A stretch of 64,000 bases of DNA from contig JAMDBD010000021.1 in assembly GCA_023484105.1 (NCBI GenBank), positions 1 through 64,000 of the forward strand. The letters run 5' to 3'. Every line of letters starts with the position of its first letter. The stretch's first letter is position 1. The position numbers and the translations under genes were made by a program. Shown here in pieces: positions 1 to 64,000 of this stretch. The notes beneath the pieces are model-generated. The model did not search any database. It had not been told where the DNA came from and saw only the letters and a program-made list of their open reading frames with translations. The DNA is from Thermoplasmatota archaeon (GTDB taxonomy: Archaea > Thermoplasmatota > Thermoplasmata > Thermoplasmatales > Thermoplasmataceae).

Positions 1-225
1 ATCTTTGGAGACCTCAGCAAGTATTATGTGTTTATTTACCCGTTCCTTCAGGGATGACACGATGTTGGGATTTTTCCTGAATATCTCCCCAATTCTCTTC
101 TCATTCACAATAAAGAGAACAATATCCTCACTTTCGAGGCATTCCCGCAGGTGTTCATGAGTTAGGCTTTCGAAGAGTTGGATGTAACCCATTATCTTAT
201 TATCAACAGTTATTTCACCTGGCAA
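1..225 (-). CDS. nusA: NusA-like transcription factor, N-terminal part (runs off the window)
   Basis: This reading frame leaves the window at position 1, so only the first 75 residues are visible. The segment KIMGYIQLFESLT resembles the opening of archaeal NusA-like proteins, which bind RNA through KH domains and travel with RNA polymerase. The next residues, ending near VLFIVNEKRIGEIF, fit the first half of the first KH domain. The start is inferred to be TTG at 225-223, because the end of rpoA2 supplies an AGGA-type ribosome binding site and the nearest ATG (192-190) would cut into the conserved segment. It lies 5 nt behind rpoA2 in the same operon. In many archaea rpl30e sits between these two genes; it is absent here. 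Being partial, the call rests on position and about 30 informative residues. Confidence 0.72.
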   Translation of the reverse strand, partial: MPGEITVDNKIMGYIQLFESLTHEHLRECLESEDIVLFIVNEKRIGEIFRKNPNIVSSLKERVNKHIILAEVSKD

Positions 226-230
226 TCAGA

Positions 231-4431
<4,201 letters not shown>

Positions 4432-4435
<4 letters not shown>

Positions 4436-7400
4436 CTCAAATCACCCAGAACAAGTCTCATCATAACACCCATCGTGCTCAATTCATCTCTCATAAGTTT
4501 GAATGCATAACTTGTCTCAACCGGATGGATATTCCCAGTGTTGCCGCAAACAGGACACTTAATTGTTCCTCTTTTCCTGTCATATATTGCCAGATGCCCG
4601 CAGCTTGGATTTCCACAGACATAGAGTATGGTACCGTCACTCTGATCAAGCAGCCTGTCCTTGATTACCATTGCCGCACCATGGGCTATGAGTGTATCCC
4701 TCTCCATCTCGCCAAACCTGAGGCCTCCACCTCTGGACCTTCCCTCCGTAGGCTGTCTGGTGAGTATCTGAACGGGTCCGCGTGATCTTGCGTGAAACTT
4801 GCCAGCTACCATGTGATGCAGTTTCTGATAGTAAATGACGCCAATGAACACATCAGCCTTGAACTTTGTACCGAGAATTCCGTCATACATTACTTCAGCT
4901 GAAGACCTCCTGAATCCATACTTTACAAGTTCTTCTCTCAAGGACTCTTCGCGGTCTCCGCTGAAAATAGTTCCGTCGATCCTGCCGCCCTTCATTGTGG
5001 AAACTTTGCCACCAATCATTTCAAGTATATGGCCCACAGTCATTCTTGAAGGAATTCCATGAGGGTTGATTATGATATCAGGTATTACGCCATCTTCCGT
5101 GAACGGCATATCCTCCTGTGGAACTATCACTCCAATGACCCCTTTCTGCCCATGCCTTGAGGCAAATTTGTCACCAAGTTCTGGAACTCTGTCGCTCCTA
5201 ACCCTGATCTTCACCACTCTGCTGTTGCTTTCAGACACAGTCATTATCACATTGTCCACAAACCCTTTCTCGTTTGGCCTGATAGTGATTGAAGATTCCC
5301 TCCTTCTCTGCGGGCCAAGTTTCTCAGCCCCTTCCTCAAGAAATCTTGGAGGCGATGTCTTTCCGACAAGAACATCTGACCCCTCGACATATGATTCAGG
5401 GTAGATTATCCCATTTTCATCCAAATTTTTGTAGTATTCTTCAGCTCTTGCGCCAAGCACATCATGAGTGGGAATTTCAAATCGGTCTTCCTGACCACCA
5501 GGGTAACGCCTTTCCTCAGCAGTGTACGTTCTGAAGAATGAACTCCTTCCCATTCCCCTCTCTATAGCTGCTCTGTTGACAACTATCGCATCCTGTATGT
5601 TGTACCCTTCGAATGAAAGAATTGCAACCACAAGATTCTGCCCGGCTGGTTTCTTGTCGTAATTGATGTAATCCATTACCCTTGTTGTAACAAGTGGTGC
5701 CTGAGGATAATGCAAAAAGTGTCCTCTGGAATCGTTCCTGATCCTGAAGTTTGCTGAGGATAGACCTATTGATTGTTTCGTCATTGCTGCCGCCATAGTG
5801 ATTCTCGGCGATGAGTTATGCTCAGGATACGGTGTCACCGATGCCGTAACTCCAAGAAGCAGATGCGGATCAATTTCAAGATGTGTATGGTCTGGAGTCA
5901 GAAGACTTTTCACGGTGATGTCGTGCTGGCATTTGAGGCACTTAAGCGTAAAATGATCCGGTTCCGGAAAATTCTCTCCAAGGTCAGTCCAGACAACCTG
6001 TGTTCTTGAAAGATACTCTCCACACGAAGGGCATTTCTCTGGGGATTCGTAAGCATATACCGAAATTAGCAGATCTTCTTCTTCCTCCGCATCAATCCAC
6101 TCTATCTTCCCCTCAGAGGTGAGATCCGTTATACTTTTTTCACCCGTTTCAAGCATCCTGAGATCCTTTGATGTTAGAACAGTGTTTCCCTGGTTAAGTA
6201 GAATGAGCGGTCTTCTTATTCTGCCGCGGTCACAGTTGATTATCAGTTCATCAGTGTTCTGGTCGTGCCTAAGGTTAACCTCATCAGATAGCTGCCCCTT
6301 CCTTCTCAGAGACCTTAGTATCCCGGCTAACTTTGAAAGGTCATTATGGTAACCTATCAGATCACCATTCAGGTATACCCTGCCGTCACCCCCTTTGCCT
6401 ATCTTTGCCTCAACACCGTTCTTCTTCAGGACTTCCAGAACAGGTGCATCATCCACCCCCTCTGTTATGTTTATTATCAGGGTTGCATTTTTTACAAGGC
6501 CGCAGTTCTGCCCCTCCGGTGTCTCATTGGGGCAAATTCTTCCCCACTGGGTCGGATGAAGATCCCTTGCCTCGAAGTGAGGCTGTGATCTCGTGAGCGG
6601 TGAAATTATTCTTCTGAGATGAGAAAGAGTTGAAACGTTGGAAACCCTGTCAAGCAACTGGGAGATTCCTGTCCTCCCGCCTGTCCAGTTTCCGGTGGAC
6701 ATTGCATGAAGGAGCTTCTGTGTAAGAAGATCCTGTCTTATGGCCGGGCGCAGTTTTGCCCCCTTTCTAGAATAAGTCCTTTCGAGTTGATATTTGAGAT
6801 CTTTCATCACAGACTGAAATGCCCCTCTGAATATCTCATCAAGAAGATCTCCAGAAAGCTTTATCCTCTTGTTGGCCAGATGATCCTTGTCATCCTCCTT
6901 TCTGATCCCAAGGTTAAGTTCAAGAAGAGCTCTCGCCATTCTCCCAAGGTAGATTGCCTTCTTGTATCTCTCATCAGCCGTGTCTCCCAGGTGGGGCAAA
7001 AGAGACTTGTCCAGCATCTGTGATATCTTTTTCTCTCTGTATTCCTTTGCCTGCCCTGAAGCGAATCTCTTTTCCAGATATACTATTGCATCTTCTGTTG
7101 TACTTATACCATTCGGAGATATGGCAGAAGGTTTCTTTGCCTCCTCTATGTTTGCATATATAATTGGTTCCATATTCGGGGATGATTCAATGGAATCATG
7201 TATATCTGAATCCTTTTCCATTCCCAGTGCCTTCATCAGTATTGCCAATGGAATGGTTCCAGCAACACTTGGAATGGTAACGCTGATTATTCCTTCATTC
7301 CCCTTTTCCATTGAGGTCAGTGCCCTGAAGCCCCCCTTCTGAGAAAAGACCTTGGCGACCTCAACCATTGTATCATATTTCTCTTCTGATTCCACGAGTA

Positions 7401-8028
7401 TTCTGTTTGGTGCCAGATCTTCAAGGGATACTATCACTTTTTCAGTTCCACCTATAATGAAATATCCGCCAGAATCGTTAGGATCTTCTCCAACGTACTG
7501 CAGTTTTTCCTCCCTCGTACCGTTAACTGGTCCGTTGTTCTTCTCTATGTACTGATCGAGGTTCTCACCGTAAAGAGTACATATTTTGGATCTTACCATC
7601 ACCGGAAGCTCACCGATCCTGAGCGTATCAGACCTATCTCCAATACCGTTTATAAAAGTGGTCACGCGCAAGAATATCGGAGCCATGTAATTGAGATCTC
7701 TGAGCCTTGCCTCGTTTGGGGTAATCTGGTTAGAAGCTCCAGAAGCCTCTTTTATTTCCGGCTTATCAACAAATATAGTTCCAGCAGACAGCTTCCCGTT
7801 CTTGTCCCTGACTCTTCCAAAGACTATTTTCACCTCATCGCCACGCGTTTTTGACTTGTCAAGCACTATCACCCCGGGCTCATCATCGTCAGTGACCTTT
7901 GTCTCATCTACGATCTGCTGCATAATGCTGTTGGGATTGTCTTTTGTGGCGACAAAATAATTCATTGATTCTATCTGATGGTTCACAACACCCTTTGCCT
8001 TAAAAAAAGCATCAATTATTTCCTTCAT
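4432..8028 (-). CDS. rpoB: DNA-directed RNA polymerase subunit B (Rpo2), undivided
   Basis: Second-largest RNA polymerase subunit, forming the other wall of the active cleft. At 1198 residues the gene is whole, not split into B' and B'' as in many methanogens and haloarchaea. Conserved segments include WGRICPNETPEGQNCGLVKN, the GDKFASRHGQKGVIG block and the C-terminal RGGGLRFGEMERD. A zinc ribbon near the C-terminus is seen as CGNPSCGHL followed by CPVCG, and a second cysteine cluster (CPSCGEYL, then CLKC) lies near residue 670. It overlaps rpoH upstream and rpoA1 downstream by four bases each, giving coupled synthesis of the core subunits. Confidence 0.98.
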
Positions 8029-8288
8029 TTGAAAAGACCGCCTTCCACCACCCTATAATAAACAGAGATGCCTGCAGTTGGACTATTGCGGATTATCTTT
8101 ATTATCGTTCCATCTTCAAGTGGACCGTTGATCTCTTCCAGTGCCTTAATTGCAGGGTCGCTTTTGCTTATCCTAGGGAGCAAGTCTTTCCCTATGTTTA
8201 AATCCTTTAAAATCCTTTCCTCTTCGTCTTTTTTAACAACCTGATGTTCTGGAACCATTTCGTGTTTGAGCACGTTTATTTTTGCCAT
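8025..8288 (-). CDS. rpoH: DNA-directed RNA polymerase subunit H (Rpo5)
   Basis: Small RNA polymerase subunit homologous to the C-terminal domain of eukaryotic Rpb5. The protein begins MAKINVLKHEMVPEHQVV and contains the family core DLLPRISKSDPA and GTIIKIIRNSPTAG. I place the start at ATG 8288-8286, giving 87 residues: a longer frame exists to 8333, but its first 15 codons would lie inside the tRNA-Lys gene, and a GGGTGG ribosome binding site sits just before this ATG. First protein gene of the rpo operon; its stop overlaps the rpoB start as ATGA. With only 14 bases between the tRNA and this start, the two probably share a transcript that is processed at the tRNA end. Confidence 0.95.
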   Translation of the reverse strand: MAKINVLKHEMVPEHQVVKKDEEERILKDLNIGKDLLPRISKSDPAIKALEEINGPLEDGTIIKIIRNSPTAGISVYYRVVEGGLFK

Positions 8289-8302
8289 TTTTACCACCCC
8301 TG

Positions 8303-8376
8303 CGGGCCCGGGGGGATTCGGACCCCCGACCACCTGGTTAAAAGCCAGATGCTCTACCTAGCTGAGCTACGGGCCC
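8303..8376 (-). tRNA. tRNA-Lys (anticodon UUU)
   Basis: A 74-base cloverleaf reads from 8376 down to 8303. The acceptor stem is GGGCCCG paired with CGGGCCC, the D-arm contains AGCTCAGCTAGGTAGAGC, the anticodon stem TCTGG/CCAGG closes the loop CTTTTAA with anticodon UUU, and the T-arm is GGGGG-TCCGAAT-CCCCC. The discriminator is G. CCA is not encoded and no intron is present. It lies immediately upstream of rpoH on the same strand. Confidence 0.97.
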
Positions 8377-8860
8377 ACACAACCAGAGCAAGCCCCATAT
8401 TTTGTTTGAATATAAATCTTCTTTCTAATGCACTTATAAAGAACCAAGATGAATGGAACTGAAAAAGCTCAAAGACCTACTGTTATGAATATAAAGATCA
8501 GACCTGTTAATCGGAATCCATAGAAGTGTTAGGTGTGATCCAAAGAATTAAGAGACGTATGAAATGCCTTCCCTGCCCAGCATGGACGGATGTGAGCCTC
8601 TATTCAATACCCAGCGAGACATTATTATCTGAACCATGCCGACAGTATACAGGTAGAGAGGCGGAGAGCACAGAGATGGGTCTATTTATCCGGTCTTGTT
8701 TCGGCAGCAGTTCGTATTGTACTCACACTTTTATGCACACTTTGCATTTCTATTTCTTGGTCAGCAAGCGGGAACAGTTGAAGTTGATGTTCTTTAACCA
8801 TTAATGTTTCTCAGAGTGTCAGAGGGAAGTTATTTAAGACGCGGGAAAATTCCCTAACGC
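8377..8860. other. Intergenic region of about 480 bases, no gene recognised except the fixC promoter
   Basis: It lies between the divergent tRNA-Lys and fixC genes, so it should hold both promoters. An open frame of 92 codons at 8526-8804 has no recognisable protein features and no clear ribosome binding site, and I do not call it. I saw no tRNA, signal recognition particle RNA or RNase P RNA motif. The middle part (about 8570-8720) is richer in G and C than the flanks, which could be consistent with a small RNA, but I found no convincing fold by eye. Confidence 0.5.
8830..8837 (+). promoter_or_regulatory. TATA-like box of the fixC operon
   Basis: TTATTTAA is centred about 27 bases before the fixC ATG at 8861. 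That spacing puts the predicted transcription start on the start codon, so the mRNA is probably leaderless; no Shine-Dalgarno sequence is seen. Confidence 0.6.
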
Positions 8861-10153
8861 ATGAGCGAATTCGACGCAATAGTTGTAGGCGCTGGCCCTG
8901 CCGGTACTTCAGCGGCCTCAAAGATGGCCAGTTCAGGCATGAATGTCCTCCTTGTAGAGAGAGGTGATCCACCAGGGAGCAAGAACGTATCCGGTGGTAT
9001 TCTATGGGGCAAGGATCTTTCAAAGCTATATCCAGACTGGGAGAAAACTGCACCACTGGAGAGATTCATAACCAATAAGGTAACTGGCTTTCTCACAGAA
9101 GATTCCTCCATATCCATAGATTTCAAGACTAAAAGATTTGAACGGCAAAGGACCGGTTATTCAGTTCTTCGTACTAAGCTTGATGGATGGCTGGCGAAGA
9201 AGGCCAAGGATTCTGGTGCCACTGTCATTACAGGAATAACTGTGGATGGTCTTGCACGTGACGGTAACAAGGTTATAGGCGTTAGGCAGGAAAATGATGT
9301 CATCACATCCGACCTGGTTGTTCTGGCAGAGGGTGCAAATCCAAGAATAGCCATAGATGAAGGCCTTAGGCAACCTATAAACGACCATGATGTGGCAATA
9401 GGAATAAAGCAGGTCTTTAAATTTTCCGAACAGACGATAAATGAGAGGTTCAATCTCAGGAATGGTGCAGGTTTTGCCGGGGAATATTCACTGGGATTCC
9501 TCAATAACGGGGTTAAAGCTGGCGGATTTCTGTACACAAACAAGGATACCATATCGCTTGGCGTTGTGATAGATATCTTTGATCTCAGGAAAGACAATTC
9601 CACATATTCTTTTGATATTATGGAAAAATTCGCTTCTCATCCCTACATTGCACCTTACATCGAGGGGGGCCAGCTTCAGGAATACAGCGCTCATCTAGTT
9701 TGCGAGGGTGGGATAGACTATGTCCCAAAACTCTACGGCAATGGATATCTTATTGCGGGAGATTCTGCGGGTTTCTCTTTCAGCAACGGCATGATGATAC
9801 AGGGAATGAACTATGCCATAGCGTCTGGAATTGCAGCCGGTGAAACTGCTATCAGCGCCAAAGAAAGTAACGATTACTCGGAATCCATGCTGTCTTCATA
9901 CGAAAAGAAACTTTCAAGCAGCGAAGTCCTTATGGATATGAGGAACTTCAGAGGAATACAGAACGTCACCTGGAGTCCCTTGGTTCACGAGTTTATTCCT
10001 AAATTCACTGAGGGGATTCTTTACAACATGTTCAACGAGACGGGTGAACCTAAGAAACACCTGTTTGAGATCGCCCTTGAGAACTTTGCTGGATCAAAGT
10101 ATGACAGGAAGAGTCTTGTCCTTGATCTCTATAGGATGATGAGGAGGATGTAA
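8861..10153 (+). CDS. fixC: FixC-type electron transfer flavoprotein:quinone oxidoreductase
   Basis: FAD-dependent dehydrogenase that takes electrons from the electron transfer flavoprotein and passes them to membrane quinone. The N-terminus is a dinucleotide-binding fold (VVGAGPAGTSAASKMA, residues 6-22) followed by ERGDPPGSKNVSGG, both typical of FixC and ETF:QO. A second FAD motif, YLIAGDSAGF, lies near residue 300. At 430 residues it lacks the C-terminal iron-sulfur domain of mitochondrial ETF:QO; the next gene, fixX, supplies it. First gene of a four-gene operon with etfB and etfA. Start at ATG 8861 agrees with the TATA-like box 27 bases upstream. Likely role: feeding electrons from acyl-CoA or similar dehydrogenases into the respiratory chain. 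Confidence 0.93.
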   Translation: MSEFDAIVVGAGPAGTSAASKMASSGMNVLLVERGDPPGSKNVSGGILWGKDLSKLYPDWEKTAPLERFITNKVTGFLTEDSSISIDFKTKRFERQRTGYSVLRTKLDGWLAKKAKDSGATVITGITVDGLARDGNKVIGVRQENDVITSDLVVLAEGANPRIAIDEGLRQPINDHDVAIGIKQVFKFSEQTINERFNLRNGAGFAGEYSLGFLNNGVKAGGFLYTNKDTISLGVVIDIFDLRKDNSTYSFDIMEKFASHPYIAPYIEGGQLQEYSAHLVCEGGIDYVPKLYGNGYLIAGDSAGFSFSNGMMIQGMNYAIASGIAAGETAISAKESNDYSESMLSSYEKKLSSSEVLMDMRNFRGIQNVTWSPLVHEFIPKFTEGILYNMFNETGEPKKHLFEIALENFAGSKYDRKSLVLDLYRMMRRM

Positions 10154-10154
10154 G

Positions 10155-10427
10155 ATGAATATTGAAGAAAAGCTTGCAGTTCTGAACTATAAGACCGATC
10201 CCACGTATCCGCACATAACGGTAAACCCTTCCATATGCGAAACATGTCCAGACCACTTCTGCACATTTGCCTGCCCTGCAAGATGCTATACACTGATTGA
10301 TGGAAAACTTAACTTCAAGTACGAAGACTGTGTTGAATGCGGAACCTGTTTTGTTGCATGCTCCCACGGCAGTGTCAAGTGGACCAACCCCAAGGGTGGT
10401 CAAGGCATTAAATATAAGCTAGGGTGA
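10155..10427 (+). CDS. fixX: FixX ferredoxin-like protein
   Basis: Ninety-residue ferredoxin that partners FixC. Two cysteine clusters are visible: CETCPDHFCTFACPARC and CVECGTCFVACS. The second has the CxxCxxCxxxC pattern of a [4Fe-4S] site; the first is a diverged cluster, as in the FixX family. The start ATG lies one base beyond the fixC stop with a GGAGG-like sequence before it (gaggaggatg). It corresponds to the iron-sulfur domain fused to the flavoprotein in mitochondrial ETF:QO. It probably relays electrons between the FixC flavin and quinone. Confidence 0.92.
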   Translation: MNIEEKLAVLNYKTDPTYPHITVNPSICETCPDHFCTFACPARCYTLIDGKLNFKYEDCVECGTCFVACSHGSVKWTNPKGGQGIKYKLG

Positions 10428-10431
10428 TTGA

Positions 10432-11226
10432 ATGGTTCTGGAGATTGTGGTGATGGTGAAACAGGTGCCAGACAGTCAGGAAGTTGTAATAGATCCTGTC
10501 ACGATGAATCTGAACAGGAGCATGACTAGAAATGTAACAAACAGGGCTGATGAAAATGCACTTGAGGCAGCCCTCCAGATAAAAGATAAAACCCCTGCGA
10601 ATATAACTGTTGTTTCAATGGGACCCCCGCAGGCGGAGTCCACAATGATAGAATGCCTTGCCAGAGGCGCAGATAGGGCAATCCTTGTTTCTGACAGGGC
10701 TCTTGGCGGAGCTGATACTTATCCAACAGGCCTGACCGTTGCTTCGGCCATTTCCAAACTTGATCATTTTGATATAATATTCGCGGGTGAGGAGTCTTCA
10801 GATTCAAGTACAGGTCATGTTGGACCAGGTGTTGCTGAATTTCTAGGGATCGACCAGATAACTTACTGCTCGAAAATTCAGTATGAGGATGGTTACGTTA
10901 CAGCTGAAAGGGAACTTGAGGATGGTACTGAAGTCGTTAAATGTCCTACACCTGTTCTCGTCACTGTTTTGCTTAACAGCAATTATCCGAGAAGACAGAC
11001 TCTAAGGAGAAAGATAGATGCCGTGCGTAAGGGCATGGAGGTCTGGAACATTGAGAAACTGGAACTTAAGCCGGAATGGGTGGGCGTGCGCGGATCCCCT
11101 ACAATAGTGAGACGGATGCAGTCCATCAAGGAAAAACAGAGGGAAGGGAAGAAAGTCACGCTTGAACAGATTCCAGACCTTGTGAAGGAACTCTATGAAA
11201 AGAAGATCATAAGGGAGGTGCACTGA
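10432..11226 (+). CDS. etfB: Electron transfer flavoprotein beta subunit
   Basis: Small subunit of the ETF heterodimer (FixA). It opens MVLEIVVMVKQVPDSQEV, contains NRADENALEAALQI and the EESSDSSTGHVGPGVAEFLG block that lines the AMP or second-FAD site, and ends with LRRKIDAVRKG, all family features. Length of 264 residues is normal. It follows fixX by four bases and precedes etfA directly. Grouping with fixC and fixX makes a quinone-linked ETF likely. Whether it bifurcates electrons, as some FixABCX complexes do, cannot be settled from this reading. Confidence 0.94.
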   Translation: MVLEIVVMVKQVPDSQEVVIDPVTMNLNRSMTRNVTNRADENALEAALQIKDKTPANITVVSMGPPQAESTMIECLARGADRAILVSDRALGGADTYPTGLTVASAISKLDHFDIIFAGEESSDSSTGHVGPGVAEFLGIDQITYCSKIQYEDGYVTAERELEDGTEVVKCPTPVLVTVLLNSNYPRRQTLRRKIDAVRKGMEVWNIEKLELKPEWVGVRGSPTIVRRMQSIKEKQREGKKVTLEQIPDLVKELYEKKIIREVH

Positions 11227-12318
11227 TTGACAGGACTTCGCTATGCAAAGCCCGTTGACAACCCCAACGAGTGGAGAAATGTATTTGTTTACCTGGAAAA
11301 TGGAAATGGGAAGCTTAAACGCGTTGCCCTGGAGATGATCGGTGCTGGCAAGGCCCTCGCCGAGAAGGTGAGTGAAAAGCTTGTCGGAATTCTGATAGGG
11401 GATAAAATAGAAGAAATGGCAAGGGAAGCTGCCGCTTACGGATGTGATGTCATTCTGGGTGCGCAGTCACCCGACCTGAGGCAGTTCAGAACGATACCGT
11501 ATGCCAACATTGTGGGTGAATTTGTTGAGGCTGAGAAACCCAATGTTTTTCTTATACCTGCAACCAGAAACGGAAGAGATCTTGCGTCCAGGATAGCTGT
11601 AAAATGCCAGGCTGGAGTCACAGCTGACTGTACTGAACTTGATATAGAGAAGGATACAAGGATACTGTCTGCTCACAGGCCAACATATGGAGAGAGCATG
11701 CTTGCAGAAATTCTGTGCAGAAAGCATAGGCCTCAGATGGCTACTGCTAGAGCCGGCATATTCAAGGTTCCGGAAAAGACCCAGGACCCATCAGCATGTA
11801 CTATAACTATCAAAGACGTGAGTGTTGATAAGAAATACCTTGCAAAGGAAATACTGGAATTCAGGCCGAAAAATAAGGTAGACCTGACAGCTGCCAGTGT
11901 TGTTGTCTCCGGAGGTCTCGGGCTTGGGTCTCCTGAAGGCTTCAAGCTAATTGAGGAATTGGCCAGTGTTTTGGGTGGAGAGGTTGGAGCCTCAAGACCA
12001 ACGGCAGATCTTGGGTGGATTTCCAGGGATCATCAGGTTGGCCAGACCGGAACCACTGTAAGGCCGAGACTATACGTTGCAGTTGGTATTTCAGGAAAAA
12101 TACAGCACATCATGGGAATGAAGAACAGTGAGACTGTGATATCCATAAATACTGATCCTCAGGCTGAAATTGTAAAATACTCAGATTATTTCATAAATGA
12201 GGATTACAAGAAAGCTTTACCGGCTCTGATCGAAGCTATAAAGAGTTACAAAAATGCCGATAATGAAGTAGCCCCAGCGGTTCAGAACCAGGGTGGTCTA
12301 GCGGAAGGCAGCCAGTGA
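11227..12318 (+). CDS. etfA: Electron transfer flavoprotein alpha subunit
   Basis: Large ETF subunit (FixB), 363 residues. The C-terminal FAD domain is clear: SGGLGLGSPEGFKLIEELA near residue 225, then GASRPTADLGW, the VGQTGTTVRP loop and GISGKIQHIMGM, all of which contact FAD in this family. The start is TTG at 11227, directly after the etfB stop; there is no ATG near the conserved N-terminus. The 3' end overlaps the end of hemB on the other strand by 21 bases, a tail-to-tail arrangement. No redox-active cysteine cluster is present. Confidence 0.93.
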   Translation: MTGLRYAKPVDNPNEWRNVFVYLENGNGKLKRVALEMIGAGKALAEKVSEKLVGILIGDKIEEMAREAAAYGCDVILGAQSPDLRQFRTIPYANIVGEFVEAEKPNVFLIPATRNGRDLASRIAVKCQAGVTADCTELDIEKDTRILSAHRPTYGESMLAEILCRKHRPQMATARAGIFKVPEKTQDPSACTITIKDVSVDKKYLAKEILEFRPKNKVDLTAASVVVSGGLGLGSPEGFKLIEELASVLGGEVGASRPTADLGWISRDHQVGQTGTTVRPRLYVAVGISGKIQHIMGMKNSETVISINTDPQAEIVKYSDYFINEDYKKALPALIEAIKSYKNADNEVAPAVQNQGGLAEGSQ

Positions 12319-13278
12319 TACATTACCGGATGTCAGATAGTCAGCGAAATAAGTTATTAGGAGATCGGCTCCAGCCCTGAAGAACGAGTACAGATATTCT
12401 TCCAGTGTCTCTTGGGGTAGGAAACCTGAGTCAATTGCATTCCTTATCATCACATATTCTCCACTAACACTGTAGACTGCCAAGGGTTTGTGGAATCGCT
12501 CCCTGACTGATCTGACTATGTCCAGATAGAAGAGACCAGGCTTCACCATTATTATATCGGCACCTTCGTTTATATCAAGCTCTATCTCGTCAATCCATTC
12601 CTGTGATCTTCTATAGTCCATCTGATAACTCTTTCTGTCTCCCTCTCTGGGTGCAGAATCGGCTGCATACCTGAACGGATTGTACAGGGTTGATGCATAC
12701 TTTACGCTGTATGCCATTATCATTGTGTTATTGAATCCAGAAGTGTCCAGCGCATTCCTTATTACTCCCACCTGACCATCCATCATACCGCTGGGAGCAA
12801 TTACGTTAACGCCGGCCTGGGCATAGCTCAGTGCTATCTTTTCATATACTTTCAGGGTGCTGTCATTGTCAACTGCACCATTGCGTATGAGACCACACTG
12901 GCCCGTGTCCGTGTATTCGCAAAGGCAGAGATCTGCCATAACGTTCAGGCTGTAATTTTCCCTGGCGATAGCAATGGCTTTCTGCACTATGCCTTCACTG
13001 CTGTAGGAGGCTGAACCGGTGCTGTCCTTGTGCGATGGTATTCCAAACAGCAGAATGTTTCTGATTCCGTTTGCGGTGAGGTGATCAAGGTGTTTTCTGT
13101 AACTGTTGATATCATACCGGTATATGCCCCTCATCTCCTGTATCTCTTTTTTCTCCCTGAGATTTTCATCGACAAATACTGGCATAACAAGGCTGTCCCT
13201 TCTGACTTTGACATCTGCGAGAGAATCTCTCATAGTAATGCTGGCCCGTGATCTTCTCATTCTTGTAGCAGGAAACAT
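12298..13278 (-). CDS. hemB: Porphobilinogen synthase (delta-aminolevulinic acid dehydratase)
   Basis: Condenses two 5-aminolevulinate molecules to porphobilinogen, an early step to haem and sirohaem. Both Schiff-base lysines are visible: K193 in AYSVKYAS and K246 in IIMVKPG. The zinc-binding segment reads CLCEYTDTGQC (C118, C120, C128), so this is a zinc-type enzyme. Length of 326 residues is normal. The ATG at 13278 lies about 25 bases from a TATA-like CTTAAATTTG, so a leaderless mRNA is likely. It is divergent from the small gene at 13315, with promoters overlapping within 36 bases. Haem would serve, among others, the P450 encoded nearby, though the two genes are not linked in an operon. 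Confidence 0.97.
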   Translation of the reverse strand: MFPATRMRRSRASITMRDSLADVKVRRDSLVMPVFVDENLREKKEIQEMRGIYRYDINSYRKHLDHLTANGIRNILLFGIPSHKDSTGSASYSSEGIVQKAIAIARENYSLNVMADLCLCEYTDTGQCGLIRNGAVDNDSTLKVYEKIALSYAQAGVNVIAPSGMMDGQVGVIRNALDTSGFNNTMIMAYSVKYASTLYNPFRYAADSAPREGDRKSYQMDYRRSQEWIDEIELDINEGADIIMVKPGLFYLDIVRSVRERFHKPLAVYSVSGEYVMIRNAIDSGFLPQETLEEYLYSFFRAGADLLITYFADYLTSGNVSLAAFR

Positions 13279-13314
13279 AAGGCATAAATGTATTACTCAA
13301 ATTTAAGGGGTGTT
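13279..13314. promoter_or_regulatory. Compact divergent promoter region of hemB and the 13315 gene
   Basis: The 36 bases between the two divergent start codons contain a TATA-like CTTAAATTTG on the minus strand (13298-13307, centred about 25 bases from the hemB ATG) and CATAAATGTA on the plus strand (13283-13292, about 27 bases from the 13315 ATG). The two boxes are about 15 bases apart, so two polymerases could hardly occupy both at once. Confidence 0.55.
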
Positions 13315-13650
13315 ATGGCTAAGAAAGCAAGGGCTGTTTCAGAGATAATGCTGCCTCAGGATACCGTGGACATGCTGGTGAGGGATCATGAGAACGGAAC
13401 AGGATTCCTTTCAGAGGCAAAGGAAGGGTTCGATACAAATGAGGCACGGATCATATACGAGATATCTGGAAACAGGATAAAGGTAATATATGATTTTTAC
13501 ACGCCAGATCTGCGTACAGCAATCATGCATGGCCTTGAGATCGTCTCAAAGGTTTCAATCAGGATACTCGCTCAGACCAGCGGGCTTAGTGATGAAAATA
13601 TCAGATTCCAGTCAGTGAGGGGAATGTGGATAGATTTCATGGAAGCTTAG
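13315..13650 (+). CDS. Conserved small protein of unknown function
   Basis: A 111-residue acidic-basic mixed protein, MAKKARAVSEIMLPQ at its start, with no signal peptide, membrane segment or cysteine. I do not recognise the family. The sequence alternates predicted strands and helices (for example KVIYDFYTPD followed by LRTAIMHGLEIVSKVSIRILAQT), suggesting a compact alpha/beta fold. An in-frame ATG also exists at 13288, but the ATG at 13315 has a TATA-like box at the right distance and an AGGGG sequence before it. It is divergent from hemB, and its last four bases overlap the end of the ATPase gene on the other strand. Confidence 0.7.
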   Translation: MAKKARAVSEIMLPQDTVDMLVRDHENGTGFLSEAKEGFDTNEARIIYEISGNRIKVIYDFYTPDLRTAIMHGLEIVSKVSIRILAQTSGLSDENIRFQSVRGMWIDFMEA

Positions 13651-15104
13651 GCAACGAATGAAAGCTTTATGTCAGGCCATTTTTCCTCGTCATAACTAAG
13701 TGATCCAAGGAACATGTTGGCGGAGTCAGAGTTAAAGATCACGTAGCCGTTGATATCGTTAACGTGTATGGAAAATGTTGAGTAGTGATACATCTTTCTG
13801 TATTCCTCATCGTCTGCCACTATGATAACAACCCCAGTCGGCCTTATGTTATTTATAATTGTGGAAAAGTCTCCAACAAAGTTGTCTCCGTAAGTGAATT
13901 TAAGAAAGTCTGTCGAGAATATATATACCAGAGGCTTCCTTGAATTTGTCATGTAGTAGTCGATCACTTCTCTCGGAAAATCCTCAGACATACTCTTTCC
14001 ACCGATGTTTATTATGAAAGGGCTTGATTTCTCCGTTTTCTCCGCCGTTATATAGTGTTTAAGTATATCCGGCTCCATGGTTGCAACCAGCACCCGTGAG
14101 GTTTCATATGTGCTGGACGTGACATCCAGTACACCTCTTCCATTCCCTATACTATACTTTATGATGTTATTCTTGAATAGATTTACATACTGATCCACAA
14201 CATTTGACTGAGTCTGCCTGTGTATCATAATAACAGATCCCAGCTGCACCTTGTCTGTACCGGATGGAAAGAGCTTAGAAAATTCCCTGAGACCAAGCGA
14301 AACTTCAAACTGCTTGTCCTCGGCCTTGGCAATCTTCTTAATCCTCTGGTTTGGATATATGATCTGTTCTCTCTTGAAAGACTGAAAATGCCCGGAGTCC
14401 AGCGAATAGAGATATATTGGGCTCGATCCTATAGAGACTCCACGCAGTTTTTCTATTGTGACAGTCCTTATTAAAAAGTTGTTGAAATACTCAAACCCCA
14501 TTCTCACAACGCCGTCTGCATAATAGTCCAGGGAAGTGGATCTGTCCTGTTCCATCACCATAATTATGTTAGCGCCAGACTTCTCAACGAGATCCTTCTG
14601 GATGGTCTGAAACAGGATCTCCGGATCAAGATCATATTTTTCAGCCATTGCCTCTATCGAGTCAACGACGACCACCGGCTTCGCGTTTATGTTCTGTGAA
14701 ACAAAACCGTAAAGAGCCTCCAGTTCAGGAAGTATCTCTTCTATATTGAGCACTATTCCAGGCGTCCCTGTCGCACCAAAGTTCTTCGAAACCTTGCCTT
14801 CCTCAATCATTCTCTCCAGCTTTTCAAGGTGTTCCCTGAAGGCATCATTCAGGTTTTCAACATTCCTGTTCCGGCTCTTTGGCCCGGTTGATATGTCATT
14901 TATCCATGGGAACCTGTCAGTGAGAGGATCGTTTGAAAATCTTGTTGTTATGTAATAGGCAGGGGCTTCATTTCTGAGCGAGTCGAGCAGTTCAAGTGCA
15001 AATGTGGTCTTTCCAGCACCAGGCTTTCCTTTGATTATGAGAGAACTACCATATTGCTGCCTGAGGAATTTGGAAAATATCTCAAGCAGCACGTCGTTAA
15101 GCAT
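13647..15104 (-). CDS. RecA/KaiC-superfamily ATPase, GvpD-like
   Basis: A 485-residue protein with a Walker A motif GKPGAGKT at residues 26-33 and a Walker B strand KPVVVVDSIEAM in the RecA/KaiC manner. The C-terminal half (from about residue 330) has no motif I know. Overall form recalls archaeal GvpD and other KaiC-like regulators, which act as ATP-dependent switches, but that is inference. The frame is open to 15170; I prefer the ATG at 15104 because a TATATATATT box lies about 25 bases upstream of it, inside the longer frame, and the Walker A motif then falls at a normal distance from the N-terminus. It stands alone, ending tail to tail with the small gene at 13315-13650. Confidence 0.7.
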   Translation of the reverse strand: MLNDVLLEIFSKFLRQQYGSSLIIKGKPGAGKTTFALELLDSLRNEAPAYYITTRFSNDPLTDRFPWINDISTGPKSRNRNVENLNDAFREHLEKLERMIEEGKVSKNFGATGTPGIVLNIEEILPELEALYGFVSQNINAKPVVVVDSIEAMAEKYDLDPEILFQTIQKDLVEKSGANIIMVMEQDRSTSLDYYADGVVRMGFEYFNNFLIRTVTIEKLRGVSIGSSPIYLYSLDSGHFQSFKREQIIYPNQRIKKIAKAEDKQFEVSLGLREFSKLFPSGTDKVQLGSVIMIHRQTQSNVVDQYVNLFKNNIIKYSIGNGRGVLDVTSSTYETSRVLVATMEPDILKHYITAEKTEKSSPFIINIGGKSMSEDFPREVIDYYMTNSRKPLVYIFSTDFLKFTYGDNFVGDFSTIINNIRPTGVVIIVADDEEYRKMYHYSTFSIHVNDINGYVIFNSDSANMFLGSLSYDEEKWPDIKLSFVA

Positions 15105-15124
15105 CAGGGTTAAATCCCTAACTC

Positions 15125-15134
15125 TATATATATT
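15125..15134 (-). promoter_or_regulatory. TATA-like box of the KaiC/GvpD-like ATPase gene
   Basis: A run of alternating A and T, reading AATATATATA on the minus strand, is centred about 25 bases upstream of the ATG at 15104. It supports that ATG over the more upstream one at 15170. Confidence 0.55.
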
Positions 15135-15242
15135 TCTTTGCCAAAATTCACTGAAAAAACTCCCGGTCATGTCCGCCTTTTTAATTCATTATAATTTGAT
15201 GTTCGCCATAGAGATGAGTCTTCACGGGTTGCAATAAAAAAA

Positions 15243-15250
15243 TTAAATAG
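15243..15250 (+). promoter_or_regulatory. TATA-like box of the 5S rRNA gene
   Basis: TTAAATAG, preceded by an A-rich run, is centred about 24 bases before the first base of the 5S stem at 15270, which is the spacing expected for an archaeal promoter. The 5S gene therefore appears to have its own promoter. Confidence 0.6.
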
Positions 15251-15269
15251 TCCATAGGTATGACTGCCC

Positions 15270-15391
15270 GGCGACGGTCATAACAGCGGAAATACACCTG
15301 GTCTCATTCCGAACCCAACGGTGAAGCCCGCTGTGTTTTGTACGTGTACTGTCTTCCGCGAGGGGACGGAAAATACAAATCACTGTCGCCA
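15270..15391 (+). rRNA. rrf: 5S ribosomal RNA, unlinked from 16S and 23S
   Basis: The terminal stem is formed by GGCGACGGT at 15270-15278 and ACTGTCGCC at 15382-15390. The conserved inner part CATTCCGAACCCAACGGTGAAG is split here as CATTCCGAACCC and GGTGAAGCCCGCTGTG, which match the loops B and C region of archaeal 5S. It closely resembles the Thermoplasma 5S sequence as I remember it. No 16S or 23S gene lies on either side, in keeping with the dispersed rRNA genes known for Thermoplasma. Exact ends are uncertain by a base or two. trpS begins less than 50 bases downstream. Confidence 0.93.
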
Positions 15392-15409
15392 CTTACTTTT
15401 CTTTGAGGG

Positions 15410-15417
15410 TATAAATT
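15410..15417 (+). promoter_or_regulatory. TATA-like box of trpS
   Basis: TATAAATT is centred about 25 bases before an in-frame GTG at 15437. It overlaps the TTG at 15416 that a longest-frame rule would choose as the start, so it argues for GTG 15437 and a leaderless mRNA separate from the 5S transcript. Confidence 0.5.
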
Positions 15418-15436
15418 GACTCGGCCAGATGAAGAA

Positions 15437-16558
15437 GTGTCCAGGGAAGAGCAGAGGAAAAAGATTGTCAGGGAACTGATTTCTGAAAACGAGAGGCTGG
15501 TCAATGAATTTGGCGCATCTAAAATTGATTCTTCAATCGCACCAGATTTTTACACATTCAGGAACGGTATGATCTATTCTCACAGGAACTTTGGTGAGTT
15601 TATGCAGCGGCTCAAGGGAGGAGAGAGATCTTCAATAGTTTCCGGCCTCAATGCAAGTTCGTCGATGCACATTGCTCATCTTTCAGTATTTGACACAAAC
15701 CTCTTTTTCCAGCGCAAATATGGAATAATGGTATACGTTCCAATTTCAGACGACGAGAGCCTTGTTTCAGGAAAGGTGGAATCGCAGGAAGAGGGGCTTA
15801 AGAAATCCCTTGTTCTTGCAAAGAGCATACTGGCTCTGGGGTTTGACCTTGAAAATACCAGAATAATAATAGATCAACTCTTTCCGCAGATATACAATCT
15901 GGCATTTTCCATATCAAGGAAAATAAATGTTTCTACAGTTAGGGCGACATACGGATATACGCCCGACAGAAACATCGGGCTCTTCTTCTATCCGGCAGTG
16001 CAGTCAGCCCACGTGATGTTTCCAAATCTGCACGGCTATACTAATGTTCTTGTACCTATAGGGCCGGATGAAGACCCTCATCTGAGGATATGCAGGGATG
16101 TATCGGAACAGATGGGTTACAGCAAACCTGCGGTTATCCATTCTCTCTTTCTTCCAGGCACAGATGGGAGCAAGATGTCCAAAAGCAAGGGTAATGCAAT
16201 ATACCTGCAGGACTCCCCGAAGGAAGTCCGAAAAAAGGTTATGAATGCATTCAGTGGGGGTCAGGCTTCCGTGGATGAACACAGATTGAAGGGGGGAGAC
16301 CCTGATGTAGATGTTCCATACACCTATCTCAGGTATTTTTTCCTTACGGCTGCAGAGGCAGAGGAAATTGCCGTCCAGTACAGAAATGGAAAACTGCTCA
16401 GTGGAGAGATGAAAAGTATGCTTCTTGATAGAATTGAAGAGAGGTTGGAAACCTTCAGGAAAAGCTATGAAAAGGTTTCCTATGCAGACATCGATCGCGT
16501 AACGCTCAAAAACGAGAACGTGGATTTGATCTCTCTCTGTGAAAGATATTCCATTTAA
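15437..16558 (+). CDS. trpS: Tryptophanyl-tRNA synthetase
   Basis: Class I synthetase charging tRNA-Trp. The HIGH-like element reads SSMHIAH, and the KMSKS loop is GSKMSKSKG. The following stretch KVMNAFSGGQASVDEHR and the GGDPDVDVPYTYLRYF segment are characteristic of archaeal and eukaryotic TrpRS rather than TyrRS. GPDEDPHLRICRDV matches the tRNA- and substrate-site region. I use GTG 15437 (373 residues) because of the TATA-like box 25 bases upstream; TTG 15416 would add seven residues. The 3' end overlaps the end of mtnA on the other strand by four bases. Confidence 0.93.
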   Translation: MSREEQRKKIVRELISENERLVNEFGASKIDSSIAPDFYTFRNGMIYSHRNFGEFMQRLKGGERSSIVSGLNASSSMHIAHLSVFDTNLFFQRKYGIMVYVPISDDESLVSGKVESQEEGLKKSLVLAKSILALGFDLENTRIIIDQLFPQIYNLAFSISRKINVSTVRATYGYTPDRNIGLFFYPAVQSAHVMFPNLHGYTNVLVPIGPDEDPHLRICRDVSEQMGYSKPAVIHSLFLPGTDGSKMSKSKGNAIYLQDSPKEVRKKVMNAFSGGQASVDEHRLKGGDPDVDVPYTYLRYFFLTAAEAEEIAVQYRNGKLLSGEMKSMLLDRIEERLETFRKSYEKVSYADIDRVTLKNENVDLISLCERYSI

Positions 16559-17577
16559 TCTTCTCTCATGAAGATGTCCTTCTGGATCATTGCTCTCAGA
16601 TTCTTCAGCTCCTGAGGCTTAAATATTCCGTATTCAGTGATGAACGCGGAAACGTATTTTGCAGGTGTCACGTCAAAAGCAGGGTTTCTTGCCTCACTTT
16701 CCTCAGGCGCAATTCTCGTGTTTCCGATTGTCAGCACCTCTGACTGATCTCTCTCCTCTATCGGTATCTCCTCGCCAGATCTTATGGAGAAATCAAAAGT
16801 GCTCGCAGGAGCGGCCACATAGAAAGGAATCCCGTTCTCATGGGCAACCACTGCCTTTTCATATGTGCCGATCTTGTTGGCAAAGTCTCCGTTTGAAGCA
16901 ATTCTGTCTGCTCCGACTATAGCGAGATCAACCTTTCCCGAATGCATGTAAAGACCTGCGGCGTTGTCTGCTATAACTGCGTGCGGTATCCCTTCATTCT
17001 GCAGTTCCCATGCGGTCAGTTTAGCTCCCTGAAGTCTTGGCCTTGTCTCATCAACGTAAACAAACAGATCCTTTCCACTGTTGTGTGCAATTCTCATGGG
17101 TGCAAGTGCTGTTCCCCATTCCACCACTGCCAGTGCCCCTGCATTGCAGTGTGTCAGAATGCTTGCCTTTTGAGGGATTAATGTGTCTCCAAACTCTCCT
17201 ATTTTCTTGCATCTGTTGGTTATTTCCTGTGAATAGCGTCTTGCTGCTTCCAGTGAGAAGTCATTCTTCTTCATATAAGAAATCGCCTTAAAGAGATCAT
17301 AAGCCGTTGGCCTTGTGCCTCCTATGACACTGACTGCATTTTCCATATCCTCTCCATTCTGTTTTGCCATGGCGAGTCCCCATGCAGCAGTTATTCCTAT
17401 TGCCGGTGCACCCCGGACCACCATGTCTTTTATAGCAAAGGCCACATCATTTGAGTTCTTCGCTGAGAAAAGCTCGAGTCTGGCAGGAAGCTTTCGCTGA
17501 TCAACGAGTATAACCTGCCCATTCTCATACCATACGGCCCTCATCTTCCTCGTGTTGCCCTCGAATATCACATTCAT
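16555..17577 (-). CDS. mtnA: Methylthioribose-1-phosphate isomerase
   Basis: Member of the aIF2B-like family that isomerises 5-methylthioribose-1-phosphate to the ribulose form in methionine salvage. The catalytic cysteine is in ILTHCNAGALA and the catalytic aspartate in IVGADRIASNGD; DETRPRLQGAKLTAWEL and VVRGAPAIG are also family hallmarks. I chose the ATG at 17577 (340 residues) because GGAG lies just before it and family members usually begin near this point; the frame is open to 17661. The pathway partner MTA phosphorylase is encoded at 34551-35324. Related ribose-1,5-bisphosphate isomerases of the archaeal AMP pathway share these residues, but the MRAVWYENGQVILVDQ opening favours MtnA. 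Confidence 0.9.
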   Translation of the reverse strand: MNVIFEGNTRKMRAVWYENGQVILVDQRKLPARLELFSAKNSNDVAFAIKDMVVRGAPAIGITAAWGLAMAKQNGEDMENAVSVIGGTRPTAYDLFKAISYMKKNDFSLEAARRYSQEITNRCKKIGEFGDTLIPQKASILTHCNAGALAVVEWGTALAPMRIAHNSGKDLFVYVDETRPRLQGAKLTAWELQNEGIPHAVIADNAAGLYMHSGKVDLAIVGADRIASNGDFANKIGTYEKAVVAHENGIPFYVAAPASTFDFSIRSGEEIPIEERDQSEVLTIGNTRIAPEESEARNPAFDVTPAKYVSAFITEYGIFKPQELKNLRAMIQKDIFMRED

Positions 17578-18498
17578 GGCTCCGTATCTGGCAACGTTAG
17601 AATTACTTTTCCATTTCAAATGGATTATATTGTCCTGCAGGAGGATTTCAACTACGTTCACGGAATTTCCATAATATATCCGTAGCTGTTATGAAAGGTT
17701 CCATCAGATTTTGGAAATTACGATCATGAGGTTAACTTAAAGGACGTATCCCACATCACAAAATCCACATAATGCTCTGTATTCCGAAATATTTTGCTGG
17801 AGGTAGACAACAATTGCAACGTATCTGGACATCATCGGAATTATGATTTCACGTTACTGATGAAATTCAGTTGCAATTGGTCCTTTTACGTTCATGAACC
17901 TGAGCTTCAGGCAGATATGCCGCTCGCTCCCAATTACTACCTAAACATATTTAGACCCAGAACTCGCAACCGTTGTTGGACAAGCTGTTTTTATCATGTT
18001 ATCGAGCAATGATTTTAGCTATGATGGCATTCACCGCAGTCAAATCGGTCGGCTATTCTTTTTACATAAAGCATCATAGAGCTTATCGCCCGATAATTTT
18101 AACCACTGAAAGTTGATATCACTGCGAAAATCACATAACGAAAATCGCCTAAAATTCTTTTTGCCCGTAACATTACTTCCTCCATGGGCACGATGAATCA
18201 TGGCCAATCAGCATAATTCAGGTTACAGTAGATTTTCGTAATGTTCAAGCCTTTTACATAGGATCATATTTCCTGCCTCTTTAAGTTTGATCAAACCAAG
18301 AATTTGCGTGAACTGTGAATCGGAATTGGTCCGTGATTCCAGAATGGAGACATGAACTCATCATCCAGATCTAAATAACCTGCTGAGAACGTGTCGTTCA
18401 GAATGGATGGATATTTATCAGAATCAACCATTAGAAGCAGTATGTGCAGATTTTGGAGTTTTCATTTGTAATTAAGCGTCCGATTCAGAACATCTCAC
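17578..18498. other. Gene-poor stretch of about 920 bases
   Basis: It lies between mtnA and the P450 gene. Frames are short and interrupted on both strands. A 72-codon frame at 17794-18012 has no recognisable motif and is not called. Plus-strand 18402-18470 includes a 23-codon open run that also has no match I know. The mtnA promoter should be at the left edge (a TATA-like ATATAAT on the minus strand near 17625-17632). I found no inverted repeat ends, tRNA or transposase motif. The stretch may be decayed coding sequence. Confidence 0.5.
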
Positions 18499-19725
18499 TT
18501 ATGCAGGGAACGCATCATAGGATATCTTCAGGTGCTCAAGACCTCTAATATTGAAATTGCCTCTGTATTTTGGTTCTTCAATCATTTTTACTCCCTTCAT
18601 GTGGTCAAGAATTTTGTTGAAAGCTATTGCACCTTCAAACCTTGCAAGGGGGGCCCCAAGGCAGTAATGTATTCCCTCAGAGAATGACAGATGCTTAATG
18701 TCTTTTCTTGTTATATCAAATTTATCTGGTTCATTGAATATCGCTTCATCCCGATTGGCAGATCCAACCATCACTGCTACGGGCTTGTTTTTCGGCACAA
18801 CCTGGCCTTCAATGCTGACATCATCCATCATAGGCACCCTTTCCACCATCTGGACAGGGGGATCATAACGAAGCATTTCTTCTATGGCGTTTTTAATCAG
18901 CGACCTGTCTTCCACGAGCATTTCCATCTGATCCCTGTTTTTCATGAGAGCATAGAAGCCGTTCCCGATAAGGTTTGTCGTAGTTTCGTGTCCCGCTACC
19001 AGCAACAGTGAGCAGAGTGTCAGTAGCTCCTCCACTGTTATGTTGTATCCTCCCTCCACATCTCTTACCATTCCGCTCAGAAGATCATCCATGGGATCCC
19101 TTTTCTTTTTCTCTATCAGTTCATTGAAGTATTTCCCCAGTTCTCCTTTGGCTATGTATCCATGATACACTTCATCATCTGAGGAAATTGGATCCAGAAG
19201 CTTTGCGAATTTATCTGATAAAATTTTGAACATTGGCATATCACTTTCAGGAACACCCATCAGTTTTGCTATGACATAGGCGGGAAGTGGAGCCGCAAAA
19301 TCTGTAATCAAATCGATTTCGTTCCCGCCATTTCTTCTGAGAAGGTCCTCAGAAAGTTTCTCAATAAAAGGCCTGAGTTGTTCTATGGATCTTGGCGTAA
19401 ATGACCTTGATACCAGGTTTCTGATTCTTGTGTGGTCAGGAGGGTTAAGAAAAAGTAATGACTTTCGCTTCATCTTTGGATGCTTGTCACCATATTCTTT
19501 AATGTATCTATCATATATTGGTGTCAACGCCTCAGAATCATATGAAGTGTGCCCGAATTTCTTCTCTTTTAAAATCATATTGCAGGTCTCATACCTGCCC
19601 ACGAAGAATGTCTCCAGAGTCTTTGAATAAACTATTGGGGAATGTTTCCTCAGTTCTGCGTAAAATGGATATGGATCCTGCAGGGATCCATTCATCTTTA
19701 ACATAAAATCTTCATCTGTACTCAT
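18499..19725 (-). CDS. Cytochrome P450
   Basis: Haem-thiolate monooxygenase of the small soluble archaeal type (compare CYP119 of Sulfolobus and CYP231 of Picrophilus). The haem ligand loop reads FSEGIHYCLGAPLAR with cysteine C355; the oxygen-activating helix I motif is VAGHETTTN; the ExxR element appears as EEMLRYDPPV. Length of 408 residues and the lack of a membrane anchor fit a soluble enzyme. Its substrate and redox partner are unknown; no ferredoxin or ferredoxin reductase gene is adjacent. A TATA-like ACATATAG lies about 30 bases before the ATG. It stands alone between two gene-poor stretches, which hints at acquisition or at loss of former neighbours. Confidence 0.95.
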   Translation of the reverse strand: MSTDEDFMLKMNGSLQDPYPFYAELRKHSPIVYSKTLETFFVGRYETCNMILKEKKFGHTSYDSEALTPIYDRYIKEYGDKHPKMKRKSLLFLNPPDHTRIRNLVSRSFTPRSIEQLRPFIEKLSEDLLRRNGGNEIDLITDFAAPLPAYVIAKLMGVPESDMPMFKILSDKFAKLLDPISSDDEVYHGYIAKGELGKYFNELIEKKKRDPMDDLLSGMVRDVEGGYNITVEELLTLCSLLLVAGHETTTNLIGNGFYALMKNRDQMEMLVEDRSLIKNAIEEMLRYDPPVQMVERVPMMDDVSIEGQVVPKNKPVAVMVGSANRDEAIFNEPDKFDITRKDIKHLSFSEGIHYCLGAPLARFEGAIAFNKILDHMKGVKMIEEPKYRGNFNIRGLEHLKISYDAFPA

Positions 19726-20794
19726 TTTTCCATTTGAAGATCAGGCCGTTCTATATGTTTCTTTCCTCTATACTGAGTATAAAGATCTGGCTTAGATTAA
19801 ATGGTGAAACACTGCATGATGGTCCGCATATTTATACGCAGATTCAACCCATGAATGGAAAATTCATGAAAGGAAAAGCCCATTTGAGAAAAGCAAGAAG
19901 GCAGATGCACTTGTAAAAAGTGCATAAAGTTGTAGTGAACTGAAAGTGACACAGTCCTCACGAAAGTCACGAACAGAAGAAACATGTATAACAGCATATC
20001 CATGAAGGTGGTAATGGCGGAATCGGCAATCCTGATCTACCGAGACCGCGGGACCGAGAGGAATTCATTCAGGACACCCGTATTTGAACATATTACTGTT
20101 CTATTGGTATGGATGGGCTCAATCCTGAACTTTACCCTTAAAGTATATTCATAGTGAGGCTAATCTGAATCGGTATTCCATTTCCACATTATCTGCTATG
20201 ACTGAGGCAGCACTCGAACAGGGGAAAGTTTCATGAGAGATTTTTGACAGAAGATGCATTACAGTATTCCCTGACTGATTATTCTTCTTTCTGATATATG
20301 GGACGCAATTGGAGGAGAACCTGTCATATGCGCTCTGGGAATAAAAGAAAAAATTATGTTCATAGCCGATGACATACAGAAGCCTGATGAGAAAATTGTT
20401 AAAATTTTTCAGATAGCAGATCTGAGTTATTCACAACAGGTGCATCAAGGAATCTTGAATCAGGTGTAAGATAGTTGCATTAGAATAGGTTCAGTTTCTG
20501 GTCTTAAGTAAAAATTTACAGCTAATCAAACGAATTGGAAAAAATGGATGGTTTTTGGAAAACATCTCAGCTGTGAACCGACTACTGTGGTTTGAGTAGA
20601 ACCATTATTATTGCCAAGAACTTCTTTCTGAAAGCTTTAGATACAAAGTGCAGTGAATTATGCACAAGCTATGAAGATGATGTTTTCATGCCTTTCGCGT
20701 GAAAAGTGATTCATCCGGTAAGATCCGACAGGCTCTCTTCAAAGTCCTAACATATTTACAAACACAGTTTACAGATCATCCCTAAATAAGCAGA
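19726..20794. other. Gene-poor stretch of about 1.07 kb
   Basis: Between the divergent P450 and DNA glycosylase genes. Two weak open runs are visible on the plus strand: 56 codons from ATG 19984 to 20154, with a hydrophobic end (HITVLLVWMGSILNF), and 63 codons without a start from 20278 to 20469, containing CALGIKEKIMFIADDIQK, which looks coding in style but matches nothing I know. Neither is called as a gene. No transposase motif, tRNA or structured RNA was recognised. The pattern suggests a graveyard of decayed genes. Confidence 0.5.
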
Positions 20795-21511
20795 ATGCTT
20801 CTTAGATCTCTGAGCATTATGGAACGGGTAATATTGCCAGAACCATCAAGGATACTTGAACTTTACAATGCTCTTGAAAGGTATTACGGTGACCTTAAAT
20901 GGTGGCCTGCAGAGACTCCAGACGAAATACTTATAGGCGCCATATTGACGCAGAACACATCATGGAAGAATGTGGAACGCAGCATATACCGCCTGAGGGA
21001 AGTGAACCTGATCACAATTGATTCTATTTCAGAATCTTCACCAGAACTTGTGGCTGAAAAGATCAGAAGTTCAGGTTTTTACAACCAGAAGGCTAAAAGG
21101 TTAGTGGACGTATGCAGAACTATCCGTTCATTTGGTGGTCTGAGCAGTCTCTCAGAACTGGATGATGATCGTCTTGAGCATTTGCTTCTTTCAATAAAGG
21201 GAATAGGTATGGAAACCATGGAAAGCCTGCTTTGCTATATATTCGGAAGAAAAGTATTTGTTATGGACAAATACACTTTCAGAATTTTCGGAAGGATCGG
21301 TCTTTTATCCGAAGAGGACAGGATTGAAATAAGGCATAGAATTGAAGAAGTGATTAAGGATAATAGAAAACTCGGAAACTTCCATGCTGCTCTCGTAAAT
21401 CTTGGAAAGGACCACTGCAGAACAGTTCCAGAGTGCCATGGATGCCCAGTCTCATCGATGTGTAATTACTACATGGGACTCACTGAAGGTGGATCTGCCC
21501 ATATCCGATGA
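20795..21511 (+). CDS. HhH-GPD DNA glycosylase with [4Fe-4S] cluster (MagIII/Nth-like)
   Basis: Base-excision repair glycosylase of the endonuclease III superfamily, 238 residues. AILTQNTSWKNVERSI opens the fold; the helix-hairpin-helix is IKGIGMETMESLL; the catalytic aspartate is in VFVMDKYTFR. The C-terminal cluster CRTVPECHGCPVSSMC is a CX6CX2CX5C iron-sulfur site as in Nth. The hairpin lacks the lysine that gives Nth its lyase activity (a methionine or glutamate occupies the place), so a monofunctional glycosylase such as MagIII, removing alkylated bases, is more likely than a bifunctional Nth. The last 32 bases overlap the end of the aIF2 gamma gene on the other strand. The ATG at 20819 is an alternative start. 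Confidence 0.85.
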   Translation: MLLRSLSIMERVILPEPSRILELYNALERYYGDLKWWPAETPDEILIGAILTQNTSWKNVERSIYRLREVNLITIDSISESSPELVAEKIRSSGFYNQKAKRLVDVCRTIRSFGGLSSLSELDDDRLEHLLLSIKGIGMETMESLLCYIFGRKVFVMDKYTFRIFGRIGLLSEEDRIEIRHRIEEVIKDNRKLGNFHAALVNLGKDHCRTVPECHGCPVSSMCNYYMGLTEGGSAHIR

Positions 21512-22700
21512 GTCTCCATCTATTGGCGATTCTCCTTGCTATGGCTATTCTCTCATTTTCGGAAGCTGCAACAGGATATTTGAGAGAAACCTCACAGACA
21601 TCGTCCCTGATTGAAGTTACCATCCCGATTGTATTTGCAGTTCCTACTGTGAGCATGAGGCTTTCCCTCGTCCTGACAGGTTCCACTTTCTGCTCCTCTT
21701 CCGATCCTACAACCCTCTTCAGAAGATGGACTTCCACCGAGATGGATTGTACGGGGGGAGGGACCTTGCCTGGATATCCAGCCACGCGCCCGGTGAGCGA
21801 ATCAGACTTTGTAAGATAAGGGTCAAGTTTTGTTCCTACAGCAGCAAGACCACCTGGAAGTATCCTGTCATACTCAAATTTTCCAGACTTAAGGGATACT
21901 ATCTCCGTGATAAGGTTCTCCCAGACTGTGTTCTTTCCACGGGTGAATTGTAGTCCTGGTGAAATCTCTATCTCGTCCCCGATCTTCAGTTCCCCTCTAA
22001 TAAGGGATCCGCCAATGACTCCTCCTTTAAGATCTTCAGGTTTTGTTCCTGGTTTGTTGACATCAAACGATCTTGCGACGTACATGATGGGGTCCTGGCC
22101 AGTCTCACGCTCTGGAGTTGGGATCCTTTCCTCAATTGCCCGGAAGAGAACATCTATGTTAATGTTATGGTAAGCGCTGACTGGTATCACTGGGGCATCC
22201 TGAGCCACACTACCCTTCACAAATTCCTTTATCTGAGCGTAATTTTTCAGTGCACCTTCCTTAGTGACAACATCTATCTTGTTCTGTACTATAATAACGT
22301 TTTTGATTCCCATTATCTCAAGGGCGGTCAGATGTTCCCGTGTCTGTGGCTGGGGGCACTTTTCGTTTGCAGCTATGACAAGAATGGCCCCATTCATTAT
22401 AGATGAACCTGAGAGCATTGTTGCCATCAGGGTCTCGTGCCCAGGAGCATCCACGAACGAAACCACTCTCTCAAGAACACAATCTTGCCCATTATCCTCC
22501 CTTGAGTATTTATAACCGACTCTTTCGTTCCCGCATCTGTAAATAGGCGTATCAGCATAGCCCAGCTTTATTGATATTCCCCTTTTGATCTCCTCAGAGT
22601 GGACATCTGTCTTTATTCCAGTAAGCGCCTTTGTTAGGGTACTCTTGCCATGATCGACATGGCCTACCATTCCTATGTTGACAGACGGTTGCGGCAGCAT
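21480..22700 (-). CDS. eif2g: Translation initiation factor aIF2 subunit gamma
   Basis: GTPase subunit of the factor that brings initiator Met-tRNA to the ribosome. The G1 motif is GHVDHGKSTL, G3 is VDAPGHE, and G4 is QNKID; domains II and III of the EF-Tu type follow. GGVIGGSLIRG is the conserved start of domain II. Most aIF2 gamma proteins have a four-cysteine zinc knuckle after the switch I region; here only C57 and C75 or so remain (YRCGNERV and NGQDCVLE), so the knuckle is probably lost. I use ATG 22700, which overlaps the S6e stop as TGATG; a GTG directly before it is possible. The pair S6e-aIF2 gamma is a common archaeal neighbourhood. Confidence 0.96.
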   Translation of the reverse strand: MLPQPSVNIGMVGHVDHGKSTLTKALTGIKTDVHSEEIKRGISIKLGYADTPIYRCGNERVGYKYSREDNGQDCVLERVVSFVDAPGHETLMATMLSGSSIMNGAILVIAANEKCPQPQTREHLTALEIMGIKNVIIVQNKIDVVTKEGALKNYAQIKEFVKGSVAQDAPVIPVSAYHNINIDVLFRAIEERIPTPERETGQDPIMYVARSFDVNKPGTKPEDLKGGVIGGSLIRGELKIGDEIEISPGLQFTRGKNTVWENLITEIVSLKSGKFEYDRILPGGLAAVGTKLDPYLTKSDSLTGRVAGYPGKVPPPVQSISVEVHLLKRVVGSEEEQKVEPVRTRESLMLTVGTANTIGMVTSIRDDVCEVSLKYPVAASENERIAIARRIANRWRLIGYGQIHLQ

Positions 22701-23086
22701 CACTGGGCTTCCTTCGGTGCACTGTCTTCAATTGGGGCTGGACCGTACTGCACAATCACAAGGTTCAGCTGTGATATGTCTGGGCCTATTATAGATCCAC
22801 GGAAAGTTATCTTTCTCCTGATCCCCTTTTTACCTCTTTGACCACTGGTGTATGGAATGAGAAGTTTCTTCTTCCCCTGTATATTAAGATCGGATCTCAT
22901 AGGAAATCCATCCGAGGTTGTTCCTCCGGTTATCTTTACCCTGTAACCTGGAAGGTCAAAGAAGACCCCATCCACCTCTTCCCCAATCCTTCTTCCTGTA
23001 AGGGAATTCAGATTATCCGATGATATTTCTCTCTTGTAGGTCTTTCCTGTCTTCTGATCTGCAATGACAGCAACCGATTTAGCCAT
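22700..23086 (-). CDS. rps6e: Ribosomal protein eS6
   Basis: Small-subunit ribosomal protein S6e, 128 residues. Diagnostic segments are GRRIGEEVDGVFFDLPGY, ITGGTTSDGFPMR and RGKKGIRRKITFRG. The gene begins with ATG 23086 behind a GGTGA ribosome binding site, with a TATA-like GTATAAAATAA about 35 bases upstream, implying a short leader. Its stop overlaps the aIF2 gamma start, so the two are translationally coupled. Confidence 0.97.
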   Translation of the reverse strand: MAKSVAVIADQKTGKTYKREISSDNLNSLTGRRIGEEVDGVFFDLPGYRVKITGGTTSDGFPMRSDLNIQGKKKLLIPYTSGQRGKKGIRRKITFRGSIIGPDISQLNLVIVQYGPAPIEDSAPKEAQ

Positions 23087-23306
23087 ATATTATCTTCACC
23101 CGAAATAGCCTCAGGTTATTTTATACATGTTTATAACGGTTCTCCAAATGAAATGCTCCACGGCGATGCACAAAGTGAAAACTTCATTGGGCTATTTCAT
23201 TTGATTCTGATGATAATAAGAGACTTTAGGATTCCTTGAGTAATTAAAGTTAATAGGGTGATTGCATAATGTATCTGTGCCAGAATGCTGCATGCCATAT
23301 AACCTG

Positions 23307-23316
23307 GTATTTAACC
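23307..23316 (+). promoter_or_regulatory. TATA-like box of the kae1-bud32 operon
   Basis: GTATTTAACC is centred about 26 bases before the TTG start at 23337, predicting a leaderless mRNA and supporting the unusual start codon. Confidence 0.55.
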
Positions 23317-23336
23317 GCCCTGCAAGTGGTGATTAG

Positions 23337-24932
23337 TTGATTACCTTGGGGATAGAGGGTACGTCCCATACAGTGGGTGCCGGGATTGTTTCTGACGGAA
23401 ATATAGTTTCGTCAGTCACAAAAACGTTTATTCCAACAAGAGGAGGCATACAGCCGCGTGAAGCTGCCGAGCATCATTTTCTCAACATAGAGGATGTGAT
23501 AAGGTCATCGCTTTCCAAGGCCGGAATATCATTTGATGATATCGACCTGGTAGCATTCTCCAGAGGCCCTGGTCTTGGACCATGCCTGAGAGTTGCTGCA
23601 ACTGCTGCAAGGGCCATCTCGCTGAGATACAGGAAACCAATCGTAGGTGTAAATCATGCGCTTGGTCATCTGGAGGTTGCAAGAACTGCTGCCGGTTTCT
23701 CAGATCCTGCGGTTCTATACGTCTCGGGTGGAAATACACAGGTGATAATGCATAACAGGGGATTTTACAGAATATTTGGAGAAACCATGGATATAGGACT
23801 GGGCAACATGCTGGATAAATTCGCAAGGCACATTGGACTTAGTTTTCCAGGAGGCCCCATGATTGAGAGACTCGCGGCAGATGGAAGAAAGCTTCTCAAA
23901 CTTCCGTATTCTGTCAAGGGGATGGACACTTCATTTTCAGGCATACTCACTGCTGCGATGCGCTACTATGATGATGGAGAGCAGGTTGAGGATATATCTT
24001 ATAGTATACAGGAGAACTGCTTTGCAATGCTGCTTGAAGTTCTTGAAAGGGGCTTGAAGCATCTATCCAAAAATGAGATGATCCTCACTGGGGGGGTTGC
24101 AGTTAACCGAAGGTTCAGGGAGATGTTTTCCATCCTCGGAGAAGAGATTGGCGTTGAGAGCTATGCAGCCCCACCGGAATTTTGCGGCGACAACGGCGCA
24201 ATGATTGCAACTGCTGGGGAGCTTATGTACAGAACAAACGGCCCTGACAGTATGGACAGAACTGCCGTGAGTCAGAGGTTCAGGATAGACGAAACTCCTG
24301 CCTCCTGGATAGAAGATTCAATGGGAAAACATGATAATAATAGAGGTGCAGAGGCAGAGATCAAGGTGGGAGAAATTTATTCTAGAAAATGTGTTGTTAA
24401 ACGGAGAACTCCAAAAAAGTACAGGAACAGTAATCTTGACTGGCAGCTGAGGAAATCAAGAATGGGGAATGAATTCACGATGCTGCACAGGCTGGAGGAT
24501 TCTGGCATAAGCGTTCCGATAATTTATACTTATGACGCCAGTAACATGAGTATCACATTGAGCCTCGTTGATGGATATCTGCTGAGAGAACAGATCGGGA
24601 AAATGGGAAAAGATGAGGCAAAAGCGGTAATCCACAAAATTGTGGAAACTGTTTCCAGGATGCACAATTCAGGGCTGTCACATGGGGATCTGACAACCAG
24701 CAACATATTCCTTACGGGAGAAGGAATAACACTTATAGATCCAAGCATGGGTTCCATAAATTCTGAAAGCGAAGAAAAGGCAACTGATCTGTTTCTGCTT
24801 GAAGAGTCCTTGAGGAACGCTGGGATTGAGGATCCAGAGATATTAGAGGAAGTTTATGCTGGATATGGAAAGCGGAACCGCGAGGTCCTGCAGACATTGG
24901 CTGCTCTTAAAAGAAGGAGAAGGTATGTATGA
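23337..24932 (+). CDS. kae1-bud32: Kae1-Bud32 fusion: tRNA threonylcarbamoyladenosine synthase with KEOPS kinase
   Basis: Fused catalytic core of the KEOPS complex, which makes t6A at position 37 of ANN-decoding tRNAs. Residues 1 to about 325 are Kae1: the metal-binding HALGH is at 107-111, and VSGGNTQV and GGVAVNRRFRE are conserved. The rest is the Bud32 atypical kinase: SHGDLTTSN starts at residue 448 (catalytic D451, N456). The metal-binding segment that normally reads IDFG is IDPSMG here (D468 kept, phenylalanine replaced by proline). The same fusion is known in other archaea, including Methanocaldococcus. Start is TTG 23337, consistent with the TATA-like box. The stop overlaps the rdgB-like gene as ATGA. 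Confidence 0.96.
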   Translation: MITLGIEGTSHTVGAGIVSDGNIVSSVTKTFIPTRGGIQPREAAEHHFLNIEDVIRSSLSKAGISFDDIDLVAFSRGPGLGPCLRVAATAARAISLRYRKPIVGVNHALGHLEVARTAAGFSDPAVLYVSGGNTQVIMHNRGFYRIFGETMDIGLGNMLDKFARHIGLSFPGGPMIERLAADGRKLLKLPYSVKGMDTSFSGILTAAMRYYDDGEQVEDISYSIQENCFAMLLEVLERGLKHLSKNEMILTGGVAVNRRFREMFSILGEEIGVESYAAPPEFCGDNGAMIATAGELMYRTNGPDSMDRTAVSQRFRIDETPASWIEDSMGKHDNNRGAEAEIKVGEIYSRKCVVKRRTPKKYRNSNLDWQLRKSRMGNEFTMLHRLEDSGISVPIIYTYDASNMSITLSLVDGYLLREQIGKMGKDEAKAVIHKIVETVSRMHNSGLSHGDLTTSNIFLTGEGITLIDPSMGSINSESEEKATDLFLLEESLRNAGIEDPEILEEVYAGYGKRNREVLQTLAALKRRRRYV

Positions 24933-25483
24933 TTAGTTTCGTGACAAGCAATGAACACAAGTTCCATGAGGTGAGCGTCTTCATGAAGGAAGTGGGAATG
25001 GAAGTAACCTGGGTTAAGATGAAATATGAGGAGATTCAGGATGAGGACGTAAAAAAAGTTTCTCTACTTAGCATGAAGTCGCTTCAAGGCGTGATTAATG
25101 GAGACTTCTTCATTGAAGATACAGGGCTATTTATTGCGGATCTCAAGGGATTTCCGGGTGCCTACGCATCATACGTGCAGAAAACCATTGGGAATGATGG
25201 CATTTTGAAGCTCCTGGAGGGAAGGGAATCGGAGGCATACTTTGAAACGTGTATATCACTCAGCCTTTCAGGAAAAATTTCACAGTTCACGGGCACCCTT
25301 AAGGGAAGAATGGCAACCACACAGACTGGTAAATCTGGGTTCGGGTACGATCCGATATTCATTCCCGAGGGGGAAAAAATGTCGCTTGCACAGATAGAAA
25401 CTTCCAGAAAGAATGAAATATCGCACAGGGGTCGCGCACTCAGGGAAATGGTTAATTTTTTGCGCAATAAAGGCGTAGTCTGA
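24929..25483 (+). CDS. rdgB: XTP/dITP pyrophosphatase (Ham1/RdgB family)
   Basis: House-cleaning enzyme that hydrolyses XTP, ITP and dITP to keep non-standard purines out of nucleic acids. It opens ISFVTSNEHKFHEV, the family substrate loop; FIEDTGLFIADLKGFPGAY holds the catalytic aspartate; GKSGFGYDPIFIPEG and SHRGRALREM are the other signatures. The 184-residue length is standard. It overlaps the kae1-bud32 stop by four bases, a linkage also found in other archaea, so the two are co-translated. Confidence 0.96.
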   Translation: MISFVTSNEHKFHEVSVFMKEVGMEVTWVKMKYEEIQDEDVKKVSLLSMKSLQGVINGDFFIEDTGLFIADLKGFPGAYASYVQKTIGNDGILKLLEGRESEAYFETCISLSLSGKISQFTGTLKGRMATTQTGKSGFGYDPIFIPEGEKMSLAQIETSRKNEISHRGRALREMVNFLRNKGVV

Positions 25484-25572
25484 TAGAAGTTGCTCCTGCG
25501 AACAAAGCTGGTTTTGTTTATTCAATATGTTAATAAGAATACTTTAAAATACAGCTTTAATTATCAGGCTGA

Positions 25573-25947
25573 ATGAAGTACGACCTGAGAGAGTACAAAC
25601 CATTCATCTATATCATCATACTGGCTGTGTCGGCCATCTTCCTTATCATTTCCGCAAACGATCTGATCTTTGGTGACACATACCTGGCAAAGAATTTTGT
25701 AACGCTCTCATCCATAGGAGCTTGGGAGTACTGGGTTTTCACAGCTTCATTTATCTTTACAGTCGCCTTTGGGTATCTGGTGTTTGTTATTTTCAGGGAT
25801 ACCCGCAAGTTTTATGACATTATTGACAGGGGGACGAAACAGGCCTTTTTAAAAAACTACAAGGAACTGCAGCAGATCGCAAAGAAATTGGGACCTAAGC
25901 TTGAAGAGAGCCTCTCTGAGGCTACAAAAAAGTGGAAAGTAAAATAG
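25573..25947 (+). CDS. Small two-helix membrane protein of unknown function
   Basis: A 124-residue protein with two predicted membrane helices (about residues 10-30 and 51-73) and a cytoplasmic C-terminal tail rich in lysine and glutamate that looks helical (LKNYKELQQIAKKLGPKLEES). I do not know the function; related proteins in Thermoplasma are annotated only as conserved membrane proteins, as far as I recall. A TATA-like TTTAAAATA is centred about 26 bases before the ATG, so it has its own leaderless transcript. Its stop is one base from the end of the convergent speE-like gene. Confidence 0.75.
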   Translation: MKYDLREYKPFIYIIILAVSAIFLIISANDLIFGDTYLAKNFVTLSSIGAWEYWVFTASFIFTVAFGYLVFVIFRDTRKFYDIIDRGTKQAFLKNYKELQQIAKKLGPKLEESLSEATKKWKVK

Positions 25948-25948
25948 T

Positions 25949-26767
25949 TCAGGCAATTAGTTCCTTAACGAACTGCGGAAGCCTGACACATCCCTCGAGA
26001 ATGTCTTTGTTGAAGTATCTGGCAGGTCTAATTTCCTCATTCCTTCCTGTTCCGGGATCATTCATTGTGAATGACCATAGGCCGCTTGGATATGTTGGAA
26101 TGAATGCCAGGTAGCTGAGTGAATTCCCGAACGCGCTTCTTATCGCCCCGGTTGCCTTCCTTATTGCAAATGGCTGGTAGAACGGAGAACCGGACTGGGT
26201 TACTGCAACTCCGCCATCATTTAGGATCCTCTTTACATCACCATAGAATTCTGCAGTAAAGAGTCCCTCAGCAGGCCCCACTGGATCTGTGGAATCTATA
26301 ATGACCATGTCAAATTTTTCCTTAGATCTGGAAACATATTTGATACCGTCATCAATTATCAGATTTACGCGCGGATCTGAAAGAGAGGAGGCAATCTCTG
26401 GAAAGAATCGTCTGGATAGCTCAACGACCTGTGAGTCTATCTCAACGTTTACTATCTTGCTGAGGCCCAGATCTAGAAGGCGCCTTGCAGTACCTCCATC
26501 GCCGCCACCTATCACAAGCGCAGATTCAGGCCTTTTAGTTGCAAGATAGAACGGAACCATTGTTATCATTTCATGGTAGATGTGTTCATCCTTCTCAGCC
26601 ATCTGCACAGTCCCGTCTATTGTCAGCAGTTTTCCGAAGTCATATGTGTCAAACAAATCAATTCTCTGAAAGTCAGTTTTTATGGAGAGAAGTTGGTCAC
26701 TCACCCTGAATGAAAGTTGCAGGTTGTCTGAATAACGCTCGGAAAACCAGTTTTCTATAAGTTTCAC
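25949..26767 (-). CDS. speE: Spermidine synthase-like aminopropyltransferase
   Basis: Transfers an aminopropyl group from decarboxylated S-adenosylmethionine to a polyamine. Conserved parts are the [10 protein letters not shown] strand, the nucleotide-binding [16 protein letters not shown], the acidic [16 protein letters not shown] and the active-site [19 protein letters not shown]. Length of 272 residues is normal. The product releases methylthioadenosine, the substrate of the MTA phosphorylase and MtnA also encoded in this window. The start is GTG 26767; a TATA-like AATTAAATAC lies about 25 bases upstream on the minus strand. Whether putrescine, agmatine or a longer amine is the acceptor cannot be told here. 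Confidence 0.93.
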
Positions 26768-26951
26768 GGTTGTTTATATTGAAAATGTATTTAATTATTG
26801 TTAAGATGGTTTCCAAATACCGCCTTATTAGCGCCGGTGCTGAAATCATATGTAAATATATTCGTATTTTAGGGCTCTACCAAGCATTTCCTTAATATGT
26901 TATAATTTTTATCTTAAAAGAGCAATTGCAGAAAAACTATGGAATTTCATC

Positions 26952-27020
26952 ACCCAGATAAACCCAAATAAAAATATTTAAATAGTCTTATGTGTATATT
27001 CATTTGGGTGTAACCCAAAT
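26952..27020 (+). promoter_or_regulatory. HTa control region: TATA box with four ACCCAAAT/ATTTGGGT half-sites
   Basis: The TATA-like TATTTAAAT lies at 26975-26983. Upstream of it are ACCCAGAT (26952-26959) and ACCCAAAT (26962-26969), whose starts are 10 bases apart. Downstream are ATTTGGGT (27002-27009) and ACCCAAAT (27013-27020), an exact inverted repeat with a three-base spacer that runs into the HTa start codon. The arrangement looks like an operator flanking the core promoter and also like an mRNA 5'-end hairpin that would hide the start codon. Confidence 0.6.
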
Positions 27021-27288
27021 GGTAGGTATAAGCGAGATATCGAAAAGCGTGTCGAAGAAGACGAACACAACACAGCGCGTGGCCAGGTCAGTGATAAAAA
27101 ACTTCCTGGACACAATAATCTCTGAGGCAGACAGGGGATCAAAGATAAACCTGGCAGGTTTTGGAATCTTTGAGAGGAGAAAGCAGAGCCCGAGGAAGGC
27201 AAGGAATCCGCAGACAAAGAAGATCATAGACGTTCCTGCAAAGAAGAAATTCGTCTTCAGGGCATCGAGCAAGGTAAAATACAAATAA
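27019..27288 (+). CDS. hta: HTa chromatin protein (bacterial HU-like)
   Basis: Main DNA-packing protein of Thermoplasma relatives, of bacterial HU origin, used in place of archaeal histones. The 89-residue sequence matches Thermoplasma HTa as I remember it almost throughout: MVGISEISK at the start, KINLAGFGIFERR in the body, PRKARNPQTKK in the DNA-binding arm and a basic tail FVFRASSKVKYK. The ATG at 27019 is chosen because it gives the family N-terminus; the frame extends to 26992. The promoter carries an unusual repeat array, reported separately. Its presence is the best single clue to the organism group. Confidence 0.97.
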   Translation: MVGISEISKSVSKKTNTTQRVARSVIKNFLDTIISEADRGSKINLAGFGIFERRKQSPRKARNPQTKKIIDVPAKKKFVFRASSKVKYK

Positions 27289-27328
27289 ACAAACGTTAAA
27301 AGCATATCTAAGTTAACAATCTCGGGGC

Positions 27329-28654
27329 ATGCATTCTAAGGATGTCCCCGAGATGCTGAATTTTTTGTCTTTGAAAGATATTGGTGATCTTTTTTCAGAT
27401 ATACCGCCTGACGTAAGGGTTGACGGAATAAATATTCCTGCCGGAATCAGTGAGGAGAAGCTTCTCGATGAGGCTTCAGCGATTGCGTCTTTGAACCGCC
27501 TTCCGAGCATAAGTTTCCTTGGAAAGGGGGCATATCGCAGATTTATACCGTCTGTTGTGGATCATGTTTCATCAATACCGCAGTTCCAAACCGCGTATAC
27601 ACCATACCAGGCAGAGATTTCCCAGGGAATGCTTCAGGCACTCTTCGAGTATCAGAGCGTAATAAGCGATCTGACAGGAATGGACATGACAAATTCATCA
27701 ATGTACGACGGACCCACTGCAGCCGGGGAAGCAGCGAGGATGGCATACAGATGTTCAGAAGGGGATACATTTCTGGTTCCGGACATAATAGATAGAAATG
27801 TTCTGAGCGTGATTCAGAACTATCTGCATGGTCTACCTGTCAAAATCACAAGTTATATGGTTGATCGCAAGACCGGAAAGATCGATCTCGCGGACCTGGC
27901 GTCAAAGGTGGACAGAAATGTTTTCGGCATATTTGCAGGGATACCAAATGCTCTGGGAATACTGGATGATAACGTTTTCAGAATACAGGAAATCAAGGGA
28001 AATGCAATGCTAGTAACATATTATGATCCAATAAGCCTTGGAGCCGTCAAGCCACCCGGAGAATACGGAACGGACATAGCGGTTGCGGAAGGACAGCAGC
28101 TTGGAATTCATCTTGCCATGGGCGGTCCCTATCTCGGCCTTTTCTCCTTCAGGAAAGAATATGTGAGAAAATCTCCTGGCCGGCTTATTGGGAAAACTAC
28201 AGATTCTGACGGAAATCCTGCATACGTGATGACCTTGCAAACAAGGGAGCAGCACATCAGACGTGACAGAGCCATGAGCAACATATGTACAAATCAGGCA
28301 CTCATGGCCATATCCGCCTTAAGTTACCTGAGCGCAATGGGATCTAAAGGTCTTAGGAGTGTTTCAGCGGCAACGCTGAAAAATTCCAGAAAACTGATAG
28401 ATGCCCTTGAGAAGACCGGAGCTGGAAAATATCCATTCAATGCAATTCCATTCTCTGATGTCCTTTTTAAGATGCATCTGAGCAGCAGTGATCTTGCAGC
28501 AAGACTTGGTGAAAGTGGAATTTCCGGGGGAATTCCAGCCAGGGATCTGATAACTTTTCCAGAGGAGGGTTATCACTTTTTCTCTGTCACTGAGCTGACT
28601 GGTGATGAGGAAATTGAAGCTCTGGCACATGCACTGGGAGGTGCCACAAGATGA
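27329..28654 (+). CDS. gcvPA: Glycine dehydrogenase (decarboxylating) subunit 1
   Basis: First half of the two-part P protein of the glycine cleavage system, 441 residues. Family features are FLGKGAYRRFIPSVVDH near residue 63, AYTPYQAEISQG, and NSSMYDGPTAAGEAARMA. It forms a heterotetramer with subunit 2; the PLP lysine lies in the latter. The start is ATG 27329, about 40 bases after the HTa stop; a weak TATA-like sequence near 27295-27308 suggests its own promoter. The four-base overlap with gcvPB indicates coupled translation. The T, H and L proteins are not in this window. Confidence 0.95.
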   Translation: MHSKDVPEMLNFLSLKDIGDLFSDIPPDVRVDGINIPAGISEEKLLDEASAIASLNRLPSISFLGKGAYRRFIPSVVDHVSSIPQFQTAYTPYQAEISQGMLQALFEYQSVISDLTGMDMTNSSMYDGPTAAGEAARMAYRCSEGDTFLVPDIIDRNVLSVIQNYLHGLPVKITSYMVDRKTGKIDLADLASKVDRNVFGIFAGIPNALGILDDNVFRIQEIKGNAMLVTYYDPISLGAVKPPGEYGTDIAVAEGQQLGIHLAMGGPYLGLFSFRKEYVRKSPGRLIGKTTDSDGNPAYVMTLQTREQHIRRDRAMSNICTNQALMAISALSYLSAMGSKGLRSVSAATLKNSRKLIDALEKTGAGKYPFNAIPFSDVLFKMHLSSSDLAARLGESGISGGIPARDLITFPEEGYHFFSVTELTGDEEIEALAHALGGATR

Positions 28655-30075
28655 GCTTCCATCAGGCCAGGTATCCCGAAAGGCTTGTGAAAGAATACAG
28701 TTCTGATAATTCGAGCTTTATTGAATACACAGAAATTCCAGAGTGGTTTCCTGATTCGATGCGCCGCGGTTCACTTAACCTTCCGCAGATCGCAGAATAT
28801 GATGTGGTGCGGCATTTCACAAGGCTTTCAGAGATGAATTATTCAGTTGATACAGGGGTTTATCCGCTTGGATCCTGCACCATGAAGTTCAATCCAAAAT
28901 ATGCTGACAGGATAGCTTCCATCCAGGAATTTTCCGAAGTTCATCCCTTGAGTGGAGAAGACAATATGCAGGGATCCCTGAGGATAATGTACGAGCTCCA
29001 GGAGATGCTGAAATCAATATCCCAGATGGATGAGGTGTCTTTGCAGCCTCCTGCCGGAGCTCAGGGAGAATTCACTGGAATAATGATAATCCGGAAATTC
29101 TTTGAAGTTAATGGCGAGGGTTCCATAAGGAACGAAATACTGATACCGGATTCTGCTCATGGAACAAATCCGGCATCCTCAGCAATGGGTGGATTCAAAA
29201 CCGTTGAAATTCCATCCAACGGTGACGGAATGGTGGATCTTGGAGCTCTTGAATCTGCCCTCTCAGAAAGGACTGCGGCATTGATGATAACAAATCCTAA
29301 CACACTTGGAATCTTTGACAGCCAGATATCCGAAATTGCCAGAATGGTGCACTCAGCAGGGGGTTTTCTATACTACGACGGAGCAAACTTCAATGCCATT
29401 CTTGGCAAGACTGCCCCAGGAAAGATGGGATTTGATATAACGCATTTCAATCTTCATAAGACCTTCGCAACACCACACGGCGGCGGGGGCCCAGGAGCAG
29501 GGCCGGTCGGAGTTGTAAAAAAACTGAAGGATTTCCTGCCTGTACCGATTGTCAGGAAGAACATGGAGAGGTACTTCCTTGACAGTTCGCTTAAGAACAC
29601 CATAGGGAAGGTTGCAGGCTTCTATGGTAACTTCGGTATTCTCCTCAGGGCGTGGGCGTATATCAGGCGAAATGGATCGGATGGCCTTTGCGAAATAACC
29701 GAGAGGGCTGTGCTCAATACAAACTATCTGGCAGGAAAACTGTCCCAGAAATATAGAATACCTTATGCAAAGATAAAAAAACATGAAGTGGTAGTATCAT
29801 CAGAAGGCACTGGTAAACGTGCACTTGACATAGCCAAGTATCTCCTGGATCAGGGGCTGCATCCTCCGACTATATATTTTCCCCTTATTGTGAAGGAGGC
29901 GCTGATGATAGAGATGACCGAGACTGTCAGCAGGGAGGATCTGGATCTTTACGCGGAATCTATGCTGAAAGCTTTGGAGGTAAGCGAAAGCGAAATTTCA
30001 GAGATGCCAAGGAACACTGCTGTGAGAAGAGTCGATGAGGTGAAAGCCGCCAGGGATCAGATACTCAGATGGTAG
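28651..30075 (+). CDS. gcvPB: Glycine dehydrogenase (decarboxylating) subunit 2
   Basis: Second half of the P protein, carrying the pyridoxal phosphate site. The lysine that binds PLP is in NLHKTFATPHGGGGPGAGP; LGSCTMKFNPK, QPPAGAQGEFTG and PDSAHGTNPASSAMGGF are diagnostic. The protein decarboxylates glycine and passes the aminomethyl group to the lipoyl H protein. Length of 474 residues is typical for subunit 2. It overlaps gcvPA by four bases. It ends 47 bases before the convergent end of the RPA operon. Confidence 0.96.
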   Translation: MSFHQARYPERLVKEYSSDNSSFIEYTEIPEWFPDSMRRGSLNLPQIAEYDVVRHFTRLSEMNYSVDTGVYPLGSCTMKFNPKYADRIASIQEFSEVHPLSGEDNMQGSLRIMYELQEMLKSISQMDEVSLQPPAGAQGEFTGIMIIRKFFEVNGEGSIRNEILIPDSAHGTNPASSAMGGFKTVEIPSNGDGMVDLGALESALSERTAALMITNPNTLGIFDSQISEIARMVHSAGGFLYYDGANFNAILGKTAPGKMGFDITHFNLHKTFATPHGGGGPGAGPVGVVKKLKDFLPVPIVRKNMERYFLDSSLKNTIGKVAGFYGNFGILLRAWAYIRRNGSDGLCEITERAVLNTNYLAGKLSQKYRIPYAKIKKHEVVVSSEGTGKRALDIAKYLLDQGLHPPTIYFPLIVKEALMIEMTETVSREDLDLYAESMLKALEVSESEISEMPRNTAVRRVDEVKAARDQILRW

Positions 30076-30122
30076 GCATTTATCTCCTGAGATGCCATTA
30101 AAAATACTATGCAGATCAAAAG

Positions 30123-30470
30123 TCAGTAGAATTTGTCTATCACAAGATATTTGCGCAGGATCCTGGAGATTTTTGAATTTGCCTCCTCCCCCAGATCCTT
30201 TCCACGAATCCCAAGTTCTGTGCGAAGGGCGCTAATTATAATTGCGTTCTTGTGCACTTCCATGAAGGTTTCATATAGTTTGTAGTTCAGGCTGGCATAT
30301 CTGGTGTCAAGTTGCATCTTCCTCTCAAATGCTTGAGAAAATTTGGTGTGCACCTCAATGAGTTCCTGCAGGACCTCAGAGTATGTGTCCATGGCAGAGG
30401 TGATCTCATTGATCTCCTCATCTGAAAGTTTGACAATACCAGTCAGTTTCTCTATAAGTTCACAGGTCAT
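30123..30470 (-). CDS. Unknown helical protein, last gene of the RPA operon
   Basis: A 115-residue protein of mostly helical character with heptad-like spacing (for example INEITSAMDTYSEVLQELIE). No cysteine cluster, signal peptide or membrane segment. I do not recognise a family. Its start overlaps the stop of the 65-residue coiled-coil gene as ATGA, making it the fifth and last member of a tightly packed operon led by a 204-residue unknown and containing replication protein A. By position it could be an accessory of single-stranded DNA binding or a structural partner of the coiled-coil protein; this is inference only. Confidence 0.72.
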   Translation of the reverse strand: MTCELIEKLTGIVKLSDEEINEITSAMDTYSEVLQELIEVHTKFSQAFERKMQLDTRYASLNYKLYETFMEVHKNAIIISALRTELGIRGKDLGEEANSKISRILRKYLVIDKFY

Positions 30471-30664
30471 GCGTTCAGTTTCCTCATGGTTTCTATAATC
30501 ACTTCACTCTCATGGAGATCTCTGATTGTTTCCTCAAGAATCTTGCTGTTATGTTCTATGGTCTCCTGCAGTTCACCAATCTCCTTCTCAAGTGCCTCTT
30601 GCCTTCTTCTCAGGTATTCCGTCTCCTTTCTCAATCTCATCAGCAGATGATTTTCCATTTTCAT
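30467..30664 (-). CDS. Short coiled-coil protein in the RPA operon
   Basis: Sixty-five residues, almost all predicted to form one long helix with heptads of leucine, isoleucine and charged residues (for example ETEYLRRRQEALEKEIGEL). The gene is real by context: its ATG overlaps the previous stop as ATGA and its own stop overlaps the next start as ATGA. Function unknown. A single helix of this size suggests dimerisation or a partner with the next protein, which also looks helical. Confidence 0.72.
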   Translation of the reverse strand: MKMENHLLMRLRKETEYLRRRQEALEKEIGELQETIEHNSKILEETIRDLHESEVIIETMRKLNA

Positions 30665-31485
30665 GAAACCCTTTTGAACCTCTTCAGTGAGACTTCGTAG
30701 ACTTCCCCATCATTTCCTAACGCGTTCAGCGAATCGTCAATAATCTTCTTATCTATGCCTTCAGCTGCAGCGTCTCCCAGTATGGTCTCGTAGCTCACCC
30801 CCTTCTGGTCATCTGAATGCCTATCTATAATTTCCAAAATGGATTTTTTTGCCCTGTTTATCTCATCGCTCTGGTCCTTTCTGACTGATGTTGTCGCCGA
30901 CTCAATGAATCTTGAATAATCGTAGTCTTTATATCTGTTCACTGCGAGTAAGGCAAAATGTGCCTCCTCCGGAGAGTATCCAAGCCGGATTAGCATCATC
31001 TCGCTTGGTTTCTCAAGTTTCTGGGCCTCTTTTATTGCAAGCACCCGCCTCCTTGCTATGATTAGGGTTCTGGCATTCCAGAAGTTCCTTAATGCGTCAT
31101 CTGCCGACCATATTCTCTCCGGATTAATAGTGAACAGAAAGTTTCCAGTCTCTGCTTTGAATATGCTCACCTTGCCCATCACTGCAATCCTGTCTCCAGT
31201 GTTGAATTTAGACATCTCATCCCTCACCGGCTCATTGAATCCGGCTGATGATGCCGATACGTAAAATGATCCAACAGGATCTGCAATCACAAGCCTGGAA
31301 CTGTTTTCCTCAATGGATGATGTGGTAATAGTACCGCAGAAGAATATCCTCTTGAGCCTGGTACCAAGAGGTGTCACAATGTATGGCCTCATCCGTTCAT
31401 CCGTTTCAGATCCCTCTGTTTGTGTGGAATCCCTTAGTTCCCTAGAGAAAATCCACCTCGACGGCTCCCTTTTGGAAAATTCCAT
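30661..31485 (-). CDS. RPA-associated OB-fold protein (COG3390-like)
   Basis: A 274-residue protein fitting the family encoded next to archaeal RPA genes (called RPA-associated protein in haloarchaea). The N-terminal half looks like an OB fold (RLKRIFFCGTITTSS, then DPVGSFYVSASS and FNTGDRIAVMGKVS); the C-terminal part, from about residue 195, looks like a winged helix (KSILEIIDRHSDDQKGVSYETIL). I take ATG 31485 as start, behind a GGAAGGTGAT ribosome binding site that overlaps the rpa stop; a GTG at 31494 is also in frame. Likely forms a complex with RPA on single-stranded DNA, by analogy. Confidence 0.82.
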   Translation of the reverse strand: MEFSKREPSRWIFSRELRDSTQTEGSETDERMRPYIVTPLGTRLKRIFFCGTITTSSIEENSSRLVIADPVGSFYVSASSAGFNEPVRDEMSKFNTGDRIAVMGKVSIFKAETGNFLFTINPERIWSADDALRNFWNARTLIIARRRVLAIKEAQKLEKPSEMMLIRLGYSPEEAHFALLAVNRYKDYDYSRFIESATTSVRKDQSDEINRAKKSILEIIDRHSDDQKGVSYETILGDAAAEGIDKKIIDDSLNALGNDGEVYEVSLKRFKRVS

Positions 31486-31486
31486 C

Positions 31487-32542
31487 TTAATCACCTTCCA
31501 AAAGTTCTTGGCTTATCTCCATATCCGTAATTTTTCCTATTGAATGTACCCTCATTCTCATGGATTCATTTCTGATGGAGAGATCCCCCGTAACCCTCAC
31601 GGGGATGCACTCTAGAGATTTTACAACAAGCTGATGGATCTCAACAGGGTCTGCTGAATTCAGATCCCCTGAAAATCCAAGAAATTCTTTGAGAGTATCG
31701 CCTTCAAGGTAACAGGACATTGATCCGGTTCCATCCTCCAGTGTGAAGTAGCAGGATAAATCCATGACTTTCTCTGCGTCAGGATGATCACGGCATCCTT
31801 CTGCATCCGTAAACCTGCCGCATTCAGAACATTTTGTAACTATTCCACTTCTTTCCCCCACAAATACCGGGATTCCCGAAAACGATACGTTTCCAACTGG
31901 AGAAGTGACCTCCCATATCAAATGGTTCCTGCTCATTTGAATCTCGGGTTCACTGGCCTCCAGGATCTCTGTCTGTCTGCCGACAGTCAGGGAAAGTCGA
32001 CCGTTAAACTCGGTTACCCTGGCCCCTCTAAGAGACGCCCGCAAACCTTCCTTAAGAGGAACTCCGAATGAGGATATCCTGACCCTCGCTGTACCATCGT
32101 CTATAAATCCACTGTACAGCGTTACCTTTTCGCCTTTTATCTCGGTCTCCCTTGAGGAAACCCCGGTTATGACGCCAGTTACAGTCACGTATGGATCAGA
32201 TGTTTTCAAATCCTTTATTGCACGCTCCTCATATGTTCTCTTTACCTCCATCTTTCCTTCTGGCATAAGGACAACCTCGGATCCGGATCCAACAGTTATA
32301 CGGATCCTGTCATTGTAGATCCTGGCGCTGCAATTTCTCAGTTCCACAATGTCTCCTTCCCTCACGCTGGAGGGAAAACTCCACGCGGTAAACTGGATCG
32401 TGCCTGTTTCATCCCCGAGAATTCCATAATGATAGATCGATTCCGATCCATTGCGGCTGCTCTTCGCTTCCCTCAGTGAGACGATCTTTGCAAGAATATT
32501 GACTGAAGTTGAAGGTTCCCTTATGTCGGCGATCTTGACCAT
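31487..32542 (-). CDS. rpa: Replication protein A, multi-OB-fold single-stranded DNA-binding protein
   Basis: Binds single-stranded DNA in replication, repair and recombination. Repeated OB folds are visible: VNILAKIVSLREAKSS starts the first, VTVTGVITGVSSRETE the second, then a third; a zinc finger CSECGRFTDAEGCRDH lies near residue 240 of the 351. I start at ATG 32542 because the longer frame (to 32605) would overlap the previous gene by 56 bases, whereas this ATG follows the previous stop within seven bases behind a CCGGTGAG ribosome binding site. Clustered with a COG3390-like partner, as in other Euryarchaeota. Confidence 0.92.
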   Translation of the reverse strand: MVKIADIREPSTSVNILAKIVSLREAKSSRNGSESIYHYGILGDETGTIQFTAWSFPSSVREGDIVELRNCSARIYNDRIRITVGSGSEVVLMPEGKMEVKRTYEERAIKDLKTSDPYVTVTGVITGVSSRETEIKGEKVTLYSGFIDDGTARVRISSFGVPLKEGLRASLRGARVTEFNGRLSLTVGRQTEILEASEPEIQMSRNHLIWEVTSPVGNVSFSGIPVFVGERSGIVTKCSECGRFTDAEGCRDHPDAEKVMDLSCYFTLEDGTGSMSCYLEGDTLKEFLGFSGDLNSADPVEIHQLVVKSLECIPVRVTGDLSIRNESMRMRVHSIGKITDMEISQELLEGD

Positions 32543-32549
32543 AGGCAAC

Positions 32550-33164
32550 TCACCGGTACATAGACTCGGACTCCTTCCCGCCATTCTTTGCCCCAAGAAC
32601 CTCATCTATAAGCTTTCCTGCCTCCGCATCATCTATGCCGGCTTTTGTAACAAGATAGGTTTTAATCTCATCCCTGCTCTTTCCTTCCTTTTCCATGTCC
32701 TCTATCATCATAGCTATGCGTTCAAGAATCATTGCGGAAAACTGCTCCTCCATCTTGAGAGCTTTTATCGCATAATAAAGTGCTGAAAGAAGTACATTGA
32801 GAGCCTCATCCATTATATCCTTGGTCAGCGTGGTCTTCTCAAGATCCACCCTTGCAAAGACATTCTCATTGAGACCGTCGAGCATGAATTTCACAAGGTC
32901 AACCCTTCTATTTATTATCAGAAGGGTTCTGTATATGGACAGGCGTTCCCTTAGTTCAAGTACAGCGGTCTCTATCCCGGTATCAGCCATCAGCTGGACT
33001 GTACCATCATCAGACGAGAGGAGAAGCGCGAAAGGTACCTTCTCATTGCTCAGGTAGTAGACGCCATTTGCCTCTTTTATTTCCCATTTCAGGTTAATGA
33101 GCCTCTTTGCGTCTTCTTCACCCTCGCTGAACCATTTCAGGATTTCCGGCGTTAACGTTCTCAT
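32550..33164 (-). CDS. Unknown protein leading the RPA operon
   Basis: A 204-residue acidic protein opening MRTLTPEILKWFSEGEEDAKR. The first 100 residues look alpha/beta (VPFALLLSSDDGTVQLM), the middle strongly helical, and the C-terminus (RDEIKTYLVTKAGIDDAEAGKLIDEVL) resembles a small three-helix UBA-like module. I do not recognise the family. A TATA-like TTAATATTA about 24 bases before the ATG makes it the first gene of the operon with a leaderless mRNA. Its stop is followed seven bases later by the RPA start. Likely connected with single-stranded DNA metabolism through its operon; function not claimed. Confidence 0.75.
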   Translation of the reverse strand: MRTLTPEILKWFSEGEEDAKRLINLKWEIKEANGVYYLSNEKVPFALLLSSDDGTVQLMADTGIETAVLELRERLSIYRTLLIINRRVDLVKFMLDGLNENVFARVDLEKTTLTKDIMDEALNVLLSALYYAIKALKMEEQFSAMILERIAMMIEDMEKEGKSRDEIKTYLVTKAGIDDAEAGKLIDEVLGAKNGGKESESMYR

Positions 33165-33234
33165 GATCCTATAATCTGACAGGTAATATTAATCAATTCC
33201 CTCGTGTCAACTGAGAGTCTGTGGAAATTCGTGA

Positions 33235-33277
33235 GGATAGGGGATGAATCCCTATCCTGTTTCCAGTAAAACTGGAA
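33235..33277. other. Two tandem perfect hairpins between the beta-CASP gene and the RPA operon
   Basis: GGATAGGG (33235-33242) pairs exactly with CCCTATCC (33250-33257) around a seven-base loop, and TTCCAGT (33261-33267) pairs exactly with ACTGGAA (33271-33277) around AAA. They sit between a gene end (33297) and the next operon's promoter (about 33188). They could be a processing or termination structure for the beta-CASP mRNA, or a small structured RNA. No T-rich tail follows on either strand. Confidence 0.5.
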
Positions 33278-33296
33278 CCGGGCAAACTGGATCGTT

Positions 33297-34529
33297 TCAC
33301 AGGTCAAATTCCCTTCCATTCAGTGGAAGGATTACCCTGTATTCCGAAAGATCTGGAAGGAGTTCCTCCCTGGAGTCACCATGGCACAGTATCACAGTGG
33401 AAGGATCAACGCTCTTCACAAATTTGACAAGGTCAGAGTGCCCAGCATGAGCGGACAGGTCAAAAAACTCAATCTTTGTTTTTGGTTTTACGTTCACACC
33501 TGCTATATCAATTGAGCCATTTTCCATCAGGCTCCTTCCGTTGGTGTTCTCCACCTGATATCCGGTCAGGAATATTGCACTGCTGGTATCCTCGAGAAGC
33601 TGCTCCACATATCCCAGAACTGGACCACCATCCATCATCCCGGAGGTTGTTATTATGATATCACTTTCCTCAAGAGCCCTTTCCCTGTGTCTTGGGCCCC
33701 TGACCTTTCGCACTCTCCCCAGAGCCCTTCGGAACTCATTCTGGGACCTCAAGAACCCAGGGGTTTCCAGATATATTTCACTTATCAGGTTCCCCATCCC
33801 GTCCACGGAAATGTTCAGATCAAGCTTGTCGAGTATCATTATGAGCTCCTGAGTTCTCCCCATTGCGAAGGTGGGGAATATCACCTTGCCGCCAGATTCA
33901 ACCACTTCCATAACCCTGCTGCGCAGTCTCTGTATAACAGCCTGTCTGTCTTCATGATCCCTGCCTGCATATGTACTCTCCATTATGAGGGTATCAGCCT
34001 TGACGGGTTTAGCTCCGTCAAGCAGATTGGTCTGCCTGGTGTAAAGATCGCCGGTGACCAGTACACTTTCTGAGTTCTGGAAATGCCACATGGTTGACCC
34101 GGGAATGTGCCCGGCTGAATAGCCTGTTACGGAAAAATCTCCGATATTATGTTCATCACCGTACTCAAGGTTCTGGAATGAATTGTATAGAAGCGATATA
34201 TCATCCTTTGAAAACGGCTGTGGATATCCTTCGAGAGATGCAACCTTTATGGAATCGTTCAGCATAGGTCTCACACTGTTCGCAGTCATAAGGGTTGCAT
34301 AGAAATTCGCAGCATATTTCTGGAAATATACTGGCAGGCTACCAGCATGATCCAGATGTGAATGCGTGAGGAATATTCCGTCTACTTTCTCTGGAGGAAG
34401 TGGATATTCAGGGGGTTTCTCCGGAATAACACCGTAGTCCACCAGAAATCTGTTCTCACCCTCAGTCATCTTTATTCCAAGCCTTCCTACTTCTTCTGCT
34501 CCTCCTAAAAATTTTATTTTCATTTTCAT
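33297..34529 (-). CDS. Beta-CASP metallo-beta-lactamase ribonuclease (aCPSF2-like)
   Basis: RNA-processing nuclease of the CPSF/Integrator family. The zinc motif is THSHLDHAG near residue 57; further metal ligands are in GYSAGHIPGSTMW and LVTGDLYTR; the beta-CASP motifs appear as FPTFAMGRTQE (A region), and ITTSGMMDGGP, then SAHAGHSDL with the C-terminal histidines. At 410 residues it lacks the N-terminal KH domains of aCPSF1, so it belongs to the short aCPSF2 or RNase J-like group. Role: 3'-end cleavage or 5'-3' decay of RNA. It starts 22 bases after the MTA phosphorylase stop and is probably co-transcribed. ATG 34523 is a possible alternative start. Confidence 0.92.
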   Translation of the reverse strand: MKMKIKFLGGAEEVGRLGIKMTEGENRFLVDYGVIPEKPPEYPLPPEKVDGIFLTHSHLDHAGSLPVYFQKYAANFYATLMTANSVRPMLNDSIKVASLEGYPQPFSKDDISLLYNSFQNLEYGDEHNIGDFSVTGYSAGHIPGSTMWHFQNSESVLVTGDLYTRQTNLLDGAKPVKADTLIMESTYAGRDHEDRQAVIQRLRSRVMEVVESGGKVIFPTFAMGRTQELIMILDKLDLNISVDGMGNLISEIYLETPGFLRSQNEFRRALGRVRKVRGPRHRERALEESDIIITTSGMMDGGPVLGYVEQLLEDTSSAIFLTGYQVENTNGRSLMENGSIDIAGVNVKPKTKIEFFDLSAHAGHSDLVKFVKSVDPSTVILCHGDSREELLPDLSEYRVILPLNGREFDL

Positions 34530-34550
34530 CTACTCGCTGTTAATTGTGAT

Positions 34551-35324
34551 TCAGAGTTTAGCCCCTTCCAGTCTCCTGCTGCAGTTACAGCTAATCTGGC
34601 CCTTCAGGGACGGCATAAGATTGAATAGCAGCTTCTGGGTCTTTTCCTCATTTTCTTTGACTGTTTTAATAACCTCAGAAGCATCAACCGGTCTGTCAGA
34701 CCAGACGTCATAGTCTGTTATAGTTGCAATAGTGGAATAGCACATTGCCTTTTCGAGTGCCAGATTTATCTCTGGAACAAGTGTCATCCCTATGATGTCC
34801 GCAAACTGCCTGAACATCTTTGATTCAGCCCTAGTGGAAAATCTTGGGCCTTCGATGCATACGTATGTCCCACCGAGATGAGTCTTTATCCCTGCCTCCT
34901 TTCCTGCCTTCTCAATCTTTGAATTGAGGTCCGGACAGAAAGGATCTGCCGCGGATATGTGATAAACCTCAGGACCATCATAAAATGTAAGATCCCTTCT
35001 CCTGGTGAAATCAATGAACTGATCAGGCATGATTATGTCACCTGGCGGTAACTCCTCCTTGAGGGAACCGACTGCGCTCACTGTTAGTATTCTCGTTACC
35101 CCTAAGGACTGAAGAGCCCAGATGTTGGCCCTGTAATTTACCTTGTGTGGAGGTATGGAATGCTTCTTACCGTGCCTTGGAAGAAAGGCGATTTCCACCC
35201 CGTTAACCTTTCCTATCTCAACCTTTCCAGAAGGATCACCATAAGGCGTCTTTATATCACGATCGGTTGTGTCCTTAAGAATATTATAAAGGCCACTACC
35301 GCCTATTATACCGATCTCTGGCAT
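34551..35324 (-). CDS. mtnP: S-methyl-5'-thioadenosine phosphorylase
   Basis: Cleaves methylthioadenosine to adenine and methylthioribose-1-phosphate, which MtnA (16555-17577) then uses; the MTA comes from aminopropyl transfer. [12 protein letters not shown] opens the protein, with [31 protein letters not shown], the [14 protein letters not shown] loop and ATITDYDVW near the C-terminus, which favour MTA phosphorylase over other purine phosphorylases. I use ATG 35324 (257 residues), as the family begins here and a TATA-like AGATATGTAT lies about 25 bases upstream; the frame is open to 35378. Four cysteines near the C-terminus (ISCNCS and two others) may form disulfides that stabilise the enzyme, as in Sulfolobus. 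Confidence 0.93.
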
Positions 35325-35405
35325 TGCTACTACACTTTCTCCGAATACATATCTAGATAGCACATTCGTATATAACACTATTTTAGCGGAAATCGACCAA
35401 TTGGT

Positions 35406-36152
35406 CTATCTACCCATTATTCGCGCGATATTCCTCCTTATTATTTTGTCAAAACCTGAGCCGTACTGTGCCGCTTTCTTGTTCTTCTCTACAATGAAGT
35501 CAGGGAGCCCAAGACGGCTGAGCGCGATGCGGATGAGCTTCTTATTGGTATATTGTTGACCTGGATCAGCGAGCCTTCTCACTTCGGATGAAACCGAAAG
35601 GATCTCATGGCAGAGATAAGGATTCAGAAGCTCCTTGCCATACTTCCTGCAGATCTCTCTTTCCCTAGGAGCTGTCCTTGCGTTTAACCTTTCCATGTAA
35701 AATCCAGACAGATCTGGATGCTCTCTCAATCTCCGATATCCGAGAAACAGTTCATCTGCACCCTGCCCGGTAACAATTGCCATTTCCTCTATATTCACGC
35801 ATCCTGCCAGTAAAACAGCCTCATATCCGAGTTCACCGACCTTTATGTCAGGAAAGGATGAGACAAGCTCCCTGGCATATCCAACGATATCTTCAGCTGT
35901 GACCTTGATAGCGTTCACTTTTCGTCCAATATGCTTCGCAGAAGATTCAGAGCTTTCCAGATCGTGGGATCCTTCTACACCTATGGTATAGAGAGGTGTT
36001 TCAGGTGAAGATAGGGCTGCAATCAGAAGACTGTCCACACCGCCGGAAAACATTATTGCACACTTTTTACAGTTTGAACTCATGAATCTGCGGATTGCCA
36101 TCGAAATCCTATCAGCAAGAATTGAGTCTTCTTCACTGATTTCCATCATCAT
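35406..36152 (-). CDS. Lone asparagine-synthetase-type PP-loop domain protein
   Basis: A 248-residue ATP-pyrophosphatase with only the synthetase half of asparagine synthetase B: the PP-loop is IMFSGGVDSLLIAAL and the second signature is GQGADELFLGYRRL, with YGKELLNPYL and KKAAQYGSGFD at the C-terminal side. The glutaminase domain is missing, and no separate glutaminase is adjacent. It could use free ammonia, or modify another molecule in the manner of tRNA or antibiotic enzymes of this fold. It overlaps Ncs6/TtuA by about 20 bases, so the two PP-loop proteins are co-translated, which hints at a linked job. I prefer ATG 36152 behind GGTGAAA; GTG 36158 is possible. Confidence 0.8.
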   Translation of the reverse strand: MMMEISEEDSILADRISMAIRRFMSSNCKKCAIMFSGGVDSLLIAALSSPETPLYTIGVEGSHDLESSESSAKHIGRKVNAIKVTAEDIVGYARELVSSFPDIKVGELGYEAVLLAGCVNIEEMAIVTGQGADELFLGYRRLREHPDLSGFYMERLNARTAPREREICRKYGKELLNPYLCHEILSVSSEVRRLADPGQQYTNKKLIRIALSRLGLPDFIVEKNKKAAQYGSGFDKIIRRNIARIMGR

Positions 36153-37053
36153 TTTCACCGGAGATCATACAGACTGAGCAGAGCTGGCCAGAAGAAGGTC
36201 GTCCGCAATTCCGGCAAGTTCCTAAAGACAGATCACCAGGATTAGTATATCTCCCGGCAATATCCTCCTGAAGCCTTATCATTGCCAGCTTGGAACCTGG
36301 ATACTTTTCCTCAATCTCAGAAACAATTTTCCTGAACAGATTTCTTTGGGCCTGAGCATAGTAAGGACACCAGCTGTGATCGTACTTTATGTTTTTAAGT
36401 AAAGCATAGGTGACAACCTCTCTCTCTGATAACCTCCTGAGTGGAATGACCCGCCTGACAAGCCCATTCACGCTGTGTGAATGCGGAGCCATTCTTGATA
36501 TTCTTTCCATGTCCCCTCTGGAGACGTTCATCAGTACTGATTGAGCTACGTCATCCATGTTGAGCCCCAGCGCCACGTAGTCTGATCCCTGGGTCTGGGC
36601 GGCCATATTGATAAGCTGCCTTCTCATTGGGCCACATACAGCACAAGGGGTCTTTCCCCTCAGGCGGGTAACCTCGGAATCCATGGTGGTTCCGAAGACC
36701 TCACTGTAAGATATCACAGTATGCTCGACACCAAGAGATCTGCAAAGTTCGCCAGCTGTCTGTATGCTTTTGTCCCTGTATCCAGATATTCCCTCATCAA
36801 CAGTGAATGCTTTCACTTTTACTTTTCTCCTTACGGAAAGGATACTGTGAAGAATGTAGAGTGTAACAGAGGAATCTTTGCCTCCGGAAAGTGCCACAGA
36901 AACAGTACCCCCTCCTGAATCAAACTTGATCTGCTGACGCACTTCCTTCATGAATACGCTTTCAAAATGATCCAGAAAATGAACCTGACACAGGCGCTTA
37001 TTCATGTACGGGATATCTATTACTGCATCTTTCCCGCAGACTGAGCAGTTCAT
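36133..37053 (-). CDS. ncsA: tRNA 2-thiolation protein (Ncs6/TtuA family)
   Basis: Sulfur-transfer PP-loop enzyme that thiolates tRNA uridines (U34 as Ncs6 or U54 as TtuA). The PP-loop SGGKDS is at residues 56-61. Three metal sites are visible: an N-terminal zinc knuckle (C3, C6, C22, H25), the cluster cysteines in TPCAVCGPMRR with a third cysteine in HSWCPYYAQAQRN that bind iron-sulfur in this family, and a C-terminal zinc ribbon (CRNCG and CSVC). Length of 306 residues is normal. Its ATG overlaps the PINA stop by one base and its end overlaps the asparagine-synthetase-like gene. U34 versus U54 specificity is not decidable here. Confidence 0.93.
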   Translation of the reverse strand: MNCSVCGKDAVIDIPYMNKRLCQVHFLDHFESVFMKEVRQQIKFDSGGGTVSVALSGGKDSSVTLYILHSILSVRRKVKVKAFTVDEGISGYRDKSIQTAGELCRSLGVEHTVISYSEVFGTTMDSEVTRLRGKTPCAVCGPMRRQLINMAAQTQGSDYVALGLNMDDVAQSVLMNVSRGDMERISRMAPHSHSVNGLVRRVIPLRRLSEREVVTYALLKNIKYDHSWCPYYAQAQRNLFRKIVSEIEEKYPGSKLAMIRLQEDIAGRYTNPGDLSLGTCRNCGRPSSGQLCSVCMISGENDDGNQ

Positions 37054-38849
37054 TAATCCGCACTTCCTTCGACGAAATATTCTATTTTCTGGTTTTTCTT
37101 TATGGCGCTAAATATGGCAGCACCGGTTTCGGTAGAAGTCCTGGCTCTGATTATCCCTCTGGATGATGTCTTAGCCTGAAGTATAAGCACTCCATTAACA
37201 AATATTTTGGCCTGGACATTTGGCTTTCCAATATTAATGTAGACAATTCTGTTTTTTATTTCGATTCCGGGAATGCCTCTTTTAGCATTTTCCGAAGATG
37301 GCTCCACATCGATATGCAGGCCAATTTTTTTCTCCAGATCTGCTACATTTGTACCCCCACGCCCGATGATCCTGGAAATCTGTTCTTCCGGGCACTTTAT
37401 GACAACCCTGTTTTCGTTCAGATATTCGATAGTAATCTCGTTAATTCCAGTGAGATTCCTTATCTCTCGGAGTATACCTTCTCTGGCGTATTTCTGGATG
37501 GCAGTCTCATTCTTTACTGCAGAGTCCACAGGGACAGCAAATATCTGTTCCCCGAAGCTGTATATCTCGTATTTCACCTCATTCGTGAAATAATCTGATA
37601 CAATGATCACCGGTCTTGCGAGATCATCCTGGTTCATTCCATGAGGGACCTTTACAACGCTCTCGGTTACCATAACCGATCTTATCTGTCCTCCTTCAAC
37701 AAACATAATTGTATCTATAACCTGAGGAATGAGCCCGAGTTCCACCCTCCCGATAAATCTCTGAATGGCATCAATTGCTCGAGTTGCATGGACAACTCCT
37801 ATCATGCCAATCCCTGCGAGCCGAAGGTCAACATATACTCGAAAATCCGGTGTAATTCGCATCTCATCAAAAACAGTATAATCGGTCCTTAGGAGCAGCA
37901 TTATGTCGCCCGTTTTTTCCATGCTGCCCTCAAGAGAAGTATACTGCGTTATTTCCTTAGAGACCTGCAGGTCCCTAGGGTTTTCCATAGTCTTCACAAT
38001 CCTGCCCATTGAAGAGATCCATTCAGCAAGTGCCTGCACGAGCGTGCTTTTCCCTGCTCCAGGTGATCCGGCTATAAGCACACCTGAAGATCTTGAGAGT
38101 ATCCTTTCCTTCAACGTTCCGCCCAGAGCGTAATCCTCTATGGACAGTTTTCTTATTGGTTTGACTGCAGTTATTTCCACTGAATCTGAAAATGGTGGCC
38201 TTGTTATGACAACTCTCATGTCGTGCAATTGAACAACAGTCGCTCCATTGAGATCGCTTTCTATGTAACTGTTTTCCTCCATCCTTGCTCTTTTCACGAC
38301 ATTCGATGCAATGGATTCCAGTTCATTTTCCGTAATAACAATGTCCAGCTTCCTGCTGTTTACGTTTCCCGGAGTGCCTTCCTTTAGTATGGGGTTGCAA
38401 TTCCCCTTTAGGTGTATCGAAGAAGTCAATTCGCCAAAAAACTCTTCTATGTTCCTGACTGCTGTTTTGGGATGTTCCAGATATTTTGTCCTGATACCCT
38501 TGATCTCTGAGATGTACCTCTGAATCTGGTCGCCTGTGACGAGTACCGCGTCGTTCTCAAGCGCCGTAGACATTATTAGGTCATCAATCTCTCCTTCTTC
38601 TTTTATATTAGCGGATGACGGTCTACGGCCATAGAAATCAAGGTCGATCAATCCGTCATCTGCCATTGTTCTCAGTTTTTTCAGCTCTTCCAAGCCTGCA
38701 AATCCAAGGCTCCTGCCTTCGTTTGCCTGATGTTCTATTTCAGCGAGCATAGCCTCTGCAAGTATTACTGTTGGGTTTTTTTCTTCTTCCAGAAAGAGGG
38801 TAAACCTTCCGTCAACAATTACTGATGTGTCAGGAACGTAGATCAACAT
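37053..38849 (-). CDS. pina: PINA: PIN-domain, PilT-like ATPase with KH domain
   Basis: Archaea-specific ATPase that in Sulfolobus drives branch migration of Holliday junctions together with Hjc. Domains in order: PIN nuclease-like domain (residues 1 to about 120, PDTSVIVDG at the start), a secretion-type ATPase core with Walker A GSPGAGKSTL near residue 260 and the Walker-B-type YTVFDEMRITPDF, and a KH domain with IIGRGGTNVADLEKKIG near residue 500. Total 598 residues, as in the family. The start is ATG 38849, with a TTG just before it; a TATA-like TTAATTATG lies about 23 bases upstream. Head gene of an operon with Ncs6 and the asparagine-synthetase-like gene. Confidence 0.92.
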   Translation of the reverse strand: MLIYVPDTSVIVDGRFTLFLEEEKNPTVILAEAMLAEIEHQANEGRSLGFAGLEELKKLRTMADDGLIDLDFYGRRPSSANIKEEGEIDDLIMSTALENDAVLVTGDQIQRYISEIKGIRTKYLEHPKTAVRNIEEFFGELTSSIHLKGNCNPILKEGTPGNVNSRKLDIVITENELESIASNVVKRARMEENSYIESDLNGATVVQLHDMRVVITRPPFSDSVEITAVKPIRKLSIEDYALGGTLKERILSRSSGVLIAGSPGAGKSTLVQALAEWISSMGRIVKTMENPRDLQVSKEITQYTSLEGSMEKTGDIMLLLRTDYTVFDEMRITPDFRVYVDLRLAGIGMIGVVHATRAIDAIQRFIGRVELGLIPQVIDTIMFVEGGQIRSVMVTESVVKVPHGMNQDDLARPVIIVSDYFTNEVKYEIYSFGEQIFAVPVDSAVKNETAIQKYAREGILREIRNLTGINEITIEYLNENRVVIKCPEEQISRIIGRGGTNVADLEKKIGLHIDVEPSSENAKRGIPGIEIKNRIVYINIGKPNVQAKIFVNGVLILQAKTSSRGIIRARTSTETGAAIFSAIKKNQKIEYFVEGSAD

Positions 38850-38975
38850 CAATGAAATCTATAACAGCATAATTAACATTGCCTGTGAATGCTATAAGTT
38901 TAATGAGAATAGGATGAACGCCGCGTCAATCAGGAAAAATTTATTATGCTTCCGTCTATCGCTTTTGCAGCTTTT

Positions 38976-39050
38976 GGGGTTGTAGCTTAGCTTGGTTTGA
39001 GCACCCGGCTGATAACCGGGAGGTCACCGGTTCAAATCCGGTCAGCCCCA
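38976..39050 (+). tRNA. tRNA-Ile (anticodon GAU)
   Basis: A 75-base cloverleaf: acceptor GGGGTTG paired with CAGCCCC (one G-T pair), D-arm with AGCTTAGCTTGGTTTGAGC, anticodon stem CCCGG/CCGGG closing the loop CTGATAA with anticodon GAU, variable loop AGGTC, T-arm ACCGG-TTCAAAT-CCGGT, discriminator A. No intron and no encoded CCA. An A/T-rich TATA-like element lies near 38938-38947. It is divergent from PINA and is followed by decayed genes, so it may have served as a landing point for mobile DNA, though I found no repeat of its 3' end. Confidence 0.97.
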
Positions 39051-39146
39051 TTTACCGCCATAATTAAATCATAGTCTTGAGAAAATAACACGGTAAGATT
39101 ATTATTCCAATCGAATAACGGGAACATAAAAATTTTAGTAGAGACG

Positions 39147-39410
39147 TTACCTCTTCCTTCTCATAATTGCAAACACGGATCCGATAACTGCAACTGCTAC
39201 AACTATTCCAATAATGATGTACAGATCAGTGTCTGAAATTCCTGATGGTGGAGCTGATTTATTGTTAGGCGTAAATGTGATAGTTATTGATACACTGACG
39301 TCATTGACAGTTATTGAGCCAGACGATTGAGATGCCGAATATCCGGATACGCTACTAACAGTGTATGAGTATGTTCCATTTGGTTCATGCGGATACCATG
39401 ATGCTAATGG
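39147..39410 (-). pseudogene. 3' remnant of a surface-protein gene
   Basis: The minus strand carries 87 codons with no start, preceded by an in-frame stop, ending at TAA 39149-39147. They contain YSYTVSSVSGYSAS, a beta-rich repeat type seen in thermopsin-like and other Thermoplasmatales surface proteins, then a single membrane helix (LYIIIGIVVAVAVIGSVFAI) and the basic tail MRRKR. This is the C-terminal anchor of a secreted protein whose front part is gone. The break falls where the transposase remnant begins (about 39411), so insertion or a deletion linked to it probably removed the rest. Confidence 0.75.
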
Positions 39411-40430
39411 CCATTAACTGAGTAATAAGACCGGAGGCAATGGATCTGGTCAGTGAATGGTATGAGGATTCATACATAAGTACAATCTACATTGCAGACA
39501 TGTCATCTGCTACACTGTCCAAGGCAATGACTGCACTTGGAAAAATGAACCTGAACCACGCATTCCTGAATGAGCTCATACTCATAGCAGTCCAGGAATG
39601 TTGATTTCCCTGAATACGGATATTCCAGATCCGATACTGATTATCCACAGGTGAATGTGCCACTTGTGGAATCATCGGAATCATGTATTACCAATATTCC
39701 AGGACATCTATCCCCTGATCTGTTAATGGTATCACCACCGCTAAAAACACAATTGATGTCCTTAGAACTGCAGGCCTCGCAGATGTCACATTCATCATGG
39801 ACAGGGGAATGTTTTCCTCCTCCAGCACTGTATACCTGATTGAATCGGGAATGGATTTCATCTTGCCGACATCCTATGCCATGAAGGAGATCAGGGGACT
39901 TGCCCTGTCATCCAGGAAAACCGTAGAGAAGGCTGGTAACATAATATCCATATCCGGGGAGATCATGTTTACTTTATTCCTGGAAATACCGAACTCCCTT
40001 GCTTTCTCCCTGTTGCTCATTCCCATTTCTTTAAGATTCCCTATTATTCTCCACACCTACAGCCCGTACAATCCTGATCCTCTTCCACATGAGGAAATGG
40101 ATCAGAACTAAACCGCCGATCTGGATCGCTTTTATTCCGGCGAAAATGCACAAAAATCAGCAGGTGATTACACAGTGAAGATTGCTGTGAGAATAGGCAG
40201 TGTCCATATAAGCGCATGGATCTATTACGATCCTGTCCTGAAATAGACGGCAGGGAGATCACAACAGAGATGACAAGGAAACAGAAGGAAATTCTAGAAT
40301 CAATTGGCATCATGCCGGAATGTGTCCCTGCATTTCTGAAGAGTTGATGGCAGATAATCTAGTCTTCAGAAATTATATCTTGTCTATCATGGTACAAGCA
40401 AAAAAGGGAAAAGAAATACTACAGAGATTC
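39411..40430 (+). mobile_element. Decayed transposase of IS4/IS1634 type
   Basis: Pieces of one transposase are spread over the plus strand with stops and frame changes. From 39428: DLVSEWYEDSYISTIYIA followed by a helix-turn-helix-like stretch, ending in TGA at 39602-39604. From 39603 in another frame: YGYSRSDTDYPQVNVPLVES, the block after the first catalytic aspartate. From about 39750, back in the first frame: NTIDVLRTAGLADVTFIMD, RGMFSSSSTVYLIESGMDF and further, carrying the second catalytic aspartate (DRGMF). Weak traces continue to about 40250 (VKIAVRIGSVHISAWIYYDP). No terminal inverted repeats were found, so the ends are approximate. It cannot make an active enzyme. Confidence 0.8.
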
Positions 40431-41456
40431 TCACGAGAATATTATGCATGAATCTCCAAACTCGTGCCATTTGAAATCATATTCATACGCCGTTTGGTAT
40501 GCAGACCTGATAATCGAGAAATCGGTAAATATTCCCAGCATCAGAAGATGAGATGTTGTTGGATCATGCATTCCAGTTATTACGCCGTCCAAATGCAATT
40601 TTCTATCAGGCCTGATAAACAAATTGGTAAAACCGGCTGATTCCATGAAACCATTTTTACCCCAAGCTGATTCCAGAGCCCTTACAACTGTAGTACCTAC
40701 TGCAATGATCTTTTTTCCTTTGGCAATTGCTGAATTCAGTGATTGTGCAACATCCTCCTTAACCTCGAAGTACTCTTCCAGGAGCAGGTTGCTGTCGGAA
40801 AATTCAGATGCATCGAGAGAAGAAAGATTGCAGTGAAGAGTCACGGTTTCAATGCCTGTCCCTTTCTTTTCCAATATGCTTATGAGTTCTTTAGTGAAAG
40901 GCCTTGATGCAGACGGATACTCAACTGAACCGGGTATTCTTGTATAAGGTCCTGCATAAATCTCATCGCCAAATTTCACGGGCATATGGGCATAGGTTAT
41001 ATAATCTGCTGATCTCCTGATAAATTCAATATCGAAATTTTCCGATGTGGAGATCTCCCAGAATCTTGGAAAGTCCTTCCTCCTGTCTGTGAGTTCAATC
41101 CATGACCCATCCAAAAGTTTTAATCTGGAACCAGCCCGAAGTTTTTTTGCCTCATCGCGCATTTCAACGATCATTCCGCTGCGGGAATAGCCCATGTTGA
41201 AGTGCAGGAAGGCCTTCATTTCTTCTGAATATCCTGTGAAGCCTGACCTGACCGTAAGGCTGTTATTGAAGACAAGCACATAATCCGGACCGAGCAGACT
41301 GACTAAATCGCTGAACCTTCTGATCTCATAAGTTCCTTTGGCAGAATTTATGGCCAGTAGATTTACATCAGATCTTTCCTTATTCAGAAATTCTGTTGGA
41401 AACCCGACTCTTCCGGTATGCATTTCTATAATGGATTGCGCTAGCAAATTATTCAA
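40431..41456 (-). CDS. QueA-like protein (tRNA ribosyltransferase-isomerase family)
   Basis: A 341-residue protein related to QueA, which in bacteria transfers a ribosyl group from S-adenosylmethionine to 7-deazaguanine in tRNA to make epoxyqueuosine. Matching parts are VLVFNNSLTVRSG near residue 60 (bacterial QueA: N-T/S-x-V-x-x-x-R), YPSASRPFTKELISILEKKG, the VTLHCNLSSLDA strand, KKIIAVGTTVVRALESA and HDPTTSHLLML. Archaea make archaeosine, not queuosine, so the substrate is probably different. Start is TTG 41456, behind GAGGTGC, overlapping the end of the SDR by eight bases. The two are divergent from a SufR-like regulator. Confidence 0.82.
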   Translation of the reverse strand: MNNLLAQSIIEMHTGRVGFPTEFLNKERSDVNLLAINSAKGTYEIRRFSDLVSLLGPDYVLVFNNSLTVRSGFTGYSEEMKAFLHFNMGYSRSGMIVEMRDEAKKLRAGSRLKLLDGSWIELTDRRKDFPRFWEISTSENFDIEFIRRSADYITYAHMPVKFGDEIYAGPYTRIPGSVEYPSASRPFTKELISILEKKGTGIETVTLHCNLSSLDASEFSDSNLLLEEYFEVKEDVAQSLNSAIAKGKKIIAVGTTVVRALESAWGKNGFMESAGFTNLFIRPDRKLHLDGVITGMHDPTTSHLLMLGIFTDFSIIRSAYQTAYEYDFKWHEFGDSCIIFS

Positions 41457-42084
41457 TACGTAGCACCTCTTTGAGCTTTTCGTAGAACTTTAATGCAGCT
41501 GCTTCAGGACTCTGGAGAGCCTCTCTGTCTGAGGATGAATCTGCGATTCTGTGCATCTCTGTATCCATGTCCCCAGGATCTATGCTGAACGCCTTTAGAT
41601 TACCCTCCTCTGCAGCTACAGCCTCTATCAGAAAATCCATCACAGCCTTTGAAGCGCCATAAACCCCCCATCCAGGGAAATGCTGTCTTGCTGCATCGGA
41701 GGTCACGTGCACAACTGTACCGTTAGGATTGGCTTCCAAAAATGTCCGCATCAGATAATAGTTGGCAAATACGTTCACCTCAAAGAGCCTTCTCAGATCA
41801 GCCACTGTGCTTTCCAAAACGTTTCTGCATTCCATAATTGTTCCGGCGTTCAAGATCAGCAGATCTGTTTTCCCGAATAGCATATTGGCCCTGTTGACAA
41901 CAGAAACAATATCTCTATCAAGCCTCAGGTCGGCTCTCATGGTAAATACAGAACCGTTGGGCTCATTACCGGACTCCTCAATGCTACGGGAAAATGTTAG
42001 GACTTTCCAGCCGTCATTTCCCATGACATTCGATAGAGCCTTTCCCAATCCTTTCGAACCTCCGCTTATTATCACACTTTTCAT
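41449..42084 (-). CDS. Short-chain dehydrogenase/reductase
   Basis: Classical SDR of 211 residues. The cofactor loop is VIISGGSKGLGKAL at residues 3-16; LILNAGT is the NAG motif; the catalytic set is S (VVHVTSD), Y and K in YGASKAVMD. The S-R pair after strand two (FSRSI) suggests NADPH. I start at ATG 42084, where the family begins; the frame runs open to 42180, through the promoter. It overlaps the QueA-like gene by eight bases, so the two are co-translated. The substrate is unknown; the partner suggests a shared pathway or regulon rather than fatty acid synthesis. Confidence 0.88.
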   Translation of the reverse strand: MKSVIISGGSKGLGKALSNVMGNDGWKVLTFSRSIEESGNEPNGSVFTMRADLRLDRDIVSVVNRANMLFGKTDLLILNAGTIMECRNVLESTVADLRRLFEVNVFANYYLMRTFLEANPNGTVVHVTSDAARQHFPGWGVYGASKAVMDFLIEAVAAEEGNLKAFSIDPGDMDTEMHRIADSSSDREALQSPEAAALKFYEKLKEVLRIE

Positions 42085-42100
42085 GTGCGGAACAGAGTAT

Positions 42101-42139
42101 GTTTGGTAACAAACTTTGTTGTTTACAAACTTTATAAAC
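42101..42139. promoter_or_regulatory. Palindrome cluster (probable operator) with TATA-like box of the SDR gene
   Basis: Several overlapping palindromes lie between the divergent genes: GTTTG-GTAA-CAAAC (42101-42114), AACAAA-C-TTTGTT (42108-42120, exact), and GTTTACAAAC (42121-42130). ACAAACTTT occurs twice, at 42109-42117 and 42125-42133, 16 bases apart. The minus-strand TATA-like CTTTATAAAC (plus coordinates 42130-42139) would start transcription near 42108, in the middle of the cluster. The plus-strand box for the regulator is at 42148-42156. Confidence 0.6.
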
Positions 42140-42178
42140 CTATAATGTATTAAATACCTATTCCCGATCCCTTGCATC

Positions 42179-42805
42179 ATGGAGCAGACAACAGAGACTG
42201 TAATTCTGCTGCGTCTAAAGAGCGGAAGCGCGAGTCTTGGGGAAATTGCAGGAGCGGCAGGAATTTCAAAGATGGCAGCATTGAAACACGTCAGGCAGCT
42301 TGAGGAAAGGGGGTTGGTTGAAAGAAAAACAGTGAAAGCTAAAGTTGGAAGGCCATATTATCTGTTTTCCATAACTGACTCTGCCAGAAGCGATTTCAGA
42401 AATTCAGACTCTGCAGTACTTACTGCACTTCTCGAATATCTTAAAGTTACCGGAAATCAGGGAATTGTGGAGGATTTCCTCAAGGTTAGATACGAAGAAT
42501 ACAGGCAAAGATACGAATCAGAAATGCAACAGGCAGATGCGGATACCCGCCTGAAAAAACTTGTAGCACTCAGAGAAAAGGAGGATTACATGCCAGAATT
42601 GCACAGGATTTCAGAGAACACTTACGAATTTCTTGAAAAAAACTGTCCAATCTTCAAAATGGCGAAGAATTATCCAGTTTCGTGTTCAATGGAACAGAGA
42701 CTCTTTTCAAATGTCCTGCAGATGGATGTGGATGCCACTCACAGACAGACCGATGGGACAGGAACCTGCAGGTTCCTTATAAGAAAGAGGCATAGCGTTC
42801 AATAA
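42179..42805 (+). CDS. SufR-like transcriptional regulator with C-terminal cysteines
   Basis: A 208-residue regulator with an N-terminal winged helix (SLGEIAGAAGISKMAALKHV, then LEERGLVERK) and a C-terminal cysteine domain: C156-X12-C169-X27-C197. SufR repressors of cyanobacteria and actinobacteria bind an iron-sulfur cluster through CX12CX13CX14C; here the first spacing is kept but the third cysteine is missing (aspartate in its place). It may sense a cluster, a metal or redox state. TATTAAATA at 42148-42156 is centred 27 bases before the ATG, predicting a leaderless mRNA. It is divergent from the SDR and QueA-like pair, which it probably controls along with itself. Confidence 0.83.
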   Translation: MEQTTETVILLRLKSGSASLGEIAGAAGISKMAALKHVRQLEERGLVERKTVKAKVGRPYYLFSITDSARSDFRNSDSAVLTALLEYLKVTGNQGIVEDFLKVRYEEYRQRYESEMQQADADTRLKKLVALREKEDYMPELHRISENTYEFLEKNCPIFKMAKNYPVSCSMEQRLFSNVLQMDVDATHRQTDGTGTCRFLIRKRHSVQ

Positions 42806-43038
42806 GCGTGTTTTTAAGTGGTTTTGCTTCTGTACCGCGGGAAACCTTATCCAAGATGAATGCTGGACTGCTGGAATGATATTTTTGATGCCTTTAGTAG
42901 TAAATGCGCCGTTTTACTTTGCCAGATGGCCGTAAACAATGGTGCAAAACCTGTTAATTACAGATGAAAGTTTCAGGTGATATGCAGAGTTAGTGGCTCA
43001 TTAGAGACTTTCTGAGGACATAATAAAATAATTAATAG

Positions 43039-43947
<909 letters not shown>

Positions 43948-43957
43948 CTTTTTACTG

Positions 43958-43981
43958 CCATGAACGTTTTAAACGTCATGG
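43958..43981. promoter_or_regulatory. 24-bp palindrome containing the TATA-like box of the methylase gene
   Basis: ACGTTT-T-AAACGT (43964-43976) is an exact inverted repeat, continued outward by CCATG (43958-43962) and CATGG (43977-43981) with one unpaired A at 43963. Its centre TTTTAAA lies about 25 bases before the TTG start at 43995, the place where a TATA box is expected. It starts 11 bases after the F1 stop, so it could instead end the F1 transcript. Confidence 0.5.
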
Positions 43982-43994
43982 CCATGGCCGGGCG

Positions 43995-44831
43995 TTGATC
44001 ACTAAGGATGGGGTGAAGCCCATTCTAAAATGGGCCGGTGGAAAGAGACAGCTTCATAGGGTTCTGACACAGAATCTACCGGATAAGTTCTGCAGCTACT
44101 ATGAACCGTTCTTTGGCGGAGGAGCCCTCTTTTTTTCGCTTTATAACCTCGGAACTTCCAGGAAATGCTTCCTTTCAGATATAAATTCAGACCTTTGCAC
44201 CCTCTATCTATTAATCAGGGATGATGTAAATCTGATAATTGAATCAGTAAATGAAGTGTTCTCCAGATATGGCAATAGCCGGGACGGGTATTATATGGCC
44301 AGGGACAGGTTCAACCGATCCTCAAATGCCCTTGAACGATCGGCACTCCTAATATATCTGAACAGGCACTGTTATAATGGCCTTTACAGAGTAAATTCTG
44401 CGGGAGATTTCAACGTACCTTTTGGCAGATACAGGAACGTTGGCATGCCTCATCCAGATCTCTTTCATTCTGTTTCCATGGCTCTCAAAAACTGCAGAAT
44501 CGCCATTTCAGACTTTCAGGATGCAGTTAATGCTGCTGGCACCGGTGATCTTGTATATTTCGATCCACCATATACCCCGGTGAGCAGCACTGCCAGTTTT
44601 ACTGACTACACATCTGGCGGTTTCGACAAATTAGAACAGATAAGGCTGAGATCTGTTTTTGTGGAGCTTGACCGCCGTGGAGCCTTCCTAATTGAATCCA
44701 ACTCCGATACTGAATTCATAAGGGAACTTTACAGTGATTACAAAATAATTGAGGTAACATCCAGAAGGAGCATAAATTCCGTGGCGACCAGAAGAAAGGG
44801 ATCCGCTGAACTTATTATAAAGAATTTCTGA
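43995..44831 (+). CDS. Dam-type (D12 class) DNA adenine N6-methyltransferase
   Basis: A 278-residue enzyme that methylates adenine in DNA. PILKWAGGKRQL (motif X) opens the protein, YYEPFFGGGALFFSLYN is the AdoMet-binding motif I, and LVYFDPPYTPVS is catalytic motif IV (DPPY). RHCYNGLYRVNSAGDFNVPFG is present in two conserved pieces typical of the Dam and phage T4 Dam group, so the target may be GATC, which is inference. No restriction endonuclease gene is adjacent, so it appears to be an orphan methylase. Start is TTG 43995, with a TATA-like sequence at the right distance inside a palindrome. Confidence 0.92.
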   Translation: MITKDGVKPILKWAGGKRQLHRVLTQNLPDKFCSYYEPFFGGGALFFSLYNLGTSRKCFLSDINSDLCTLYLLIRDDVNLIIESVNEVFSRYGNSRDGYYMARDRFNRSSNALERSALLIYLNRHCYNGLYRVNSAGDFNVPFGRYRNVGMPHPDLFHSVSMALKNCRIAISDFQDAVNAAGTGDLVYFDPPYTPVSSTASFTDYTSGGFDKLEQIRLRSVFVELDRRGAFLIESNSDTEFIRELYSDYKIIEVTSRRSINSVATRRKGSAELIIKNF

Positions 44832-44992
44832 TGCATTAGTTATGGTTCGCTCCTCCATGGTATACCACTTTCTTTTTTCCCTATAGGATTTCTACGGCAT
44901 TGAATTATTCATTCCTGTAAATTTTCGAAACGTAGACCGATCAGAAAGGAAGTTTTCGTAAAGCAATATTACTCAGATACTCATATCCAGAT

Positions 44993-45418
44993 ATGCAATA
45001 TGCAGTGGATGGTGATACTATAATTTTGAAACTCGACTCTGGAGACAACGTGTTCGACTCCCTGTCTATAATATGTGACCGTTGTTCCATTGATTCAGGT
45101 TCAATAAGATGGGGCATAGGCATGGTAAGGGATTTCGAAATTGGCTACCTTAATGCCTTGACCTACGAAAAGGAGAGGTTTTCCGAAAGGGCGGAAGTTG
45201 TATCGTTTCATGGCAGCATTGCCAGCGGAGAGCCAACTTTTCACATACACGCTTCTGTGGCCAGAAGGCATCATGATGTCATCGGAGGACATCTTTTCAG
45301 CGCCATAGCGGATCCGATGATGGAAATCGAGATCACAAGATTCCAGAGAATATCACTTGCCAGAATAAAAAATGAACTTAGTGGCCTCAATGAACTGAAT
45401 GTGTCACAGAAGCAATGA
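44993..45418 (+). CDS. PPC/DUF296-domain protein
   Basis: A 141-residue single-domain protein of the plants-and-prokaryotes-conserved (PPC, DUF296) family. The core FHIHASVARRHHDVIGGHLFSA with histidines near residue 83-100 (given here in overlapping parts as FHIHASVARRHH and DVIGGHLFSAI) is the family hallmark; the domain forms trimers and in plants is attached to AT-hook DNA-binding proteins. No AT-hook is present. The fold binds metal in several bacterial structures, and function in archaea is unknown. It lies between the methylase and an EamA transporter, with which it may share a transcript. Confidence 0.82.
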   Translation: MQYAVDGDTIILKLDSGDNVFDSLSIICDRCSIDSGSIRWGIGMVRDFEIGYLNALTYEKERFSERAEVVSFHGSIASGEPTFHIHASVARRHHDVIGGHLFSAIADPMMEIEITRFQRISLARIKNELSGLNELNVSQKQ

Positions 45419-45454
45419 AATTACAATCAGAAAGTAATGATTTCGGCTGAATAG

Positions 45455-46315
45455 ATGACTGAGAGAAGAGATATTTCTGCGTTCGCTATGCTTGCCATTT
45501 TTTGGGGGCTTAATTACCCGATGCTGAAAGTTGCATTTTACTATGAACCCCCGCTCTTTACACTTCTGTTCAGGATAATATTTGCAATGGTATTCGCCGC
45601 GATTATATTCTGGAAGGATATTGTTTTTCCCAGAACTTTAAAGGCCCACGGCATAATGCTTACGGTTTCGATTCTGAACATAAGCCTATTTATGGGATTG
45701 TGGTTCATAGGTGAGTCGTACGTCAGCGCATCGCTTTCCTCTGTACTGGTCTATTCATATCCTTTATTCAACGTTCTTCTCTCATCCATATTTCTGAGGG
45801 ACAGACCGTCAGGAATGGGCATCATCGGGCTCATAGTTGGATTTGCTGGGCTCTTTATAATTTCCGACAGCAATTTCACAGGTAGTCTTGGTTTCGGGAT
45901 AATTCTGCTGATACTTTCTGCCGTATGCTGGGCAGCTGGAACTGTCTTCTTCAAAAGATTTGCAAGAGATATACCGCTGGCCACCGTCAACGTATTCCAG
46001 TACGTTTATTCATTACCTGTGATTATGGTATTTGCCTTTATACTTGAGGGAAACAGGATAATTGCACTTCAGCCTGGCTTCATTCTTGTGACCCTTTACT
46101 TGGGGACATTCGGCACTGCCTTTGCGTACTACCTATATCTACACCTTTTCAGGCGCTACAGGGTTTCTTCCATATCGTCCTACTTCTTCTTGGTTCCTGC
46201 CGTATCCATAGTGTTAAGCGCAGCAATACTCAGGGAAGGGCTGTCTCTGGTTTCCTATGCGGGATTTGCGGTTATTTCAGTGGGAATATTCTTCAGTGCA
46301 AAGGGTTCGTCTTAA
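45455..46315 (+). CDS. EamA/DMT-family transporter
   Basis: A 286-residue integral membrane protein with about ten predicted helices and an internal repeat of two EamA domains (roughly residues 5-130 and 145-280). It begins FAMLAIFWGLNYPMLKVAF, a typical opening, and LSAVCWAAGTVFFKRFA starts the second repeat. Such proteins export or import small metabolites, often amino acids or nucleotide-sugar-like compounds; the substrate cannot be told. It follows the PPC-domain gene by 36 bases with no clear promoter between. Confidence 0.88.
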   Translation: MTERRDISAFAMLAIFWGLNYPMLKVAFYYEPPLFTLLFRIIFAMVFAAIIFWKDIVFPRTLKAHGIMLTVSILNISLFMGLWFIGESYVSASLSSVLVYSYPLFNVLLSSIFLRDRPSGMGIIGLIVGFAGLFIISDSNFTGSLGFGIILLILSAVCWAAGTVFFKRFARDIPLATVNVFQYVYSLPVIMVFAFILEGNRIIALQPGFILVTLYLGTFGTAFAYYLYLHLFRRYRVSSISSYFFLVPAVSIVLSAAILREGLSLVSYAGFAVISVGIFFSAKGSS

Positions 46316-46805
46316 ACTGCTGGTTCAACAAATTCTTATGGCATGCTATTGATCCTCTTAACATAGTCAAGGTCGAAGTTTTCTTCGAGCCATTAATTTT
46401 TCACTCATTTTTGGGGAATTTCTCTCCACTGAATGAAATCTCTAAATGCGTTAACATAGAGCCACTGTGACGACCTATTCCATTCGGTTAATCAAACATG
46501 TGCCGGCTGGTGATTAAGATGAGAAAGATTATGATATGCAATGCCTCAGCAGATAGTCTTTTCCAATCAGTGAAGAATATCATCTGGAAAAGCGATGGTC
46601 GTACGCGTTTATGATCAGCAGATAAAACATCCATATCTGGGTGCATGGCTGCACGCAAGAACTTCCGGGAGTGATATAAACCGAAAATAAGATAACATTA
46701 CAGAAGAAATGTGTCAATCTGTAACCGTCTGGTTTTAGGAGCTCTGTCAAGCAGTGCTATCCGAAACATGAATTCTAAATACTCCATTGGGATCGATCGG
46801 TAAAA
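46316..46805. other. Intergenic stretch of about 490 bases without a recognised gene
   Basis: It holds a 31-codon open run from ATG 46519 (MRKIMICNASADSLF at its start), too short to call. A TATA-like TTCTAAATA near 46773-46781 probably serves the UDG gene that follows. No structured RNA or mobile-element motif was recognised. Confidence 0.45.
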
Positions 46806-47399
46806 ATGCCACAGCTTGATGACCTCTGCTCACTGATTGCCTCATGCAAGATGTGCGGCCTTCACTATTTCAGGAAAAACGCCGTTTGTGGAAAGGGCCC
46901 CGCAAACGCAAAGTACATGATAATAGGAGAGGCCCCTGGCTTTCAGGAAGATGAGGTCGGAGCGCCATTTATAGGAAGAAGCGGGAAACTGATAGACTCA
47001 ATTCTCTCAGAGCTGGGCATAAGCAGGGACAGCATATACATAACCAATGCCGTTCGTTGCAGACCGAGTATGAACAAAACGCCATCAGTGAAGGAGATAA
47101 AGACATGCTCTGATTACCTCAAAGAAGAGATTTCAATAGTAGCGCCTCGTGTTATAATACCGATGGGAAACGTGGCCCTAAAGTCTCTGGGGTATGTGTT
47201 TGGCAAAAAATTTCCCAAGGTATCTGAGATAACTGGAAAGGTTATCCTGGTGAACAGATATTATGTGTATCCGCAGTTCCACCCTGCTGCTATACTGAGA
47301 AATCCGAAGAAAAATGTATACTTTTCAGAAGGACTGAAGATGGTCTTTACCTCTGATTCGGAAAAGTTATTGGCGGAGGGGAGCGTAATAAGCCTCTAA
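46806..47399 (+). CDS. udg: Family 4 uracil-DNA glycosylase
   Basis: Heat-stable UDG that removes uracil from deaminated cytosine. The iron-sulfur ligands are C14, C17, C85 and C101, the same positions as in the well-known Thermotoga enzyme. Motif 1 is GEAPGFQED (residues 41-49) and the DNA-binding loop ends in FHPAAILRNP. Length of 197 residues is standard. The last four bases overlap the end of the surface-protein gene on the other strand. Stands alone with its own promoter. Useful in a hot, acidic setting where cytosine deaminates quickly. Confidence 0.96.
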   Translation: MPQLDDLCSLIASCKMCGLHYFRKNAVCGKGPANAKYMIIGEAPGFQEDEVGAPFIGRSGKLIDSILSELGISRDSIYITNAVRCRPSMNKTPSVKEIKTCSDYLKEEISIVAPRVIIPMGNVALKSLGYVFGKKFPKVSEITGKVILVNRYYVYPQFHPAAILRNPKKNVYFSEGLKMVFTSDSEKLLAEGSVISL

Positions 47400-48217
47400 T
47401 TTCTGTTGAGCGTTTTCCTGTAGTAAAGAAGCACTGCAATCATCACAGCAACAGATATCGCGGCGGATATCATAACCAGTTCTGCGAAGTTCACATGAAT
47501 GGCCTTGTAAAATGTAAGGCTGTTTCCATCAACGTTTACCTTGCCGGGTATCGTTACTATTGTCATATGATGGCCGTAAACAGCCACAGTAACAGTAGAA
47601 TTGGAAAAAGCACCGGAAACAGGCTCCGAACCGGTGAATGTTGTGTTTCCTGAGGTTCCATTATAAGATTCGTTCAACCATGATATGCCTGTCTGAGATA
47701 CTGACTGCTCCCAGCTCATGTTCAGCCCTGTATCTAACGGGGCTGGAAGCTCGTCTATGCCAGGCGCATAGTATACAGACGGTATCGCATTAACCCAGCC
47801 TAGATTTATGCTTCCGTTCTCAACTATACTGTTAACCTGGTACGAAAGCTCAACACTGGTGTTCACTGTCGCATTGGAATTGTTTACATTGCTGTTGTAA
47901 GTTGAACCGTATGAGAGGTTGGTCACATACAGATAAGAGCCAAATTCCTTCACTTCTGAATTCAGCATTCCATAAAACGGTACTGCTGAGGATATTGGTG
48001 TTCTACTCAGATTCAGCGAACCTGTGTTTTCCAGTTCGTGCATCACAGATTGAGTGTAGTTGTTTGATTTGTGGAAAGATATGACAATAGTCTGGGAAAG
48101 TGCCACGAATACTGTTGCAGTATCCTGCTGCGGATTAACGCTGACCAGAGTACTGCCTAAAGGGGCAGATATGAGCGCAATGATAACAGCAAAAGCCATT
48201 ACTTCGCGCGAATGCAT
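47396..48217 (-). CDS. Secreted, membrane-anchored surface protein of unknown function
   Basis: A 273-residue protein with an N-terminal signal-like helix (AFAVIIALISAPLGS), an extracellular part rich in asparagine, serine and threonine with more than ten N-x-S/T glycosylation sites (for example NNSNATVNTS), and a C-terminal membrane helix (AELVMISAAISVAVMIAVLL) followed by YYRKTLNRN. The design is common to cell-surface proteins of wall-less Thermoplasmatales. No catalytic motif is seen. It begins in or just after the guaB stop; I use ATG 48217, behind GGTGTG, though GTG 48223 overlaps the stop and is possible. It probably shares the guaB transcript. Confidence 0.8.
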   Translation of the reverse strand: MHSREVMAFAVIIALISAPLGSTLVSVNPQQDTATVFVALSQTIVISFHKSNNYTQSVMHELENTGSLNLSRTPISSAVPFYGMLNSEVKEFGSYLYVTNLSYGSTYNSNVNNSNATVNTSVELSYQVNSIVENGSINLGWVNAIPSVYYAPGIDELPAPLDTGLNMSWEQSVSQTGISWLNESYNGTSGNTTFTGSEPVSGAFSNSTVTVAVYGHHMTIVTIPGKVNVDGNSLTFYKAIHVNFAELVMISAAISVAVMIAVLLYYRKTLNRN

Positions 48218-48219
48218 TC

Positions 48220-49677
48220 TCACACCTGATACATCTGGTAATTGGGTGGTTCGCTTATTATCCTTATGTCGTGTGGATGGCTTTCCCTGAGACCACTCGC
48301 CGTGATCTTTATGAACCTTCCATTGGTCTTCAGCGATTCAATATCCCTCGATCCTGTGTAACCCATTCCGGATTTCAGTCCTCCCACAAGCTGAAACAAT
48401 ACTTCGTTCACCTTTCCCCTGTATGGAACTGCGCCTTCAACTCCTTCAGCCACAAATTTTGAGCCGGAGATCTTTCCATAACGATCTGAAACTCCCCCGC
48501 GGATCACACCGACAGAGCCCATTCCCCGGTATGCCTTATACTTTCTTCCATTCATTATCATTTCAGTACCCGGGCTCTCCTCTGTTCCTGCAAGGAGTGA
48601 GCCAAGCATAACTGCACTGGCACCTGCAGCTATTGCCTTCACAATATCTCCAGAGAATCTGATCCCTCCATCTGCTATCACCGGAACACCGCTCCCTGAC
48701 GCAATGTCAGCAACATCCGATATGGCAGTTATTTGCGGTATTCCTATTCCTGCTATTATTCGCGTAGTACATATTGATCCAGGTCCAATTCCTACTCTGA
48801 GTCCGTCCACTTCAAGGGAGATAAGATCATCCGCAGCTTCAGCCGTAGCGATGTTTCCGGCCACGATATCCACTGAAACCGCTTTCCTCATCTTTTTGAT
48901 CGAATTCATCACCTTTTCGTTATGAGCATGGGCGGTATCCACAACTATCAGATCAGCGCCGGCTCTCTCAAGGGTAACGGCTCTGTCTATATCGAAAGGC
49001 CCTACAGCTGCTCCAACCATGAGCTGCCCTTCCTCATCCCGGCTTGCATTCGGAAATTTTTTTCTGGTTGTTATATCCTTTGCGGTGATGAGACCGACAA
49101 CCCTACCATTTTTATCAACAAGCGGAAGCTTTTCTATCCGGTTCTTGTATAGTATCTGCTTTGCGTCCTCTATGTCTATTTCATCATTGGCATATATCAC
49201 ATCTTTAACCATTATCTCAGATACTGTTTTTTTCCCTTCCCCCACGTATTCTATGTCTCTCCTTGTTACTATGCCGACCAGCTTGTCGTTGGAAATCACC
49301 GGTAGGCCGGCTATATTCTTTGACCGCATGATTTCCCTGGCTTCCTCTATGGAAGTTTCTGGTTCCACCGTGTAAACATTCCTGATCTTTATGGACTCTT
49401 CCCGCTTCACCTTTGATATCATCTGAGCCTGGTTGTTCGCTGTCATGTTCCGGTGAATGATTCCTATTCCACCTTCCCTGGCCATTGCGACAGCCATTTC
49501 AACCTCCGTTACTGTATCCATCGGGCTGCTTACTATTGGAATCTTCACCTTTATATGCCTTGAAATGCTCGATGCGACGTCAATCTCCACAGGGTCAACC
49601 GGACTTTTCTGCGGAACAAGAAGAACATCGTCAAATGTCAATGCCTCTTTTATGCTGGAAAACTTTTCTGCAAACAT
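48220..49677 (-). CDS. guaB: IMP dehydrogenase
   Basis: Oxidises IMP to XMP, committing purines to guanine nucleotides. The TIM barrel starts ALTFDDVLLVPQKS; two CBS domains fill residues about 95-210 (GLPVISNDKLVGIVTRRDI and VVGLITAKDITTRKK); the catalytic cysteine is in GIGPGSICTTR, and the mobile flap region includes YRGMGSVGV. Length of 485 residues is normal. A TATA-like TTTATTTAC is centred 26 bases before the ATG, so a leaderless mRNA is expected. The CBS pair is intact, so regulation by adenine and guanine nucleotides is plausible. Confidence 0.97.
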   Translation of the reverse strand: MFAEKFSSIKEALTFDDVLLVPQKSPVDPVEIDVASSISRHIKVKIPIVSSPMDTVTEVEMAVAMAREGGIGIIHRNMTANNQAQMISKVKREESIKIRNVYTVEPETSIEEAREIMRSKNIAGLPVISNDKLVGIVTRRDIEYVGEGKKTVSEIMVKDVIYANDEIDIEDAKQILYKNRIEKLPLVDKNGRVVGLITAKDITTRKKFPNASRDEEGQLMVGAAVGPFDIDRAVTLERAGADLIVVDTAHAHNEKVMNSIKKMRKAVSVDIVAGNIATAEAADDLISLEVDGLRVGIGPGSICTTRIIAGIGIPQITAISDVADIASGSGVPVIADGGIRFSGDIVKAIAAGASAVMLGSLLAGTEESPGTEMIMNGRKYKAYRGMGSVGVIRGGVSDRYGKISGSKFVAEGVEGAVPYRGKVNEVLFQLVGGLKSGMGYTGSRDIESLKTNGRFIKITASGLRESHPHDIRIISEPPNYQMYQV

Positions 49678-50180
49678 GTAGGCGTAAGGGATTTTCCGTA
49701 AATAAACCTAATGAGTTGCTTACTTTAATCAGACTGCATTGAAGAATCTGGTTTTTTTTGGCATTTGGCTGTATTGTTGAATCCAACATGACGTCCCGGG
49801 CCAAATAATGACCGTTGTTGGCATTCCTTTTATTGCAGACGAAAATGGGTTATTTTCCATATGGAGATGATTCTGCCTCTTGCTGTATCCTTATGTATAT
49901 GATTTTGATTTCCAGTGCACTTTTGCCAGTGATTTCGGTCTGAGATTTTCATATGCAACAGCCATTGCTGTATGCGCAGATTCTGAAGGCAATATTTTCA
50001 TTGCATTTGTAAAAGACATAAATATTTTTCAGAACGATGTGACATACCTTCGCTGAACTCTCAAAGATCCTGCGATAATATGAATTCATGACTTTTCTGG
50101 AAACTTGCAACCTTATTATAGAATCTAATTTTTCTGGAGAAGCTTTATTATTTTTCGTAAGATAACCCCGAGGTGACTAT
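49678..50180. other. Intergenic stretch of about 500 bases between guaB and sucC
   Basis: Divergent promoters are expected here. On the left, the guaB TATA-like box lies at 49699-49707. On the right, an A/T-rich element (CTTTATTAT, about 50143-50151) and a GAGGTGA ribosome binding site (50170-50176) precede the sucC TTG. The middle is A/T-rich with short frames only; no gene, tRNA or repeat was recognised. Confidence 0.5.
49699..49707 (-). promoter_or_regulatory. TATA-like box of guaB
   Basis: TTTATTTAC on the minus strand is centred 26 bases upstream of the guaB ATG at 49677, predicting transcription from the start codon itself. Confidence 0.6.
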
Positions 50181-51287
50181 TTGAACCTATATGAATACTC
50201 CGGAAAGGAAATTTTCAGGAAATTTCAGATACCTGTGCCGGATGGATATGTGATAACGTCTGCTGCCGAATTGAAACCGTACACATCACCGGTAGTGGTG
50301 AAATCCCAGGTGCTCATTGGAGGCAGAGGAAAATCCGGTGGAATAAAGTTTGCCAAAGACCAGGCTTCTTTGGATCAGGCTGTTAAGGACCTCATGGGAT
50401 CTAAAGTCAGAGGTTTTACTGTGAACAAATTGCTGATCGAGCAGATGCTTGATATCAAAAAGGAGTTTTATTTGAGCATTACCCTGAACAGATCGGAAAG
50501 AAAACCAATGTTAATATGCAGCGCTTCCGGTGGTGTTGAGATAGAGACTGTTCCGGAAGAACAGATATTCAGGAAATCCATTGATCCTATAACAGGTTAT
50601 TCTGATTTTATAGGAAGAGAGGCTGCAAAGTTCATGAAGTTCGACGAAAATCTCTCGAAGCAGCTAAGATCGATCCTATCAAAGCTGTACGACGTCTTTG
50701 TGCATTATGACTGTGAACTCGTTGAGATCAACCCGCTCGTAATGAACGGGGATGGGAGGCTGATAGCCGCAGATGCAAAAGTTATCATTGACTCTGACTC
50801 GACCTACAGGCATCCAGAATTCCCGAAGGACGATCCGGAGAGAACGCCTCTTGAACTTGAAGCCCAGTCCAAGGGTTACGCATTTGTTGAGCTTGACGGA
50901 ATAATCGGTGTGATCGCAAACGGAGCCGGTCTGACAATGGCAACTCTTGATGCGCTTCTTCTGCACAAAGGAAAGCCCAGGAACTTCCTTGATCTTGGCG
51001 GCACTGACTCCACGGACATTGTTGTGGAGGCTTTCGACCTCGTCCTCAAGGCCAAGCCCAGAGCAATTCTTGTTAACATATTTGGCGGTGTCACCAAGTG
51101 CGATACCGTGGCGTCTGGAATTGTGGAGGCAAAAAAGAAATTTGGAATTTCCCAACACATAGTAGTCAGACTGAGTGGAGTGAGGGAAAATGAGGGGAGA
51201 GAAATACTTAAGCAGAACGGTATTGACGCATTTTCTGAGATGATGCCTGCTGTTGAGAAGGTTGTATCTCTTGCAGGGGGTGCCTGA
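50181..51287 (+). CDS. sucC: Succinyl-CoA ligase beta subunit
   Basis: ATP-grasp subunit of succinyl-CoA synthetase in the citric acid cycle, 368 residues. It opens LYEYSGKEIFRKFQIPVPDG; the nucleotide-binding part contains VVVKSQVLIGGRGKSGGIKF; VEINPLVMN and the C-terminal GGTDSTDIVVEAF and VNIFGGVTKCDTVASGI are conserved. The start is TTG 50181 behind GAGGTGA. It precedes sucD with a short gap, followed by argF, as one plus-strand operon. Confidence 0.96.
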   Translation: MNLYEYSGKEIFRKFQIPVPDGYVITSAAELKPYTSPVVVKSQVLIGGRGKSGGIKFAKDQASLDQAVKDLMGSKVRGFTVNKLLIEQMLDIKKEFYLSITLNRSERKPMLICSASGGVEIETVPEEQIFRKSIDPITGYSDFIGREAAKFMKFDENLSKQLRSILSKLYDVFVHYDCELVEINPLVMNGDGRLIAADAKVIIDSDSTYRHPEFPKDDPERTPLELEAQSKGYAFVELDGIIGVIANGAGLTMATLDALLLHKGKPRNFLDLGGTDSTDIVVEAFDLVLKAKPRAILVNIFGGVTKCDTVASGIVEAKKKFGISQHIVVRLSGVRENEGREILKQNGIDAFSEMMPAVEKVVSLAGGA

Positions 51288-51288
51288 A

Positions 51289-52143
51289 TTGAAGGTGATC
51301 GTTGATTCAGACACAAAGGTAATTGTGCAGGGTATAACCGGGCATCAGGGGATGTTCCACACCGGTGAAATGCTCAAGTTCGGAACAAAGGTTGTCGCTG
51401 GTGTCTCCCCGGGAAAGGGTGGCCAGAAAGTACACGATCTTCCTGTCTTTGACACTGTTTCCGAAGCTATGCATCTCATGCCGGAGGCTACGATGATATC
51501 AGTTCCTGCTCCGCTTGTGAAGGACGCAGCTTATGAGGCACTGGATTCCGGTATAAAGGTTGTTTACATCCTTACAGAACATGTTCCATTCCATGATGCA
51601 ATGGACATACTATATAACGCCAGAAGAAAGGGCGCAGTCGTTCTTGGCCCTAACGGACCTGGCATAACACGCCCTGGAATGTGCAAAATCGGGATCATGC
51701 CAAACACAATATTCAGAAAGGGAAATGTTGCGGTTGCCTCAAGAAGCGGGACTCTGACCTACGAGATTGTTAACGCAATCACACAGTCAGGAATGGGAGA
51801 AAGTACTGTTATTGGGCTCGGAGGGGACCCTGTGCCGGGAATGGATTTCATTGAGGTGCTCGAACTGTTCAATGCCGATCCTGATACTGAAAAGATCGTC
51901 CTGGTTGGTGAAATAGGAGGCTCAAACGAAGAAAGAGCGGCAGAATACATCAAAAAATACGTGAAGAAGAAGGTGGTGGCATACATAGCAGGAAGGAGCG
52001 CCCCGCCTGGCAAGAGAATGGGACATGCAGGAGCGATAATAGAACGTGGTGTTGGAACTGCAGAGTCAAAGATAAAGGCATTTGGGGATGCAGGTGTAGA
52101 TGTTGCAGAGTATCCTGTGGACATCCCGAAACTGCTGAGGTGA
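51289..52143 (+). CDS. sucD: Succinyl-CoA ligase alpha subunit
   Basis: CoA-binding subunit of succinyl-CoA synthetase, 284 residues. VIVQGITGHQGMFHT starts the CoA-binding domain, GKGGQKVHDLPVFD follows, and the phosphorylated histidine lies in KRMGHAGAII. I start at TTG 51289, one base after the sucC stop and behind GGGGGTG; a longer frame to 51253 would overlap sucC needlessly. It is probably co-translated with sucC. It ends six bases before argF. Confidence 0.95.
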   Translation: MKVIVDSDTKVIVQGITGHQGMFHTGEMLKFGTKVVAGVSPGKGGQKVHDLPVFDTVSEAMHLMPEATMISVPAPLVKDAAYEALDSGIKVVYILTEHVPFHDAMDILYNARRKGAVVLGPNGPGITRPGMCKIGIMPNTIFRKGNVAVASRSGTLTYEIVNAITQSGMGESTVIGLGGDPVPGMDFIEVLELFNADPDTEKIVLVGEIGGSNEERAAEYIKKYVKKKVVAYIAGRSAPPGKRMGHAGAIIERGVGTAESKIKAFGDAGVDVAEYPVDIPKLLR

Positions 52144-52149
52144 TGGTTT

Positions 52150-53064
52150 GTGAAAAGGGATTTGATTTCGGTACTGGACATTGCTTTCGATCTTGAGGAG
52201 ATCATAGATCTTTCCATATCTCTGAAAAAGAACAGGTATGAAACTGTTGATATAGCGAAAAACAGGGCACTCGCCATGATTTTTGAGAAACCTAGCACAA
52301 GGACAAGGGTATCCTTTGAAGTTGCAATGAGACAGCTTGGAGGGCATTCCATATATCTGAATCCAAATGATATGCAGCTTGGAAGGGGGGAGACAATCTC
52401 TGATACAGGTAAAGTTTTGTCGGGATTTGTCGATCTTATTGCTTACCGTGCGTTCAAACACGAAAATGTTGTATCACTTGCAAACGCCTCAAGGGTTCCT
52501 GTTATAAACGCACTTGACGACAAGGAACACCCTGTACAGATAATAGCCGACTTCATGACTGTAAAGGAGGTCTTTGGCGATCTGGAAGGCAGAAAACTTG
52601 CATATGTTGGAGACGGAAACAACATGGCAAATTCCCTGATGCTTGGCGCTTCGTCCCTTGGCGTCGACATTTCTATCGGATGTCCGAAGAAATACATTCC
52701 GGATAAGGAAATAACTGAAATATCAAAGCAGCTTGCGAAAGAGACAGGATCGGATGTGGAGATTGTAGATGATCCATCTAAGGCCGTCGAAAATGCGGAT
52801 GTCGTATATACAGATGTATGGGTATCCATGGGAGAGGAATCTGAGAGGGAAAAGAAGGAAAAGATATTCAGTAAATACAGAGTTGATCAGGAGCTAATGG
52901 ATAAGGCTTCAAAGAACGCAATATTCCTGCACTGTCTCCCTGCACACAGAGGTCTTGAGGTTACTGATGAAGTTATAGACGGAATACACAGCAGAGTATT
53001 CCAGCAGGCAGAGAACAGACTGCACACAGAAAAAGCTGTCATAGTATATCTTCTTCAAAACTGA
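52150..53064 (+). CDS. argF: Ornithine carbamoyltransferase
   Basis: Forms citrulline from ornithine and carbamoyl phosphate in arginine synthesis. The carbamoyl-phosphate loop is EKPSTRTRVSFE, HPVQIIADFMT is the second conserved block, and HCLPAHRG marks ornithine rather than aspartate as substrate. Length of 304 residues is normal. The start is GTG 52150, six bases after sucD. Linkage to sucCD has no obvious metabolic logic and may reflect simple co-transcription. Confidence 0.95.
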   Translation: MKRDLISVLDIAFDLEEIIDLSISLKKNRYETVDIAKNRALAMIFEKPSTRTRVSFEVAMRQLGGHSIYLNPNDMQLGRGETISDTGKVLSGFVDLIAYRAFKHENVVSLANASRVPVINALDDKEHPVQIIADFMTVKEVFGDLEGRKLAYVGDGNNMANSLMLGASSLGVDISIGCPKKYIPDKEITEISKQLAKETGSDVEIVDDPSKAVENADVVYTDVWVSMGEESEREKKEKIFSKYRVDQELMDKASKNAIFLHCLPAHRGLEVTDEVIDGIHSRVFQQAENRLHTEKAVIVYLLQN

Positions 53065-53304
53065 GATTTGATATTTCCATGTTTTATTTATCACGGTTCT
53101 TCTCATCTTTATTGGAGTAATTTTGAATCGCAAAAGAATATCTATTATGCCTTACAGATGAGTGCAGGATGCAAATGAGGATAGCCAGATCAGTATTTCT
53201 ATAAATTTCATCAGTAATTCACTTTTTCTGGATGCTTTTGCACTGATATTTCCGTGTGAAACAGCATGCAATCCATATAATACACTATAGTTCAATAATG
53301 GACT

Positions 53305-55068
53305 CTATCCAGCGTTGATTATCTCCGTCATTCCTGTATAGTTGAGCCTGAACAGAAATATGTTCCCAGGATACTGATATCCTTTAATTTCCAGTACGAG
53401 ACCGTATATCCCGGTGGAAATTGAGCTATTTATCCAAGGCGTATAGAACATACTCTGTGAACTGGAAAGTAGCAAAAATTCAGGAAGATTCGATGCATTG
53501 TAAGGAAAGTAAGGTGGTTGACCAGGCTGAGAAAAAATATTCCTAAGAGAATAGGCATGCACATTGTCTGCTATCAGCGTAAAGAGATTGTCCGATGTCA
53601 CGATTGTTGAACCTGGAGGGACATATGACTCGATCAGGCTCATGTAATGCGACTGAGGTGGAATCGTATAATTGATCTCATAGCCTGACATTCCAGACTG
53701 CCCTTCATTTGAAGGATTGAGAGGAGAAATAATAACATTCATCAATATTATCGAAATAAATAAAATCAGCAGAATACGTGAAACAGACAACCTTGTGCCG
53801 GAACTCCATGTCTTTGACTTCTTTATTACGTACGCAAACGCCATAGCGCCGAGAATGACTCCTATAACCGCGAGCACGATCTGCGAGCTGTCAGGCAGAT
53901 GTATCCCGAAGCCATCTGCAACAAGTGCTATGATAACAAGTCCTGCTGCTGCAATCATATATTTTATTCTGGTTTCTATTTTTCCGGAGAACGGTCTGCT
54001 GATCAGCTCCTTAAGGCCAAAAATTGCTGAGGGCGCCATAAGACTTACCGTTATGAAATCGTACTGGTTTCCCAGAGTGCCATAAAAAGGCACAACAGCT
54101 ATGCTTTCATACATCCATGCAGCCACCATGAGGATGTGTTTCGGTTTAAAGACTGGCAGAAACATGAACAAAAGATAAGAGAGAAACCAGAATTCGGCCG
54201 CTGACAAGCTCATTTGAACAGGGAACCTTCCCAGATCCCAGAGATGTAAAACCTTTCCCTTCAGTGCTGGTATTGCTGATGTATTTCCTATGATAACCGG
54301 GATCAGGTTAACCTGCACTTCCATAAGTATAACGTATGTGGCAACAGACAGTATTCCAAGACAGATGTATGCAAAACCGCGGTTTTTCCTGAACCATCCA
54401 GATGTGAGAGATATCCCTTCCCTTGTATTGAAAAATTGAAACAGAAGTATGCTGGCCGCGATAAACGGAAAGATCTCCTGGGTCATGGAACCGATTATTA
54501 TCATAGCTGCAGAATACCCGTATCTCCCCTTCAGGATAAGATAGAAAAAGAGGAATGTTTCCAGTGGAATGAAAGAAAGCCAGTGAAAATCAAACATCAC
54601 CGCGCTTATTAGAGAGGCGTTCAGCCCGTAGACAATGCTGATCGCGGCCGAAACCCTTTCACTGCCTGTCACTTCCACTGCCAGAAAGTAAAGTGCAACA
54701 ACAGAAAGTGATACGACTGCAGCCTGGATTATAAATAGCGTCATTGGACCTGGTATGATCGCATAAAGATAGGAAATTGGTAGCGCAATGTAGGATGAAT
54801 GGATCTCGAGGTGAGACATGGCACCTGTGTATTTGTAGTCGCTTGTCTCAAAAAGCAGATATCCATGAGTGTTTGACCACAACTCCTGCATGTTTATTCC
54901 AAGGTCTCCATTGAGTGTATAAAAATCAAGATACCTGATACTTGAAAGAATGGTAAGAAGTATGAAATAGAAAGCAGAGAATACAAATACTGCAAGCGCA
55001 GATCTATTGCCTCTGATACCGTTCAAAGAAAGACCCTCACGAGGTGATCGTTCTTTGCCGATAAACAT
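53305..55068 (-). CDS. DUF2079-type polytopic membrane protein
   Basis: A 587-residue protein with about twelve predicted membrane helices. The N-terminal part YTLNGDLGINMQELWSNTHG and the SHLEIHSSYIALPISYLYA region fit the DUF2079 family, whose topology recalls GT-C glycosyltransferases that use lipid-linked sugars. An extracytoplasmic tail from about residue 455 holds PPQSHYMSLIESYVPPGSTI, also seen in that family. Role in surface glycosylation is plausible but unproven. It stands alone on the minus strand, with no clear TATA box; the divergent neighbour at 55281 is another membrane protein. Confidence 0.8.
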   Translation of the reverse strand: MFIGKERSPREGLSLNGIRGNRSALAVFVFSAFYFILLTILSSIRYLDFYTLNGDLGINMQELWSNTHGYLLFETSDYKYTGAMSHLEIHSSYIALPISYLYAIIPGPMTLFIIQAAVVSLSVVALYFLAVEVTGSERVSAAISIVYGLNASLISAVMFDFHWLSFIPLETFLFFYLILKGRYGYSAAMIIIGSMTQEIFPFIAASILLFQFFNTREGISLTSGWFRKNRGFAYICLGILSVATYVILMEVQVNLIPVIIGNTSAIPALKGKVLHLWDLGRFPVQMSLSAAEFWFLSYLLFMFLPVFKPKHILMVAAWMYESIAVVPFYGTLGNQYDFITVSLMAPSAIFGLKELISRPFSGKIETRIKYMIAAAGLVIIALVADGFGIHLPDSSQIVLAVIGVILGAMAFAYVIKKSKTWSSGTRLSVSRILLILFISIILMNVIISPLNPSNEGQSGMSGYEINYTIPPQSHYMSLIESYVPPGSTIVTSDNLFTLIADNVHAYSLRNIFSQPGQPPYFPYNASNLPEFLLLSSSQSMFYTPWINSSISTGIYGLVLEIKGYQYPGNIFLFRLNYTGMTEIINAG

Positions 55069-55280
55069 TTTGTTGAATTTCTTTGAGCACTTTAGTAGGG
55101 GAACTCTTCACGATCTGATCGAAATTCTTCAGATTCATATGTCAAATTTTAATTCAGAATGCTTCACTAATGAGATATTTGTGAGAATTTGAATAAAAAA
55201 TACCATTACTGAGCGAATTAGGTTGGAAACAAGCTTTTTATCTGAGAAATAATTAAATACCAGCAAATCTATTTCTTTGC

Positions 55281-55811
55281 ATGGAATCAGCAGAAAATTC
55301 CAAAAGAAAAGTAGGGATTATGGGAATAATATTCCCATTAATAGCTCTTGTATTGACAGCAGTTACAGTGGCACTGACGTTTTTGACTGGAAAGCTAAGC
55401 TATAGCGCTAGTGGATACAGCACAAGCTTTACTATTAACGGGTCTTTTTTTACTTTTAGTGGCAACGGCGTTAGTTATTCATGGTTTTCGAGCAACACAC
55501 CTTCTCATTTTACTTCTAATATGATCCTTGTTGCGCTTGTCTTCCTGGTACTGGCAATAGTGATGTATCTGGTTCAGTTGGTGTTTAATATTGTGAAGGG
55601 GAGCAAATCTGGGAAAATATCGACTCTGCTCCCGGTGCTTGGTATAGTCTTCAGTATAATAACCATTGTAACATTCTACATAGGATTTGATCACCTCGGC
55701 AGTAAGATCAGCGGTTCTGGTTTATCCTTCTCTGCATATCCTGCAGCCGGTATGTACGTACTGATAGTTGGAATAATATTTGGGATAATTTCTATATTCC
55801 TGAAGGATTGA
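55281..55811 (+). CDS. Four-helix membrane protein of unknown function
   Basis: A 176-residue protein with four predicted membrane helices (about residues 14-36, 77-101, 113-136 and 153-173) and an outer loop between the first two that is rich in serine, glycine and aromatic residues (YSASGYSTSFTINGSFFTFS). I do not recognise a family. A TATA-like AATTAAATAC is centred 26 bases before the ATG. The gene is 97 bases upstream of the ABC exporter pair and could be an accessory, but it appears to have its own promoter and the exporter has its own start region. Confidence 0.75.
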   Translation: MESAENSKRKVGIMGIIFPLIALVLTAVTVALTFLTGKLSYSASGYSTSFTINGSFFTFSGNGVSYSWFSSNTPSHFTSNMILVALVFLVLAIVMYLVQLVFNIVKGSKSGKISTLLPVLGIVFSIITIVTFYIGFDHLGSKISGSGLSFSAYPAAGMYVLIVGIIFGIISIFLKD

Positions 55812-55908
55812 GTTTTCTCAAATAATATTAGTTTCATTTTTTATATACTTTTTCTAAATTATTTTTGTTTGAAGCATTCTTAAACCATATTGCAATTGGA
55901 GTGTTGCG

Positions 55909-57645
55909 TTGAAGCTTTCATTCAAAGGTCTGGTGAGTATTTTTGAACCTCTGCTTTTCAGTTTCAGGTTTACTGGAAACAGGAAAAGGCTGCTCTATAT
56001 TATATTTGTAGCTGCTTTAGTTGCCTCAGTAACCAGACTTCTCGTTCCTGTGTATATCGGGCAATCGATTACCGCACTTGAACAGGGGAAGAGTTCTCTT
56101 GTGGGTTTTTTCCTTGTTCTCATCATAACTGTGTCTGTGATCACTGCAGTTTCACAGTTTTTTATAAACTATCTTTCTCAGAAGCTTGCCCAGTGGTACG
56201 CATTTAACCTCAGAACTGTTCTTCTGGACAGACTTCTCAGAAAAAAGGGAACGTTCATGGACAGCCGCACCTCTGGTGATCTGCTATCCAGATCAACAAT
56301 GGATATAGAAGCTTCCAGGAACTTCATACTCAATACTGCGTCGCAGCTTATATCAACGATTCTACTGATCGTAATAGCACTGTATTTACTGATTTCCATC
56401 AACCCGATATTTGCACTGTTCTTCCTTGCAGCAGTTCCACTCCTTGTGAGAATCGGAATGGTGTTTCAGAGGAAGCAAAGAACCCACTGGAGAAAAATAC
56501 GGATGCACTACGGGACAATGAATGAGAGGCTGCAAGAAAACATTGTGGGTCAGAGAGTTGTCAGAGGATACAATGGGATGCAGTCTGAGTTTTCAAGGTT
56601 CTCCGGAACAACTTCAGACTACTACGATGAGTACATGGAGGTCGCTCAGCTGAGGGGTTTTTATAACAATCTGATGCCGTTTATTGTTGGAGCCGCAGCG
56701 ACCGCTGTCATACTCTATGGGGGATATATTGATCTGCTCACGGGTTCCACTGTCGGTGGTCTGGTTGCCGCTGTAAACATTTTCATAATGGTGAGTATGC
56801 CTGTCAGTTTTCTAGGCCGTATTATAGTATTTTCTGAAAATGCAAGGGCAGGCATAGATAGAATAAAGGAGGTCATTGATAGCGGAGATGAAGAGACTTA
56901 TGATAACAACGGAATTGTTCCTCAAAACTATGATCTTGTCTTCAGGGATGTCTCATTTTATCGTGGAACCAGAGAAGTTCTTCGCAGCATAAATCTAAGA
57001 ATCGGTTTTGGTGAAAAGATTGCTATAACTGGAAGGCTAGGCTCAGGAAAAAGCACCCTGGTTTCTCTGATCTCGAGGATATATGATCCTTCTTCCGGCG
57101 TGATTACCATTGGCGGAGTTTCCATTACGGATGTTCCTCTTGTGACGTTAAGGAAAATTGTTGCTCTTGTGCCTCAGGGATCTAATATTCTCTCAGGAAC
57201 AATATTTGAAAACATTGCATTCGGGAGGGATGTAAGTTTAGATGAAGTTCAGAAGGCATGTAAGACCGCTCAGATCGCCGATTTCATAGAATCACTTGAA
57301 CAAAAATATAACACGCTTGTGGGGGAAAGAGGCATAACACTTTCAGGAGGACAGAAGCAAAGGCTGTTAGTTGCAAGGGCTCTAGTAGGCAAACCTAAGA
57401 TTTTAATCCTGGATGATGCAACCTCAAGTGTTGATCCAGAAACAGAACTTGCAATGCTGAATTCAATTTCCACCTCACTGAATGGTGTTACTCTTATCAT
57501 TGTTTCACACAGGCCATCGGTACTCAGGTTTTCGGAAAGGAAAGTTAGACTGGAAAATGGAAAAATCACCGAAGAGGAGCAATTGCCCAGGAATTATGTT
57601 GATGCAGATAACAATACTAAGTCGGTTGCCACAGGAGATGAGTGA
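55909..57645 (+). CDS. ABC exporter, half-transporter with degenerate ATP site
   Basis: A 578-residue half-transporter: six membrane helices in residues 1 to about 310, then an ATPase domain. Walker A is GRLGSGKST, the signature is LSGGQKQR, and Walker B ILILDDATSSVD has aspartate where the catalytic glutamate should be; the switch histidine is in VSHRPS. This pattern is the first half of a heterodimeric exporter with one degenerate site. The start is TTG 55909. The stop overlaps the partner as ATGA. Substrate unknown; relatives export lipids, peptides or drugs. Confidence 0.93.
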   Translation: MKLSFKGLVSIFEPLLFSFRFTGNRKRLLYIIFVAALVASVTRLLVPVYIGQSITALEQGKSSLVGFFLVLIITVSVITAVSQFFINYLSQKLAQWYAFNLRTVLLDRLLRKKGTFMDSRTSGDLLSRSTMDIEASRNFILNTASQLISTILLIVIALYLLISINPIFALFFLAAVPLLVRIGMVFQRKQRTHWRKIRMHYGTMNERLQENIVGQRVVRGYNGMQSEFSRFSGTTSDYYDEYMEVAQLRGFYNNLMPFIVGAAATAVILYGGYIDLLTGSTVGGLVAAVNIFIMVSMPVSFLGRIIVFSENARAGIDRIKEVIDSGDEETYDNNGIVPQNYDLVFRDVSFYRGTREVLRSINLRIGFGEKIAITGRLGSGKSTLVSLISRIYDPSSGVITIGGVSITDVPLVTLRKIVALVPQGSNILSGTIFENIAFGRDVSLDEVQKACKTAQIADFIESLEQKYNTLVGERGITLSGGQKQRLLVARALVGKPKILILDDATSSVDPETELAMLNSISTSLNGVTLIIVSHRPSVLRFSERKVRLENGKITEEEQLPRNYVDADNNTKSVATGDE

Positions 57646-59417
57646 GTTTGGCAAAAACCTATGAAGAAACAGAGGAGGAATATCTCAAGACTGAAAAAAA
57701 TTCAAAGGCCTTCTTGAGGCTTATCCGGGAAATTTTCAGGGACAGAGGCACTACTGCGAAAGTTGTAATCTCTGTAATAATAACGGCACTTGCCGGCACG
57801 TTCTATCCGCTGGCGCTTGGCCTTTCGATTGATGGGATTCTTTCCAGGAATGAATTTTATTTTGTTTTCTTCGCACTCATTTTTCTCTTTCTGTTTTTTG
57901 TGGTATTTCTCTCGAACAGGTTGAGGACTGTACAGACAACAAAACTTGCCCAGCAGAAGGTGAAGGACCTCAGGGACAGGGCGTTCCTAAGCCTGCAGGA
58001 AGCCCATATAAACTTCTTCAGTAAAGTTAAAACCGGATACCTGATCAGCAGGATAACAAATGACGCTGAAAATCTAAGTGAATTTCTGACTTTTCAGCTC
58101 CCCCAGGTGGTATCAGGGATCGTTACGGTTGTGTTCTCCGTTGTCATAATGTCGATACTGAACTTCTCTCTAACTTTATATGCACTCCTTATAATTCCAG
58201 TACTCCTTCTTTTCACTTTTTCCCTCCAGGGCAGGGTCATGAGAAACTATCTGGCGACCAGGAAGACTATAGCTGCGATCACGGGATCAATGAGCGAAAC
58301 AATCAATGCTTTCAGGGCAATAAAAGCCTATAGCGCGGAGGAGAGCTTCGAAGCCTCTTTTTCCAAGCTTAATAAAAATAATTTTTCTGCCAATATGAAA
58401 GCAGCGAAGCTCTCCTCTTTATTCGGATCTGTTGTTAGAATCATTGAGGCCTTTGGGATCGTTTTTGTAATATACGAAGGTGCCAGGGAACTTACCGCTG
58501 GACTTATATCCATAGGAATACTAGTTTCATTCATACTCTATGTTCAGGAATTTTTTGATCCTGTTACACAACTGTCACAGCTCTACACATCCTACCAGTC
58601 TGCGATGGTTGGAGTTTCCAGGATATATTCAATAATAGATGTTGAAGGGGAAGCGCTTGATGGAAATAAAGGTAACCAGCCGTCTTTCAGAGACAGCATT
58701 GAATTTAAGAATGTGTCTTTCAGCTACGGTTCTGCCCTTGCTCTTAAGAATGTCAATATCAAAATCTCAAGAGGTGATAGGATTGGAATTGTCGGGCACA
58801 CTGGGGCAGGAAAGACAACCTTTTCAAACCTTCTGCTTGGATTTTACTCGCCGTCGGAAGGGGAAATACTCCTTGATGGGCAGAATCTTAAGAAATACGA
58901 TCCGGCAAGTTACAGACACATTATAGCTCCGGTGCTGCAGGACATGTTCCTTTTCAGGGGCACTGTGATTGAAAACATATCGTTCAGCAATCCTTTACTC
59001 ACGCGGGACGAAATAATTTCGATGGCAAGAGAATTCGGTCTCATTGAAATATTTGAAGGCCTACCTTATGGCTTTGATACTGATGTTGGAGAACTAGGAT
59101 CAAATCTGTCCGACGGCCAGAAGCAGGCAGTATCTCTTATGAGAGCCTTCGTGCGAAGACCAGAAATCCTATTGATGGATGAACCTACCTCGCAGGTAGA
59201 TCCATTCACAGAATCCATTATAATAGAGGCCCTAAAGAGATACGTAGCCGACAGGACTCTGGTACTAATAACGCACCGTTTCTCCATGATTTCACTGGTG
59301 GATAGGATCATAGTCATAGATCATGGAAATGTTATTCAGGAAGGAAGCTTTGAATCACTAAATGTGAAAGGAACAGAATTTTACAACCTCTATCAGACGT
59401 ATTCTGGAATAGAGTAA
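57642..59417 (+). CDS. ABC exporter, partner half-transporter
   Basis: A 591-residue partner of the preceding gene with the same six-helix plus ATPase layout. Walker A is GHTGAGKTT and Walker B ILLMDEPTSQVD keeps the catalytic glutamate, with histidine in ITHRFS; the signature is LSDGQKQAV, changed from LSGGQ. So this subunit supplies the working Walker site while its altered signature faces the partner's degenerate one, as in TM287/288-like exporters. The four-base overlap gives balanced synthesis. The extra N-terminal 25 residues are acidic and cytoplasmic. Confidence 0.93.
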   Translation: MSLAKTYEETEEEYLKTEKNSKAFLRLIREIFRDRGTTAKVVISVIITALAGTFYPLALGLSIDGILSRNEFYFVFFALIFLFLFFVVFLSNRLRTVQTTKLAQQKVKDLRDRAFLSLQEAHINFFSKVKTGYLISRITNDAENLSEFLTFQLPQVVSGIVTVVFSVVIMSILNFSLTLYALLIIPVLLLFTFSLQGRVMRNYLATRKTIAAITGSMSETINAFRAIKAYSAEESFEASFSKLNKNNFSANMKAAKLSSLFGSVVRIIEAFGIVFVIYEGARELTAGLISIGILVSFILYVQEFFDPVTQLSQLYTSYQSAMVGVSRIYSIIDVEGEALDGNKGNQPSFRDSIEFKNVSFSYGSALALKNVNIKISRGDRIGIVGHTGAGKTTFSNLLLGFYSPSEGEILLDGQNLKKYDPASYRHIIAPVLQDMFLFRGTVIENISFSNPLLTRDEIISMAREFGLIEIFEGLPYGFDTDVGELGSNLSDGQKQAVSLMRAFVRRPEILLMDEPTSQVDPFTESIIIEALKRYVADRTLVLITHRFSMISLVDRIIVIDHGNVIQEGSFESLNVKGTEFYNLYQTYSGIE

Positions 59418-59517
59418 CGTAGTGTCCAGAATTATGTGTAATCCTAAGGATACCTTTCCCTGAACATGTCTGTGAGATTTGAATATGATGAAGTTATATA
59501 TGACATGGCTGGGAAAT

Positions 59518-60147
59518 ATGGAAAGTCTGAAAGACTATGAGGTTATCTTTCAAAGAAAGCTTGATCAGTCCTATTCTCAAAGATACGCAGTTGTTGGTAT
59601 TAACTATGAAAAACCTACATATGTTAAGGCTATAGTTAGGACTGATCTGAAGCGCGGTGAGAGATTTTCAGTTGATCAGGATGACAGCGTTATATATGAA
59701 GGGAGAAAAATTGGATCAGTGGTAGATTTTAAAGATGGTGACGAGATCAAGGTAAACACAGATTACGATATAAAATACACAGGGGGGTACTCCGTTGACG
59801 GGAAGACCGTATTCCTGGACGAACACTTCCCCAGATTCATAGAGGTTGACGGGAAAAAGATCGACACTACTGTATCAATAGACCGGCATCATGAGATTCC
59901 TGAGAAGTGGCTCTCTGACAACGCATTTGAATACCCGTATGCACACGAAATAGCGACCAAAATAGAGAGAGAATATGTGGAATCCCTTGGCGTCAACTGG
60001 GATGATTACTGCAGGGAGGTGGACAGACAGCTCAGGGAGGTTTATCGCAGGAAGTTGCAGAAAAGCCCAAAAGATCTTGATCTGGCACCATATTTCTATT
60101 CGAGGGACAAAGAAGCGCTGAAGGAAATCCGCGACAGTGAAAAATAG
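59518..60147 (+). CDS. Unknown protein with HExxE and AHxxAT motifs
   Basis: A 209-residue protein (222 if started at 59479). I do not recognise the family for certain. The N-terminal half is beta-rich (YAVVGINYEKPTYVKAIVR); the middle reads TVFLDEHFPRFIEVDGKK, followed by RHHEIPEKWL (HExxE) and YAHEIATKIEREYVESLGV. Two histidine-glutamate elements about 25 residues apart could bind a metal, as in zinc peptidases or hydrolases, but this is only a resemblance. I prefer ATG 59518, behind GGGA, with a TATA-like TTATATATG about 20 bases upstream. It precedes nep1 by 23 bases and may share its transcript. Confidence 0.7.
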   Translation: MESLKDYEVIFQRKLDQSYSQRYAVVGINYEKPTYVKAIVRTDLKRGERFSVDQDDSVIYEGRKIGSVVDFKDGDEIKVNTDYDIKYTGGYSVDGKTVFLDEHFPRFIEVDGKKIDTTVSIDRHHEIPEKWLSDNAFEYPYAHEIATKIEREYVESLGVNWDDYCREVDRQLREVYRRKLQKSPKDLDLAPYFYSRDKEALKEIRDSEK

Positions 60148-60170
60148 TTTTTCTTGATTCATGGTTTTAG

Positions 60171-60842
60171 ATGCTTCATCTGATCTTTGCCGACAGTGAG
60201 ATTGAAAGGATTCCAGCAGTTATGTGGAAGGACAGGGATGTCCTGATCCAGGCCAGGAAGAGACGGAAGCCTGCCTCTGGGATAATACTTGACAGTTCAT
60301 TGCTTCATTCTGCAATAGACAGATTTTTTCCAGGTGAGTCTATACGCAGAGGAAGGCCTTCGATATTCTACATCACCTTGAATGTCCTTCAGTCTTCTCT
60401 TCTTAATCTGGCTGGAGGTCTAAACGTTCTGGTACACACCAGAAACGATGAACTGATCACCATTTCCCCGGAAACAAGACTTCCAAAGTCCTATAACAGA
60501 TTCCTGGGACTGATCGAGGATCTCTTCGAAAAGGGAAGTATAGAATATGATGGTAAAGTACTGATGAGTTTTAAAACCGGAATCAGCCTGAAATCGGTGC
60601 TTGACCGTTTCGCTTGCAGAAAGATTCTTATGCATCCGAAGGCTGAGAAAAAACGCGTTTCCGAGATAATCAAAAACACTGAAGATCTTGCAGTCATAAT
60701 AGGAGGTTTTTCAAATGGGGATTTCATCTCAGATGTATCGTATATTGATGAAAGATACTCAATATACGGAGATGAACTAACAATCTGGACCGTAGCAGGA
60801 ATGCTGGTTCATGCCTTTGAATCACAGAGTGGATTGCTCTGA
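60171..60842 (+). CDS. nep1: rRNA pseudouridine N1-methyltransferase Nep1 (Emg1)
   Basis: SPOUT-class methyltransferase that N1-methylates a pseudouridine in the 16S rRNA decoding-site helix and helps small-subunit assembly. Conserved segments: LDSSLLHSAIDR near residue 42, RRGRPSIFYITL, LVHTRNDELITISPE, RLPKSYNRFLGLIEDL, and the knotted AdoMet site VIIGGFSNGDF. Length of 223 residues is standard. It lies just before rps15 on the same strand, fitting a ribosome-assembly neighbourhood. Confidence 0.95.
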   Translation: MLHLIFADSEIERIPAVMWKDRDVLIQARKRRKPASGIILDSSLLHSAIDRFFPGESIRRGRPSIFYITLNVLQSSLLNLAGGLNVLVHTRNDELITISPETRLPKSYNRFLGLIEDLFEKGSIEYDGKVLMSFKTGISLKSVLDRFACRKILMHPKAEKKRVSEIIKNTEDLAVIIGGFSNGDFISDVSYIDERYSIYGDELTIWTVAGMLVHAFESQSGLL

Positions 60843-61018
60843 GGTTTCTTCATGTTCTCATTACGTATATCTGATCCCGAACACGGAAACAAAGTCTCCT
60901 GGAGTTTTATGAGTGGATTTATCTTACCTCCAAAACGACTCAAAGATAACATTGAATGTCACATGATTGACAAAATAGATTAATATAAACACCATTCAGT
61001 TAAACCGGTAGGTTAACA

Positions 61019-61456
61019 ATGTCTAGAATGCATACCAGAAAAAGAGGAAGATCGCGATCACACAAAGACAGACAGTATGATCCTGCAAAGTTTGCTTTCA
61101 TCGATCAACAGGAAGTTCTGGGAGCAGCAGTCAGGCTCAGTAAAGAATATACTTCGCTGTCGCAGATTGGCATAATGCTCAGGGATCAGTATGGTGTTCC
61201 GGGAGTAAAATATGTTTTTGGAAAAAAGCTATCTGACCTCCTTGCAGAGAATGGTTATAAATCTGATTTTCCGGAAGATTTAACCAACCTGATTGAACGA
61301 TACAAAAACGTTTCAAAGCACACAAAATTGAATCCTAAGGATCATGCCAACATAAGGAAGCAGGAACTGATCATGTCAAAGATTCTCAGGCTAGTTAAAT
61401 ATTACAGGAGAGAGGGGAAAATTCCTCAGGAATGGGCTCTCGATAAGGTTCTCTGA
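61019..61456 (+). CDS. rps15: Ribosomal protein uS15
   Basis: Small-subunit protein S15 in the archaeal form (145 residues) with the basic N-terminal extension MSRMHTRKRGRSRSHK and the helix bundle LIERYKNVSKHTKLNPKDHA. LSQIGIMLRDQYGVPGVKY is also diagnostic. A TATA-like TTAATATAAAC lies about 34 bases before the ATG, so a short leader is likely. It is followed five bases later by recJ, an arrangement seen in other archaea. Confidence 0.97.
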   Translation: MSRMHTRKRGRSRSHKDRQYDPAKFAFIDQQEVLGAAVRLSKEYTSLSQIGIMLRDQYGVPGVKYVFGKKLSDLLAENGYKSDFPEDLTNLIERYKNVSKHTKLNPKDHANIRKQELIMSKILRLVKYYRREGKIPQEWALDKVL

Positions 61457-61461
61457 TAACA

Positions 61462-62814
61462 ATGACTTTATCCGGAATCATTCCGGAAGAAATGGCTGAA
61501 AGCCTGAAACAGGCCGTAGAGTTGATAAAGGAAAGAGATTATGTTAATGTCCTTGCCCATTATGATGGAGACGGTACCAGTTCAGCAATAATCCTTGGAA
61601 GAGCACTCCTCAGGATGGGGATAAAGTTCCACATAAGTTATGTAAAAGAATTGACACCTGAAGCGATGAAATCCAGGGTTGAGGAAAACATAGAACTACC
61701 AACAATAATTGTTGACGCAGGATCCGATCAGTGTTCCTTGCTGAGCGAAAAGAAGGATCTTATAATCCTTGATCACCACTTTTATTCACCTTATGAATTC
61801 AAGGGCCACAACATTAACGCACGAGATTATGGGATAGATGGCACAAAGGAGGCATGTGGTGCAACTATGGCATACCTTTTTGCGTTGACTGCTGATGAAA
61901 CAAACAGCGATCTCTTCCCTTTTTTCATGTCCGGTGTCATATCTGACAAGCAGGACATCGGAGGTCTTGTGGGCCTGAACCGTAAACTTATGGAGAGATT
62001 TGGTTCACCATACAGGAAAACCCGAACTATTAACATCGCTGGTGAAAATCTCCTGGAGGGGCTTTCATATTCAGTTGATCCGTTTTTTGGTAATCTTTCA
62101 GGGAATAGAGAGGGTACAAGGAACTTTCTTCTTGAACTGGGGATAGAACCAGAGAAGAGAATTAGTGACCTCACAGAGGATGAAAAGCGCAAACTTGAAA
62201 AAAGACTCGCACTTGAACTCATAAAGCAGAAGGTGTCTCTAGAGGCTTTGAAATATCTTGAAACTGACATGATATTCTTTGAGTCCCTTGGATTCACCTC
62301 AAAGGAAATTGCAGGTATGATCGACGGAAACAGCAAAATATCCCAAAATGGTGTTGTTGTCCAGTATTTTCTTGGAGACTCCAGCGTCAGGCAGCTCTGC
62401 CTTGACAACTGGAGAAAGTTCAGGAGCAAACTTATTGAATTCGCAAGGCAGGCTTCCAAGGAAATGTTTTCTCTAAGCAGGATACAGTACTTTTATGCCC
62501 CGGATTCAGAGATGGCAGGATCCATTGCGGGCCTTCTGATGCTTTATTACTCCAATCAGAATTTTCCTGTAATCGGATTCAATTCAGGAGATGATCATAT
62601 AACCAAGGTATCATCAAGGGGGACTGCCAGGATGGTCAGGAAAGGGCTTAACCTGTCTATTGTCATGCGGGACGCCTGTTTATCAGTAGGAGGACGCGGT
62701 GGAGGGCATGACATTGCGGCTGGAGGCACCATTCCTAAGGGAAAGGAGAGGGAATTCCTGACCAGGGCTAACGCGATAGTTTCTGAACAACTCACTGACT
62801 TTGGGTGCAAATAG
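61462..62814 (+). CDS. recJ: Archaeal RecJ-like DHH nuclease (GAN type)
   Basis: Single-stranded DNA exonuclease of the DHH family; relatives bind GINS in the replisome. Motif I is AHYDGDGTSS near residue 33, motif II IIVDAGSD, motif III LDHHFYSP, and the C-terminal DHHA1 motif is GGRGGGHDIAAGG. Length of 450 residues fits the archaeal group. It begins five bases after rps15, with coupled expression likely. The full set of metal-binding aspartates and histidines appears intact, so nuclease activity is expected. Confidence 0.92.
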   Translation: MTLSGIIPEEMAESLKQAVELIKERDYVNVLAHYDGDGTSSAIILGRALLRMGIKFHISYVKELTPEAMKSRVEENIELPTIIVDAGSDQCSLLSEKKDLIILDHHFYSPYEFKGHNINARDYGIDGTKEACGATMAYLFALTADETNSDLFPFFMSGVISDKQDIGGLVGLNRKLMERFGSPYRKTRTINIAGENLLEGLSYSVDPFFGNLSGNREGTRNFLLELGIEPEKRISDLTEDEKRKLEKRLALELIKQKVSLEALKYLETDMIFFESLGFTSKEIAGMIDGNSKISQNGVVVQYFLGDSSVRQLCLDNWRKFRSKLIEFARQASKEMFSLSRIQYFYAPDSEMAGSIAGLLMLYYSNQNFPVIGFNSGDDHITKVSSRGTARMVRKGLNLSIVMRDACLSVGGRGGGHDIAAGGTIPKGKEREFLTRANAIVSEQLTDFGCK

Positions 62815-62845
62815 AGAGGTTTTTGTATAACGTTGTGTTATTATA

Positions 62846-63490
62846 ATGCTAATGAGCCGTATTGGCATATTTACAGGTGACTTCAGGTTTTACCATGAAG
62901 TCATAGCAATTGCCAAGGAATGGGGGCTCCCGTTCCTCAGTATAGATCCAATGGAGACAATCCCGACTGATGTCCCCGTGATCGTCAGCACGTCTGACGA
63001 TTATAAAATTGATCCATCGCAGATTTTTATAGACGATCCATACAGGGCACTAAGAACTGCCTTGCCAAGGCTGATCGACCAGATATCCTTCAAGAGAATA
63101 GTTATAGGGATAGATCCTGGCCCAAAACCAGGTATAGCAATAGTCTGTGATGACATACTGACTGAAGCCCTTGAAATTCCTGAACTTAAGCTGTTGGAGG
63201 CATATTTAGTCAAGGTACTTTCAGACTACCCTTACGGAAGTTATTCCATCAGGCTTGGCAATGGCGACAAACCAAACAGACTTCGTATATCAGATATGCT
63301 GAAAAGAAACGGCCTTTATTTTTCTGTTGTTGACGAAAGCAACACCACTATATTCAGGCACAGACCTCAAAACAACGCCATAGCGGCAGCAGTTATAGGA
63401 CTGGCAAGGCATAGAATTGAGGTGAGCTACGGCAAGAAGCATGAAAACTTCCTGGACAGCAGATTTGTCACAATCAGGAACAGTATTTAA
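62846..63490 (+). CDS. RNase-H-fold (RuvC/YqgF-like) protein of unknown function
   Basis: A 214-residue protein with a clear RuvC-like first strand IVIGIDPGPKPGIAIV near residue 87, where the aspartate would be a catalytic metal ligand; further acids occur in TEALEIPEL and, near the C-terminus, in HRPQNNAIAAAVIGLAR-type sequence. The first 80 residues form a separate alpha/beta part. It lies 31 bases after recJ and may share its transcript, suggesting a role in DNA or RNA processing. I do not know a characterised member. ATG 62852 is an alternative start. Confidence 0.75.
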   Translation: MLMSRIGIFTGDFRFYHEVIAIAKEWGLPFLSIDPMETIPTDVPVIVSTSDDYKIDPSQIFIDDPYRALRTALPRLIDQISFKRIVIGIDPGPKPGIAIVCDDILTEALEIPELKLLEAYLVKVLSDYPYGSYSIRLGNGDKPNRLRISDMLKRNGLYFSVVDESNTTIFRHRPQNNAIAAAVIGLARHRIEVSYGKKHENFLDSRFVTIRNSI

Positions 63491-63548
63491 CCAGAATTTT
63501 GCAATATACGGTTATCCCATCACATTATTCATCCGTTTGCAGAGTACT

Positions 63549-64000
63549 TTATTTCTTCCATTTTGGCTTCTTGGGTCTTGCTCTTCTCTTCCCTGCACTG
63601 AATACAAGAAGTGCCATGAAGGCGATCACGGCGGCAGCAACATAAAATATCCAGCTGTAGTTTGGTGGTGTTCCGTAATAGAATGATGTCTGATATGATG
63701 ACCCACCGTTCACTGATACAGACGGATTGCCCACAGTTACTAAAAGCGTGTTCTCACCGTTTCGGAGAATTGTGGACGGAATAGCAAGAGATGCGCTCTG
63801 CGATGAGTATGGTGAAAGATTCTGGACCTCCTTTGATCCCACAAGCACCCCGTTCAGGGTGAAGTTCACGGTTATGTTATGCAATGGTGCCTGGCTACTG
63901 TCACTGATCGTTACGTTGAGAAACAGTGGTTGGACAACCTGAATGCTGTAATCGGTTTTGTACTTCAGAACAGTTGATCCCTCATAGACCCATACAATCC
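63549..64000 (-). CDS. C-terminal part of a membrane-anchored surface protein (runs off the window)
   Basis: The minus-strand frame is open from the window edge (last full codon at 63998) to a stop at 63549, at least 149 residues. It contains a beta-sandwich-like domain (NITVNFTLNGVLVGSKEV, then LRNGENTLLVTVGNP) of the CARDB or S-layer-associated kind, one membrane helix (SWIFYVAAAVIAFMALLVF) and a strongly basic end (KRRARPKKPKWKK). The protein is probably secreted and anchored with its tail in the cytoplasm. The N-terminus is outside the window, so family and size are unknown. A TTG at 63884 is not a credible start because the domain continues upstream. Confidence 0.78.
   Translation of the reverse strand, partial: IVWVYEGSTVLKYKTDYSIQVVQPLFLNVTISDSSQAPLHNITVNFTLNGVLVGSKEVQNLSPYSSQSASLAIPSTILRNGENTLLVTVGNPSVSVNGGSSYQTSFYYGTPPNYSWIFYVAAAVIAFMALLVFSAGKRRARPKKPKWKK

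Follow-up and report, generated by a model that had tools for sequence, protein, structure and literature searches.

Bacterial HU genes are autoregulated, and leader hairpins that sequester the Shine-Dalgarno sequence or are thermolabile are a known kind of control. The accessible part of the report on mapped Thermococcus kodakarensis promoters places the BRE at a median of 33 bp before the start (PMC4247193). HTa, the HU-family chromatin protein of Thermoplasma, is described as having a histone-like preference for GC, and no sequence motif for it appeared in the available portion of the HTa chromatin paper (PMC6877293).

The promoter and leader of an HTa gene were characterized in the window (the whole 64-kb stretch of DNA that was analysed) by comparison with related genomes. 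The gene product matched PF00216 (HU family; E 1.7e-21) and is taken here to be of the Thermoplasma HTa type, a name that the PF00216 match does not itself give. HTa was present in 74 of the 77 genomes of the family, and the upstream regions of all 74 genes were compared. The comparison within the genus used the window and three congeners (the MAGs YP2.bin70, DS3.bin83 and A_EUR_06), whose HTa proteins were 97-98% identical. HTa is the main chromatin protein of this archaeon, and its promoter here is most likely of the normal strong archaeal type. On the basis of these sequence comparisons, we give a probability of about 0.7 to the reading that the site is an ordinary strong BRE/TATA promoter whose short leader folds a minor hairpin at its 5' end. 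The features discussed are listed in Table 1.

Table 1. Coordinates of features at the HTa promoter and leader in the window
Feature	Position	Strand	Remarks
Half-site 1, ACCCAGAT	26952..26959	+	Overlaps conserved upstream element; 4/8 bases invariant in genus; not kept as ACCCARAT
Position of HTa upstream element (TnnAnTAAAA, -18..-9 before BRE)	26953..26962	+	Window copy CCCAGATAAA is a poor match
Half-site 2, ACCCAAAT	26962..26969	+	AAT is part of conserved AATA before BRE; ACCC not conserved; 4/8 bases invariant
BRE and TATA box, AAAAATATTTAAATAG	26970..26985	+	16/16 bases invariant in genus; columns 1-13 nearly fixed in family
Left arm of 9-bp inverted repeat, CATTTGGGT	27001..27009	+	
Zone in which transcription is predicted to start; G27006 (TG step) favoured, A27002 the alternative	27003..27008	+	Leaderless-gene spacing, fixed G
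Weak Shine-Dalgarno-like GGGTG	27006..27010	+	Within left arm and loop
Right arm of inverted repeat, ACCCAAATG, whole ATG included	27013..27021	+	6-bp core in 4/4 congeners
HTa gene (ATG 27019-27021)	27019..27288	+	89 aa, HU family

The first-pass annotation had described four copies of an eight-base half-site around the promoter, and all four were present: ACCCAGAT (26952-26959), ACCCAAAT (26962-26969), ATTTGGGT (27002-27009) and ACCCAAAT again (27013-27020). The two upstream copies stood 10 bp apart, in agreement with the spacing of one helical turn that had been claimed for them. In the alignment of the genus, every base of the BRE/TATA segment was invariant, compared with half of the bases in each upstream half-site and 37 of 102 further upstream. 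Words matching ACCCARAT with at most one mismatch were absent from either upstream place in all three congeners, and none was found from -70 to +3 at 59 of the 74 HTa loci. The upstream pair was present only in the window among the 74 upstream regions; given this and its absence from the congeners, the pair is private to the window genome among those examined.

Promoter columns were counted from a BRE reference (column 0, which is 26971 in the window) at the 65 HTa loci, from 18 genera, that had a TATA anchor; the counts omit the other nine loci (L038, L044 and L070-L076) and with them genus g19. The anchored loci shared TnnAnTAAAA at about columns -18 to -9, AATA at -4 to -1, and a BRE/TATA that reads (C/G/A)AAATATTTTAATA, with columns 1-13 nearly fixed. 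In the window, half-site 1 spans -19 to -12 on this scale, and half-site 2 spans -9 to -2. Conserved columns -15, -13 to -9 and -4 to -1 underlie them, so both upstream half-sites overlap bases conserved for another reason.

The TnnAnTAAAA element seems, from the genomes scanned, to be peculiar to HTa promoters and no general promoter feature. A regular expression for the element matched 0, 0 and 3 promoters, and a promoter profile obtained by expectation-maximization (EM) was used instead; with this profile, genome G057 had TAA[AT]A at the place of the element in none of its 92 promoters other than that of HTa. Two of three patterns written for the element matched once each in 400 kb of G057, at the same place, which by its coordinates is the promoter of HTa itself, and the third had no match there. 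The same patterns gave one match in the other three stretches (461 kb), in G035 and not at HTa. The element may be an activator site or an UP-like site, and together with a G fixed relative to the promoter (see below) it is a better experimental target than the ACCCAAAT words.

The spacing of leaderless genes was used to predict the transcription start. An EM motif search on 398 starts of the genus gave a weak promoter profile, and the addition of G057 (400 kb) gave a sharp peak. In G057 the distance from BRE to ATG peaked sharply at 35 and was near background by 31 (expected genes in two runs, 19.1 and 21.9 at -35 and 1.5 and 0.6 at -31), in a set of open reading frames 100 aa or longer whose upstream stretch is free; the set contains some wrong starts and has HTa (89 aa) outside it. 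The peak in the genus of the window was broader (33-37). Applied from column 0, this spacing predicts a start between 27003 and 27008, consistent with the earlier proposal of a start near 27005 set by a TATA box at 26975-26983, which is conserved. A G occupied column 36 in 0.96 of the genus-weighted rows of the anchored loci, and the distance from BRE to start codon at the same loci ranged from 42 to 50. Because this G is fixed while the start codon moves, its position appears to depend on the promoter rather than on the ribosome site. This makes G27006 the best predicted start. A YR step (TCA) at 27001-27002 also was kept in many relatives (columns 30-31; C 0.69, A 0.60), and the three congeners lacked the A of column 31 (A27002).

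The inverted repeat over the start codon had been described as an exact 8-bp repeat with a 3-base loop that ends on the second base of the ATG. The repeat is perfect and has the 3-base loop, but its arms are 9 bp long and cover the whole ATG. The core of the repeat was found in all four genomes of the genus, as TTGGGTGTAACCCAA twice and as TTGGGGTAACCCAA twice, with arms of only 6 bp in the other three congeners; 6-bp arms arose in 0.9% and 0.55% of shuffled leaders. The spacer of the palindrome differed by one base (TTGGG-5-CCCAA vs. TTGGG-4-CCCAA), a difference more easily accommodated by RNA than by a rigid DNA operator. Because the MAFFT alignment shifts the left arm by one base, the comparison of the arms was made manually and with a script. 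The stem contained no compensatory (double) changes among the four congeners, only shortening and one-sided changes. Outside the genus, the leader repeat was gone in most other genera; genus g11 had a TGGG/CCCA stem at two of three loci, which shuffles equaled in 25% of trials. A search of Rfam 15 over 26760-27500 gave one match, inside the HTa gene and at 17.7 bits against a cut-off of 50, and none over the leader.

The verdict on the hairpin turns on the start site, because the 4-bp fold is ordinary and the full stem exceptional. RNA from 27006 folds only GGGU/ACCC (four of nine pairs; -4.6 kcal/mol at 37°C), a stability reached or exceeded by 27 of 398 genes over 13 nt before the start codon and 12 after. 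RNA from 27002 folds eight pairs (-8.1 kcal/mol at 37°C and -3.6 at 60°C). The full stem over -18..+8, available only to an mRNA that starts at 27001 or earlier, has -11.3 kcal/mol, which none of the 398 genes reached; this set comprises open reading frames 120 aa or longer, taken from the first ATG, in three stretches, with some starts wrong and with HTa (89 aa) outside it. The corresponding folds in the congeners had -8.2, -8.2 and -6.2 kcal/mol. The g11 fold had -7.9 at two of three loci, and most HTa leaders were near zero. In g9, whose HTa is the next closest, the folds were weaker (-4.5 to -6.1), and most other genera had little or none. Of the suggestion that the 5' end of the mRNA folds over its own start, the inverted repeat across the AUG is supported, but a start at about 27006 would leave only the four pairs. 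The duplex of GGGTG with the anti-Shine-Dalgarno sequence, taken from the 16S 3' end of a congener, had -6.3 kcal/mol compared with -7.4 to -13.3 in relatives with GGAGG or GGTG; the duplex in genus g4 was weaker still (-1.9 to -2.9). Since the Shine-Dalgarno-like sequence of the genus is weak, there is little for a hairpin to sequester.

Several of these observations would suit control by the leader hairpin, in which an mRNA beginning at 27001-27002 or upstream would hide its Shine-Dalgarno sequence and AUG in a stem of 8-9 bp, with HTa synthesis throttled, protected or made temperature-dependent as the effect. The exceptional stability of the full stem, the stability of the fold from 27002, the structured leaders of the congeners and g11, and the YR step kept in many relatives are consistent with it. 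We nonetheless consider it unlikely, as the spacing favours a start at 27003-27008, the stem shows no double change in the genus and shortens from 9 to 6 bp in the congeners, the g9 folds are weaker, and a stable stem over the AUG would be odd for an abundant protein. The form in which HTa dosage is set by a hairpin spanning the 5' end, the Shine-Dalgarno sequence and the AUG, and sensitive to temperature or to HTa binding, is highly unlikely. A temperature-sensing hairpin was rejected as the main reading because the start site probably cuts the stem.

Other structures were observed around start codons in the family. In four of 11 genomes of g4 (L049-L052), the region of the HTa start was spanned by another inverted repeat, GTTATC-N5-GATAAC, and these loci had next to no Shine-Dalgarno sequence. 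A CC just before the HTa start codon, sometimes as ACCATGG, was recurrent in g1, part of g4, g9, g11 and g13. The next gene after HTa, gcvPA, has its start codon (27329) in the loop of a hairpin of 9-10 bp (27319-27328/27345-27354) that was kept in all three congeners. Two of its pairs were changed on both sides between the window and the congeners (C-G/U-A and A-U/G-C); with four sequences, 96 of 500 shuffles did as well. The gcvPA hairpin was not evident at the 12 loci of other genera examined.

The cluster of four words is real and locally rare. The genome (1.29 Mb) contained 17 occurrences of ACCCAAAT, including three at HTa. Composition alone predicts a mean of 2.99, that is three, per 64 kb, so what stands out is the clustering and not the number. 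A non-simple 8-mer present three times within 70 bp was found at two places in 861 kb (the window, 64 kb; G000:C3, 140 kb; G035:C19, 257 kb; and G057:C1, 400 kb), with a fourth near-copy only at HTa. Inverted repeats with arms of at least 8 bp in -25..+10 were found at one of 519 other starts and at none of 271 in two genomes of the genus. The motif was picked after the sequence was seen, and these figures are not clean probabilities. Plain chance, under which the words arose by coincidence in an AT-rich promoter and none of the repeats has a role, would agree with the expected frequency of ACCCAAAT in the window and with the choice of the motif after 64 kb had been read. This explanation is highly improbable, however, given that the cluster is unique in the 861 kb and that the core of the repeat is kept in the four congeners.

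The four sites also had been proposed to be an operator, and the comparison of HTa upstream regions was divided on this point: the upstream pair was not kept in close relatives and overlies promoter bases conserved otherwise, and the leader copies kept a 6-bp palindrome core in all four congeners but not a constant spacer (5 or 4). A regulon search with the palindrome in the window's own genome and in the genus gave nothing beyond HTa: TTTGGG-N2-5-CCCAAA occurred once in the whole genome, the looser TTGGG...CCCAA was no commoner than its reversed control, and the settings of the other palindrome matches, judged by eye, had no common context. With the palindrome single in the genome and its looser form at the control level, there is no regulon behind a dedicated repressor. 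Nothing was found to link HTa itself to the site, and no paper linking HTa, Thermoplasma and autoregulation was found in the literature searched. An array of HTa-binding sites was rejected because the sites are not conserved and we know of no motif for HTa. Binding of a dimeric repressor or HTa to the start-site palindrome and to the tandem half-sites that precede the TATA box is highly improbable, for all the rarity of the four-copy cluster, the 10-bp spacing and the conserved palindrome core, as the upstream sites are absent from the congeners, the palindrome spacing varies by one base, its pattern does not recur in the genome above the control, and the preference of HTa is histone-like for GC in the available text (PMC6877293).

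The conservation pattern, the spacing and the folds thus favour the ordinary promoter with a short leader. TBP and TFB would bind the BRE/TATA segment, possibly aided by the conserved HTa-specific upstream element, and RNA polymerase would begin near 27006, so that the leader would be some 13 nt long and start with GGGUGUAACCC. This leader is predicted to fold only the 4-bp 5'-terminal hairpin, with the AUG free and the weak Shine-Dalgarno sequence covered, which probably has little effect. The upstream ACCCAGAT and ACCCAAAT would be genome-private changes on top of bases conserved in the promoter. Of the two arms of the repeat, the left would be the conserved start-site region and the right the lineage's own pre-AUG sequence. 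Against the ordinary-promoter account, the YR step at 27001-27002 (A of column 31, 0.60) allows a start at A27002 with eight pairs in the stem, and the conservation of the repeat core in the genus and the uniqueness of the four-copy cluster also count against it. Special control of HTa dosage by the site is at most weakly supported. The family comparison reveals conserved features of HTa promoters, namely TnnAnTAAAA and a G at a constant distance from the TATA box.

Like Shine-Dalgarno-sequestering or thermolabile hairpins, the HTa stem could cover the Shine-Dalgarno sequence and the AUG, but only if transcription starts at 27002 or before; unlike them, it shows no covariation, its Shine-Dalgarno sequence is weak, and transcription probably starts within the stem. 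HTa belongs to the HU family, as do the products of the autoregulated bacterial HU genes; in contrast to those genes, the sites at HTa are not conserved and nothing found ties HTa to its own promoter. There is a likeness to the T. kodakarensis promoters, as far as the accessible part of that report describes them: both have a BRE and then a TATA box, and the predicted HTa start, some 23 bp from the TATA box and 33-35 from the BRE, would be placed like theirs (PMC4247193). The HTa start is a predicted one and theirs are mapped, and HTa promoters, unlike those described in the same part of the report, share an extra upstream element (PMC4247193).
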